This document shows, in pieces, positions 1 through 64,000 of a DNA stretch of 64,000 nt (its first letter is position 1; the number at the start of each line of letters is the position of its first letter). A program made the position numbers and the translations under genes. A model generated the notes under the pieces. That model saw only the letters and a program-made list of their open reading frames with translations. It searched no databases and was not told where the DNA came from. The DNA comes from Cryphonectria parasitica EP155 (Eukaryota; Ascomycota; Sordariomycetes; Diaporthales; Cryphonectriaceae): NCBI RefSeq assembly GCF_011745365.1, contig NW_024468909.1, positions 2,914,001 through 2,978,000 of the forward strand, read 5' to 3'.

Positions 1-482
1 GGCCACTGGTGGGCGCCTGAGGATCATTATCATCAGTTGCAGCATCAGCAGATGAGAGGTGGGTTGGGCGGCATTATCTGTACGGCAAGCGTTACGCGAT
101 GTAGCGCACTTTCATTGTGATATCCCAAAAGGCCGGTGATCGCACGGGCACCAAGCAAATTACAAGTCATCAGGCAAAAAGGGTCAGAAGCGAGAATTTT
201 TATGTTCATCAAGTATATTTCGCAGCGCAATTGTCTGTCAATCAATGGCCATCATGCCTACCCGAGCCTTGTCATTCCGAGTAATCCGTGAATCCCCAAC
301 GCCGAAAACAAATGTAATCTGCCACGCGGGTGCTGCATGAGCTGCACCATTGTACACCAAAACCATCCCCAATAGTCCCCGGTCTCTCTAGATGGATCGC
401 TTGCCTCATGTAAAGAGACAATCAACTTCCGAGCAGCCTTTCCCGAACGTAATCAGGCAAGTGTGGTAGACGGACAAGACGC
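1..482. other. Left-end flank, 3' side of histone H4
   Basis: No gene is recognisable here. A 66-codon minus-strand open frame at 45-245 has no similarity I recognise. The stretch from about 400 to 482 is expected to hold the H4 3' UTR, since fungal histone mRNAs are polyadenylated. The rest may belong to a gene beyond the window edge. Confidence 0.5.
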
Positions 483-1181
<699 letters not shown>

Positions 1182-2948
1182 TTTGAAGGAGTTTAGAAGT
1201 GTTAGGAATGTGGTTTGATGGATGAAAGTAGTTGTCGCGGTGGACAAATTGATGATTTTTTGATGGGTTAGTTGTAATGGTTGATGGGGTGGGAATTCAC
1301 AAAAGGCACGGAACAGAGAGAAAGGTAAGAGAGTTATTGGGGTGCGAGTATTTAAGAGACAAGAACGGGGGCAGCGGGCGGAGGCTGCTGATCTGGGAGA
1401 GGGCAGCCTGTGAAGTTGCGCTAGTCTATTTTGGTTGCTCCTTTTCCAACTCTCAAAATTCAAAAGGCGATTTCCTCACCTAAAGCTTTTGAGCAAACCG
1501 CTTTTCCAAGCAGTGCATTACAGGGGTCAGAAAGGCGTCTTAGTTGTCTTGTCTGTTTTCCTGCTATTTCGGGTGGCCCGTGCACCCCTGCCGTTGACCC
1601 TGCAGAAGCTCCAAGCTAACCATAATCGAAATCGGGAGCGGGTAGGGATGGGCAGGCGCCAATCGGTCAGCTGCCCCTGCTTGTTATGCCGGGGCTCAGT
1701 CCAGTCCCGTCCAATCCACCTTGCTCTGGTTTGTCTGCGTAGGTACGTACTGGTGTGCTTCGAGAATCAATCTTGTGGGCCATGGGCTCGAACCCAGACG
1801 CGTCGAACCTCGGGGGCTGCCATCCTTCAAATAATTCGCGTCTTCTTCGAGATCAGTCAGGCGGAAGCGTTCCCTCGCAATCCCCAGTGATTTTGGGTGC
1901 CCGACGTATTTGGCTGAGCCTGGTTACTGGCACTGCCAAAGCCCTTTCAAAACACTTGCACCACAGTAATTATCGTGACTTTCCTTTTGGCAATTGCGCG
2001 TTCCTTCAGTTGCAATTCGTCAACAACACCATCCTCAGCATTACGAAGAATGTCTCTATCCATTTCATTGGTAGAATCATCCAAGCCTTTTCTTTCTCTC
2101 TCTGGCTTAGAACGATATCTGTGCGTCCAGACACGCCAATACTACACCTTCAGGATATTGAACCTCATAATAAGTGGCTTCCTTCCTCACAGCGTTGTGG
2201 TGGCCAGTGTGGTGGTCCGCGGGCCACGGAGTGAAGTAGGTCCTGGGTCCTCATACAACTACATCACATACATCGGCAGCATCTCTCCACCCTACGCAAG
2301 CACGAGGTTATAAGAAGATATGCCTGGTGAGTTCAGCGAGGCACGTATACCTCTAAAAGGTGAATTCTATTCAGGCTGTTGACCAGTCTAATGATTAAAT
2401 CTAGATACACAGCTGGCATAATGAACAGTGCATGCACAAGAGGTTGTGCACGCCTGTAACGGTTCTGTCCACCCCTAGTGTATGCTGTTGTTGTCTTCTT
2501 GCTCCCTCCCGTGACGCCCAAGCCCAGCGGACCAATGACCATGGTACCTTGGCCGTTACGGGCGCCTTTATGATGCTCAGGTTTTTAAGCCTCCGAATGC
2601 TGGAGTTTTCTGTCTCTATGCCGTAGCTTCCGAACCCTTTTAGATCTATACAAAGATGATGATCATGGCACGATATTGTCGGCCGGCAATGCAATCCCAT
2701 TAGGGAATAGTGGAGCAGGCTTTCTGTGGTATCAGTACGATGTCTTTCCCTGCGCTAGTATAATCAGCGCAGTCAAGAACGGTGTGTCCCTGGGGCAACG
2801 AGGATGAAGAGTCAAGCCTTTCAGCCAGCGTTGACTGTGGTTGTCTGCTGTCGTTTCGCAGAGTCTTTGACGTCCTACTGAGAGGTTAGTCAGGGAGACG
2901 GGCTGTGTCTGCCACCGTACCATTCATCTTTCCCCTCCAAGGCCCCTT
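1182..2948. other. H4 promoter and PAP1 3' flank
   Basis: Between the H4 start and the PAP1 stop I find no gene I can support. A plus-strand open frame of 151 codons at 1435-1890 lacks recognisable domains and is probably chance. The first few hundred bases should hold the H4 5' leader and promoter. Confidence 0.5.
1336..1340 (-). promoter_or_regulatory. CCAAT box candidate upstream of H4
   Basis: A CCAAT pentamer on the minus strand lies 155 nt upstream of the H4 start codon. CCAAT boxes are common in histone promoters. The motif is short and no function is shown; a TTAAATA-like element lies just upstream at about 1349-1355. Confidence 0.3.
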
Positions 2949-5057
2949 TCATGGGGCATCTTTCGGTGACGACGACTTCTTTGTATCGCGACATACTTCG
3001 GTGGGCGCTTTCCGCTTCTTCGCTCCGTTGGTGCCATCTGCTGCCTTTCTCTTCAAAGGTCTTGTGGGTTTCACCTCGCCGGTCTCGAAAACGTCATCGG
3101 GAAGACTCCAGCTGTATAAGGCAGTCAGCACGCGCAAGATTATAAACATGACAAGCTACTAGACATACTTTCGCACGTGCTGGACGCTGACGGCACATGA
3201 ATCCTGCAGCTCCTTCTCATACTTCTCCCAGGCAAAACAGATACTCTTAAACTCGTTGACTTCGTAGGATAGGTCGAGGGATTTCGCGCCTGCATTGTCA
3301 ATCGTCCTGGCGTTAAGACTGATACACGTCTCGAGAAATCACGAGGGGTTGCTAAGGGAAGGGGGGGAAGGGGTTTTGGAGCGTTGCTCCTGGGTCCTAC
3401 TGACCTTCCCGCAGCTCGAGGCCAATATAGTGAGTGGATGTAAAAACCCCCTTGGGGGCATCCTCGTCTTCGTCCATCTTGACGTCGGTATCTTTGGCAT
3501 CGAGCTCTTTGGTGTCATCACCGTCAGCGCCTTCTGTCTTCACCTGTGCTGGTGAGGTCGGCTCTGCCTTCATTGTGCCGTTGGCTGGCTCTGTCTTGAC
3601 TGCGTCAGCTTCCTCTTCGCCCTTTACAACATGGTCTAGACTCCCATCGAGGATCTTGTTCCACTCATCAAGCGCGCGTGTGCACTTGTGCTTCCGTTCG
3701 TAGCCCTTGTTGAACGGCCGGGCCAGCTGGATGGACGGGTGTCGTTCGAGGCTCTGTACCAGGAGACGGATCTTGGACTCCACGAAGCCGCCCCATATCT
3801 TGCTGTTTTCTTTAGTCGTGCTCGCAGCATTGACTATGATGTAGTATTTGTAATCCTGCGTGAAGAAGGAGTGCTTGACGAAGAGAGTTTTCCACGGCTG
3901 CTTGCCTAACATTATCTGATCCACTACACCCGCGAAATGGTCCAACTCCTTCTGGATGACTGACTTGCTGGAGTGAGTAATGTTGAAGGTCGCGCACATG
4001 GAGGGATAGGCGGGAGTGATGATGGGCATCAGATGATAACCGTCGCCCTTGTAGATCTTGGGATTCCACACCCGAACCTGTAGGGGACCCTCCTCCACCT
4101 GCTTCAGCAGGACTGGCTGCGGCCAGGGCCAGCGCCGTATGATGTGGAAGAACTTGTTGACAATCACCGCGCCGTTGGCCTTGGGGTACAGCTGACAGAC
4201 GCGCGCCACCAGCATCGCCCAAGCCACACCTCCTGGGAAGCCCATGATGTTGGCGTAGATGGCCCGCTTCTGGGCCCACAGCTTGATCGCCCGCAGCGCC
4301 AGACGGAACGATGTCGGCTCGGGAACCAGCTTCAGTATGTCGTCTGTGACTCTCGTACCGTTCAAGGACCGAAGCTCGGCATCGTCGAGGCCGCGCAGCA
4401 GGTTGTTGTCGAGCAGGTCCCAGCCGCTGGACTGGGGAGGGATCTCGGTCAGGGTGGCGATGCGTGAAAAGATCAGATCTATACTGATGCCAGAGTACTC
4501 GAACTTGATGATGGGGACGAAGGCATCGGTGACGGCGGTCAGGTCGGTGATGGCGCCCGGGGGCGTCATCTCGTTGAGCAGGCCGGGGAACAGTTCGAAG
4601 AAGTGCTCTCGTGTAACGTATTTCGGGCCGACGACGAGGGTATCGATGTCGGAGCCTGGGCCGAAGACACCCAGTCGGTAGCTGCCGTAAGTGAAGATGC
4701 GGCCGCGCGCTGACTTCTGGATGGCCGGGTTCTCTGAGAACTTCGTCTCGGCGACCTTCCTGATGAAGACGTCGGCGATACTCTGGAGGGATTTGAGGAC
4801 ATTCTCCCTACGTGACACCAAAGCGGTCAGCCTCCAGTGTATCGTTCAAATGATAGCGATGCTCTAATCATCGTAATGCCCAACAAGATGTTGCTGTTGT
4901 GAGGCCTGTCATACCTCTTCTGGGTCTCTGTCGCGTGCTCATAGGTGTTCTGGGCCTTGAGTTCCGTGAACAAAGAGTCGTTGGAGCGTTTCTCGGACTC
5001 GTTAGGCATGGCCAGCGATATGGGAGGTGTCACACCCCATTGCATATCGGCAGCCAT
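2949..5057 (-). CDS. PAP1: Nuclear poly(A) polymerase
   Basis: Template-independent polymerase that adds poly(A) tails to cleaved pre-mRNA in the nucleus. Exons on the minus strand are 4915-5057, 3405-4807, 3169-3289 and 2949-3111, giving 1830 nt and 609 residues (yeast Pap1 is 568). The start is the ATG at 5057 (MAADMQWGVTPPIS), the conserved N-terminus of the family. The catalytic aspartates lie in GSDIDT (about D101 and D103) and in SIDLIF (about D158), matching the nucleotidyltransferase triad. A central domain (LKLWAQKRAIY, NIMGFPGG) and an RNA-binding domain follow. The last exon carries a bipartite-looking basic NLS (PLKRKAADG...AKKRK), as in other Pap1 tails. All three introns have GT-AG borders and the frame closes exactly. 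The gene is tail-to-head with the septin-like gene on the same strand. Confidence 0.95.
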
Positions 5058-5619
5058 GGTAGCGCTCGAGAAACCAGAGGTTGGTTTGGTACAAGACGGT
5101 ATGACGAGCCGTCTTGAAGAAGATGACGATGTGAAGGGGAAATAAGAGAAACAGAAAGAGAGAGAAAGCGTCCTTGAAACCAACAAGGTGCTCAGCTTCC
5201 GATTTGGGGCAGCAGCGTGGGTGGGTGCACTTCTACTATGGAGGAAGTGGGGAGAAATTTGATACTAAAAAAGCAACGTCAGGGAGCAGGGGTAACAGGG
5301 GCAGACCCACTATTTTTCATAGGCACGATAAAGGAACATAGTTTCTTTTCTGAGTAGGTTTAATAGTTTCTTCGGGTTTGAATTTGTCCAGTGCAAATCT
5401 CCAATCATTTGAAGCTGGGATGTCTCATCTACAGGAAAAGGGGATTTGAAATGGCGCCTCCAAAAGAAAGTGAGACAACTTCGATCAGCTATCGTCACAT
5501 TAACAAAAAAAAACAACAAAAAAAAAGCTTTCTCTCTCCCCCTTGTTTCCAACAAGAGCGCCACACAAGCCTAGGCAGGTGGTCAGTGAGTAACACATGG
5601 GCCCTTCAGCTGCCTTTGA
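5058..5619. other. PAP1 promoter and septin-like gene 3' flank
   Basis: Intergenic spacer of 562 bp between the PAP1 start and the septin-like stop, both on the minus strand. It contains an A-rich patch at about 5505-5527. No gene is seen. Confidence 0.6.
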
Positions 5620-7890
5620 TCATCTCTCACTACTCTTGTCAGACCAGGACTCAACGATCCATTCGAGAGCTTGGATGTGCCAGCCATGAGTCTTGGAGAC
5701 CCAGAAAACAACACCTCCCAAGATGCTCACACCTCCAAGCACCTCAAGTGCGATCCAACCATTGTTCTTCAGCCTTGAGGCAACTTCAAGCAATCCAAGC
5801 GGATCCTGGTGATGCATGGTTACTGAATCTGGTCTCCGTTCCCGAGACAGCCTCTTTGCACGCAGTCTTGACGAGCTCCGATCCTGGTGCTTGACCGCCA
5901 CGAGTGTCCCGTCCTGGACGCATTCGTTCAGCCTTTCTGTCAGCCAGATGGCCCTCTCCCCCTGCGCAAGAGCTTCATAACGAGCCTTCTCGTTCGCTAG
6001 GCTCCTTTGCAGATCCGATGCCCAGTTGGCAAGGCGAATCTGCGCCATCCGCTCTTCACGTTGCGTGTGATCGGCTATGCGCGCAAGCGAGTAGGTCCGC
6101 GGTGCTCCAGCCGCGACCAGGGAGGCTGATGGTAGGCCAGTAGGCACGCTCAATGGCCTGTACAGAGCTCGAGGTCGAGATGGATTTTCTGAATTCTTCC
6201 ACTGCAAGAATTTCTTCGCAGCAGCGTGCCTTAGCCAGGAGGCTCCGCTCTCGCTGAATATCTGCTCCACCAGGTTGGTGAGGTCTGAGGGTTTCAGAGG
6301 TTGTACGTAGTCTGGACTCATCAGGAGGCTGGCATCCATGATGTCGTGATCTGATCCAGGCAAGCTGGAGATGGCATAAGGCGACGCTGACTCCACGTTT
6401 CCGCCAGAGGCAGAAGTGGCGAACGAAAATGGCCGCACATTCGCCTCTTGTAACTCCCTCCTGATGCGCTCTTTGCTCTGACTGACAGCCTCGGGGGTCA
6501 TGGTGTCTGATTGGGCCAAGAGCGGTATCACGTTGGTGAGCGGTGCTAATAATTGCAGATATTTGAGATCCGCAGGTTTCAGGTCTAGATAGCTGTCAGC
6601 TTGGCCACTCAAAAAGATCTTGCGGCATCTTACTGTTCTGTATGAGGTACAGGGCGACATCGACTTGGTTCCCTCCATCACCGCCCAGCATATTCAGCAT
6701 CTCAGAGTCAGCCGACGCGTTGGACTGCACCTTTTCAAAGTGCGACTCGATATAACGAATTACAGGAGTAATGGACTCCATACTCTGCTTGCAATCAGCA
6801 CGTCGATGCCCTGCCTGGCTCCAGAAGCAGCTCTTTCGACTCACAGATGAACCGTCACTATAACCCGGGGTATCAATAAAGCAAACATTCCTGTCTAAGA
6901 TGGTATCGCCGCCCAAGCTCTTTTTACGTTTCAGAAGCCGAGAATCATCCAAATCAGACCACCACTCAGGGTATGGTTTAGTACTCGCAGATATCTCAGA
7001 GATTTGCGTCGTCTCATTGCTAGTCTTGGTTGACCTGGATCTCCCTTTAGGTCGAGGGCTGGAACTCGATCTGTGGCCAAGGATGGCTGGCTGCGGAGTG
7101 ATTGGATCGACGTGGACGATCGCGTCCGAGGTCTGGACTATAGCCTTGATGAGAGCCGTCTTGCCGGTTCCTTGTGTACAAATAATCATTAGGCTTCGAG
7201 TGTGTGTGTATATTGATAGGTCAACTCGTAATCTTGCTTACCAGAGTCACCAGCAATGAGGATCTTGAGCCTCCCAATGCGCTTGCCCTCGTCTGTGAAC
7301 GGCCGTCGAGAAGGCATTTTGATGGAGGGCATGACAAGCTGAGAAGCACTACTGCTGTCCATCATGGACGACGACGACAATTCAGGCTGTAGCTCGGCAC
7401 TCATGCTCAGAGCCTGACTGGCTACTTCTTCGGAGAGGGACGCCGCAATGGAGTTCCTTCGCGAGGAAGCCCCGCTTATGGCCGAGGCAGCCCCGGACAA
7501 TGACAGCATCAGGGGCGTAATGGGTCTCGAGGTCTCGGTGCTCGCTGAGGCAAGGGCAGGTTGCTGCAGAGGGACTGGCCGATCGGGGGAGAGAGAAGCG
7601 TCCTCGGGATGGTCATCGCTGTCGGGAAGGGAGGACGTAGCGGAAACATTGGCATCACGATCCTGTGTAGCGGTGTGCTGCTTGGATGGACTGCTCGGAC
7701 CTGATTCTGTAGGACTATTCACGCCCTGCTGCTGCTTCTTCCGTGGATCACGAGGAGTGACGAAGCTCGACAGAGACTGTTCTAGAGCGGCATCGACGGC
7801 GTCCTCGTCGCCGATGAAGAAGGCGGTTGGGCACCCATTATCGCTGGGACGGGGACGCTGCGACGGCGTGTCGCCGAATATAGGTCGCAT
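5620..7890 (-). CDS. Septin-like GTPase with a C-terminal membrane segment
   Basis: P-loop GTPase of the septin class. Exons on the minus strand are 7242-7890, 6845-7170, 6634-6784 and 5620-6584, giving 696 residues. The N-terminal ~200 residues are Ser/Pro-rich and probably disordered. The G domain then shows G1 (GDSGTGKT, residues 214-221, split by intron 1), G3 (DTPG) and a G4-like AQSD after LKPADLKYLQLL, the layout seen in septins (AKAD is canonical at G4). The 60-nt intron at 6785-6844 is in frame; it has donor GTGAGT and acceptor GCTGATTGCAAGCAG, and retention would give 716 residues. After a helical Arg/Glu-rich stretch, the C-terminus has one hydrophobic segment (about residues 652-672, containing GGVSILGGVVFWVS), which suggests tail anchoring. 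It is not one of the four core yeast-type septins; it could be a septin-like paralogue class of filamentous fungi. Confidence 0.78.
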
Positions 7891-9037
7891 GATGGAGAGA
7901 ACGCATGTAAGTCTAGGGGACGCACACTCTCAAAGCGGTAGCGAGTGAGGAGAGGGGTCACGATAGGGATCGGCGAGGGATTATCATCGGAGACAATGTC
8001 GGGTGGTAAGGAAGATACTTGTTGTAGTTGTGAGGACGACGAGACAAGAAGCTGCCTCTCTCTTAAGGAGGATTTACGGAGATGACTAGACGTTGGAGTG
8101 AAGCGTGAGTTAGTTAGACTCGGCCAGACGAGACTAGGCACACAGAGAAGAGAGCACAGTCCATCAAAAGGTGCACAGTGGCAAGATAGGGAGTCACTCT
8201 GTGATGACAACGTGCGGGATCTCGTAGCACTACGTATCATGCCGCGCCCCTCAAGTGATACTCCAAAGGGGGGGAAGGGGCCAGTGACAGGCACTTAAAG
8301 CAGCGAACCCCGCGCTGGCCCCGCCGGCGCAACTCCACAGCCCCTCTCCTCTGCCGGCAGGGTTCAAATTCCAGCGCTAACTGCTGTGGGATCATCTTCA
8401 TCTTGAGTGTCATACTATGCTATGCTAGGCTCAAGCCAATGCTCTCGACCTTGTTACGACATGTGTTCTGGACGGAACCCGAATGTGGAACCTGATGCTC
8501 ACAATATCTTGCCTTCCTCTGAATAGACCTTGATGTTTCGTAATTTAACTCTTTCCTCTCTTTTTTTTTTTTGTTCTTCTTTTTCTTTGAAAGGCAATTA
8601 TGCGAAGAACGAATCTGTTCGATCCACAAAATAATGAAAGAGAATGAGACACCTAGCCCGTCTTCCAAGCCTGAACGACATAAGCACAAAGTAGCACTCG
8701 GCAAGGTTCGTCTGAACAAACACGCGGCGCTGTCCAGACAGTGATTGCGCCGTTCTCAAAAGCTCCCGGTTACTTACACGCCATCTATTTTCCTTTCTTT
8801 CTTGGAGTCATCGCGAGTCTCAACGCAGCTAGTCAACCAGGCACACAATCCCACCTCTGTAGAACACAGTTTCGAACAATAATGCTGTCGCTGCAATGGT
8901 GAACAAGAAGGATAAGCAAGTGTCCGTTGATTGTAGAATAGAGTGGCATTGGGTACTGACTCGTCAGATGAGCTTCTCTGTAATGCCCCGACGTCTGTTA
9001 GCCTTTACTATGGAAGAAGGCACTTTCCCTGCAAGAT
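7891..9037. other. Septin-like gene promoter and regulator 3' flank
   Basis: A 1.15-kb spacer. It holds a pyrimidine-rich patch at about 8551-8590 (T-run then TTC/TTTTCTTT). Several minus-strand open frames here are short and lack domains. No gene is supported. Confidence 0.5.
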
Positions 9038-12000
9038 TCACTCCCAACGCCCGGATTTCTGGCCCGGCGCCTGCACCTCGTCCGCCTGTCCTGTATCCCA
9101 CGAGCTATTTCCAACTTCATTGAGCCCCATCCAGCTGTCGTCATTCAGCATGGCTTCCGTCACCTGTGCATACAGCGCTGACGGATCTTGCGGCCCGCCG
9201 TCCACAGCCGCGTCCCACGCGTTCAGTCCCTGAAACATGTTCATATCGATGCCATGGTTCACCTGGCCTTCTCCTGCCCCGGTCCCCTCAAAGATCTCTG
9301 TGTTCACAACCGCGTGATCCGTTAGCATGATCCCGCCATCCATCGAGCTGCTCGTCCTCCCCACCGTCGGCCCGGACGTCGTCGTCTCCGGGCTGATGCC
9401 TGAGCTCGCTGGTGTGGAGTGGCTTTTGTTTGTCGGACCAGCGGGCGACGAGCCGGTCGTCGATGAGCCTGTGCGGTGGGGCAGTCTGAACGAGGTCACA
9501 TGCAAACCAGCCTGTGCGGCAGCAACCTCGTTGTCGCACCACGAGGCTGACGAGAGAGACGAGTTCCTCGGTGTGTTGCTGTTAGACGTGGAGGAGACCT
9601 CGTCTACTGATGAGGATGATGCTAATTGGGAGATGCGGAACATGTCGTCGTTTGGCCCGGGCGGGTCTGGAGACGCGTTCACCCGCCTGCGCTTGTTGGA
9701 GTTCCCAGACACTGGGGCATTGTGGATCTTGTTAAAAGACTGCGTGTCCATATTCCGAACCGCGGTTGCGTCAGTCGGCTTCCTCACTAGACCGTCAGCG
9801 CGCTGTCTCCTGCCGATCGGCTTGCTCAGAGGTAGCCTTCCGGGCAAAGGTGGCAAGATGTCGGTCTTCCTCGAGGCTTGGGACCGTGCAAACAGGGGAA
9901 TATTATTGCCACACGGCGCAACCGAGACGGTTTCACCTGTATATTTGTTGCGGTCTGGGATGCGGAGGAGATGGATTAGGTTCGCGCGTTCGAGATCCAC
10001 CATGAGTTGCCGAAGGAAGTTGAGGGTGATGAGGTGTTGTTTGCCGATGGCGTCCATGGCCATGACGAGGAATTCGAGGTCTGCCTTGATCTTTGGTGAG
10101 AAGCCTTCCTCCCCCTGGGTCTGTATGATACAGACAGAGCTAGCAACATAGAGTGCGAGCGCGACAAGAGGACTCCTCTACAGATCCGAAAAGAAAAGGC
10201 ATAAGCTTAACGTACAGTCGAAAAAAGAGGGATAACTAGGAGAGGCAACTTACGTAGCCGGCGTTTGAATGAGAGGTCATCTTGACAATGTGTACCACCT
10301 CTTGGGCGGCGGTCACAAGACGGGTCTTGATCGTCATCTTGATGACATCAGGCAAGTTGTGTTCTTTTGCCTTCTCATAGGCACTGTTGTGAAGACAAAT
10401 CACCGAAGCATGCAGATTGAGATTCGTGTGAACCGCGATTGGATCCCTCAAGTGTGCCGGCAGACGGAATCCTTCTGGTAAAAACATAAAGGTGCTGGAC
10501 AGCAGGTTGTCCAGCTCTCGATGCTTATTCCAGTAATTGCCATATTCGTAATCGTCTGCGGCATCGTCCTGCCTCGAATGGTGGACATGTTTCATGATTA
10601 AGTTGAATAAATGGCATATTACGGCGGCACCGGCGAAGGCTGAGTAGGGCGAGCCCGAAAAGACATCCAGTAGCCCGCAAGTGGTCTCCTCATGACCGTT
10701 GTTGAATGCTTCTTCGGAACTAGGAAGATGCGTGGTGACCTGTGGGCATGGTTAGCCTGCCTTGTTTTTCTCCAAGCAAGTCCGTTTGGCCCACACAGGC
10801 TACGGGGTGGTGGTCTCACTCACCTCCTCTGGGTCGATCAACGTCGGCCAGCCTGTGCTGATGGATGCATGAGAATCGATTGCAAATGCACCCCAGAAGG
10901 TTCGTCTCCTCTCTAACACCACGGAAAACCCGTGTCAGCCAAGCAAGCCACCCAGCAGCTGTCGTGAGATATGCGCCGCGGTCACCATCACCGCCACCGC
11001 CCACTCACCTTCCAGCTCGGTCCAGTCTTTCGGAGGTGCAAGTGTGGGCGACATTCTGTGCACAGCGTCGGGGTCGTCAAGTTTGTGTAGGCCCAACATG
11101 TGCAAGAGCTTAATACAGCGAGCTGCGGACATGGCAGCCCGAGTGAACCACATGCACCTGGCCTCGTTGGTGGATATGAGAGCCCAAGCCTGGGCATGAG
11201 CAACGGTGAGGAAGTGCTCGCCGTCTCCCTGTGGGCGATAATCAATCAGTTAATGAAAGGTTTCCACAGCAGCTGGCGAAACCTTTGTGCGAGGTCCCAC
11301 ATACTCTAAGTTCGTCTTCTTCGAGATAATGGCGAGCACGACGGTGAAAAGCGTCATGATAGCCCGAGTACTTCTCATGGCTGTTTGTGGCCATGGTCCA
11401 GATGGCATATTGCAAGGCCATGGGTGGTCTCAGGTGAGGGGCCGAGTAGAAGGCTGTCATGTACCGCCCAGGGTGGACGATAGGGATGAGGGGGTGTTGC
11501 TTTACAAAGTATGTCTGATGTCTGTTTTTTTGGTGTGTCCCAAATCAGCACGATGAAGACCCAAACCCGAGTTCACGCTCGGTCCGCATGAGACACACAC
11601 TCACAGCTCCTCAATCATCTTGGTAGGTGGCAGGGCCTCGAAGAGCCCGAGACCCAGCAGCTCATAGCTAGTCGCCCCGGCATTCTCCTGCCTGGGCTTG
11701 TACCGCATGTCTGGCGTGGTGAAGGGTGCACCCCACCCCATGGGCGGTACGTTGCTATGACTATTCACATTCTCACCCAGGCCGGGAACGTTATTGTCGG
11801 CGAAGCTCCAGTTGAGGGATTCGTCCGTGAACTTCTGTCTCGAGGAGTCGATCGAGCCTTGAAACCCGGGACGCGGTAAGAAGGCATCCTGACCGTTGTT
11901 ACTCTGAGAAGAGGGATCGATCCTCCCCTCGACCTGGCGAGGACCCTCCTGCCTATCACTGCTGCCCTCGGGAGCAGGCCCCGTCTTGCCAGCAGCATCT

Positions 12001-12364
12001 TTCAATAGCACCTCCACCTGAGCTGTGTGTGAGAGAGATAAGAAAGTGTTTGTGTCAGCCAGATGCACCGGAATCGAGTTTCCCTCAAAAGGGGGAGAGT
12101 ATATACACTCGTACCTAGGCGCTCCTCCAGCTCCTTGACATTCCTCCTTTTGAATGCAGGCTTCCTTCTGGACTCTGGATACTGACACTCGGCCTTGAGC
12201 TTGGAGCACCTCGTGCATGCAGGCTTGATCCGGTCGCACTTCAACTTCCGACTCCGGCACGCCACGCATGCGAGAGGCTCGAGGCCGTCGTTGCCACCAC
12301 CACCGGCTCCCGGGCCGTCTTCGTATGCCGCCGCATCAGCTGATGGCACCTCTTCTTCCGACAT
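9038..12364 (-). CDS. Zn2Cys6 transcription factor (fungal-specific TF domain)
   Basis: Sequence-specific nuclear regulator. Seven exons on the minus strand: 12115-12364, 11605-12022, 11305-11521, 11009-11228, 10824-10912, 10254-10739 and 9038-10177. All introns are GT-AG and the phases agree, giving 939 residues. The binuclear zinc cluster is at residues 33-60 with Cys at 33, 36, 43, 50, 53 and 60 (CX2CX6CX6CX2CX6C). A basic linker (KPAFKRR) and a short coiled-coil dimerisation helix (ELEERLAQVEVLL) follow. The middle region has the fungal_trans domain signatures (QHPLIPIVHPGR; ERRRTFWGAFAID; GWPTLIDPEE). The C-terminal 300 residues are Ser/Thr/Pro-rich and acidic at the very end, plausible for activation. 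The 5' leader is a purine tract. It is divergent from an FAD oxidoreductase gene, which may be a target; that is inference. No specific orthologue is claimed. Confidence 0.93.
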
Positions 12365-13520
12365 GGTGTGATGCTGGCTGTTGTCGTGGTTGTGCTCTTC
12401 TCCTTCTTCTTCTTCTCCTTCTCTTCTTCTCTTCTTCTTCTTCTTCTCTTCTCCTTCTTCTTCTCTTCTTCTTCTTCCTATTAGTGTTTCCGGCACGACA
12501 AGCTTCAAATATCCACCATTTTTGGAAAGAAGCAATCAATAGAAAAATGGAAAGGAATGTGTTTCTTCCCCCGAATTTCTCCCAAACTTTTTCTCTCCAT
12601 GCGCCCGGCGTTGCATCTTCAGGCTGACACGCTTTGCTTGTAAGGCTGATAATACTCACAGGGGGCTGTTGTTGGTAGCCAGTCATCGTCCAGCCAAACC
12701 CTCGGACAACTGAGACGGTGGGATTTTGCTCCGTTGTCCGAGCTGAGCAGCAGGTGCGAGGCGATGACGTCAGCGCTCTACTCCTTCCTTTGTAAAAGCC
12801 GTTGAGTGAAGACCGAGTACATAACATTGAATCAATACTGCCCACAGCTTCTTGAGGTAACCTTTCATGTTTGTAGCAGGCTGCAGCGATGTAACTCTGT
12901 GGGATGTCTTCCAGTCAATCCAGCATTCAAGCAAAACTCTTGAGACCAACAAACATCTCAATGCTTATTTTCGGCAACAGAGGAGTTTGGTCAGCATTCA
13001 AAGACGACTCGCCCAGCAACTCGCATCGTGGCTTGAGCCACCAATTGAAGCGATCTTGAAAAAGTGACGAGATGCCTTTTGGCCTTATTGGCTACTGTCT
13101 ACGAGAAGATGTCCCCTGCAGGATCACAAGTTTTTTTTTCCTCCTCTTGAGAAGGCATTTCCATGTTGTCATTCGCTGGAAGCAACGAGCCGGCACCGGA
13201 GCCAAGATTACAGCCGCAGCACAATCAGTCTGCCGGTGGTATCCGGTATTTTCTGCATATTGATATGATGCGCTGCGAGTGGTGGCATGTTTGAGTGGCT
13301 GTGCTGGATCGGGTGCAAGATAGACTTGACACGTAGTGAAGAAGATCTCCTCGTCCATCCAACAACAGCCGTCTTCGACATCATCTCAAGATAATCGATG
13401 ACAACGGCCTGAAACTCCATATTTGCAGTACATACTTACCTACTTACCTACAGCAAGATATTACAGTCCCATCCGTCACCGTCAATACCACGCCGGAAAA
13501 AAAGAAGAGAAAGGTTAAAG
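12365..13520. promoter_or_regulatory. Divergent promoter region, Zn2Cys6 regulator / FAD oxidoreductase
   Basis: A 1156-bp region between two divergent start codons, able to serve both genes. It includes the purine/pyrimidine tract at 12402-12480. I recognise no defined binding site for the regulator. Confidence 0.5.
12402..12480. repeat. CTT/CTC-rich (GAA/GAG on coding strand) tract
   Basis: About 80 bp of interrupted trinucleotide repeat, pure pyrimidine for most of its length on the plus strand. It lies 38 nt upstream of the Zn2Cys6 regulator start codon, so it would form a GA-rich leader in the mRNA or part of the core promoter. Confidence 0.85.
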
Positions 13521-14804
13521 ATGAGCACGAAACCCCGACCCCACATCATTGTGGTGGGTGCCGGCGTCATCGGCGCCTCCATCGCATGGCACCTCACGAG
13601 ACATGAGGTCGGTGCAGACGTGACAGTTGTCGCCCAGGACATTGGAGGCACTGCCACACCCTGCTCGTTTGCTTGGCTCAACGCGAGCTGGCACAACCCG
13701 AGACCTTACTATGACTTTCGCCGTCGGTCCATGGAAGGCTGGCGACGTCTTGCGGAGGAGCTGCCGGAGGTGTCCAATGTGCTGCGATGGTGCGGCTCCC
13801 TGAGTGTGAGTAGTAGTAGTACATTTTGTGTCTTCCATTCCTTTTCCCAATACCAAATACTGTTCATGGATTTCCCAATGGCTAATAAATTCTCTTGTGT
13901 GGGGTGTGGACAGTGGGATATGCCACCGGACGAGCTGGCCAAGTACCTCAAGGAGCACTCAGCCTGGGGCTACGATATTCACCGGGCCGAGCGCGCAGAG
14001 ATTCACGCCCTCGAGCCGACGCTGTCCGCCGAGGTCCTCCCACCAGAATGGGGCCTGCGCGTTGGTGAGGAGGGCGCCGTCGAGGCAGACCAAGCGGCGC
14101 GGGCCATGGTCAACGCTGCTCAGGAGCGCGGCGCCAAAGTCGTCCACGCCACCGTCACCAACCTGATCTGGGAACAGGAGCCAAACAGCAAGGGCACCGG
14201 CAGCAAGGGCACCGGCAGCAAGGTCACCGGCAGCAAGGTCACCGGCATCGTCCTTTCATCGTCCGAGACGCTGTTGGCCGATCACGTCGTGCTGGCCGCT
14301 GGCGTGGCATGCGTAGACCTCTGCACCACCGCAGGCATCACCGTGCCCCTCAAAACCCCAGCCCCCGCAGGCCTCCTCGTGCACTCAAAGCCCCTGAGAA
14401 AACGGATCCTACACCATGTCGTCTACAACCCCCAGGGCCATATGCGCCAGACCGCCGATGGGCGTATTCTGGCCGGGTCGGACTTTGTCGGCGGGGACCC
14501 GGGCCCCGACCCGCTGGCTACGGCGCGCGCACAGCTGGAAAAGGCGAAGATGTGCTTTCAACCGGAGGAGCGGGAGACGTTGGAACTGGACTACTTCACC
14601 GTTGGGTACCGCCCGCAGCCGGAGGATGGGCTGCCTATTCTTGGGGAGACGGGGTTGGAGGGACTATCGCTTGCTGTCATGCATTCAGGAGTGACGAATG
14701 CGGCGCTGGTTGGCGAAATTTTGGCTGAGACGGTCTTAACTGGCAAGGCGGACCCCGCGCTGGAGATCTTCTCGCTAAAGCGGTTCAAACAAGGTCGACG
14801 GTGA
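13521..14804 (+). CDS. FAD-dependent oxidoreductase, DAO family
   Basis: Flavoenzyme of the D-amino-acid-oxidase/glycine-oxidase fold, expected to oxidise an amine or amino acid; the substrate cannot be told from sequence. Exons 13521-13805 and 13914-14804 give 391 residues. The N-terminal dinucleotide-binding motif is GAGVIG at residues 13-18, directly after a hydrophobic beta strand. FAD contact signatures appear near the C-terminus (DGLPILGETG; HSGVTNAALVGEILAE). The 108-bp intron (GTGAGT...ACAG) falls between two Ser/Trp codons in phase 0; the intron is also in frame, but its translation is low complexity. A fourfold 15-bp in-frame repeat encodes GTGSK/VTGSK at 14186-14247. The gene shares an intergenic region with the Zn2Cys6 regulator. 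No signal peptide is seen, so it is cytosolic or peroxisomal; no clear C-terminal SKL is present (it ends QGRR). Confidence 0.88.
   Translation: MSTKPRPHIIVVGAGVIGASIAWHLTRHEVGADVTVVAQDIGGTATPCSFAWLNASWHNPRPYYDFRRRSMEGWRRLAEELPEVSNVLRWCGSLSVSSSSTFCVFHSFSQYQILFMDFPMANKFSCVGCGQWDMPPDELAKYLKEHSAWGYDIHRAERAEIHALEPTLSAEVLPPEWGLRVGEEGAVEADQAARAMVNAAQERGAKVVHATVTNLIWEQEPNSKGTGSKGTGSKVTGSKVTGIVLSSSETLLADHVVLAAGVACVDLCTTAGITVPLKTPAPAGLLVHSKPLRKRILHHVVYNPQGHMRQTADGRILAGSDFVGGDPGPDPLATARAQLEKAKMCFQPEERETLELDYFTVGYRPQPEDGLPILGETGLEGLSLAVMHSGVTNAALVGEILAETVLTGKADPALEIFSLKRFKQGRR
14186..14247 (+). repeat. In-frame 15-bp tandem repeat inside the FAD oxidoreductase
   Basis: Four tandem copies of a 15-bp unit based on GGCACCGGCAGCAAG, the later ones with GTCACC in place of GGCACC. 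Each copy adds five residues (GTGSK or VTGSK), forming a flexible Gly/Ser/Thr/Lys insertion between the FAD-domain strands. Confidence 0.9.
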
Positions 14805-16101
14805 CAATGCGACTCGAACCTCTAATTCCGGGGGGGGGGGGGAGGGGCGTGTTCCAAGGGTGGCCTTCTTCTACATCACTACGACCAGGAAGCAAATTAT
14901 CTACTCTTGCTGGAGGGGCCAAAGGGTCCGAGGTATGCGGATTCACATACTCGTTAAGGCAAGTGGAAGATCAATCAAATGTCAAGTTTGACATCAAATA
15001 ATGAAGCATTTAGTAAACAGTCCTGGCACACACAAGTCCTGGACTGTTGGCCAGAATGTATCTTACTATTGCCCCACACAAATTAGTCCATCATGACCGC
15101 CACCAGGAGCAATTTTCATCACCTTCATCGACCGCACCTTCTACCCAGGTGACGACCTACACACACATCACACACAGTACCCAAGTAACAGGATCCTCGT
15201 GCCATTATTTTTCTTGTTGGACACCCCGAAAAGACGGACGTAACACATACTCGGATTTTCCTGATCGGCAGGCCAGAATACGGACTGGCCTCACAACCCT
15301 CCCCCCCAAAAGGTGATACCTGTTTATCGTCACTGTATCACGACACCAGCATAGTCATCGGACTTTTGCTGCTGCTACTGCCCCCTCGCCCCCCCCCCCT
15401 CCCCTACCTCTTCTTTCCTGCTACCGAGGTCTCAGATCACAAGAAAAGTCTCAGATCATACACTTGAGACATTGGGCCGGGTCTTTCGAAAAAAAAGCTT
15501 TGTGCAATGTAAGGCGAAGAGGACACAGAGGGCAACTCGTTGACCGCTTCTCTCATCAATACATAATGGCTACAGGAGAGGAGGATATGCTGCTACTCGG
15601 GACCTTCGGGGGGCAAACACACAGGTCGGCGGAGCTCAATGCGGCAGCCCGGGTGCCGTAGGTACATTACTACCGTGTACTAGATGGCTTTCTCTTCCTC
15701 TTCCTTTTCCCTTGGCACGTTTTTTTGGCCCGGACCCGAGGGCCCCGCACCCTTCCAATACGACTCGATTTCATCACACATGGTAAGACATAAGCCCCAC
15801 CTCTTAGTTCTGGGGACCGAACCTTAAATGGCACCGAGAGCTTGGTATATGTTAGTTGCTCGGGTGCAGCATGGCGGGTGGTTTGGCTTGGCTGGAGGAT
15901 GCGTTGGCGTTTGTCTCAGAATGGATTTCTTTGCAGATGGGTGACAGCTGGTATGCTTCAGAATGTGGACAGCTCCCTTCTTCTCACTACCAAGGTTGAT
16001 AGACGTGACAACTCACGCAGGTCGTACCAGAGATGTCTCGGGTCTAGATTTGGTTCGAAAACCCACCCTTGGGCTTGCTGCTCCGCTGCAAGTCCTGGAT
16101 C

Positions 16102-16146
<45 letters not shown>
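16102..16146. repeat. (ATG)n / (TGA)n trinucleotide microsatellite
   Basis: About 15 uninterrupted copies of a GAT-type trinucleotide, followed after a 12-bp break by four more copies at 16158-16169. Confidence 0.95.
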
Positions 16147-16935
16147 CTTTTATTAAGATGATGATGATGGCTTGTCAATGCTCCCCCCCCCCCCGGTCCC
16201 TCCTGCATGCCAATCTGAGTGGGGCCGTGGCGAAGGAGTGGTATCATCCAAATGGTCGCAGAGAATAGGCCTCGTGACGCGACGGTATATCATGCTATAT
16301 GCATGAGAAGTGCATACAAAGTGTGCCCAGGGCCTGCATGACGAGGTTGCTATACTGAGGTAGTACTTTGTTGGCAGGGGGCCCAGCCAACTCCCTTCCC
16401 CCGTCCCGGGCCCACAACTCAGCAGTGCCGGACACACAAAGTATTTGTGTGTGGTGTTGGCAGCGAACTTGCATGCAGGACCGTGGCCTAGACTGCGGGA
16501 CTGCTATGCCGCCAGGGTTGTACTATAGTTGTGAAAGAGGAGCCGAGAGTACTATAATACCCTGGCCATCATGACATGTCATTTTTCTTGAATCTTTCTT
16601 TTCTTTCTTCTGCAGCTTCAACGAACCATACGGCTCGTGACCCCTGTCGACCTCGTCAGGAATTGGCGTGCAGGACGCCCGTGATGATGTCTCCACCGCG
16701 GTGTGCTTAGTCGTGGGAACTAGAGGAGCGGGCACCTGCTGCAGACGGCGAGGTTCCAGGTCGACGAAAACTACCATGATCAGCCCCTCTGCAGGATCAG
16801 CTCTCGCGTATCTTGAGTGCAGGCGGAAGCGGCGGCCAGCCGGGGTCTGTATGGTGTAAAGCGCCCATGCAGCGGTAGCTATGTCCCAGCGGCCAGGGTT
16901 GACAGTTGATCACGCTTCCGCTTGTGCGCAACCAT

Positions 16936-17035
16936 ATACACACACACACACACACACACACATACTCACTCACTCACTCACTCACTCACTCACTCACACT
17001 CACACACATACCCCATCCATCCATCCATCCATCCC
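16936..17035. repeat. Compound microsatellite (AC)n-(ACTC)n-(CATC)n
   Basis: Three adjoining simple repeats: AC dinucleotides (16936-16962), ACTC tetranucleotides (16964-16998) and CATC tetranucleotides (17012-17035), separated by a few bases. Confidence 0.95.
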
Positions 17036-18149
17036 ATCTGATGTGACCGGCCTGCAGTGAGTGCCCTGGTCATCGCAGGCGGCGTTTGGGAGTGTCTATT
17101 CAGCAGGCACTCGACATGAAAAGCCGCCCTTTCCGGTATTGCTTGCGGAAGTGCAGGGCTGCGTGGCTGGCTGCCAGTATGGGTAACAAGTAGGGCGATA
17201 ACTCGCGGCGTGTGGTCCGCCCTAAAAGGATCCAGAGGCGTCCAATGCTTGGTCACGTCACCCCGGAGGAGTATGTCCGTCTGCTGCCTCTTCCAACTGC
17301 CAATATCATACCCTCTCTGAGAGAGGTGGGGGGGGGGGGGGAGAGGGAATGGGGGAGAGAAAAAGGCGCTGACCAAAGACGTGAGAAGGTAGCAAGTGCC
17401 AGATCGTCGTGTGGATCCTACACTTTGCTCCCTCCCGGAAGAGGTCACAGCTCCTGGAGAGATGCCATGGCTGAGCTGACTAGGCTGGCGAGCATGACCT
17501 TATTCGTGACCAGAGCAGTGCTTGTGGGCCTCGAGTGCAGATTCTGGCGGGTTGCTCCTTGTACACCAGCTCGTGTTTCTTGATGTCGCGGCTGTCATGG
17601 TCAAATGTCAGCTAGGCAGTTACGACAGTTGTTATTGTCGTATTCAAGCGCTCAAAACGCTGAAAGGCTTACACACTTCTATCCATCGTACTATGTACCT
17701 GGGTACGTGGTAAACTGGGGGGGGGGGGTTGCAAATTTACAGGCCTTCCCCTCACGAGCCCACCCGAAGTTGGGGGAAGGACAGCAGGGTAGCCAAAGTA
17801 CCGTGGACCGAGAGCAGGCAACAATAGCGCACGGATCACCATGATCAACAGACGATCTCATCTGGTCCTTCCGCGACAAAGATCTTTCCCACAACTCAAT
17901 TCGATTCAACTCAAAACCCACCTCGACTCAATGACAGAGACAGGGTCCTTACTATGGCCCGATTGGCCCCGACTCGCTGCCCATCAATACTTCGAGAGGC
18001 TTTCCCAACAGCCTCAACACAAATGTAATTTTCGGTCCCCCCCCCCCTCCATTTTCTCTCCTGACCCACACTGTCTCTCTTCAGCCCTGACGGGAATGGC
18101 TAAGAATTAGAACACTTCGGAAGATGACCGTTTGAACCACCTACAGCCT

Positions 18150-18179
18150 AGAGCCTGGAGCCTGGAGCCTGGAGCCTAC
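18150..18179. repeat. Heptamer GGAGCCT repeat
   Basis: Four near-perfect tandem copies of a 7-bp unit (the first reads agagcct). Confidence 0.8.
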
Positions 18180-21109
18180 CTGGACCATGACCAACTTATG
18201 GAGGGGGGAGGCGTGGCAGAAAGAGGGGGTTGGCGGGCTGTCAAGACTCTTTTGCCGCCCTCTGCCCTCGAGGCTAGTTTCTCTGTTGCAAAGCTTGTCA
18301 GGGGCTGAGACCCTAGGCCCGGCTTCAACATCAGCTGGCACTTATACATTCCGGCATACGACGCGCTTCGTCCTCACAGGGTTGTCGTGGACTGACGTGG
18401 ACCGAGCATTTCGGAGAGTCATGTCCACGTACTGGCAACACGCACTGACTGACTGACTGACAGCACGCTGACGCTGAAGTATGCTCCCTGGCTAGAGTCG
18501 AAGTCAAATCTGAAGCCTGCTCGGCAGGGTACCCGAGATAACCATCTCGACTGCCACGCACGTCAAACGTTGGCGCTGCTGCTTATGGACAACGCTTTGG
18601 CTTGCGCCCCCCCCCCCCAAAAAAAGAACAAAACAAAAGAAGAGCATGGTACCACTACCAATACCAACAACATTCGATTATGGGTTATCTACCCCACGCC
18701 ACTGTTTCAATGGGCTACCGTGGCTGGGCTGACGAAGGTGCCAGTTGCAATGCCGGATATATCCGTGACTTTTCGACCGGCTGAGATTATTCTGTGACCA
18801 GTGCTCTGTCTGGTATACCTCGTCATTGAGGGAGGGGTGGATGAAGCTCCTGGAAAGAATGAATCAGACTGGCAGATCCCAACACCAATATGAAGCAACC
18901 CTAATCTCCTCGACGGGGGGAGGGATCAATGTCACCGTGTCAGACAAAATGCCTGTCAGCCATGACACGGCAGCAATTCCTGGCTTGTCATCATCTTGCA
19001 AAGTGTTGCAACACTGATCGCCAATTTGGCCACCCGGCTGGTCCTGCTCATGATTCACGACACCGGACCTGTCAAGGGCCCATCTCTATCAGGGACAGGG
19101 GCTCGCAGCGGATGCTACTATGTACGATGATGGCAGCTGTGCAGATCCTAGCCAGGGGCCCTTAGGTTGGCATCGGACTGCGCGTGATTAGTGTTGTGTG
19201 CAGCTATCTGGGTAGTCATTCGACAGACAGGGTCCTGAAAGGCGAGTTGGTGCATGTCGAGGCGGGAAGAGGCCTTTCAGCCAGAGGACGACGGACGCAT
19301 GAGCGGACATCCTTACATGCTCACCCGCGCCGAGCAGAGCACAGCAGATGCGGTGGGAACTGGCAGCAAGCAAAAAGCTGTACCATGATGCATCTCTCCA
19401 AGATGATCGCTGCCAAACCAGACAGCCACCTGGTTCGTCGTTTCTGTCGTCACGTTGTGTACCGGGTCTTGCCACCAATCACCGCCTAGAGAGACGCCTA
19501 GCACAACAGCAGCAGCAACAGCAGCGGCAGTATGGTGCGCTGGCGCTGGACACATGCTTCTTTTCCAAGCAGGCATAGGCTTGGTCTGATCATCTCTTCC
19601 GTGCCACTGCCATGCACGCAAAGCAGCAACAACACGAGGGCAGCCAGCGCGGGATGGCATGCCGAGGGCGAGTGCCACGCTTACCTACGCCCCCTACGCC
19701 ATCTGTGGTCCTGTGCGCGGTGAGAGATACACACCCGGGGTTGCATGCCGTGCTTATTTGGCTAGTCAGGCAGGTGTGTATTGTTTGTGGCTACAGATGG
19801 AGTTTTCGTCCTGGTCACCGCCATTGCGTAGTGTAATGTCAAGGTTCTTACGCCCCCAGACTGGTCATGAGTTTCTGGTAAGGCAGCAAGCAGATCCTCT
19901 AATTTGCCTCATGTGAATGGGGGACCTACAGCTTGGTGGTCCGGGGGGAGAAGGGGGGGGGGGGAGACCATGCAGTATGCTACCATTCGGGGAGGTCTGG
20001 ACCTGTGTGGGCTGTGGGTTGCCCTGGTATGGGTGTCATGAGAATCCTCTGTGGCTTGATAAACTCATAAGTGTGCGTGGTGACCAGCGTGGGCATTGAT
20101 TCCGATGAGACGGTCAAATAACGTGCACAGCATCATAGCCCGTGACGGTGGAAGAGAGTGCGTCTGGTTTTGAAGGAGGGGGGGGGGGGGGACTGGCACG
20201 GACATACGCCTGAACCTGTGACCACCGCCGAGAAGACCAGGAGCCTTGTCGGTTTCTTTTGCCGTTCTGAAGTACACGCACACACACAGACAGAAGCAAG
20301 CAGATGAGGGGGGGGGTGGGGGTTGGTGGTTAACAAGCACAGGTCAGCCCTTCCGGTCGTCTCTTCTTGTTCGGCCATCTCATGGGTGAGCAGTGGTCGC
20401 CGACCAACAAAAGTTTTGCCCGACGCACATGAAGCCATACTGCATGCATCAACCACTACTCGAAAGATTTTCAAGTTTGTGAGTGGATGTTTGCGGACTC
20501 GTCCATCCATTTTCGTAGGACAGCACGGAACATGGATATGGTTGGGCGGCGCAATCTCTGGCGGCTTAGAAGAACTTGAGACGGGAAAGAGAGAAACGCA
20601 GAAAGACAGACACCACCCACATAGGCTCTTTCCGCGGTCCAAGACAAGGCGTCCTTCGCGCTCCCGCCCCAACCCCATTCCGTCCGCTCTGGCTCTTGGC
20701 CCTTCTTTTCTTGTCACACCCGGGAAAGCCACATGGCTATCGGGATATAGCGTCTGCCCTCTTCTTCCTATCCTGCCTCTCCTTCTCTTGCGCAACTACT
20801 AGGTACTCCTGCCTGCCAACCTGCTACCCCGGCTAGTCAACGACGGAAATGAGTGAGGCGAGTAAGTAACCTGCTCCCCCCCTCACCCCCACCAGCGCCC
20901 CCAAAAAGGTGGACGGGCTGCGTAGTAGTGAGCCAGCACACACACCCCACCCCCCGGTCCAAGCCCCAAAGTAAAGTCAGCCCAATCTATCTGGGACGTA
21001 TTAACTTTCCTTCCAAGTCTCGAGAAGAGGGGGAAAAGGAAGGGGTGAGAGAACACAAAGGGGGCTTGGGTAAAAATTGAAGTAAAGGATGCCCCTCCTG
21101 GGTGGTGGT

Positions 21110-21150
21110 GAACAAGAGAGAGAGAGAGAGAGAGGGGGGGGGGGGGAGGG
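21110..21150. repeat. (GA)n followed by a G run
   Basis: GA dinucleotides merge directly into a run of about 11 G and then more GA/GGGA. The purine tract is continuous on the plus strand. Confidence 0.85.
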
Positions 21151-21922
21151 AGAGGGAGAGAAAGCACTCGTGCAACTCACTCTTCTCCCATTTCTTGGTG
21201 TCACTGTTACACATCTGAAAGAGGTTTGGCAGTGGTTGACCGACGGACGGTTCCAAAAAAAGAAAAGAAAAGAAATAAAAGAAAAGGGAAAAAGAAAAAT
21301 AGCAAAGAATACAACCCTCCCCCCTTCGACCTTCTTCCCCCCACCAGATTAGAACCTGGGAAAAAGAAAAGATGAGATTGATTGCCGGATGTTTATAGTC
21401 TGAAACAACTTGCCGCATGCGATGGGCTGGCCCCCCCCCCCCTCTCTCTCTCCCCCCTTTACTACTACTTAGTCACTTGGATAGATTGCGTGTTCCTTCG
21501 TTTTTTTTCTTTTCCTTTCCCTTTGTCTTTCCTTGACGACGATCCTAGCGCCTTGTTCCACGTGTGACACGGCACAGGCCAGGCAGGGTGAGAGAGACAA
21601 GAGAGAGAGAGAGAGAAGGTGAGAAAAAGTCAAGAGAGAAAAAAAATTAAAAAATTGAAAAGGAGGTACAGAGGGAAGGAAGAAGGAAAAAGAAGAAACA
21701 AGAGACATGCGCGGTACGTAAAAGAGGAAAAGAGATTGATTGGTTGTACTGCGAACCCGGCAGCATGGTTTGGGAGCCGGATCTCTTTAGGTTGTTTTAT
21801 GCGGGCTCTATCCTGTAAGTCATACATATACGTACATACATACATACCTTGTGACTATGGATGTATGTAGGTAGGCGTATGCCGATGGCGGGACACGGCG
21901 CATCGCTGCGTGCTTTCTTTTC

Positions 21923-21923
<1 letters not shown>

Positions 21924-21971
<48 letters not shown>
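21924..21971. repeat. (TC)n dinucleotide microsatellite
   Basis: About 24 copies of TC, uninterrupted, the longest dinucleotide repeat in the window. Confidence 0.95.
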
Positions 21972-21972
<1 letters not shown>

Positions 21973-22919
21973 GAACCCAGCGCAGTCGTTGTTGGCTCCC
22001 CGGGCTAGGGCTTTGGGGTGTACTCGGTAAGTGTGACGCTGATGGGAGGAAGGGTGGGGGGGGACATGGCTGGCTGGATAAGAGGCGGTGATGGCCAGCA
22101 AGCAGCACCCTCCCTCTCCGCCTGGGGAATGTTGTTTGTTCACCTTGTAATTCAAGTGTGTGAGACAGAACAAGAGCGGGAGAGAAAGCTGGAAACGAAC
22201 GCTAAGCGTCTTTTGGAGAGTGTGTGTATGTTTCTTCTGAATTCCGCTGGGTTGCCCCAGAATGCCATAGTACTATGTAGTAAAAATGCTTGCTCATGTA
22301 TTGTTGCTTCTCAAGATGAGCCCTAACAGGTCTCATTCGCCGGCCACTCGATGCAGAGGTATCTCTATCTATTGAACTTTTTATTTTTTTTATATTTTTT
22401 TATTGCGCTTGCTTGCTTGCTTTGCAGTTTGCCGCCCGAAACCGTTTAAATCAGTAAAGGAAAAAAACAAGAATGTCGAACCCACCAATTCTTGCTGCTG
22501 TGAATAGCCGCCCGATAAATGACCCAAACCCGCTTGACCACCTGTGTCCCTCGCAATGATGATGATGAAGGTGCCAGCCTGCCTACTTGTGTGTGCATGC
22601 AGTGCTCATGTGTTGCGCCTGTTGTTGTTGTTCGGTTGTCGTGCCCCATTATGTAAACCGATTAACTTGTCCACAAGAACGTTTGCATCGAATTTTTCTC
22701 CTTTTTTGTTTCTTGTTCTTGTGTTTCTCCTCGTTTCCTCGTGACATGGTAGGTATGTACAGTTCAAGAAAAAACATAAGTATTTTTCAGTTGAAAAAAA
22801 GAAAAGGGCTCGAAGTTTTTTTCTTTTCCTTTTTCTTATTTTCGTTCAGCGCAGATCCATGGTTGCTATTTTAGTAGTGTGCGCAAGGAAGGGTCTTCTT
22901 CGGAAGTTTCCCCCTTTCT

Positions 22920-24479
22920 TTAGTAGCTGCCACCTCGCTTCAGGTGCTGTGAGCGACGGCGGGCCTCCATGTCGTCATCAAATGGGCTATCCCCCCCGTC
23001 GCTTGTCGTTGGGCTCTGCCGAGGTTTGCTGTCATCGTAGTCGCCGCGCTCGGTGGAGGTAAGCAGCTTGCCGTCGGTAGTACGCGAAGTCATGGCATCT
23101 GACTCGGCACGGGCGTTGTTGAGCATCGTGGGCAGCTGCCTGCGGCGGGCATTGATAAACCAGTTTGAGATTTGGTCTGGAAGACTAATTAGCGTGGCTG
23201 AATTTTTTTTTTTTGGGGGGGGGGGAACAACACTCACTCATCTGGAGTCCAGTTTGTCGCATCAACTCCTGCTTCTCATCCTCGGTGGGATATGGGTGGT
23301 GGAGATGACCGACAAACCATGTCCTCAGCTTGTCCGTAGTCTCCTTGGGAAGGTTTCCCCTGCGCTTCCGCTGCTTGTTGTCTGAAGCCATGGCGAGTGA
23401 CATCTCGGCGTAGCGCATATACTCTGAATAGGGCGTTGGGTAGATGCCAGGGGAAAACGGCGTCCGGTCCACAGCGTGAATAGAGCCCATGGAAAGTGAC
23501 TGCACTCTCGATGGGTGGTGGTAACCGTAGTTGTATGGTGGGGCGGCCGGCCCAGGTCGGTAGGAGGTCGGACTTGCTTCGTACCGCTGATCAGGGTGGT
23601 GCACGTAGAGTGGTGCTCGAGGTGCCTCCTGGAGGTACTCATCGCTGGAGTGACCCCGAATGCGCGGCATGGGGGCGGGTGGTCCACGCTCCAGGCCCGC
23701 TGGAGGTGCGAAACTGGGCAGGGATGGGCGAACATCTGGGCGGTCCACAGGCTCCAACGTAGCAGGCGATCGGATCGCTGGCAGGCCTCCCGGGGGTAGA
23801 TGAGGAGGGCTCGCCCTCGCATTCGGTCCGCCCCACTGCTCTGGTGGTGGTGGTGGTGCTCCTCTCGGTGCGTATGCTGGTGAGGCTGGTCGGGGCATGG
23901 GCATCTCTGCGTGCCTGGGCGGGCTGTTGTAGTGCCTGGGTACGCGGCTCTGGCGCTCGTCCCTCTCTTCTTCGAGAGACAGACGCCTTCGCTTGTTTGA
24001 GTTTGGCGAGTGGACGTACTCTGGGGTCAGCAGGCCAGGCCCGGTGGCCGATGGTGAGTTTGCGGATCCAGGAGTCCTTCCTGACCCATCCTGGGGTCCG
24101 ACCCGTAGTTGCAATTCAGGAATGGCCTTTTTGATTGAAATGTCAGTGGTATTGTCTTGACTATATATGCACGCGGGCAAGAATACACCTTGGAAAGAAA
24201 GAAGAAGAAAAAAAGGGGGGGGGGCTTTACCTGGCGAATAGATGGGAGGGCGACCTGAGCGGCCTGGGCAGGCTGAGGAGCGTCATACCTCGGCCTTGAG
24301 GAGGACGAGGACGAGGAGGAGTAGTAGTAGTCTGCAGTCATCTTGGGTTCGTCCCAGATGTGACGAAAAGGAGGGTGGGGAGTTGGCGTGGCCATGGCGA
24401 GCATCGACATCTTGGCTTCCTGTTCAGTTCGGCTGTGGTAGGAGTCACTGCGCTCAGTCGAGTAAGGCGCGCCTTCCAT
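22920..24479 (-). CDS. TALE/KN-type homeodomain transcription factor
   Basis: Homeodomain regulator of the TALE superclass, related in kind to the Neurospora/Podospora KN-homeobox developmental regulators; the exact orthologue is not assigned. Exons on the minus strand are 24231-24479, 23238-24126 and 22920-23176, giving 464 residues. The N-terminal half is Pro/Ser-rich and disordered (an eight-Ser run after YYY, then PPPPP), with a basic patch (NKRRRLS). The homeodomain spans about residues 335-397: NLPKETTDKLRTWF, the HPYPTEDEK three-residue-loop extension, then NQISNWFINARRRQLP, with W48, F49, N51 and R53 all present. Intron 2 (61 bp, holding a T12-G11 tract on the plus strand) splits the codon for Asn43. 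Intron 1 uses an AAAAAG acceptor, its weakest boundary. The gene sits alone in about 28 kb, a layout typical of genes with large regulatory regions. Confidence 0.9.
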
Positions 24480-25667
24480 AACCAGAAGAGAGACACTCTT
24501 CGAATAGGCCCGCTGGAGCTACCTAAAAACCTCCTTCCCGCTCATCAGCAAAGAAGGTCTCGGAAAATTCTCGTTTGGCAGTCGGACAGACGAGATCTCT
24601 TGTCTCTCCCCGGCACCTTCCCAACTGAATGAGGATGTCTTACCTTCCGCCCAGCTCCAAAAAAAAAAAAAAAAAAAAAGAAACCACCAAAAACAAGGTA
24701 ATCCGGGATCTTGGAGGGCGACTCTTCGTCGTAACTACTATAGTGGAGTGTGGGTTTCGGATTCTTTTCGTTCCTTTTTGGTCTCCCTTGATCGACGTTG
24801 GTGAGAGGTTACGATGGCCTCACTGGCTTGTAGTCCATGCGCGACTGTTATAAGGCAGACAAGGCTGTGGTCGACGTGGAGGTCATGCTCTGCTGCGGTT
24901 GGATAAATCGTACGAGACCGACAAGGCAAAGTACACAATAAGGCTGGATCGGTGGTATTTTCAAAAAGAATGGAATGAGGCCGCCAGGAATAGAAGAATT
25001 GAAAATGGGGGTTTTTTGGTGGTTTTTTTTGGTAAACCACTGAGAGGGTGGTTGGTGGTGATGTCGAAAAAGAGGAAGAAAAGAGAAGAGTATATAAAAT
25101 AAGGCGGAAAAGGAAAAAAGAAGGGTTGACGAAAGGGTATCGGGTAGTAAGCAGGTAGTAGTTGTAGTAAAGTAGTCGAGGAGGGCCACACCAATGGTGA
25201 CGGATGAATCGACGGGAGGCTGTGCCAAAAGAGGTAACAGCTGAGAGGGTGTGAGGGAGAGAGACAGAGAGAAAGTTTCGGGAGGCGGTGGGCTTTTTGA
25301 TCAAAGCAGATTTTCAACAGGGGAGACGAAGGTGGGATAGGCTCAGGTGAAACTGACAGGTGCTTAGCTGGGAGTCATTACACACACACTCACACGCACC
25401 ATGAAATGGGGCCCGCGCTTCACAGGAGAGGAGGAGGAAAGAGACTAAACAGTAACCGGTGGAGGGAAGATTTTGAGAAAGGGAGGCGTCAAAATGGTTT
25501 AATGTATGATCCTGGCAGACTGCGGAAGAGACGCCGGGCTGGGCAGAGATGCTCTACGATGTTGAAGGGGCTAAGCCTGAAGAGGACCAGACATGCGAGA
25601 CATGGGGGGGGGGCGTGTGGGTGACAACAGCACGATACCCACCCACCACAGTTCCGGACGATCACAG

Positions 25668-25835
25668 AGAGGGCGAGGGCGAGGGAGAGGGAGAGGGAAA
25701 AGCGGAGGACAGGCAAGGGCAGGGAAGAGACAGCGAGAGAGATGGGTGCGTGTGTTGTAGTGTGTGTCGACAAGAGGGAAAAGAGCAAAAGAAACGAGAC
25801 GAGAGAGAGAGAGAGAGATAGAGAGAGAGAGAGTA
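25668..25835. repeat. GAGGGC/GAGAGG and (GA)n purine tract
   Basis: GAGGGC/GAGAGG hexamers at about 25671-25700, then interrupted GA repeats at about 25803-25833. The plus strand is mostly purine. Confidence 0.8.
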
Positions 25836-26693
25836 AAAAGACCTTGTCACCCCGTATACAGTACCCATAATACAATCCATGGGGGCTCCATAGTGAGCCC
25901 CGTCTCCATCCCGTGCCGTATGTAAAGACGGTGGGTGATGTGACGACGGGGCTGGCGGAAACAAGTGGAGGAGAGGGCAAAGGACAGTAGAGAAATTTAG
26001 TGCTGCTACCCGAACTCCGTGCGTCGTCTAGGGAGTGAGAGGAAAATGGAGCTTTGGGCATGGGCAAAGGGCGAAAGAGGGGACCTGGAGCCAAGACCTG
26101 GGCCCTCTCTGGGAGCTCCATTCTGTGCGCAGTGACAGGGAGGAGAAGAGCAAAGACATGGTCGACGACAAGGGGCACCTTGGGGAGGAGGGACCCGCTG
26201 CGGGTTACGGATGGCGTCTGCTGGGTGCTGGGGGGTGTGTTGGTAGTGCGTGGTGGTGGTGCTGGTTGTGGGCGGTGGTGCAAGGCTCGTGGTGGGGCCG
26301 GAATTGTCAACTCCCACGGTCTGGTCCCTGCCCCCTTGTCTTGTTGTCGTATGTCTCCTTGTATCCATGTATGCCCACCCAAGGTCGATGCATAGCAGCT
26401 GCGGGTTCTGGGTCTTGAGATATGGGTCCGCGCCAAGGGGCCCTGACAAAACAATTGTCGGCTCCCCAGGACGGATGGGGACGGAGAAGAAGGAGGATCT
26501 CCGTCTGCAGAAGAAAAGAATGGTACCATGTACAATTCACTATTAGATACTACATGGTGTACTGTGTATCACTATGATATTTGCGTAAATAGACCCGTCG
26601 GCGATGGAGGGGAGACATGGTGAGCCAATATAACACGACGGGACATACCGGGAGGGGGGGAGTGTAAAAGCAACTCTCTACTGTCTACACACA

Positions 26694-26725
26694 CACTCTC
26701 TCTTTCTCTCTCTCTCTCTCTCGTC
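26694..26725. repeat. (TC)n microsatellite
   Basis: Interrupted CT dinucleotide repeat preceded by an ACAC stretch. Confidence 0.85.
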
Positions 26726-27244
26726 CTCCTCTTCTCTCTCACCAACGGAATTGTACATGTACAGTAGTACTACCAAGGCGTACTATAATGGCCACATGCG
26801 AACCACATCACGCACGCTATGCACGTAGTTGGCATGGCATGCATGCGTACTAGTCTGCTGTCCATCATCTCATCTCATCTCCTCGGAAGAAACGAGCTCC
26901 AGAGGCGGTTAAGACAAGAAAGGGGAGAGGGGGCTGGAAAGAAGAAGAAAGAAAGGGAAGGCAAGAAAAAAAAAGGAGATATTGGTACCTGCTCAACACG
27001 GGCTGGCTGTCTGTCGGCTGGCCCGCTCACTGGGCCATGATGGGTGGTGAGTGACGAGATAGAACAGACATTTGTCTAATCCAGGGACGGCCTCGGAGTC
27101 ATCATACTATGCACCATAGTAGCAGTACTATGGTGGTAGCATGTCGAACTAACGCGCTATTGTAGTGGGTACACACTACGATAGCGCTACGACTCGATTC
27201 ATGACCTGGCTTTTGGCGGACTGACTTGTCACGGTGCACAATTG

Positions 27245-27270
27245 CACACACACACACACACACACACACG
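27245..27270. repeat. (CA)n microsatellite
   Basis: About 13 copies of CA, followed by CGCACATATGTGTGTGTG, so the two ends are partly self-complementary. Confidence 0.9.
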
Positions 27271-27551
27271 CACATATGTGTGTGTGGGGAGGGGGGAGAG
27301 ACAGGTTGAGAGGATGGGGGAGATGGTTGTGTGGATGTGATGGATTGATTGGTGGTGCATGATGGATGACTCTGCTTGACTCTGTCGTCGAAAAAGGCCC
27401 CAGATATAGCACAGGAGTCAGTTATGGGAATACATACACCCAGTGGTGGTGGCCGTCTGTTCCCAGAGACGATACTGGCAAGTACTACCTGGACGAAGGC
27501 TTACCTAAGAATACTCTTTCCGTCCCAATCAGAAGGTGCCGCTGCGGTAAG

Positions 27552-27670
27552 GGTACCTAGAAGGGTGTCCAGGTACCACAGTACCTCCTTCCCTCCCCAA
27601 AATTTGCAATTCACCATAGGTACTTCGCAGTCCATGCAGATCATGCAGGGTATCAAAGTACCTAGGTAAT
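27552..27670. promoter_or_regulatory. Cluster of AGGTAC/GTACCT motifs
   Basis: Motifs of the form AGGTAC or GTACCT (or one base off) occur at 27552, 27571, 27580, 27618, 27657 and 27664. No known factor is assigned; the regulatory reading is inference from clustering of a palindromic core. Confidence 0.3.
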
Positions 27671-30600
27671 TTTTGGTGTGTGTTATCATCGAAGTGTCGC
27701 CACGTATTTTCCCTGTTGCAGGCCCTTGCCTCGAGAGCCGACTCTCTCCCTGGACAACGTTCCATCAAGCATATGCAGCCCCGTATTCGCCTACCAACTC
27801 TCGAAGCTACTTGTCGACAAGAGCTGTCAAGTCATCGATGTTACCGCATTAAACTGATTCAAAAGTTTATCGGCTTTGGTCGGCGTACGAACTACAACTG
27901 GGCCTTTCCTCTCCCCTCTTTTCTTTGCCCTCTCCTTGCTCCGCCCTCTTTGCTCTTATTTTTTTTATTCCTTTTCCAGTCATCTGCTAGGTGCATCAAC
28001 CGTGCAGCTGTCGAGCTGTCGAGGATTTTAGTGCTCACGCCGTTTCTAGACCGCGTGCTCTCAACAGCCGTGGCAGTTCTTTTGTAACTGACATGGGAGG
28101 GTACCTACCCGTCACTAGCTTGTCGAGAAACCCCGAATATTTTCGGTCGCATTGGCCGCACCCGCATTCGAGCCGGCTTCATGTAGCTGGACGAAAAGTA
28201 TTACCGACTGCTTGGGAGCTGGCCCGCTATGGTTGGGCAAAAGGGACGATGCCTGTACTATTACAAATGTCTGATATCTAGTGCCAACGCCGAAGCTCCT
28301 GCCCGTTGATCCGTTGGCCAGCTATGACAGTATCGACCGTCTACGCGCGGCCTGGCGGGCTCGGCTTGGGAGCCGATTTCTTGGGGTGTTGTAACGGCCA
28401 AGGCTACAGCCTCCTCACAAGTCTACTACACTTGCGAACTCATGATGCCATCGGCTGCTGCTTCTTGCTAGGCGCGACGGCTGGCTTGTCTTCACACCGC
28501 ACACAACACTAACCTCCCACGGCGTGCGTGGACCAGCTCAAAGGTCTGGATCTCTCACGGTGTCTCGAACGGTCAACGTCATGGCAGCGGAACCATCCCC
28601 TCGGTAGTGGACGAACGGGCCTTCATCCTGCTCGCTAGTACCCTCCAAGATTTCAAACACGCCCGAGATGGGCTAGAGGGGAAAACCTTATGCTGTCCCG
28701 GTTTCCGAAGCTTGCCCTCTTGCTGCGTTTTGTTTCCCCTCTACACCAATCCGTCTCACCACCTAGCCAATCGCTCTGCAGCCTAACAAACATCGGATCA
28801 ACTTGGAAACTTGAGAAGAACTCAGTCGAAGGCATGACCTGCGAAGCTCACATGCACCACCAGCCGGGGGGGGGGGGCTCAATAAGCTTCTAGATGACAC
28901 GCCCACGTCAGATTCCTCATCTTGTCTTCAGTCCCCTGCAAGACCAGGGTTTCAGCGCTGCCACCTGTCGCTGTTGGGGCCCGTCACTCCGGTGTCATAA
29001 CTAAGCTTGATCACAGCTGTCTTACAACAACAATACCGGCTCACATCTTCAGTCAACAGCATAGCCATGCAAAAAAGCCTGCCACGTAGCTAGCTCATCC
29101 CAGAGTCTGGTTTTGCATGACACAGGACCGCCAGTCACCAAGTCGTCACAAGTCAATCATCCGACTCGTTTTGTCACAGTCAAAGCCGGGGCCAAAGTAC
29201 CTGGACCGCCACTGGCGCCAGCCGGCTGACTTGGCATCTAGGCGTGTGAGCAAAACGACGGCCGGTCTGTCAAAAAAATTTAAAAAATCTTAAATTGTAT
29301 GGAGCATCCGAGTAGCTTCCGAAGCAGCCCAGACGTTGCAACGATTTGTGTGAGACAATTCCACAGAAAAGAGAGAAAGGAAAAGTACCACCGTCCTTGA
29401 CAAGTGACGAGACTCAAGGGCATGACAAGACTTTACAATTTGAGGATGCACGGGTACACAAGCTGCGTCTGCCATCTGCTGCATGCGGGCCTGCTCAAGA
29501 CGCGGAGAGATGAGCGAATCGAGGGCAGAACAGGATTCTCTTCTCTACTGGGCATGAACTGGCAATTTGGCGACGGCGTATCTGCATGCCCTCCGGCATA
29601 AACAGTAGCTAGAACGATATGCAGACAGCCTTGTCGAGGTTGAGGTCAGCAGTAAGGCTGCTACGTTCTGCGCCACCGGGGCGCAACACACCACATTCCA
29701 CACACACACACTTTTACTGTACCGCAGCCCTGTGCGCAGGCTCTGGCAACTCGACCTGTCAACTGTCTCCAGAGACGGGGGCCCCGCAGATGCGATTGGT
29801 CGATCCTGCAGATCTGCCGGGAGCATCGATTTGGGCCGATCTGGCATGACGGGGTTAGGTTGCTGTCAGTGACAAGCGCTGATTCGCGATTGGGCACCCC
29901 TGACCCATATGCACTGTCATCCGGTTTCTGACCATGGTGCTGGGGCGCTGGAATTTGGGGCCCCTGAGGTCCCAGCCGATGAAGATCCGTTTCCGAAAGC
30001 CCTGCTGTCACCGTGCGGCTTTGACCTGTTCATGGTCAGGCCAGGTTCAACCCAGCACTGACAAGATCTTCACAGTACCGTTCACTTGTGATGAGGGCTT
30101 TTGTCTCATCTGTCGTTCGTGGATTGGCTATGTCGAAATCTCCGGCAGCCGATGTCAAAGGGCGGGATCGAGACCTCCTTTTGTCGGATTTGCCCATGTT
30201 TACAAACGCACCAAGTGGGATCAGCCTCATGTTCAGAATTAGAGCCCACCTCAAGCTGCCGAAAAGGAGAATCCGTACCACACAGTAAAAGGGGCGGCTT
30301 TCGGACTTGTTATCGTCCAGTCTGATGAGCCTTGACGGCGTACCATGTCGCAGAAGACAACAATCACCCACATCCCCCCTTGTTTGAATTCGAAGTGCCA
30401 GCAGGAAAAGAAGAGGCAATAAAGGAGGAAGAGAGAGACAGAAAAGTGTATATGTGCCTTCATATTCGTGGCTTTTCCCCCTTTCTTGTGGTTGCCTGAT
30501 TTGTTCATGTCAAGCCTTGCTCCGTTAGTTGATACAGCTAATGGGCAGCATGGCGACTCGTTACGACTCAAGTCTGGTACCAAACTAACATTGGAGTGTG

Positions 30601-33600
30601 TTTTTCTTCTTCTTTCTTCCTACTTGGTGGCTGATACTGCAGTCCTGCAGACCCCCTTGAGGATGTCACGTCGGGAAATTACCGCCTGCAGGCCTTGCCC
30701 TCAGGAGCTGCTTGTTTCGACGAAGCAATGAACAAAATGCGGCTGAGCAGAACACGACTGTGCCCATCCATCCTCTGGTTCGCTAAGGTGTCGAGTTGCA
30801 GGGCCATCTCGTGGCCTTCCCAATCTTGTCCACACGGCCCATCTCCTCCTTGATCGGGCCCCCGGGCCTTCCAGAGTCAGTAGCTTCGTTTGCCCTGGAT
30901 CGAAAGGCTTCGGACCTTCAGAGGAATACGGTCTCCACTGGTCATCCAGCAGTTGGACATCGAGTCTGGTACCGAGATGATTATCTTCCTTTCTCATAGG
31001 TATAGTGTCATCTCTATACCCTTCACCCGTATGGAGGAAGAGGAACCGAGGTCTGTCTAACCATCCCCGCTGTCCTCGCTACACCAACGCATTTATGGCA
31101 AAGACCGCCGCAGCGCACCCGGCATGTCTCAAATCAATTGTCATACCTCGAGTTTTTTTTTTTTTTTTTGGCAGCGCATCCAAAAGGAATCAATCCCACT
31201 ACCAGAACAGCTCGCACCCGGCTCTGATCTGGCAGGTCGCTGTCGTTCGCGTCTTGTTCTACGCGGCTTCAAAGATACGTGTCGGGAAAGTGACCTAAGC
31301 CGCGACCTCATATGGAGAGTTTCATCCTCTCAGTGGTCCGGTGCTTTCAAATCTCGGACATTGTGCTGATATTGTATACTTTAACTTGATCCCTGGCTCG
31401 CTCGCGAGATGGATCGTCCAAGCTCTGATCTGACATGCAGACAGACCACCAACCCACCCCTCCCCTTTCCCCTCCCTCTCCCCCGACCCCAGCCATCTCA
31501 TGGTTGGGTACAGCGAGAGTCTCATATGAGCTTGAGCAGTGCAGGACCATCGGCTGAGTTTCAACTACACGAATACGCGCGGATGTTACATATCGATGGT
31601 AGACTGCGTGCACGCACCATGCCTGGAATACACTGCGATTACCCAAGCAGCACAACACAACGACGACACGGCAGCATGCAAGAGGTTTTTTTCTTTCTTT
31701 CTTTCTCTTTTTTCCCCTTGGTCTTCCTCCCTCCGCGCCCCCCTTTTCCCTCCTCCTACTTCTCGTGAATCACTACTTCCAGCGGGTGAAATTTATTCTC
31801 ATGACCTTAACCTCTAGTCCGGCGCCGGGCGTCATCAGAAGCAACACAGTACGAGAAGGGAGTCTCCGTCTCTGGTCTGCGATTAACTAACTGGCTTTGT
31901 CCCGACCGGTGAGACTGTGGCATTCCCATCCTCACTGGTGCAGCCTATCAACTGAGTTGCAGGAGCTTACCCTTGTTCCAAATCGGGCGCCTCACAGATT
32001 GATGACACCGGGTATCAGGGTGCAGGGGTCGACAAAACAAGGTTTTACCAGCGGCGCCTCTTCTTCCTGCATGCATTGGCCTAGGGCGTTGGTGCGTTTG
32101 GTGCGTCAATTCTTGTTTGCTCAGAAGTCTCTTGCCCTTGAGGGGGAAGGGGGGGGGGACCTATAGTACTGGACTGGAACGTATCCTTAAGGAACCCCGG
32201 CCCGATCTGAAGGACCCGCAGGCAGTCCAGCCATCATCATTCGAGGCCAGCATCAGCATCTTTCATTCGCCTCTCGATCGTGCTGCAGCCGCTTCGACCG
32301 GACCATCTTGCAGATCCGTGACCTTGCAGGTCCAGGGTCTGTGCTAACGCATGCCGCCGCTGGCTTGGACTTGGGGCCGTGGCCACAATTGCCCCCCCCC
32401 CCCCTTCTCCGAAATTGGAGCTGGCACAAGTTTTAAAAGCCTCTTGTAGAACCACAACACGGGATCATTCACCTGGGTAATACGCCAAGTCTCCGAATCT
32501 CGTCAGAGAAAGCACATGACTAAGAATGTCAAGCAACTTGGAGGTCCATTGCTCCTCTCCGTTCTTGCATGCAGGTGATGTCTCATCAACTTGCCGGCTA
32601 TTGATTCCTTGGCAATTCCGACCCGGAAGGCACACCCGGTCCTCATTTTTCATGGCAAGCAACAGTTGTACAGCTCCGACACCTAGCTACTGACGACTGG
32701 AGCCTGGGGAGGATTATATCGGTGTGGATCTTCGTTTGTGTGTGTGTCTATGTGTCTGCTAGCCATCGACGTGACGCCCGGGTGGCCCTTGGACCCTTCA
32801 CGAGGTCTCTCTTTGCACATTCAGGGGTTTGCATATTCGTCGAGGCGTCGAGGCAGGCCTGCTACCGTGACACGTACTGCTGACCTTGTGGGCTCCCGTT
32901 GCGTTCCAGCTTCATTTCACAGGATAAATTACGACCTGCCGATCTCACCCTAAAACCGAGGCTCAGAATAACGGGGAATGTTTCTGCGTGTGCACACAAG
33001 GCAGACCCCTGTCTGACCCAGCAAAAAGCATGTCGGTCCCGAAAAGCTGCTCTGGCACGTGCACGCGTGCACACCAAAAAAAGACTCCATTGGAAGCGTG
33101 TGGTGGTGGTTGAAGGGGGCATGGAAGGCATGGGGATACACTTGCTGACGACAAAATGCAGTGCTGCTCATATCGAGGTGGTTTGGTCTCTCTTTTCCCT
33201 GCTACAAATTTCCCTCACCATGTAATGGGTGGTTTTGGATCAACCCTGACGAGCCTATATTCGCGACCTCACCCCTGAACTGGCAACACCGCTGTCAGCC
33301 CAAGCGGCTTGGTGCGCCCTCCTCCCCCCCTGTCGACGCTTGCTCGGCAGCGATTGGCAGAAACGGTCTCTCTCGGTTTGGTTTTTTTTTTTTTCTTTTT
33401 TTTTCTGCGTGTGTTTTGTGGAGTCTGGATCGCTACCATGCGACTGGGATCTCCCATGTGGTTTCCTAAGTGTCAAGCACGCCAAAGTCGACGGCAGCGG
33501 CATTTCCCGCCAGATCTCGGTGAAGATTCAGCCCCAGAAACGGAAACGAGCGGACTAACAAAGTTTACTACTACGCACAAGCAGAGCTCGGCGCAAAGCC

Positions 33601-33935
33601 AGGAGAACCCAGGCCCTGAGAGCTGGCAGCGCACGACGAAAATACGCAATAGTCACTGTACTACTTGAACTACTACTGCTGCTACTACTATTATGTATCC
33701 AAACTTGCTTCTAACAGAAGCTCACCACCACCTATTGTAATGCCTGGCGAAGATGGACACAAGCAGCACAGCCTACAACCCTTGGATGGAGGGAGGGAAG
33801 AAAGAAAGAAAAGAAAAGAGAGAAAGAAAAAACATCGAAAGAGATGAGATCTGCTGTCATGGCCTGGCAGTGGGGTTGGGCAAGCGCTTAGCGATCGACC
33901 GTCCAAGGCCCAAGACGGAAGGGATTTTCTTTTTT

Positions 33936-34020
33936 TATAAAAAAAAAAAAAAAGGGTGAGAAGAAAGCGAGGGACGAAAAAGGGAAAAGAAAAAGAAAGA
34001 AAAAAGAAAAAAAAGAGGTT
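33936..34020. repeat. A-rich/AAAG tract
   Basis: T run, ATA, then about 15 A and an AAAG/GAAA-rich purine tract on the plus strand. Confidence 0.8.
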
Positions 34021-35297
34021 TCTACCATGCAATTGGACATTGGAAAGGGCTTGGATTCTACTGGCTCATGTCGCTAGTTTGCGCCCACCATCACGCGACT
34101 CGTGGTCACCACGAGTCCGGGCCGCTACCGCGTGAAGCCGCAGGTGTGGAAACACAAGAGAGCAAGAAAAAAAGACTGCACCCAAGTGCGTCCGGATTCA
34201 GTTCAGTATGACCTCGCCAATCTCGCAGCGGCTACAGGCATCAAAAACGGCTGTACAATGGTCGGCGAACGATGACCTGCAGTCTTTTGCTTGTTGGCCC
34301 CTGCCTCGATCTTGCGTACAGTGGTCGCCGTATCTAGAGTTCTTTCCTGCCCCGGCCGTAATCCCCGGTACCGAACCCGGGAAGAAGAAGAAGAAGATAA
34401 TGAAGGGAAAAAGCAACCGGCAGCAACAGGAGAGAAAGGTCACTTGACGAGGTTCGGCACCATCACCGCCCACTGCAGGTAGGCTACGTGCATTTTGAGA
34501 CAACGGGCCCCCGCTACGTCGACGTATGGTGACGATGCGACGATGCTGAGGGTCGCACAAGGCAACCACAACTACGGTAAAAGTAAGAGAACCCCCCCCC
34601 CCCCCAAACTAGAAAAGAAAAAAACGGCATGACCTCTCTGCCCGAGGCAATAACGGGAAACCCAGAATCTGGTTCTTCCGACCGAGCCCATGTCGGCGCC
34701 CGCCCGGCATCCGTGAACTCGATAAATGTTCAAGTTTTCAAAGTCCAATTCCCGGGGTGATTCCATCATCAAGTCGCTCTCGAACCAGTAAAGTCTGACT
34801 TGTCGCACTTGTGGTTACCCAAGTGGCATCATCAACCTAGGGAACGATGGCGACAACAAAGCAAAAAAAAAAAAAAAAGAAGAAAAAAGCTTGGCTGCTG
34901 AACGAGCTCTCGAGGCACCGTAACCTTACCTTCCCACCCCCCCCCCCCGCTTTTGGTGCTGCTTGTTTCTTTTGACACTTTTGCGGCTAGGTTAGTACTA
35001 CGTACGGTACGAGGCCGATACGGCCGGCCCCCCTCTCTTCCTGCTACCACGCACGATGTTGCCCGTGTTGTGTGTGTTTTGTGGACCCATTGCATAGAGG
35101 ACAGTACATACAAAAAGCTTCTCTAGCATGTTGCGTCAGTACCCGCCAGAATAGCCAGAAATATTACCCAGCCCCTCGGACCCGTACTTGATTTTTTTGT
35201 TCCGACGTCTCGGCAAAGCGCCCCCCCCCCCCATCACGATGCCATCGAGGGTGCAGAGGCGTTTTCCAGTAGGTCGCTTGTCTTTTCTTTTTCTCTT

Positions 35298-35330
35298 TCT
35301 TTCTTCTTCTTCTTCTTCTTCTTCTTCTTC
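35298..35330. repeat. (TTC)n microsatellite
   Basis: About ten copies of TTC, ending just before CACAG. Confidence 0.9.
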
Positions 35331-35577
35331 CACAGTGTCTCAAATCACTCTGCGTCCTCTCCCCCAACCCCCCCTCTTCAACATCAAACATATCCATCCA
35401 TCAAAATCAGTTACTGCGTTAGCGGGATGGCGCCTGGCAAGGAACGCCGCCTTTTCTTCCTTCTGAATACACGCTACATAGCACCTTTCTGCCAAAAAAA
35501 AGGGGGGGGGGGTAAATCGAAATTCCAGCCGCTCGGACCGGCACCTGCAAGGAGATGTCTTGGGGGAGTAGATTGAA

Positions 35578-35644
35578 GAAAAAGAAAAAGAAGAAAAAAA
35601 GAGAAGGAGAAGGAGAGGGAGAGGGAGGGGAGAGGGGGGGGGGG
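35578..35644. repeat. GAAA/GAGAGG purine tract ending in a G run
   Basis: About 65 bases of nearly pure purine on the plus strand, grading from A-rich to G-rich. Confidence 0.85.
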
Positions 35645-36855
35645 TCGCGTGTATCCTGATGAAAGGAGGGTTCACCGTATGTTCCCGCAGTCGGCGTCAT
35701 CTGCATCTCGTTGTGTCACTTGTACTATAGTACGTGATGGTCACTTGCCATGGCCCTCCCCCCCCCCTTCCTCCTCCTCCTCCTCCTCCTCACGAAAAAG
35801 CCCAGCACCCAGATTTTCAACCGTGCGGGATAAACGACGCCAACCATCTTGTCGACACGACAAACGTCTCACCTTGGTGCAACTCTGAGGGGGCGGGAGG
35901 GACACACGAGCTAAAGATGGCCCCCCCCCCATCCTTTTCCCTTCGTATCCTCTCTCCCTCCTACAATTTTTCCTACTACCTCTCAAGTACTCGAGGCGCG
36001 CACGGCCTTGTTGAGAGCACGGTCGTCCATGTGACGTGGTCTATGACGATAGTTCATCCAGGCCCTCGGGATCAATTCTCGCCTTGTCCTCGCTACAAAT
36101 CGGCCGTGTGTGTACAAATGTTTCTTTTTTTTCTTTTTTTTTCTTCTTTCTCCCGCTCTTTTCTTCTTGGGTCCTTTAGTGTACGACGCCCGTTTTGCTG
36201 CTACTCCCCGACCCAAGTGATACAAATCAGGACTAGATTGACCTCGGGGGACCGTGGACTCGGGATTTAGACTACGGTACCTGTGGGACATACTTTGCAA
36301 CCCCCCCCCCCTCCGCCCCTCTTTCTTTCTTTTTGTTTTCTTGGGGAGGGCCGGGCGCGGACTGGATTCGCGGGTTGGCGGCAGAGAACGGACAGGAACC
36401 GTGCCAGTGGCGTATGCAATTCGTCAGTACTCTACTGGTTTGCCTGCCTGCTTGGTTTACACCTGACTACTCATATCTCACTAGCAGCAAGAAGCACTTG
36501 GCCTCAAAAAGAAAGAAGGAGGGGAGGGGACACCCTAGCATGCCCAAGAACCATTCATATCCTTACTCGCGAGTCAACAAACCAGCCCCAACACCACCCC
36601 AATACTTGTTGCCTGACGCTTATTTTTGTCACGAGAGCGCCGGCAGGCAGTCAACAATGGTTGCAAAGATGAAGTGGCGGTCGACACGAGTGCACAGGGC
36701 GCTTATCTTTCTATTCCGATGTGTTGTTGGGGTGGGGAGAAGAGGGCGGGCTTGTTGATCGCAGAAACACCGCGAAACAAAAAAGGACCGATGGCAGTGA
36801 GTTGCAACCTAGCCGAGCATCGAGCATTTCACATTGGACAATATTTGTGTGCACA

Positions 36856-36933
36856 ACTGCACAAACACACCCACACCCACAACCACACACACACCCCCCC
36901 TCTTCAACACACCCCATCCCACACACACACACA
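36856..36933. repeat. CA/CCCA-rich repeat
   Basis: Degenerate CACACC and CACA dinucleotide repeats over about 75 bp with a run of eight C in the middle. Confidence 0.8.
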
Positions 36934-39900
36934 TACATGCGGCGAGGGAGTGGGGGGAGGGGGGAAGGGGGGAAAGGGGAAGACGATTACGTGTAGCGAA
37001 CCAACCGGAGATTTTCTTCCAGAACCCACCTTTGACATCGGCTAGACACCTGCATTCCCCTATCTGACAGCTCACATCTTCCTGACTGAAATCATTTGAT
37101 CGCAAATTATCAACCCAGTGACAGGTTTGACAGCTGTCCAACGAAGGGCCGGGGGGTGGTCGTTTTTCCTAGCGAGATTTGGCCAAGGGTCCCCTTCGAG
37201 TTGACGAAAAGGATCTTCATCCTCTTTTTTACTTCTTTCTTTCATTTTCCTCTCCTGGTGGTCAAGCACAGTTTGCCCAAGGCGGATGAGGACGACAGCG
37301 GCGACGAGTTGTGATCGTCGTTGGGGCCCAACCGTGGAGTGCTTGGTCCTTGCCAAGCCAGCAACGGGTTAAGAATATCTCCGAAAGCAAAAGTTGTGAC
37401 GATCGGCGGGAGGAAGTCCGCTTGTCAACAATGGGACTCCATCGCGAGTGTGTGTGGTATGGAAGCGAGCAACCCACCCGCCGTTCCGTGGCCCCGCAGC
37501 GAGGAGGAGGAGGATCCATTCACCGCGGCGGAAGCGAGGGATGAGGGGCGAGAAGGGGGGGGGGGGAGCCAGGACAAGGAGAAGAAGGAGGATGAGGAGG
37601 GGGGCAAACGCCATGTTTCTGAGTGGAATCAGGCGTAATCGTATTTCCGCGGCTCATGGCGTTTTCATTAACAACGCTCTTGCAAGCTAGACCGAACCAA
37701 AGTTAAGGAGAAGTCTCGATGCCGATGCTCTCTGGCTGCAACCCAAACTCAACCCTCCCCAAGAGTGTGTCAAATTGGGAGAGTCCGTTGTCACCAAGTA
37801 CTGCCAAGGTAATGAATGGGCTCTCGCTCGTGCGGCCGACGGGGATAACAAAAGACAATACCTCGATCCTCTCATTAGCAACCAAAACCTTGAGGACCCA
37901 CCAATTGCGCACCCCCGTCTGCCACCCATCTACGGTCCCATTCGGAAGCAGGTTCCCAAGATTCAGCATCCTTCCGGCGCCGTGGGCCTGGATTTTTTTT
38001 ATTTATACGGGACGCGGGTCAGTCAAAGTACCAGAGTGTGCAGAGGATGCCAATTTCTGTGATGGGGCGTGGCGCTTTAGAGGTGGGGTTCAGGGTGTGT
38101 CCACCGGCTCTGAGACGAACAACACACCAGAACGGTGCTTTCTTTGTCTCTTGAGGCGGAATGGCATTGTGTTCTCATCTTTTCCCCCAGGACAGAGATC
38201 GTTTGACTGACCAATTACGACCAGGTCACTCATCCCCCTCCCTATCTCACCTCCCAGTCCCAGTAATTACGATTATATCTTTTTCCAACCAAGTTAAGCG
38301 AGAGCGGGAAGAAACATCTGGCCCGTGCAGATCTGTCAAGGACACGTCCGGCGCGATCCTACCATCAGGGTAGGGTGTGCTGGGAAGAAGAGGGGTGGGG
38401 GCGCGAGCCCATCATCAAGCTCATGCAAATCAAAGGATGATAAGCAGCTGTCATCAGAGACGGAACCCGCCCGTCCCCCCAGAAAGTGTGTGGCCGGGGG
38501 CAAATCGCATCATCCGTCGTCACCAGACGTTGCCCATTGAGAGAGCGGGCTCATCCGTCGTCCGTATGGGCCTGTCTGTATGAATGGGTGCAGCAAGCCA
38601 CCTCCTTGTCACTCAAATGAACTCCATCAGGCAACCTGATCGCAGGTTATGGGGAGGAGAGGGGACGATCAGATCATGGGCCCTCTCGCTTGCGGCTCTC
38701 GCAGTGGAAAGGGCCCCAGAAAAAGATGGCACACATTACTAATGCATTACTGCGCAGTAGTATGGCAGTATGGTAAAGGACAAAAAGACAAGAAAGAGGG
38801 CAGAAAAATACCGGGGCGGGGGGGGGGGGAGGACTTTGCTGGTTCAATGGTTGTTTACTCCACAAACCCTCTTTTTTTTGGGCGAGAGAGGTAGGGAAGG
38901 TGGCTATACGGCCCTCACCTGCTGCTACTCTGTATTACTGTATGGTACGAGGAAGTTTCCATAGTCCGTAGTAGCTTCCATCACTGTGCCAGGCCCCACC
39001 CCGCTGCTCCTCCGTCGCGGCTAGAGTGACAGGAGGCAGGAGCAGCACCCGTTCCGGGTCACACACCAAAGGGGATGACGACGAGCATTTACAAATACCC
39101 TCTCCCTAAAACCCACATCAGACCACCAGGACGGCACCGGATCCAGAAACTGTTCCCAGCGAGAAGGTTCAACCTTATTCGTTCTCGTTTTTCTCGGTTT
39201 CTCTTTCCTTCTCTCCCGTGCTTGCCCCAGCGGCGAGGGACCGGGGGGCCGGTGTGGATGGGGTCCCCACTAAGATTTGAAGGGGCTGCCACCGGTGGGG
39301 CGCCAAGTCGGAAATTCCGGCATGCTCTAACTCGATTTCTTGACTATGACAGCACACTCGTGCCATTCCAAGGGCCGGAGGAAGGGCCGAACTGGACCGG
39401 AATTGTTGCTCCAGGCCACCGTTTTACGAAGGCAAAGGCTTGGCTTGACCTGGTTGACATCGGATGGGTGAGGGAGAAAGAAGAGAAGATCACTGCTGAC
39501 TGCATCGGATGCAGGATCGTTGAAACGAGGGGAGAGGATGAGAGGGGTTGGGGGGGTGTGGAAGGAAGTTGAGGAAGCCGACTTACTCTCCCCACCCCCC
39601 CCCTTCTTCTTCCTTTATTTCTTACTCCCTCTCCCCCAAAACAATATGCGAATGACAACAGCACAAGTAGCAGATAAGAGGTTCTGGAAATGAGCTGGGA
39701 GTGGTGTGTGAAGAACAGCAGGAAGAGGGAAGACCCCCAATTGTTGAGCATGCTGTGTAAGCATATCATTATCTACAACAACAATTTGTGCACACTAGAT
39801 TCGTGAAGAGGAAAAAGATAAGAGAAACTTCATCCTGTCGGCAAAGTTCTTGCGTTGGAACTTAAAAAGTATCAACATCCAACCATCTGATCGAATCACA

Positions 39901-42900
39901 GAGCGGGATTGGGTTTGCCCCCCCCCCCCCAATTGCGCCCTGCATATCGGCAACTATCATCCATTAATTTTGAAAGGAAAAGTTCGTTCAAGGGGCGACA
40001 TGTTGACGTGCAGCTGACAGGTCGCAATTGCTCCGGAAGAGTGACACGACACTACTAATACCTTCCTTGAACAGGCTGCAGTGAGATGTGCTTGCCGCGG
40101 CCGTGACCAACTGCTGCAGCAGCAACTTCCGCTCGCGATGCGCGGGAAATCCGACAAGCCCCCTATCGCGACTCGTGTGGGCTACTCAACACCAAGACAA
40201 AAACAAAACAAAAGGGTTGAGGGTGTCGGATCTGGACTCTCGTCTCGGGTGTTGTTTTTTTTTCGTCACACTCTTTGTCTCTCTGTTTTCTCTCTCTCTA
40301 GCCACAAGGTATTGATGTAATTGAAGGCGCTAGAGCGCACAACACAACGGCTGTCTTTTTGCTTGGGTCTCGAAACATATGTGTGGTTTCTGATTGGACA
40401 GCGACAAAGACAAACACGCGGATACCCTCTCCCCTATTTTCTGACTTCATCCCAGATGCAAACGACAGCTCACAATTCGCACTCGCTTATTCAACTGTCA
40501 AGAAAGACAACGGGTCAGAAAAGTAATGTCTCAGCTCACCCTCCACCCTCCCCCACAGCCCTACAAGTTCGCCGAAGAAGGGATGGGTGTGTGCGTGTGT
40601 GTGTGTGTGGTATGGTGACGTTATGAACATCATCTCTTTTTCAAAGCTTCTCGACAAATATTACGTGTACAGCCCCGTGACCCTCGTCGTTTCCCTATCT
40701 GTTTTCCTTATTGTCTTTCTCTCTATCGTCAACGCACGCGTGGCTTTGGGCGTTGACGAGCTTGGTAATGAGAGAGGGGGGGGGGGGGGGAAGCTGAGTC
40801 GATTTACTATGACACTATGGGAGGATGGAGGAGAAGGAGGGACGGAACAAAGGTCCTCGCGTACCAGCCCAGCTAAACATACGCCCGCAAAGAGAGAAGG
40901 GCGGTCTCTTTCCTTTTTGATGGAAAGTAACCCATTCCAAGCCCATACATTGATGGTTTGAGCCTGTGCATGACGCGGCTCAGGATATCGGTCGTGTGGC
41001 TGGCTGTGCTGCTCTGTGCTGGGTTTGGTGTGGTGTGGCGTGTTGGGTGACATAACCGGTCCGTCCTCTTTTCGTTGTCTTCTTCTTCCACAACTTGCAC
41101 TTTTGATCAACAAAAGGGATTGCTATTTACCGCAGCGGGCAGGCAGGCAAGCCAGCCACCCAGCCAGCCAGCCACTTGTAAACGGAGGGGTATGCACACC
41201 GATGAAGGGGGCTTGGCCCGGCTCGTTGTCCTTTTCAGCCGCAGAAGCGACAAGCCATAGTTGGCTGGCTGGCCTGGCTGGTCTCACTCACCACCCGCGG
41301 GCTAACCTACACCGACGGGAAGAAGTAGAAGGAAAATAGAAGGAAAATACCGTGGGGTGACAAGATAAGAAGCGGCAGTAGGCGATGTGGGCATCGAAGC
41401 AAGCTGCTGCTACTACTTGCTACTTGCACGCTTCGCTCGACCGGTCAAGACTTTGCGTGGTTAGGTCGTCTCCACACCTTCCATCCCCCCTTCTCAGGTC
41501 AGTAGATGGTAACTATTCCGTCCTGCAAGAGAGGGAGAGATCTTGCATGCATGAGCGTCGGTTCCGACGGGCAATACCTTCTCGTTTTTACTTGGACATT
41601 GTGGCTTTTTGCTTTTCTGGTGCCGGCAGGTCGGGCCTTGGTGGGTGACGTGGCTCTGCTCGAGTCGCCTCTTTACGTCGGACATATTATCTGTCCTTTT
41701 AGAGGAGGGATTCTAGGAAGCCAGGAGGGGTGGCTTGATCGATTGTCCGCGCGTTTGGTCGTGATGGTCATCTCCGTGGGAGGGCAGCTAAGCTCGTGAG
41801 AAAAACCTTTTTAGCTGGCCTTCCTTTTGTCCCTTCTGTGCCTGCCTGCAGCAGAGCAGGCCTGCGTGACTGGGTGGGAAACTTTCCCAGGGGGGGGGGC
41901 CTTGGGGACGGATACAGCGTGAGCAGTCGGTCTATCCGTGACTGGCTTGCTTGATATACACGCAGGGTGTGTGTATGTGTGTGTGCGTGTCCCCTCCCCT
42001 CCCCCCCCCCCGGCCTACCAAACACATACACACCTCCTACCCTCGAAAGAAAGGTTTTTCTTTTTCTTTTTCTTTTTTTGGGCCCGCATGCTCTGTGTAG
42101 GGAAGTAAATGGACGCAAGTGGAGGCGAGGGCTTGTGGTCTCTTGAGCGAACCACAACACCTCACTGCTGCTGAGGAGGTTGGGGACCTCACCGGATCCC
42201 GTGCCATTTTGCGGCTCGCTCCTTTGCTTGCCTTTTGCTTGCCTTGCTCGTCCTGGGCCCTTGTAGAACCGGCCTGGCCGTGGAATTTGCCTTTTTCTCT
42301 TCGATGGTACATATCAACGGGATCCGCGGACTTTTACAAACATACATGTATACATTCGGAGGCCATCTTGCCAAGGCAAACCTCTCGGCCGAGTCTTAGG
42401 GAAGATAATTAAAATGATCTGCAAAAAACATGGGGTTTTAAGTTTGGTTATTGTTTGTTGGGTGAGGGTCGCCGGGGTGCCCCATGCGTGACTGTCATGC
42501 GATCGACATGATGACTGTTTTCGTAGAGTAATACCCCTCGTCATGGCTCTGGCCGGAGAAAAAGGATGCAAGATGACAAGGCAGACTAATATCTTTGCGG
42601 TTTTCTTTCCGCCTTTCTTTTGTCCTGTACTGTAAATATATGTAGGGGAGAGAGTATGTGTCCGATGGGGCCTCTGGCGATCTTGTTCTTTCACGTCAAT
42701 CATGACGAGTATGTTGATCCTTTCTCAGTACATACTATGCCCAAGTAGATCTCTACTGCATTCTTCGACATACAATATATCTTTAGTTTAACTTGACCAA
42801 CGCAATTCGCCTCAGTACCCAGACCCTGTTCCCGAAATTGGCCTCGAGTTTTCCATTCACCAATAACACACCTTGGTATCATAATAAAAACATTGTACAA

Positions 42901-42927
42901 GTATATCTTTGTTTGACCATCAAGTCA

Positions 42928-45900
42928 TCATTTCCCATTGGTACCCTTCAGGCGTTTCCAGAGCCCCCCTTGCTTCTGCGCCGCATTCTCCCGCGCCAGT
43001 CTTCTGGCAGCATACTCGAGAGGACTGATCGGCGGTGCATTGCCGCTCCCCCCGCTCCCGGCCTCGCTGGCGGGGGGCGCAGCTGAGCGGCCGGCGCCAG
43101 GGCTGTGTGGCGACTGTTGCGCCTCGCGTGGGTCGATCTCGTCAAACTCCTCCACTTCGAGCGCCGGGAGTTCGCCGAGCTTGTCTGGAAGCCTCTCGCC
43201 TGGAAACGAATACCCGGCTGTCGGAGCTGAGACGGAGCCACCGGCGGCCTCGCGCATCTTGTCGAGACCTGTGGAAAGGTTGCCCACGAGGTGCGCTTTC
43301 CTGTTCTCAAAGTATGAATCGTTGTCGTAGTAGGCCCCTTTGCCGTGCTTCGGCGGCGGTGCTGGTGGCGCCGGAGGCATCGAGACGCTCATATCCTTGA
43401 TCATCTGGTACAGGTCCGGGAAACGCCCCTTGAACTCGGCCTCGAGCTCCCTTTGGTGTTCATCCACAACGGCCTTCTTCTGGCCCACCTCCCGGGGGCT
43501 GAAGTAACTGTGCTGCGTGTTGCTTTCGTGTTGGACCCGCTGCAGCCATTCCTCGTAGCGTACCTGGTTTCGCCTGACCTGGTCCTCGGTGGGCGGCGTA
43601 GCCGATCTCAGGCTGTCTGCATACTTCTTGGCCTCCTTGGTCATCCGGTCGCCTGTGATGTACTTGTCGAATGACATCGAGAACTCCCGGAACGGCCCCT
43701 TCAGGACAAAACAATTCCCTGGCCAGCCCTCCCTCCTGAGGAGCTCCAATAGCTCGACCGCAGCAGGGCATTCCCAGAGGGCCTCGATATTCCTATCGTA
43801 GATAACTACACACTTGGTCTTGCTCCATCTTGTGAAGGACCTCCGGCTCTGCTCGTCCGGGAACGTGCGGTCCAGCATCTCGAGAGCGGCTATCCTCAGG
43901 AATTTCGCTGGCATCCTCAGGTTTACCGCGCTGTGCACGTGTGATCTCTGGAACTCTGATGGCGACCTCAGGTCGGCAAATAGGATCTGTGCTGGCGTGA
44001 AGATCTCTAGAAGACCATTGAGATGGCCAGCTAGGATCATCTGCGGGCCCTCCTGGGCTTCTTGTATCGTCTCCGTCATCTTGGGGTTTTCCTGGCTGGC
44101 CACAGCCCGCTCCCTCAGCCGTCGATGATGGAACCAAACCTTGGTGAGGCCAGTCAGCATCTCCAGACGATAAGAAGCAATAACAACAACATCTGGACCG
44201 GGGGGGGGGGGGAAGAAGAAGGTGGGATGGGAGTGATTTACCTTGACCTCATTCGCTTCTATTCCGAGGTGCGAAGCGTAGTATTCTGCCGTTCCATCGC
44301 TCGGATGAGGGTCTACCCTGAAGTATTCCTCGAGACGGCTGACAACGTGAGTAGCAAGGCGTGGGCTCGGAGGGATGCCTTTTTCGCTGGCGAACACCGT
44401 CCTCTTGGAGTTCCGCGAGTGATTCATCAGCGGCTGCCGGAGGATGCCACCTTCTAGTGTTGCTCCTGCTAGAGCCATAGTAGCAGCCAGTCCGCCGGTC
44501 CGGTATGGCGGTGTCGTCCGGGACTGCTGAAGCGGCGGCCGTTGCGAGCTGGATGTGGATACCCGAGCCGATGACGGAGCTGATGTCCTGTCTTGGCTCG
44601 CCGACGTAGCTACCGTCGTTTCGGGTTCGATCTGCTCCTCCTGCAGGGCCACACTGGCAGTCTGCGCCCGCCAAAGGCCGGCCCTGTCGCCAGCTGGGGC
44701 CTGCGACCGCCTAGGGCTTGAGATCGATGGGGCAAGGATGCTGTCTCTGAAGGTCGTACCAGAGAAGACGGAGGATCTGTCGCTTTGGTAGACGTCGGCC
44801 GGGTTCTGGAAGGGCGTCTCGGCTCTCTCGGGGTTCTTGACGAGATTGTTGGACCTGATGAATGCCACAAACGAGCAGGCCTGATCCTCAGGGAGCAGGT
44901 CCCACACGCCTACCGGCATCGACAGGAGAAGTAAAGTTGAGTGGCTCTTGAAGACACCCTGGACCTTGACGTATTTTGCCAGAGCCGGGAAGCCCGCTAG
45001 CCACTGCTCCCACGCGTTCAGGTCCAGCCTCTGGTCGTCTTCAAGGGCGAGAGAGATCATTACGTGGGGTTTGTCCTCATTTGGTTCGGTGCAGCACTCT
45101 TCGTCTTCCGCGGGTCCTCGACCCAGAGGCAAGCCTGAGGGGCTCGGGTCCTGTGGCGGTGACGGTGGGACCCTCTCATGGGAAATCATGCGGCTCATCT
45201 CGATGCTGGGCGCACGGTGGTCCGAGGTCATCATAAAATGGACTGGCGTCGACCTGGCCTCGAAGCGCTTGCCATTGATCAGGATGGGCCGTGGATGCTT
45301 GAGCCGAGCAAGGATCTCGGCGTGGAGCATAGCGGCCGAGAATGTCTTGAGGCGCCACTCGCCCAGGACCTCAATGAGGGCGTTCGTGAAGGAGTAGCGG
45401 CCTGGATCGGGGGCGATGGCATCCCAGCTCGAGGCTGATATCGTCTCGGTGATACTTTTGCCGTTCGGAAAGGTGGCCGATGCCGCGCCGGCGCAGCAGT
45501 CTAACAATACCAGGACATCTGACACGGACCGCTCCAGCAGCGTCTGGATAGCTGACCATTGTAGCGAGGGAGACCCGGAATGCCGCGTCGCGCACCAGGT
45601 GCTCTGCCTCGACTCATCTATCTTGGCGTGGCCTCCATAGTAGATGATGAACAGGGTGTCCTCGTGTTCATGATCCTTGATGAGAGAGCCTATCCTCATC
45701 ATGAGGTCGAGATGAGGGTTGTCGGCCGGGATAGCGAAGACGTCCGTGTTGAAGCCATAGTCCTCACGGAGGCAGGCGTCGAGGTCCTCGAGTTCTGGCA
45801 GCACGAACAGGTCGTCTGTCTTCCAGTGCAACAGGAGAACCTGGACATTTCTGTACCTCTGTGACGCCCGGCCCCGGTTGGGAAACGCCCTGCTGGCAGA

Positions 45901-46465
45901 CTGTGGGTGGGAGGATCACCTCGTAGTGAGTATTGTAGTCATCAAGGAGACAAAGGGCTGTTTGTTCTTCTCACCTCTTGGAGGGTCTGGGCGAAGCTGT
46001 CGAGCTGCTTCACGTGGTAGTTCACACGGCTCGTGTCGTGTGTAGCCGGAGGAGCATAGTCAATCCCCGAACCGTACTGCAGGGGAGGACATGGTGAGTA
46101 AGACGTCGATACCTCCTCAGGCCGCATTATTATTATGATCACTCAGCCCAACAACACAGAGAGGGACGACGAGGAGGAGGATGAACAAGAAGATGCAGAA
46201 GAGAACAGAAGAGACGAGGATCGGATGATGGGTAGATAGGAAGGGGAACAGGGAAGGGGGAGTATAAGGGACATGAACGGTCATGGGATCGTGGGGCACA
46301 TTGAGGAGAAGCATAAGGAATATAATGAGATATCGGGATATAAGGATGATGGATATAGTGACATGAGGAGGTACATACGGTAGAGTCAACGCTGCTTGTG
46401 GAGCTTCCCTCGGCCGGCCTCCTCGTCCTTATAGCATAGTATGGCTGTGGTTGCAGGCTTGCCAT
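42928..46465 (-). CDS. Caspase-like / homeodomain / rhodanese-like fusion protein
   Basis: Exons on the minus strand are 46379-46465, 45975-46076, 44242-45858 and 42928-44139; every junction is GT-AG and phase 0, giving 1005 residues. Residues ~40-280 form a caspase/metacaspase-like (C14) fold with His in YYGGHA (H140) and Cys in LLDCCAGA (C185), so the dyad is intact. A hydrophobic block of unknown identity follows (~328-402; STLLLLSMPVGVWDLLP). Residues 557-616 align with a classical homeodomain without gaps: L16, F20, P26, A35, L38, V45, W48, F49, R52, R53. Position 51 is His, not Asn. Residues ~640-755 resemble the rhodanese/Cdc25-homology fold (ADLRSPSEFQRSHV, CVVIYDRN), with Asp where the active Cys belongs. 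The tail is Pro/Gly-rich with coiled-coil patches. Function unknown; a signalling or stress regulator with DNA or MAPK contacts is inference. The domain order seen here is not one I know. Confidence 0.85.
44140..44241 (-). other. In-frame 102-nt intron inside the homeobox
   Basis: Donor GTAAAT after GAGGTCAAG, branch-like CTGAC in ATGCTGACTGG, acceptor CACCAAG before GTTTGGTTC. Its length is a multiple of three and it has no stop in frame. It separates homeodomain positions 46 and 47, the place classically interrupted in paired-class homeoboxes. It contains a 12-C run on the coding strand. The acceptor AAG is weaker than CAG or TAG. Confidence 0.8.
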
Positions 46466-48300
46466 GGCCCCCGTATAATGTGTGCTGCGTGGGCGTGGAC
46501 GTGGGCGTGAGCGAGTGCGAGTGCGTGGTGCGTGTGCCTATGCGCGCGTGTGTGGTGTGTGTGCCCCCTCGAGTGAGTGCGGACCAGACTACCCGGATAG
46601 GATGACCGAAGCACAACCGCCGGGTCGTAAGGTATCAACCGATGCGGGGGCCCTCCTAGGCCGAGCCGACGACACTGGCAGAAGGAGAGCAGAATACGAA
46701 GACACCATATGCAGAGAAAAAGAGAGAAGGAGAGGCCAATGACACGACTCATCAGACAGGGAATGGACTGTCAAGTGGTCTACGGGGACGGTCACCGACG
46801 GGCCCGGCAGTGGTTCAAGGGTGGAGCTCTTGTGTTTGCCGGGGAAAAGAGAAAGAGAGGAATGGCGATAGACCAGCGAGCGTGCGCGCGCGAGAGAGAG
46901 GCAGAGAGAGTAGACAGAAAAGGAAAATGACGATCAACTAGGTACAGTATTACTGTAGGCGTGTACTGTGCATAGTTTGTGGCAAGAGACCGGTGATAGG
47001 TTGTGAGAGATGAAGAGAGAAAGAGAGGAGGAGAAGAGATGAGATGAGACGAGGTGATGTGATGCGTGCTTGTGTTGGGATTGGGAAGGAGGTTGTCTGC
47101 TGGCTCCTATGAAGAAAGTCGAGGACTAGCTATTGGGAGAGACGCTTGAGCGGGAGAGAAAGAAGGAGCAATGGCCGCAAATAACAACAGGCTGCCTGGC
47201 TGCTGGAAAATTGTGCCAATTCGGTCATGAAGAGAGTGCGCACTGCCTACTGCTCACTGCCGACTGGACAGCGCAGCCATCATGCATCTGCAGGGGATGG
47301 AAATATAGAGAGGGAAGGGGCGAAGACCCTGAGATGCGCTAGACCCGTTCCAACACCGAGGGGGGGTTCGGGGGTTTTTGCACTGTACCATGGTGGTTAG
47401 CAGGCGCGGCAGGTACATTTGGCTAACACCTCAAACGTGCTGTCTGCCCAGGTACCCCTTCCGTGCCTCCCCCATCTTGGAGTGATCCTCGTTCCTCGGT
47501 GAGCCTTCTAGCCATCGGTGCAGCACAAGAGGCACGAGGCTCAAAACAAACCCCTGCCGACACCATCTTTAATTTCCATTTCAGCATTCCCTCCTTCTCG
47601 CTCATCAGCACCTTCACCCGGCCCCCCCCTCGGATTCCCTTTCCCAGCAGCCTGACAGCCTGACAATCCTGTCTGCCTGAATTAGTGTTGTCGGTATGCC
47701 TGACAGCCTAACAACCACATCTGTCTCAAAAAGGGTATTTTTGACATATCGATAGGGCATTTGGATAGAGAATCATAAGGCTGCGTCAGGTTTCCTACTG
47801 TGCACCTCATCCCACCCATTCCTTCTTCTCTCGATCTGGTGACCGACACACCCAAACCAGCACTGACCAACCTCTTGTCTCTGTTGAGGTCAACGGTGGT
47901 GATAATTCAAGAGTCGTCGGTCCAGAAGCCTACCCGTGCATGGCCCGGCCTTTTAACCGGCATCCGGACTTGCTTGGGCTTATCCATCCCAGGTGGAGTC
48001 TTTGTGGTCGCTTCGGTGACGGGACAGATTCCCGCAACAAGGAGGCTGGTAGCAACAGAAAGAAAAAAAAGAGAGGTTATTCTCCCCAGGGCTTACACCA
48101 ACGGGAGAACTTCCCCGTCTTCCGGTACACCTACTATAGCTACAGGCCAAGTACCCACAGTACTACTAGGAGGGACGACGTGCTCACCACCCTGGCCACA
48201 AGCGCAACGAACAACCCCCACGTGCTGAGGGTGCCATCCGGAGAGTACATCAAGACAGGACAAGCATAACCTTCATCACCGAAAGAGAGAGAGAGAGACC
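46466..48300. promoter_or_regulatory. Divergent promoter region, fusion gene / PBN1
   Basis: 1.8 kb between two divergent starts. It contains GTG-rich sequence at 46490-46565, GA-rich patches at 46840-47040, and a GAGA patch just before the PBN1 start (48283-48298). No further gene is supported. Confidence 0.5.
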
Positions 48301-49982
48301 ATGAGGCAGCGTATCACCTTCCTGCACAGGCCGCAGGACGCCGTCGACCCATCGACCTTCAAGGTCCTCGACAGCAGCCTGACGGGCCCAGTCTTGCCCG
48401 CAGTGAGGGAGGATCGTGTCACCCTGGCCCTGGACGAGCTGCCGGACGCGCTGCGTCAGGTCCTGCAGAGCTCTCATGAGCTTCACGTGCGATGGGTTAG
48501 CCCACACCCCTACGATACCGTGAGCCCGCTCTTCTCGCGCCTCTCGCCCGGGTTCCACCTGTTCTACACGCCTCAGCCAGAATCCCTGGCCCAGGAGTAA
48601 GTATAAGGATTTTCGAGCCAGCAGCGGCAGCAGCAGGAGGAAGAATGGATAAATAAATCAATGTATGTATGTGTGCTGATCACTACGCGAATAGCGATGG
48701 TCGACTCTGCAAGACGCTGCAGGAGGTCTTTGGTCAGGGCCTGGACTGCAACTCAGCCCAGACCTCCTTCACAACACTCCCAAACGACCGCTTCTCCCAC
48801 GCCACGGCCTACCAGTACTACTCGCCCCTGGAGTCTCTTAGGCCGCTCATAGCCTACGCCCACAGTACACTCTGCCCACCGCCATCAGCCACCACCCCGG
48901 AAGGTTCCTCCTGCGCCTCCCGCGTGGACCGTCTCAGCACTGCCAGCAGCCTTGATGTCTCGTGGGACACCATCAGCCACGCTCTCAAGGTCACTGCCCA
49001 GTGGACCTACCAGGACGAGCCCCTCATTGTGACCTCGCCCCTCGATGCGAATAATCATCGCGTCGAGGTTGGCGTGCTGGCCTCGGACCCTACCCAGCAC
49101 GGTGTCGAGCCCCACGAGATCGGCCTGGCCGGCGTGCTGACGGTCCTGGGCCAGGATAAGAAACCCTCGCCCACGGTCTTCAAGTTCCCTGCCCGTCACC
49201 GTCGCGCTGAGGGCGGTGCCTTCACCGCCAGCTTCTTGGAGCCTACAGGCCTGCACCCGTCGCTGCAGCTCCGGCTCAACAGCGCTGCCATCCGGCCCCC
49301 GCCTGGCGCTGCCGACGGCGCCTGTGCACTCCACACCCACCTGACCCTTCCGCGCGCCGTCTTCGCGGACAAGTACCAGCTCTCAGACCCCCTCTTTCTC
49401 GCAAGCAAGAACCTCAGCGCCCTGCGCTACACCTCCCAGCCCGTCGACCTCGAGGCACCCGACTACGTCATGAAGCTGTGGGGGTCCGCCGCGCTGCTCG
49501 AGCTCTCCCTTCCTCCTCCTCCGGAGCTAGAGGCAGAGCTAGGCCTCGACGCGTGGACGGCTGAGGTACCCCTTCACCTCCGCTATCTGGCCCCTGCGCC
49601 TGGTGGGTACAGAGACGTCGAGGTGCCCTACCCGGCCGTCTTCTGGGCTTGCACCACCGAGGAAGGGACCAAGTTTCCGTCGAGCCCATTCGAGCGCGTC
49701 AATCTGGGGTATGACGGGCTATTTGGCCCGCGTACCGTATTCTGGCACGTCGACCCGCAGCCTGTTGCAGGAGCGGAAGGAGGAGATGCTCGGCTAACGA
49801 GTGGCCTCCGGGTGCCCGTCCTAGACGTGGACAGGGCCGGATGGGTCGGCATAGGGACGACGGTTGTCGTGGCCCTTGGATTCGGGTGGATCGTGTGGAA
49901 GCTTGTCCAGCTGTACCTCAAGACGGGTTACGGACCTGCCCAGCAAATGGAGGGGTTGGTGAGGAAGAAGAAGGAGCAATAG
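48301..49982 (+). CDS. PBN1: PBN1, GPI mannosyltransferase I regulatory subunit (PIG-X)
   Basis: ER membrane partner of the Gpi14/PIG-M alpha-1,4-mannosyltransferase that adds the first mannose to GPI precursors; yeast Pbn1 also aids folding of other ER proteins. Exons 48301-48596 and 48695-49982 give 527 residues; the yeast protein is 416, and filamentous forms are longer. The start MRQRITFLHRPQDAVDP matches the family N-terminus. The PIG-X domain lies in the C-terminal half, with the signatures VPLHLRYLAPAP and VPYPAVFWAC, and one membrane segment follows at residues ~482-507, leaving a short Lys-rich cytosolic tail (RKKKEQ). The intron is 98 bp (GTAAGT...AATAG) and splits an Asp codon. The gene is convergent with CBR1, whose stop lies 375 bp away. 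Confidence 0.9.
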
Positions 49983-50357
49983 TTGTGGTAGTAAGGCACG
50001 TGCGAGATAGTATGTGAGAGTCTTGATGATGATGATGACGATGGTGATGAGAGATTGCGCCATCTCTCTTCTATATATATAGGCTCATCCATCATGTCTT
50101 GCCTAGATCCTCCTCTAGAGCTAAAGCAGAACAACGCTCACCGTGCCGACTCCTTACCAACCCTACTCCACGAATTCTATAGATCTTTAGTCGAGGCCGC
50201 ATACTCCTTGAGAAAGTCCCTCAGTCTTTTGGGCAGAAGGACTGGCAGGCCACATAACTCCACATGATGGAAATTGGCCTCTCTTTTTGCATGCCTGAGA
50301 GCTTCCACGCCCGCGCCCTGCGTCAATGAATGGTGTCTCTTGATAAACAGACACCGT
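49983..50357. other. PBN1/CBR1 convergent 3' spacer
   Basis: 375 bp between two stop codons, holding both 3' UTRs. A TATATATATA stretch lies at about 50074-50083 and a degenerate GATGAT patch at about 50022-50049. No gene. Confidence 0.6.
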
Positions 50358-51680
50358 CTAGAAGGCAAAGACCTGGTCCTCAAGCTTGCTGACGGGGCGG
50401 GCCTTCTTGAAGCCCAGAGATTCGGTGGTCTTCTTCAGGCCGCTGATCATGGGAGGCGGGCCGCAGAGGAGAATCTTGACATCGTCGGCAGGCTTGGGCA
50501 GCCATTTCTGTAGATTACTCATGTTAGCCACACAGTCCTTTCTTTTTCTTTCGGACTTTCGTCCGTGCGAGATAGACCAGAGCACATACCGAGATCATGT
50601 CACCAGTGACGTAGCCGACACCGCCGGTCCACCCCTCAGGCGGCTTGTCCAGGACGTAGTGCACCCTGAAGCCCTTGTCCTCCTCGGCGAGGGCGTCGAG
50701 GTCCTCCTTGAGCAGGATGTCCTGCTTGGTGACGTTGGCAAAGATGAGGTCGACCTCGGTGCGGTCGCCAGCCTTGCGGCCGCGGATGATGGCCTTGACG
50801 ACCTGCAGCATGGGTGTGATGCCGGTGCCGCCGGCGATCATGCCGAAGTGGCGCACCATGTTGGGCGTGTACGAGAAGGCGCCCTTGGGCCCGCGGACGC
50901 GGATGGGCTGGCCCACGGCCAGCGAGGCGAAGTGCTTGCTGATGTTGCCTGTCGGGTACGACTTGATCAGGAGGTCGAAGTGGCCTGCCTGCTCGTCGCC
51001 GCTGATGGGCGTGTACGACCGCACAATCTCCTTGTGGGAGCCATCGGGCTGGGGCAGGACGGCGCCGATCGAGATGTGCTGGCCGATGGGCAGGCCGAGG
51101 AGGTGGGACGGGCTGGGGAGGGCGAAGCGGTAGCTATTTACAAGAAGAAGCAAAAAAGATACATGGTTAGTAGGGGCGGGAAGAAGAGGTGACGACAAGC
51201 CTCAAAAGGAGTAGTGGTTGGCTCTGAGTTGCAGTAGGTGAGAACTTACATGGCGGTGTTGTGGGAGAGGATGGTCTTCTCCTTGAGCTCAAACTCCTGG
51301 AAGACGTCTGGCTTCAAGGATTTCTTGGGTTCTGCAGGGCGTCAGTCAGTCAGTCGCTTGTGAGGTGGCTGCTGGTGGCGATGGTGGTGGTGGTGGTGGT
51401 GGTGGTGGTGCCGCCGCCACCGCCGCCGCCTATACTGGTCGGACCTGGCTCGGCATGTTGGGAATCTGCCGTCCCAAGAAGAGAGGCAGAAGATGATGAT
51501 AAGAAGAGGGATCAACTCACGAGTTCTAATGAACTTCAGGGCGCCCAGCGCGAGGGCCAGAACAATAGCGTACGGTAGCCATTCCCGCTTGACAATGAAC
51601 GTGCCAAAAACAAGCAGGCCGGCAGGGATGTAAATCCCGTCGACATACTTCTTGGAGGTGAGAGGCTCCTTGGTCGCCAT
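50358..51680 (-). CDS. CBR1: NADH-cytochrome b5 reductase
   Basis: Flavoprotein that passes electrons from NADH to cytochrome b5 at the ER and mitochondrial outer membrane, serving sterol and fatty-acid desaturation. Exons on the minus strand are 51521-51680, 51251-51332, 50590-51133 and 50358-50507, giving 311 residues, the usual length. An N-terminal membrane anchor is at residues ~32-50 ([16 protein letters not shown]). The FAD-binding RSYTPIS motif is at residues 119-125, GGTGITPML marks the NADH-binding start, and CGPPPM marks the nicotinamide contact near the C-terminus. Intron 1 carries an expanded (GGT)n repeat. The promoter is shared with the divergent DUF3605 gene. Confidence 0.95.
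51382..51430. repeat. (GGT)n then (GCC)n in CBR1 intron 1
   Basis: About ten GGT copies on the plus strand, followed by GCCGCCACCGCC repeats. The two halves are partly complementary, so the pre-mRNA could fold on itself here. Confidence 0.85.
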
Positions 51681-52162
51681 GATGCCGTTGTCTTGGTCGG
51701 TTGTGCGTAAAATAGCAATTGATCGTAGACGAGTCTCCAGAACCCTTGAGAGACGATGAGTTCTTGACCCTGAGACCTCGAGGCAAGCTCTGTACTCTTA
51801 TTTGGGGGAGGAGGAGGCGAGGCGGAGAGGTAAAAGGGAAACAGAGCCTTGGTCCTCGAGTTGAATGTTGAGGAGCTTAAGCCCCAGAAAAAAGAAGTCC
51901 AGGGTGTTGCAACGACGGGATCGGAGCTCTTAGCGGGATGCTTGAACCACCCGATCAGGGACCCACGGCCATCTCCGCCGCTACCTTTCTTATTTGGGCA
52001 AGGCGGTGTAGGACTGGGTCCCTCGGTATCGCACCCTGCTTTTCCACCTCGAGTCTACATCACCGGCAGATTACGTTTCTGTTTCGAGAGCTTGCATTCA
52101 CTTTCACTTAAATTAACTTTATTTCAGGTCAGAGCAGGGTGAGATCCTTCTGTATCTCAAAG
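51681..52162. promoter_or_regulatory. Shared divergent promoter, CBR1 / DUF3605 gene
   Basis: 482 bp between two divergent start codons, too short for a gene between them. I recognise no defined factor site. Confidence 0.55.
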
Positions 52163-52862
52163 ATGGGCGAGGGTGTCGCAGACGATTCCCCCTTTCCTCT
52201 GACGGACGTGGACAGATGGGTGCTCTCACAGACGGACGAGGAGTTCAAGTATCATAATTGGGAGGAGCTGAGGACCATCATTAGTAGGTTGCTGCATCAA
52301 AGTTCATTGTATCTGTGACCCAGCGGTTCTCCCCTGCCTGACAGCCTTGATGATAGATACCAACAACCTCTCGGTCTTGAAGCGCAAGCCAAGTGACCTG
52401 CGCGCATACATGGCCTGGTCTGCGGCAACCAAGGCCGAATATGGATCCATGACCAACTACCTCCTGAAAAACCGTCTACCCACGGCATGGGGTGGCCTTC
52501 CATTCACCCCGATCTCTGAGGTCCCTTTTGCCAATCCATCCGACTATCGAGTGCTGAGGAACGACTGGCCCTACGGCCTCACACCCGACATTACACACAT
52601 TGTCGTGTGGAGCCGAACTGTAATCCCCACGGACCCCAGCACCGGCGACGTGACCCCTGACAGCAGACGACTCATCTGTGACTTTGTCAAGACATACTTT
52701 GTCGACAGCCTTGGTACAGGCGGTGAGGACCGGGTGATGTGGTTCAAGAACTGGGTTTCCCTCCAGTCAGTGCGTTCCCTGGAGCACGTCCACATACTCG
52801 TGAAGGATGTGGACCCATCGATAGTAGAGGAGTGGACGGAGGAGCATGACTTCCATAGATAG
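52163..52862 (+). CDS. DUF3605 protein, N-acetylglucosamine-induced type
   Basis: Member of the DUF3605 family, whose best-known member is the Candida Gig1 N-acetylglucosamine-induced cytosolic protein; its biochemical role is not established. Exons 52163-52283 and 52357-52862 give 208 residues. Family signatures seen are FPLTDVDRWVLSQTDEEF at the N-terminus, LSVLKRKPSDLRAYMAW just after the intron, PFANPSDYRVLRNDWPYG in the middle and VWSRTVIPTDP. The 73-bp intron has donor GTAGGT and acceptor GATAG and splits an Asn codon. The stop lies 85 bp from the stop of the convergent SND2 gene. Confidence 0.88.
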
Positions 52863-52947
52863 CACCTCACCAAGAAATCTGTAGACATTCTGTCGAGCCA
52901 ATGCTCCCCCTCCTCCGCCTGCCCGTGGGACCGTTCGTGACTGACGA

Positions 52948-53442
52948 TCAGGCTGCAGCCCGCCGCTGCTTCCTGTTTCCAGCAGCCGGCGCAGCCTCCT
53001 GGCCGCCACCCTGAGCGCCTTGCAACCCCGCCATCTGCTTCGCCTGTCCGAGCAGCCCGTAGCCTTGATATGCTCCATATGCCGGGACGACGGCCCACAG
53101 CAGCCAGAACCAGTTCCCAAACAGCATGACCAAGACCTGACAAGCCCAAGTCACCCACACAACATCCCACATATACTCGGTCAGGCCCCTCGCGGCGAGG
53201 TCTTCGCCGGATGACTTGAGTGCGCCGGTGCTAGGGTCGAATTTCGGGCGCCCCGCCTTCTCGAGGGCAAACTGGCAGATGAAGCTCGGCAGGGACAGGA
53301 AGAAGTAGGCCAGGAGCGAGCGGGATCTGAAGAGGAGGCTCCATGCCAGGAAGAGTCCATTTACCACGGCCGCACCGATGTGTAGGTTGTTGAGGGCCGC
53401 AGCGTTGGACTTGGCGCGGTCCTTCTTCGCCTTCTGTGCCAT
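52948..53442 (-). CDS. SND2: SND2/TMEM208, SRP-independent ER targeting protein
   Basis: Small ER membrane protein of the TMEM208 (DUF788) family; yeast Snd2 works with Snd1 and Snd3 in SRP-independent insertion of proteins at the ER. It is a single exon of 164 residues. The N-terminus is basic (MAQKAKKDRAKSNAAAL). Hydrophobic segments lie at about 20-38 and 44-60, and another pair is at about 93-125 (WVTWACQVLVMLFGNWFWLLW). The tail is Gln/Gly/Ala-rich and ends in a basic NRKQRRAAA. The start codon is the only ATG that keeps the conserved basic N-terminus. Confidence 0.88.
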   Translation of the reverse strand: MAQKAKKDRAKSNAAALNNLHIGAAVVNGLFLAWSLLFRSRSLLAYFFLSLPSFICQFALEKAGRPKFDPSTGALKSSGEDLAARGLTEYMWDVVWVTWACQVLVMLFGNWFWLLWAVVPAYGAYQGYGLLGQAKQMAGLQGAQGGGQEAAPAAGNRKQRRAAA

Positions 53443-54538
53443 GATGATGCAACGCGTGGACCAGAGGGTGAGACTCGAGGATGGATGGGTGTCTGTATGC
53501 GATACGCTACACGAGATCTAGTCGCGTAGCTGGCTCTGCCAGATTTTGATGGAATTGCCCTTATTGAGGCTCGTCTGCTGATCGAGAGGGAGAAGAGCGG
53601 TGTCGCTGCTCGTGGTCTTCAAAATCTGTTGGTGTTGTTGTTTGTTGTTGTCGTCTCGAGGTAAGACGTCATGTCATATAAAATAGTATTGTGGTAAGAA
53701 TGCGAAAGCTGTAGGCGGGGGGCATGCACAAATTTGGAGCTGATAGGTGCTGCTGCGTGTACCTTGTCCTTATTGTTGTGTGGGGTTGGTGCGCTGACGT
53801 GCCAGTTGCTTCATACTATAATAATACAGTATGTACTATAGTAATAACCCTCAATTGGGAAGCACACACCCTGCACACACGCCGCGGGCACACAGTAAAT
53901 CGGATGGCGGGGGGGAATGGGGGCTAACAAATAGCGGGCCAAACGCTGCATGGTTGCAGGCAGGGACAGGGCTGGTGGGGAGCGCAAGCGGTTGCTCCAG
54001 CGGCAGAAACGCCCAATCACTTCCTGATGCAGACGGGGTCAAAACATCCAACAAGACTTCACACACGCCCACCACGCACACGCACTTGCCTACGCCACAG
54101 ACCTCAATCCCATCTCACACCTACTTACTTATGCCGTCGCACCTGCTACACTTCTTCTCTTCTTCACCTTCCGCGGGGCATTTGATTGCTTTCTGTGGCT
54201 GTTAATCTTTGCTTGTGTCGGTTGCGTTCATCACTTCTGAGCTGGCATCACAGGCCTCGTATCCTGTGTCTTTCTTGTGACCCCAGGGAGCTGAAACTCG
54301 ACAGCCCACAACATTAGCATTCCTCTTCCTCTTCGCTGTACTTCCTCGACCATACCGAGGCTCATCAGTGCACCGTGCTTCGGGTGCCTCCGGAAATCCG
54401 TACGATCAGTTTCTCAGAAACCACAAAGTACAAAGTAAATATCTCTTGACAACCACGAGGAGGCTCTAAACAACACAAGAGCACTTGCTCCAGTTACTCG
54501 ACGACACCGACGCTGGGTCTCCTCGCCACCCAGCCCTG

Positions 54539-54569
<31 letters not shown>

Positions 54570-54927
54570 CTTTCCTCAGACCACGACGACATCAAGACCC
54601 TAGGTTCTCTTCTGTTCTTGTCGTCTGATCATCCAGACTCTTGGCCACGCGCCTCTATTGTGCTGCGGACTCTTTAATACTCTAGTATTCTGCTCAGACT
54701 CCGCGCGATCATCATCTGCATGCATTACAACACCCGAACACCACCGACCTGATCCCACGACCGACTTCGAAGCTCCTCCTTGTTGTTGGCTACCTCCATT
54801 TTCGCTCGCCTTGCTGGATCCTTCGCACAAGGGCTAAGATCTCTGAGTCTGGTCAACAGCCAGGTCCGAGACACCTCATGGATCGACGGCACCGGTAACA
54901 ACACCTACTTTTGTTTGGCCCAAGCCA
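53443..54927. promoter_or_regulatory. Divergent region between SND2 and CDC27
   Basis: 1.49 kb between divergent starts. It contains a CT repeat at 54541-54566 in the likely CDC27 leader and no supported gene. Short open frames at 53724-54205 lack domains. Confidence 0.5.
54541..54566. repeat. (CT)n repeat upstream of CDC27
   Basis: 13 uninterrupted CT copies, pyrimidine on the CDC27 coding strand, 362 nt upstream of its start codon. CT-rich tracts are common near transcription starts of strongly or constitutively expressed fungal genes. Confidence 0.9.
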
Positions 54928-57531
54928 ATGTTGAACATTGACAATATGGCGCCCCTCGTTGCTGCGTCCAACGAGATGCTACAACAAGCTGTATACTACC
55001 ACCTCGACAACAACTCGCTCGATAATGCTCTCTTCTTCGCTGAGAGGTTAGGCGCCCAGGATAAGACCGCTGAGGCTACCTTCCTCTTGGCCCTTTGCCA
55101 CTTTCGCTTGGGTGACGATCGGACGGCATACCATTTCAGCAAGGCTGCCGGCTACAGAGGGATTCATCTCGGCTGTTCGTATGTCTTCGCGCAAGCATGC
55201 CTGCGGTTGGAGTTGTGGAAGGATGGGATCGCCGCCCTGGAAAAGTCAAGAGGGCTCTGGTCGCCTAGAAACAATATGGGCAAACATACGGCGGGGCTGA
55301 GAATGCCACACCCGGACTCGGCGGCGTGCAGCTGTCTGCTGGGAAAGTTGTATCGTGGCTATGACGACAAGACGAGGGCTGTTGCCTGCTTCGAGGAGTC
55401 GTTGAAGGTGAACCCACTGATGTGGGACGCCTTCACTACGTTATGCGATATGGGTGTCACAGTCCGAGTCCCAAACATCTTCAAGAGCAACGACATGCTC
55501 ATAAAAAACTTTGATCAGGTGGCGAACAGCCCTGCTCATGACCACAAGGAGCCATCCTCGAACGCCCTCGAACCCCTCCACGTGCCCAAGAAATCCTCTC
55601 GATCGGCTGCCCAGGACCCTGCAGATCCTTTTGACTCATCACGCACGACGGGATCAAATGATATCGTCTCCTTCAGCAACCTGCAGGATGATGGGAACGA
55701 TTTCATGTCCAAGATCGTTGCTGCCAGGTCGCGGAATGGCAATGCCACAGGCCCATCACCGAATTTAGAGGGGGTCATGGAGACACCCACAGGTTATGCC
55801 GTCGGTGCTGAGGCCCAGGCACCACGCGTGGTGACGGGTCCTGAGCCGCCTCATGCGCCAATGCGGAGGACAAGACCATTACAGACTGCTGATCAAGAGG
55901 CACCGCCTCGGGTGGCCTATAAGCTGCAATCCAAGAGGAGAGCTCAGGTGCAGGACGCCGCAGAGGCGCCGTCTGATCCGGCACCATCACTCCTCAAGTC
56001 CTCATCCATCACGGAGCGAAAGCGGACTGTATCTGGGCAACCAGTACATTCGAGGCCAATGCACACGGATGAGCCGGGAGCCCCCCAGCGCAGGAGTGCG
56101 CGGTTGAACGTGTTCAACAAGTCCACCACGAAGACGAACTCTGGCGCGTCTACTGTCGGTGTGACTGCTGGGCGAGAACTGAAGAGGGCTAGAGCGCCAA
56201 TATCAAATCGCTTCGTCAGATCGAACGCAAGTGTCGGTCGTGTGGTTAGTGGCAACAGACGTGGTACCGAGGATGTGGCGAACATGGATGTCGACCGTCA
56301 AGAGGGCCCGACGGCCAAGGCGCCCGTGGCGGCGCAGCGCATGCCGCAGAAACCGCCAGACCCAGAGCCTGTCGGGACCGAGGAGGCGCTAAAGCTGATT
56401 CTGGATCTGTTGAGGCGGTATGGCTACGGGTACCAACAGCTCTCGCAGTTCGACTGCCAGGATGCGCTCCAGTCCTTCAGCACGCTTCCTCGGCAGCATC
56501 AAGACACCCCGTGGGTGCTGGCGCACATGGGCCGGGCTCAGTACGAACAGGCGGCATATCCAGAGGCCGAGAGATACTTTCGACGTCTGAGGATCATGTC
56601 CCCTACCCGCATGCAGGACATGGAGGTGTACTCAACCATCCTCTGGCACCTCAAGCGAGAGACGGACCTGTCGTTCTTGGCGCATGAGCTCATCGACTCT
56701 GCATGGTTGTCACCCGAGGCGTGGTGTGCACTCGGAAATGCATGGTCCCTGGCGAAGGACCACGAGCAGGCCCTGCGGTGTTTCAAACGGGCGACGCAGC
56801 TTGCTCCCAAATTTGCGTACGCTTATACGCTTCAGGGCCATGAGCACATGGCTAATGAAGAATACGACAAGGCCCTCACTACTTTCAGGCTGTCGATCTT
56901 GGCAGACCGGCGCCACTACAATGCCTGGTACGGCATCGGTATGGTGTATGAAAAGCTCGGAAACTATGACAAGGCCTATATCCACTTCCAGGCTGCCTCC
57001 CAGATTCACCCTACCAATGCTGTCCTCATATGCTGTATCGGCACTGTTCTGGAAAAGCAGAAGCAAATCAAGCAAGCCTTGGCCTTCTTTAGCAAAGCAA
57101 CCGAGTTGGCTCCCCGTGCTGCTCAGGCCAGATTTCGGAAGGCGCGTGCTCTCCTGGCTATTGGGCATCTCCCCAAGGCTCAGAATGAGCTCCTCATCCT
57201 GAAAAGTTTAGCCCCAGACGATGCCCGTGTGCACTTCCTGCTTGGTAAACTATACAAGGCGCAGAACGACAAAAGTCAGGCCGTACGGCATTTCACTCAG
57301 GCTCTGAGTCTTGATCCCAAGGTACATTTTGATCTTTTGTCGTTTTCTTCGTTTTTCTTGGGGGGGGGTTTTTTTTTTTCAAAAAAAAAAAAAAAAAAAG
57401 GAAAAGAAAGGGAAAAAAGCGTTTGTCTCTGGAGCTTAGACTAATCTTTCTTGCAGGCGAGCCAGCAGATCAAGGAGGCGATTGAGAGTCTGGAGGACGA
57501 TGATGGGCTCGACGACTCGATGGTACAGTAA
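54928..57531 (+). CDS. CDC27: CDC27/APC3 (BimA), anaphase-promoting complex TPR subunit
   Basis: TPR scaffold of the APC/C ubiquitin ligase, which binds the activator (Cdc20/Cdh1) IR tail and drives the metaphase-anaphase transition in the nucleus. Exons 54928-57321 and 57457-57531 give 822 residues, close to Aspergillus BimA (806). The N-terminal TPRs span about 15-180 (HLDNNSLDNALFFAERL is typical). A disordered, Ser/Pro/Lys-rich middle spans 190-480. The C-terminal TPR superhelix spans about 490-795, with repeats such as PEAWCALGNAWSLAKDHEQA and FAYAYTLQGHEHMANEEYDK. The tail is acidic. The 135-bp intron contains a G9-T11-C-A19 tract; without splicing the frame continues into Lys-rich low complexity. 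Start choice: the ATG at 54946 (MAPLVAASNEM) is an alternative. Confidence 0.94.
57361..57400. repeat. T11-C-A19 inverted homopolymer in the CDC27 intron
   Basis: A G run, 11 T, one C and 19 A follow each other inside the last intron. The T and A runs can pair as an A-U hairpin in the pre-mRNA. Confidence 0.9.
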
Positions 57532-58206
57532 TGAGTGAAAGCCACGTAAATGATACTCTACGGTCTTGCTTGTCATGTCGGACGAAAATCGCATGAGCAC
57601 AACGGGAACAATGACTTATGAGAGTCTGATACTGCGTATCAAGGTCTATCTCTTTTAAGTGCCGGCGTGTGGTGTGTGAATCCAGGTGGGACAAGCAAGC
57701 AAGTATGGCATGGAGCATAAGTAGGAACCCCAATATGGAGCATGGCACAGGCGTCTAACATAATGGGATGGGAGACAACGAATAAAACGCAGATGATGCA
57801 GGTAGGAATTGTCCTACAGCGATTTCTTTGCTGGGTCTGGTAATTTTTGTGGTTTCTTTTCTTTTTCCCCTCGGGAGAATGGACAGGCAGGTAACTTGGA
57901 TGCATGGATGCATGGTTGGTACTTGAGACATTGACGACCCCTTCCTGCTGCTCTCTTCTACTGTGTATAGGTACTTCAGCATTGCGTCGGGATGGGTACA
58001 TTTACATCAATGATGAAGAAGAATCGATGATATCCCGTATGTACAAGGTGCAAAATTCCACCGCGCTATGCCTTCTCCATCTTATTGTCGCTCGTCACAC
58101 TGTTCGTCGCAAAAGGATTTATACACAAGAATGCTGGAACCACACAGAGTATGTGTGCCCCCCCCCCCCCCCCGCCTCCAAACCCCTTCCTACCAACCCC
58201 AATTCA
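57532..58206. other. CDC27 / thioredoxin-fold gene convergent 3' spacer
   Basis: 675 bp between two stop codons. It has a C run at 58158-58173 and no supported gene; short minus-strand open frames lack domains. Confidence 0.55.
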
Positions 58207-58956
58207 TCATGGAGTCTCGGTGGGCACCTCCATGAAAGCCCTCAGTGCGGCATCCAGGTCCGGAATATCACTAGCCGTCTTAGCGATACTGGCCCACCTT
58301 ACCTTCCCTCCCCTATCGACAGCAAAAGCGCCGCCCGTCTGCCACCGTGTCCCGCTGTCGACAGTTTTGTTCCAGATGCCCTCATTCTTGCCCAGCTGCA
58401 CGGCGTTGTATATACTCATAGGCCCCACGGCGTGCCAATACGAGCTCAAGCCCAGGCCCCAAGCGGCGTAGAGGTCGCGGTCCTCGTCGACGATCACCTC
58501 GGTCTCCCACTCGCCGCCGACCTCGGGGATCCATTTCTCGGTGGCTTCTTGGCTGGAGTGGGAGATGGCTATGCAGGATATCTTGCCGGCGTGCGTGTTG
58601 GAGAAGGCGACCAAGTTACGAAAGGACTTCTCTGCGACTGTAGTGTTTTTGGAGGACGGACGGACATCCCTTTTGATTAGCTAGCGGTCCAAGGGGGAAA
58701 AGATCAAGTTGATAGCAGACAAGGAATTGAAAAGGGACAGAGGGGGAGAAGAGGAAGAAGAGGGTTTGGTGGGCTTACATGGACAGCCACAATGTCTCAG
58801 GAAGACGATGACGGCGGGCTTATCGTGGGGCAGCTTGAGCTTCTCGTGTTCCGGGGCGGGCTCGCCTACCTTTGGAATGGGCGCCACTTCTCTTGGGGGA
58901 GGGGACTTGAAGGATTGGATCTCTTTGATGAAGTGATCTTTTAATTCTGCAGCCAT
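58207..58956 (-). CDS. AhpC/TSA-like thioredoxin-fold protein
   Basis: Protein of the peroxiredoxin-like AhpC/TSA family 2 (thioredoxin fold), likely a thiol-dependent reductase; substrate unknown. Exons on the minus strand are 58779-58956 and 58207-58637, giving 202 residues. The strand VIVFLRHCGCPFAE places C56 and C58 at the start of helix 1, the position of the peroxidatic site, though the spacing is CxC rather than CxxC. The intron (141 bp) splits the Phe codon inside this motif. Later motifs include IAISHSSQEATEKW and a GGAFAVDRGGKVRW strand that typically closes the fold. No targeting signal is seen. Confidence 0.82.
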
Positions 58957-59451
58957 AATGTAGTTTGCTTTTGTTCAGGATGGAGAAAGAGAAGTCGATT
59001 TGTGTGGTGGTAGTGATGATAAGGATTTTGGAGGGATGATTTGGTGGTTTGAAAAAGGAAGGGGGGGGGGTGGGTTTCAAGTTTTGATATGGATATAAAT
59101 AAAGTAAAGAAGAGAAGGAAAGGCAAGCAAGTAAGGTTTGTCGATTTGAGATGTACACGACCAAATAATCGTCTTACACGTCGATCACAAGGCGAACGCG
59201 GTGAGGACGTGCATGAACCTTTTCGAACCGAACAGCTGTTGAGGTTCCCCACAGTTCCCTTGACCAAGCTCATCCCTGTTGCAGCGTCATCCCGTCGGCA
59301 TCTCCCGCGGCACTGCATAAAATAATTAATTCTTTTTTAATACGACGACCAGCATCCTGGCATTAGCGGAATCACAGTCATTCTCACTCACTCACTCATT
59401 CACTCACGTCAAGGAGAGGCCATCATCTTCATTACCATTCTGACACACAAG
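58957..59451. promoter_or_regulatory. Shared divergent promoter, thioredoxin-fold gene / DML1
   Basis: 495 bp between two divergent starts. It contains an AATAATTAATT stretch at about 59320-59333 and an ACTC repeat at about 59384-59406. Confidence 0.5.
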
Positions 59452-61296
59452 ATGCATGAGATCATAACCCTCCAGCTGGGCCAGCAGAGTAATTACCTCG
59501 CAACGCATTTCTGGAACGCCCAGGTTCGAGCCCTCTTCCGCTGCGGAGCACGAGAAGAAGAAGAGCACACTTTCCCTGACACTGCCTCAGGAATCTTACT
59601 TCACCTACTCGGAAAATGAAGAGTCACCCATCGATCACGATGTGCACTGGCGACCCGGCATCGGCGCCGATGGCACTGAGACGTACATGCCGCGGACAGT
59701 CATTTACGACCTAAAGGGCGGCTTCGGCTCGCTCAAGAAGATCAACGCCCTCTACGACATCACCGACGGCAGCGAGCCAGGTGCCTCCTCCTCCTCCGCC
59801 CCCTCCTCATCGCTGTGGTCAGGGCGCACCGTCGTGCAGAGGGCAGACCCCATCGCCCCCAGCGAGTACCAGCAGTCTCTCGACGCCGGCCTGGAGCCGC
59901 CGCGCCTGACGACCGACTCGGTGCGGTACTGGAGCGACTTCAACCGCGTCTTCTATCACCCGCGGAGCATCGTCCAGATGAACGAGTATGAGCTGAACTC
60001 GAGCCTCGTGCCCTTTGAGAGGTGGGACACCGGCGGGGAACTATTTGCAGGCCTGGACAGGGAGCATGACATTGTGGACCGCGACCTGCGGCCGTTTGTC
60101 GAGGAGGCCGATCAGATGCAGGGGATCCAGATCATGACGACTCTGGACGACGCATGGGGTGGGTTTGCCTCGAGGTATGCTGAGCGGCTGCGGGATGAGT
60201 ACGGAAAGATCACAATATGGGTCTGGGGCGCACAAGAACGGTTTCAGGGTGTGAGCAGGGTAAGCTTTCCTCTCTCTTTCTTAATCTTATTGTTGCCTTT
60301 TGTGATTAGCGTAAGAGTAGCGTCTGGGAAGAAGGAAAGAAAAGAAGGCTGACGCTGCTGTAGGAGAAACGACTCCTCCGCCTGGTCAACAAGGCCAAGT
60401 CCCTTGCGGAGCTGTACAAGCAGGCCTCACTCCTCGTTCCCGTCTCCCTCCCGTCCACACAGCCCCCAAGGCTGCGAAACATGCTCTCGCTGGACGCCTC
60501 GTCACCATGGCACGCGTCTGCTCTCCTCTCGGCAGCCATCGAGACCGCTACGTTACCATCCCGCCTCAAGGACACCGCGAGCAGGGACGCTCTCGGCACG
60601 ATCTCGGACATGCTGAACGTCCACGGCAAACAGAACGTCGCCAATTTGCAGATGAGCTTCTCCGATGTGGGTGAGGTACCGCACGCCGCAGATGCGGGTG
60701 ATGAGCCCAAAGATGGGGTGAAGCTGGACGTGGACTTCCGCCCCGCCGACGAAGTGAGTGATGGGGTGGGGAGGGCGGCGCGCAATGGCTTCCATAGCCG
60801 CGCGAAGATGTTCAGCCAGGTGCTGGCGAGCCGCGGCGAACAGGGTGACGACGACGAGGAGGAGGAGGAGGAGGATGGACGCGGGGCGAGGAGGGAGGGC
60901 GATGACACACGTGAAAGAGGACGTGGTGGTGCTATCAGCCGAAGGTAAGCTGTTGCCAGTCTATCTACCGCGTCTGACTTCTGAATCACGCTCGATCATA
61001 GAAGCTGACTCGTTGTTGATCCTAGGTATCGGTCTACGCTGAACTATCCGCTCCTGGACAGCTTTCCTGAGATATTCAGAGATGTGAAGGGCAAGGTGCT
61101 GAAGGACAAGGCTGCCATCACAACATCCCTTTCCACAGATACGGAGCTTTCCGGCAAGCTGAGGTCATTGCGGACAACAGTGACCAGGCTGATCGGCATC
61201 GAAGACCGAGAAGACCTCAGCAACGGGCTGGCCGAGATGGCCGACGAGTATCACGAGGGCTGGTCGAGCGGCAGCGATGAGGGTGAAGATGATTGA
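59452..61296 (+). CDS. DML1: DML1/Misato, mitochondrial DNA inheritance protein
   Basis: Tubulin/FtsZ-related protein required for mitochondrial morphology and mtDNA inheritance in yeast. Exons 59452-59523, 59591-60259, 60364-60944 and 61026-61296 give 530 residues. The start [22 protein letters not shown] is the tubulin-like N-terminus shared by Misato proteins. The Misato segment II ([30 protein letters not shown]) and the following tubulin-3 segment ([14 protein letters not shown]) are clear. The third exon ends in a run of Asp/Glu and Arg. The first intron has an unusual donor (GTTCGA), but its length (67 bp), branch site (CCTGAC) and CTCAG acceptor are typical and the reading frame requires it. 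Confidence 0.92.
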
Positions 61297-63845
61297 GGTG
61301 TCCTGTTGTCGGAAGGGGATGCATGCTGGTTTCTCCTCTGATGAGCTGGGACGCCATCGAGGTTATGGCCTGCAGGCTGCAAGGCCAAAGAAGGGGGAAG
61401 ATGCCTGAGACTTTATCACCTGATCCCGTCGAGTGAGAACATTGCACGTTAGTCTCAACTGCGTATCAACTACGGGAGAGGCCTTCACGCGGCTCGTAAA
61501 AGCCCCTGCGAGCTCGTCAGGAGTAAACGGTGCCACCAGGGTCCTTAAGTCCTACCCAAGGCTTGAATCAGTATCTCTTGAAGGGGACGCCGGGACTCCT
61601 GGGGTGGTATATGGCAGAGCTGGGTGGGTATTTCCTCACCCAGAGTCGATTCCGACGGGCTGTCTCGCCTGCGCCCTGGAAAAATGACAGCTGGGGGATA
61701 ATCTCCTCAGCTACGTTGTGCAGTATATCAACTGGAGCTCATACTTGGACAGGGACACGTAAAGCTAGGGGTAATGACGCGTTCTCTATGAAACGAGGTG
61801 TTCTCATCTGCGAGCCTTGAGAGGCTGGTAATATGTACTAAGAAGTATATAAAAGCCACAGTCAGCTTCAGAGCCAGCTCCATTGGCCGTCTACGCGGTG
61901 TATCATCGTTATATGGCCACACTTCCTTCTGTTGCCTGCACAGATCAAAACACAATGCACTACTGTTGGTCTTGTCGTTTGCGGCAAGAATTTGCATTCA
62001 ACAGCACACCTTGACGGTGTACACACAAACAGGTAGACTGCAAACTGAGGGACATGGAAAACGGTCAATTTTATCGAGAATGGCCTTGCTGGATGAGGAT
62101 CAAACACCTCCAATTACGATCAATAACTACGGCCCTCCACAATCCGCGTATCATATACCACTCTTTCACATTCCTAGTGGTCAAAGGATCCGTAAGGCAT
62201 CATCATGTGATATTGCATTCCAGCGACACGTCCGGATGTTACTTCGTGGACTCATGTTCTCGTAAACATTCCATGTTGACACTGAATCCACATACTCATA
62301 CGATATGAAATGGCTTTGAATAAACTACCGCGCCAGACAATGATGATGTCTGACTTCTTCTTTTTTGTCTCTTTTTCTCCCTTCTTCTAAAGGGAGCGAG
62401 GTGAGCACCTGGGCATAGTCAACGACTGAAAGCGCGCGTAGGATAAGGCTGAGGACTGGGCAGCCTCCCTTGCTGAGAAGGTACTGAGACCCCGGCCCTC
62501 GTCATTGTGGGTCCTGGCAGGTTTCGTGGGAAAAGTGACATCGTTTACTTGGATCGCGTAAAGTGTAGAAAATTGTGTGTATGCTCTATTCTTTTGCTTT
62601 CTTCTGATTCTTTTTAATGTAGACAGATACCTGTTTATTTGGTTTGGATGCTGGATTGGAAATGCTTGCCTGTGTTTGTGTTTTCTTTTGGAGTAAAGGA
62701 AAAAAAAGAGAAGGGAAAGGAAAAAGAAAGGAAAAAAGTTTCAGAGGTGAGGAGGAATAATCCTGGCTGCCGCGGGGCCGTTCCTGCGTCTTTTCAGTGG
62801 GTCTCGAGTCATGTACTCCAAGAGTATCATCGCACACTCTGCTAGAGCTGGTCTACCTCCAAAATACTTCTAGCCCCTAAGGCCAAGTCCCCACCGCAGC
62901 CGTGTGGAATTTGGCAGGTGGTGACTTCTGGCACCCCACCCCAGCCCACGGCAAGCTCAGCAGGGCGTGTTCCAATTAACGCGAACGCGGATTTGCATCA
63001 TGACCTTTTTCTTTAGTTTGCTGCTGGCCTTGTCATTTTGCCTTGCCTCGTCCCGCCTCGCCTGGCCTCGCACTGCACCACACCTGTCTGCACTGCACTG
63101 CCCTGCCTCAGAATCTGGCTGAAAGAAAACAAACCAGATCAGCCACCAACCTCTCTTTTTTAGCCCTTCATTATCCTCCGAGCGTCCCGGCCCCTTGGAT
63201 CTTAATCCAGCCTTTGTTCCAACACTCCTACTACACCGAGTCCAAACACCTTGACTGTCTCTGTGTGTTCTCTCACCTGCGCAGCCATCATCTTGTCCGA
63301 GGTATGACCATCCCGCCCCCCCCCCCTCTCCAAACTCGAATTCATGACTCTTGTCAGCATCAATCCTTCTTGTTCATGCGCAGTACAGTACCTTGTGTGC
63401 AATCCACCACATCGAATGGGCCTATCCTTTGTGGAGGGAACACCATGTCACCCAAAAGCCCCATCACGCATTGCCAAACACTCTCTTTCCTGAAAGCGTT
63501 TGCCATTAGAAACTAAACCACTAGCAGAGTACCGTAACCGTCGAAGCCATTCCACGCCAACGTCAATATTTCTACTACGGGTCCAAACCAAACCAGACCA
63601 GACCAGACCAGACCAGATCAGACCAAAACCAAACCAACCAACTCGCCGTCTCCGCATCCCTTCGCGCGCAAACTTTCATTATTTACCATCGCGCACACCC
63701 CTCACCATCCCACCCACCGTCATCATCATCCTCTCCTGCGCACCTCCCGACGCCCCGCCATCAACCATCGAATTAAGAATACCCTGCATGTCCTGGCTGC
63801 TACACCTCATCTTACAGCACGTTGTTGGATTACAAGTCCTTCAAC
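61297..63845. other. 2.5-kb intergenic region before the right-end gene
   Basis: No gene supported. It has a C run at about 63316-63326, an A/G-rich patch at 62699-62740 and the ACCAG pentamer repeat. The right part should carry the 5' leader of the partial gene. Confidence 0.5.
63588..63635. repeat. (GACCA)n pentanucleotide repeat
   Basis: About eight tandem GACCA copies with single-base variants, about 210 nt upstream of the partial gene's start codon. Confidence 0.9.
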
Positions 63846-64000
63846 ATGCCTAGCCCTGGAAAGCGCACTCAACGCGCCCAGCGCGATTCGACGCGCAAGG
63901 AATTGGTTTCAGACCGTCCTGACGATTCCTCTCCCTCGCGCCCCGCCAAGCGCAGAAAGAAGGTTGGTCGCACTCTGCAGGACAACACCAAAGTCATGCT
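63846..64000 (+). CDS. Unrecognised gene, 5' end only
   Basis: An open frame starts at an ATG in the context caacATGCC and runs off the right edge with 51 codons visible. The N-terminus is Ser/Pro/Lys/Arg-rich, with a basic NLS-like patch (PAKRRKK) followed by VGRTLQDNTKVM. The look is of a nuclear protein with a disordered start. I do not recognise the family. The start is not proven, but the frame stays open and codon use is coding-like. Confidence 0.6.
   Translation, partial: MPSPGKRTQRAQRDSTRKELVSDRPDDSSPSRPAKRRKKVGRTLQDNTKVM

Follow-up and report, generated by a model that had tools for sequence, protein, structure and literature searches.

Can one fungal protein join a caspase-like domain, a homeodomain and a rhodanese-like domain, and what might such a protein do? 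A sequence-only reading of a gene in Cryphonectria parasitica EP155 had predicted this combination from four exons in phase 0. We examined the gene within a stretch of 64,000 nucleotides (the window, to which positions refer unless a contig is named). The model rebuilt from the sequence confirmed four phase-0 exons in one gene, on the minus strand from 46465 to 42928, all four exon lengths being divisible by three. The protein comprises 1019 residues, 14 more than the 1005 given earlier. The introns are 302, 74 and 102 nt long, and all run GT...AG.

42928..46465, minus: PAH7/MoHOX4 orthologue, complete coding span, 4 exons, 1019 aa
46379..46465, minus: exon 1, 87 nt, residues 1-29, Met start
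45975..46076, minus: exon 2, 102 nt, residues 30-63
44242..45900, minus: exon 3, 1659 nt, residues 64-616
44140..44241, minus: intron 3 of the gene model, 102 nt, without a stop, within the homeodomain
42928..44139, minus: exon 4, 1212 nt, residues 617-1019 and the stop

Exon 3 holds the caspase-like domain, a middle domain, a linker and the first 46 homeodomain residues, and exon 4 the remaining homeodomain, the rhodanese domain and a helical tail. The stretch 45915-42928 is stop-free for 995 codons, intron 3 included. Thus, the three domains lie in one frame under any splicing, since the stretch stays open even with intron 3 unspliced. This intron cuts the homeodomain ahead of the recognition-helix core; given its stop-free length, a multiple of three, its retention would add 34 residues. 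In a pattern search, 9 of 238 database proteins had an insert where intron 3 lies; we take these inserts to be unspliced. The N-terminus encoded by exon 1 is, by eye, similar to those of P0030 and P0065.

The public EP155 model, P0001, is identical to the window protein in every long shared stretch. It differs in its start and lacks residues 444-465, 617-667 and 917-930; the 51 residues dropped at 617-667 include the recognition helix and the first part of the rhodanese domain. P0001 has no precomputed homeodomain. These omissions would fit an artefact in which neighbouring genes had been wrongly joined. However, every domain lies within one stop-free frame, a single exon carries the caspase-like domain, the linker and most of the homeodomain, and the domain order is identical in relatives from many genera. 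An artefact is close to refuted and, in our judgement, extremely improbable; the prediction of three domains in one protein stands on this frame and on the conservation of the family.

Sequence comparison identifies the window protein as the C. parasitica PAH7/MoHOX4 protein. A homologue search at E <= 0.001 was evaluated on the best 120 of 361 proteins. MGG_06285 (P0030) matches at 55% over 89% of the length and has the same domain order, and the pah7-named entries are P0061 (51% over 90% of the length), P0065 and P0081. Counted by eye, the precomputed Pfam annotations on the best 120 of 361 include PF00046 on 97, PF00581 on 113 and PF00656 on 1. The same domain order, sought in relatives, is present across many genera, and the named homologue entries presumably belong to many genera of Sordariomycetes. 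Alignments A2 (46 rows) and A1 (78 rows) were drawn from the 120 listed, favouring full-length rows with a precomputed homeodomain.

PAH7 (Podospora anserina), MoHOX4 (MGG_06285, Magnaporthe oryzae), CsHOX4 and NCU00100 share this family and domain order. In the papers, PAH7 is given as orthologous to MoHOX4 = MGG_06285, and its deletion has an altered perithecium distribution as the sole phenotype (PMC3360767); deletion of MoHOX4 leads to smaller conidia (PMC2779367) and that of CsHOX4 to larger ones (PMC8406175). PAH7, MoHOX4 and CsHOX4 are published there as homeobox transcription factors; a rhodanese domain is named, and is characteristic of this homeobox class (PMC5666362), whereas a caspase domain is not named in the available text (PMC5666362, PMC8406175). 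The word "caspase" occurs 0 times in the main texts of PMC3360767, PMC5666362, PMC2779367 and PMC8406175. The claim that no described protein joins these three domains therefore had to be narrowed: deletion phenotypes are on record for the family under the names PAH7/MoHOX4/CsHOX4, and the homeobox-rhodanese pair is published (PMC5666362), but we found no caspase part of these proteins in the literature searched.

TALE homeodomain exons lie at 23139-23319, about 20 kb from the PAH7 gene. They mark a TALE homeobox gene at 22920-24478 on the minus strand (ends placed by eye), a possible pah5 orthologue. This proximity matches the tight linkage of pah5 and pah7 in Podospora described in PMC3360767. 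A PIG-X/PBN1 gene (PF08320, E 1.4e-66; 48657-49979, plus strand) adjoins the PAH7 gene.

Is the N-terminal part a caspase-like domain with both dyad residues, as predicted? The assignment rests on the profile NF047832, on PF00656 matches in some relatives of the head and on predicted structures, together with the dyad.

45184..45867, minus: caspase-like domain, about residues 75-302 (predicted fold, NF047832, conservation)
45628..45630, minus: catalytic-type His154, in YYGGHA (alignment)
45493..45495, minus: catalytic-type Cys199, in LLDCC (alignment)

His154 is His in 117/117 ungapped of 120 rows and in 60/60 rows of a wider set, and Cys199 is Cys in 119/119 ungapped of 120 rows and in 57/57 ungapped of the 60 wider ones. 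Across 78 sequences, 89 of the 228 columns of the domain are invariant. NF047832 ("caspase, EACC1-associated type") matches 46/46 relatives scanned at E <= 0.01 (best 4.3e-9), although its score on P0002 is 29 bits against a cut-off of 140. A Pfam check on the window protein itself failed to support the assignment, with no Peptidase_C14 match at E <= 1, and P0133 alone gave no Pfam match. Pfam C14 (PF00656) was found at E <= 0.05 in 3/46 family members scanned. Among 10 head relatives scanned, four were above the PF00656 cut-off, three below it and three without a match; those above (P0217, P0221, P0224 and P0237) show 43-47% identity across 88-96% of the head. Predicted structures match caspases and MALT1 and show the caspase fold of Peptidase C14, with MALT1 chains at 14-17% sequence identity to the head. 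Overall confidence of the models is low, with mean pLDDT values of 62.6 and 66.0. Parts of the caspase-like core exceed 80, whereas the middle domain and the surroundings of the active-site loops score lower, and the catalytic Cys region has middling confidence. Searched by sequence with the wide alignment A3 (60 rows), the PDB yielded 41 chains, none of them a caspase, and the 60 listed of 129 matches with A2 were homeodomain or DUSP/Cdc25 chains; thus, the sequence searches brought up no solved structure related to the head. The databases have glimpsed the domain: the automatic name "Caspase domain-containing" is already on P0133 and P0220, and PF00656 is annotated on P0027 and P0287.

Some caspase-fold domains serve as scaffolds. 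With this precedent, and with the available publications treating the family as homeobox transcription factors, the head might be only a structural or dimerisation module of a transcription factor, devoid of protease activity. We consider this unlikely, since a scaffold needs neither the His and Cys kept in every ungapped row nor the Asp two residues before the Cys. This Asp197 and Glu99 are conserved (117/117 and 119/119), and an Asp occupies the same place (DSC) in two other loci of the genome, which we take from their motif to be metacaspase-like. Aligned by hhalign to exon pieces of these two loci, the head gave probabilities of 0.2-5.4%; one of the four aligned stretches begins beside the metacaspase S1 acid, and this weak alignment had to be extended by hand to bring Glu99 onto the other metacaspase acid. 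By this likeness in sequence, the head may cleave after Arg or Lys.

Behind the caspase-like domain follow a companion domain and a linker.

44842..45087, minus: conserved middle domain, about residues 335-416, accompanying the caspase-like domain (alignment)
44380..44841, minus: poorly conserved linker, residues 417-570 (pLDDT, alignment)
44392..44439, minus: conserved island ahead of the homeodomain, with basic columns 551, 562 and 563 (alignment)

In the middle domain, 34 of 82 columns are invariant across 78 sequences, and conserved columns also run through the 60 rows of A3. Three of four pieces searched against Pfam matched no family, and the fourth matched MACPF_D3 at E 0.26, which we took as noise. 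The structure match lists were filled by the caspase part, so the absence of the middle domain there is uninformative. Given that the nearest caspase profile is the EACC1-associated one, we considered the middle domain as EACC1 and rejected this: EACC1, as described in the source text available, consists of a transmembrane helix with short extensions. The linker has pLDDT below 50 over residues 401-552 of P0002 and no invariant column among 141 (P0002 405-545). Within 416-570, columns 551, 562 and 563 are the only ones that are basic in at least 80% of rows (109, 112 and 101 of 120, respectively). This island is a candidate self-cleavage site or, equally, a candidate nuclear-localisation signal.

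The homeodomain had been described as gap-free and classical; the former holds, the latter does not.

44242..44379, minus: homeodomain, first 46 residues (Pfam, alignment)
44098..44139, minus: homeodomain, remainder of the recognition helix (VWFHHRRLRERAVA) with His51 (alignment)

PF00046 scores 38.0 bits on the window protein (cut-off 22.9; E 1.5e-9), and the profile matches 46/46 relatives scanned. Foldseek, on the whole-protein model, returned engrailed and BARHL2 with probability 1.00 and E-values of 0.06-0.08. Asn51 is a near-invariant DNA contact of homeodomains. The window protein has His at this position, and Asn occurs in only 6/115 ungapped rows, pah7-named entries among them; Arg5 is replaced by Ser in the window protein and is present in 9/118 ungapped rows. 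Furthermore, 23 of the best 120 of 361 homologues, many of them from Colletotrichum, carry no precomputed PF00046. DNA binding is therefore doubtful, given the rarity of Asn51 and the missing annotations. In Colletotrichum rows such as P0040, P0052, P0069 and P0070, which have no precomputed homeodomain, a WFHHRR-like helix-3 motif is visible.

43645..44043, minus: rhodanese/Cdc25-homology domain, residues 649-781 (Pfam, Foldseek)
43360..43644, minus: largely helical stretch behind the rhodanese domain, residues 782-876 (predicted model)

The predicted rhodanese/Cdc25-homology fold was borne out, with a Pfam score of 29.6 bits (cut-off 22.2; E 9.5e-7) and Foldseek matches to MKP5 and MKP7 (E 1.6e-5 to 2.6e-4) and GlpE (E 1.6e-3). 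At the expected catalytic Cys position of the active-site loop, the window protein has Asp731, and the 118 ungapped rows have Asp in 80, Ala in 20, Ser in 16 and Gly in 2. The rhodanese (CH2) domains of MAP-kinase phosphatases, such as MKP3, MKP5 and MKP7, are the best sequence and Foldseek match of this part, and they are likewise non-catalytic; unlike those phosphatases, the window protein has no phosphatase domain by Pfam. We infer that the rhodanese domain serves as a docking site, with a MAP kinase as the leading candidate partner.

These features could be read in another way: the head would be a caspase-like protease acting on other proteins, and the homeodomain and rhodanese domain would be protein- or kinase-binding adaptors, without self-cleavage or DNA binding. 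Such a protein is possible, if doubtful. It would account for the head being the best-conserved part, for a residue 51 other than Asn in 109/115 rows with Arg5 in 9/118, and for an MKP-like rhodanese domain devoid of its Cys. However, Asn51 is kept in the six rows that include pah7-named entries, and relatives of the head have DNA-binding tails that look intact (WFQNRR in P0266 and P0280, Myb, C2H2), which suggests DNA as a common destination.

Most interesting among the results is that a single type of caspase-like head is found with DNA-binding tails of several kinds. It came from a head search and a 14-row profile search, of which the best 120 of 359 and the best 120 of 561 matches were listed. 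Heads with other tails occur in Helotiales (Phialocephala, Acephala, Stipitochalara, Cadophora and Oculimacula) and in Fusarium; these fusions are automatic gene models, some from one or two species. By Pfam, the tails include Myb (P0192, P0202), C2H2 (P0253), Zn2Cys6 (P0286, and P0264 barely over the cut-off, 21.6 vs 21) and, in the metagenomic P0265, HMG-box, Zn2Cys6 and Fungal_trans. P0266 and P0280 have a homeodomain with the canonical WFQNRR and no rhodanese match. bZIP matches in P0211, P0270, P0273 and P0275 are below the Pfam cut-off; in P0286, a basic stretch like that of bZIP proteins can be seen by eye. Other tails are C2 (P0237 above the cut-off, P0224 just below), YDR124W-type (P0221, P0244, P0246), DUF3295 (P0215) and a second C14 stretch (P0239, P0267). 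Judged by their families, the tails are thus mixed: some are DNA-binding, while C2, DUF3295 and YDR124W are not.

In a tree of 56 heads chosen by hand, the 15 PAH7 rows form one clade (support 100/100), whereas the Helotiales homeodomain rows fall in another clade of 8 rows, together with Zn2Cys6 and bZIP-like tails (100/100). A single clade of all homeodomain rows, a group named after the tree was seen, is rejected (p-AU 1.2e-5). The end branches of P0265, P0192 and P0267 are long, and the placements of P0253/P0217 and P0265 are possible long-branch joins. The topology fits two separate joins of a homeodomain or one join with losses; two are favoured because the homeodomains differ. The genome of the window protein also has a distant head paralogue at C9:1117114-1118203 (L010, L011; 29-39% identity), which reads DTC where the window protein has DCC; C2H2-like fingers are visible downstream by eye only, and Pfam did not confirm them. 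Further distant head matches lie at C4:1632995-1633633, C4:1861898-1862149 and C5:1032463-1033421; in the last, a Zn2Cys6-like motif below the cut-off precedes the head in the same open frame.

At the level of sequence and predicted models, the analysis establishes that the three domains share one protein, that the dyad is conserved, that the homeodomain is divergent, that the rhodanese domain lacks its Cys and that related fungi have the same head fused to other DNA-binding tails. We tentatively favour a putative mechanism in which a caspase-like protease head, joined by a linker to a homeodomain and a non-catalytic rhodanese domain, frees a developmental regulator by self-cleavage. The constant head would consist of the caspase fold and an 80-residue companion domain, with a flexible linker, the divergent homeodomain and the MKP-type rhodanese domain behind it. 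The rhodanese domain would dock a partner, most readily a MAP kinase, and a developmental signal would activate the head. The head, acidic near the metacaspase P1-binding region, might then cut its own linker after basic residues, the candidate site being the conserved basic island right before the homeodomain. Finally, the freed homeodomain-rhodanese part would enter the nucleus and act on genes patterning fruiting bodies and spores. That the factor is released or tuned by cleavage was offered as speculation in the sequence-only reading and is kept as such here; it gains plausibility because this head is also fused to DNA-binding domains of other types, while the absence of the usual Asn51 in 109/115 rows counts against the simple cleavage-release version. 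From the deletion phenotypes, a protease role and a DNA-binding role cannot be told apart. On a broader and rather unlikely proposal, Pezizomycotina would possess a class of caspase-headed transcription regulators. Their head, constant throughout, would have been coupled several times to varied DNA-binding tails (Myb, C2H2, Zn2Cys6 and bZIP-like, HMG-box and, on probably two occasions, a homeodomain) and be activated by self-cleavage, making the class a eukaryotic counterpart, used in development, of the bacterial systems with a constant caspase and variable domains.

Fungi are not known to have true caspases; in this fungal family, proteolysis of the caspase type could be coupled directly to gene regulation. 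At the core of a developmental "homeobox" family with knock-outs since 2009 (PMC2779367) there appears to be a conserved caspase-like domain. Work on the PAH7/MoHOX4 family thereby has a different starting question, namely whether the phenotypes depend on the protease or on the homeodomain.

Among known systems, metacaspases and the MALT1 paracaspase (C14) have the fold and dyad in common with the predicted fungal head. The acidic residues near its active site suggest a basic P1 specificity akin to that of metacaspases, whereas the sequence identity to MALT1 is low, at 14-17%. The bacterial EACC1-associated caspases come closest by profile, NF047832 being the only caspase profile that matches all members scanned, yet the fungal score (29 bits, P0002) is far under the 140-bit cut-off. 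As described in PMC7159879, the bacterial system comprises two genes, the EACC1 partner having a transmembrane helix; behind an N-terminal caspase that stays the same, its proteins have any of up to 50 different C-terminal domains, and autoproteolysis is proposed. The set of fungal heads shares this plan of a constant N-terminal caspase and variable C-terminal domains. The parallel is with bacterial systems for which it is proposed that the constant caspase frees the variable domain fused to it (PMC7159879).
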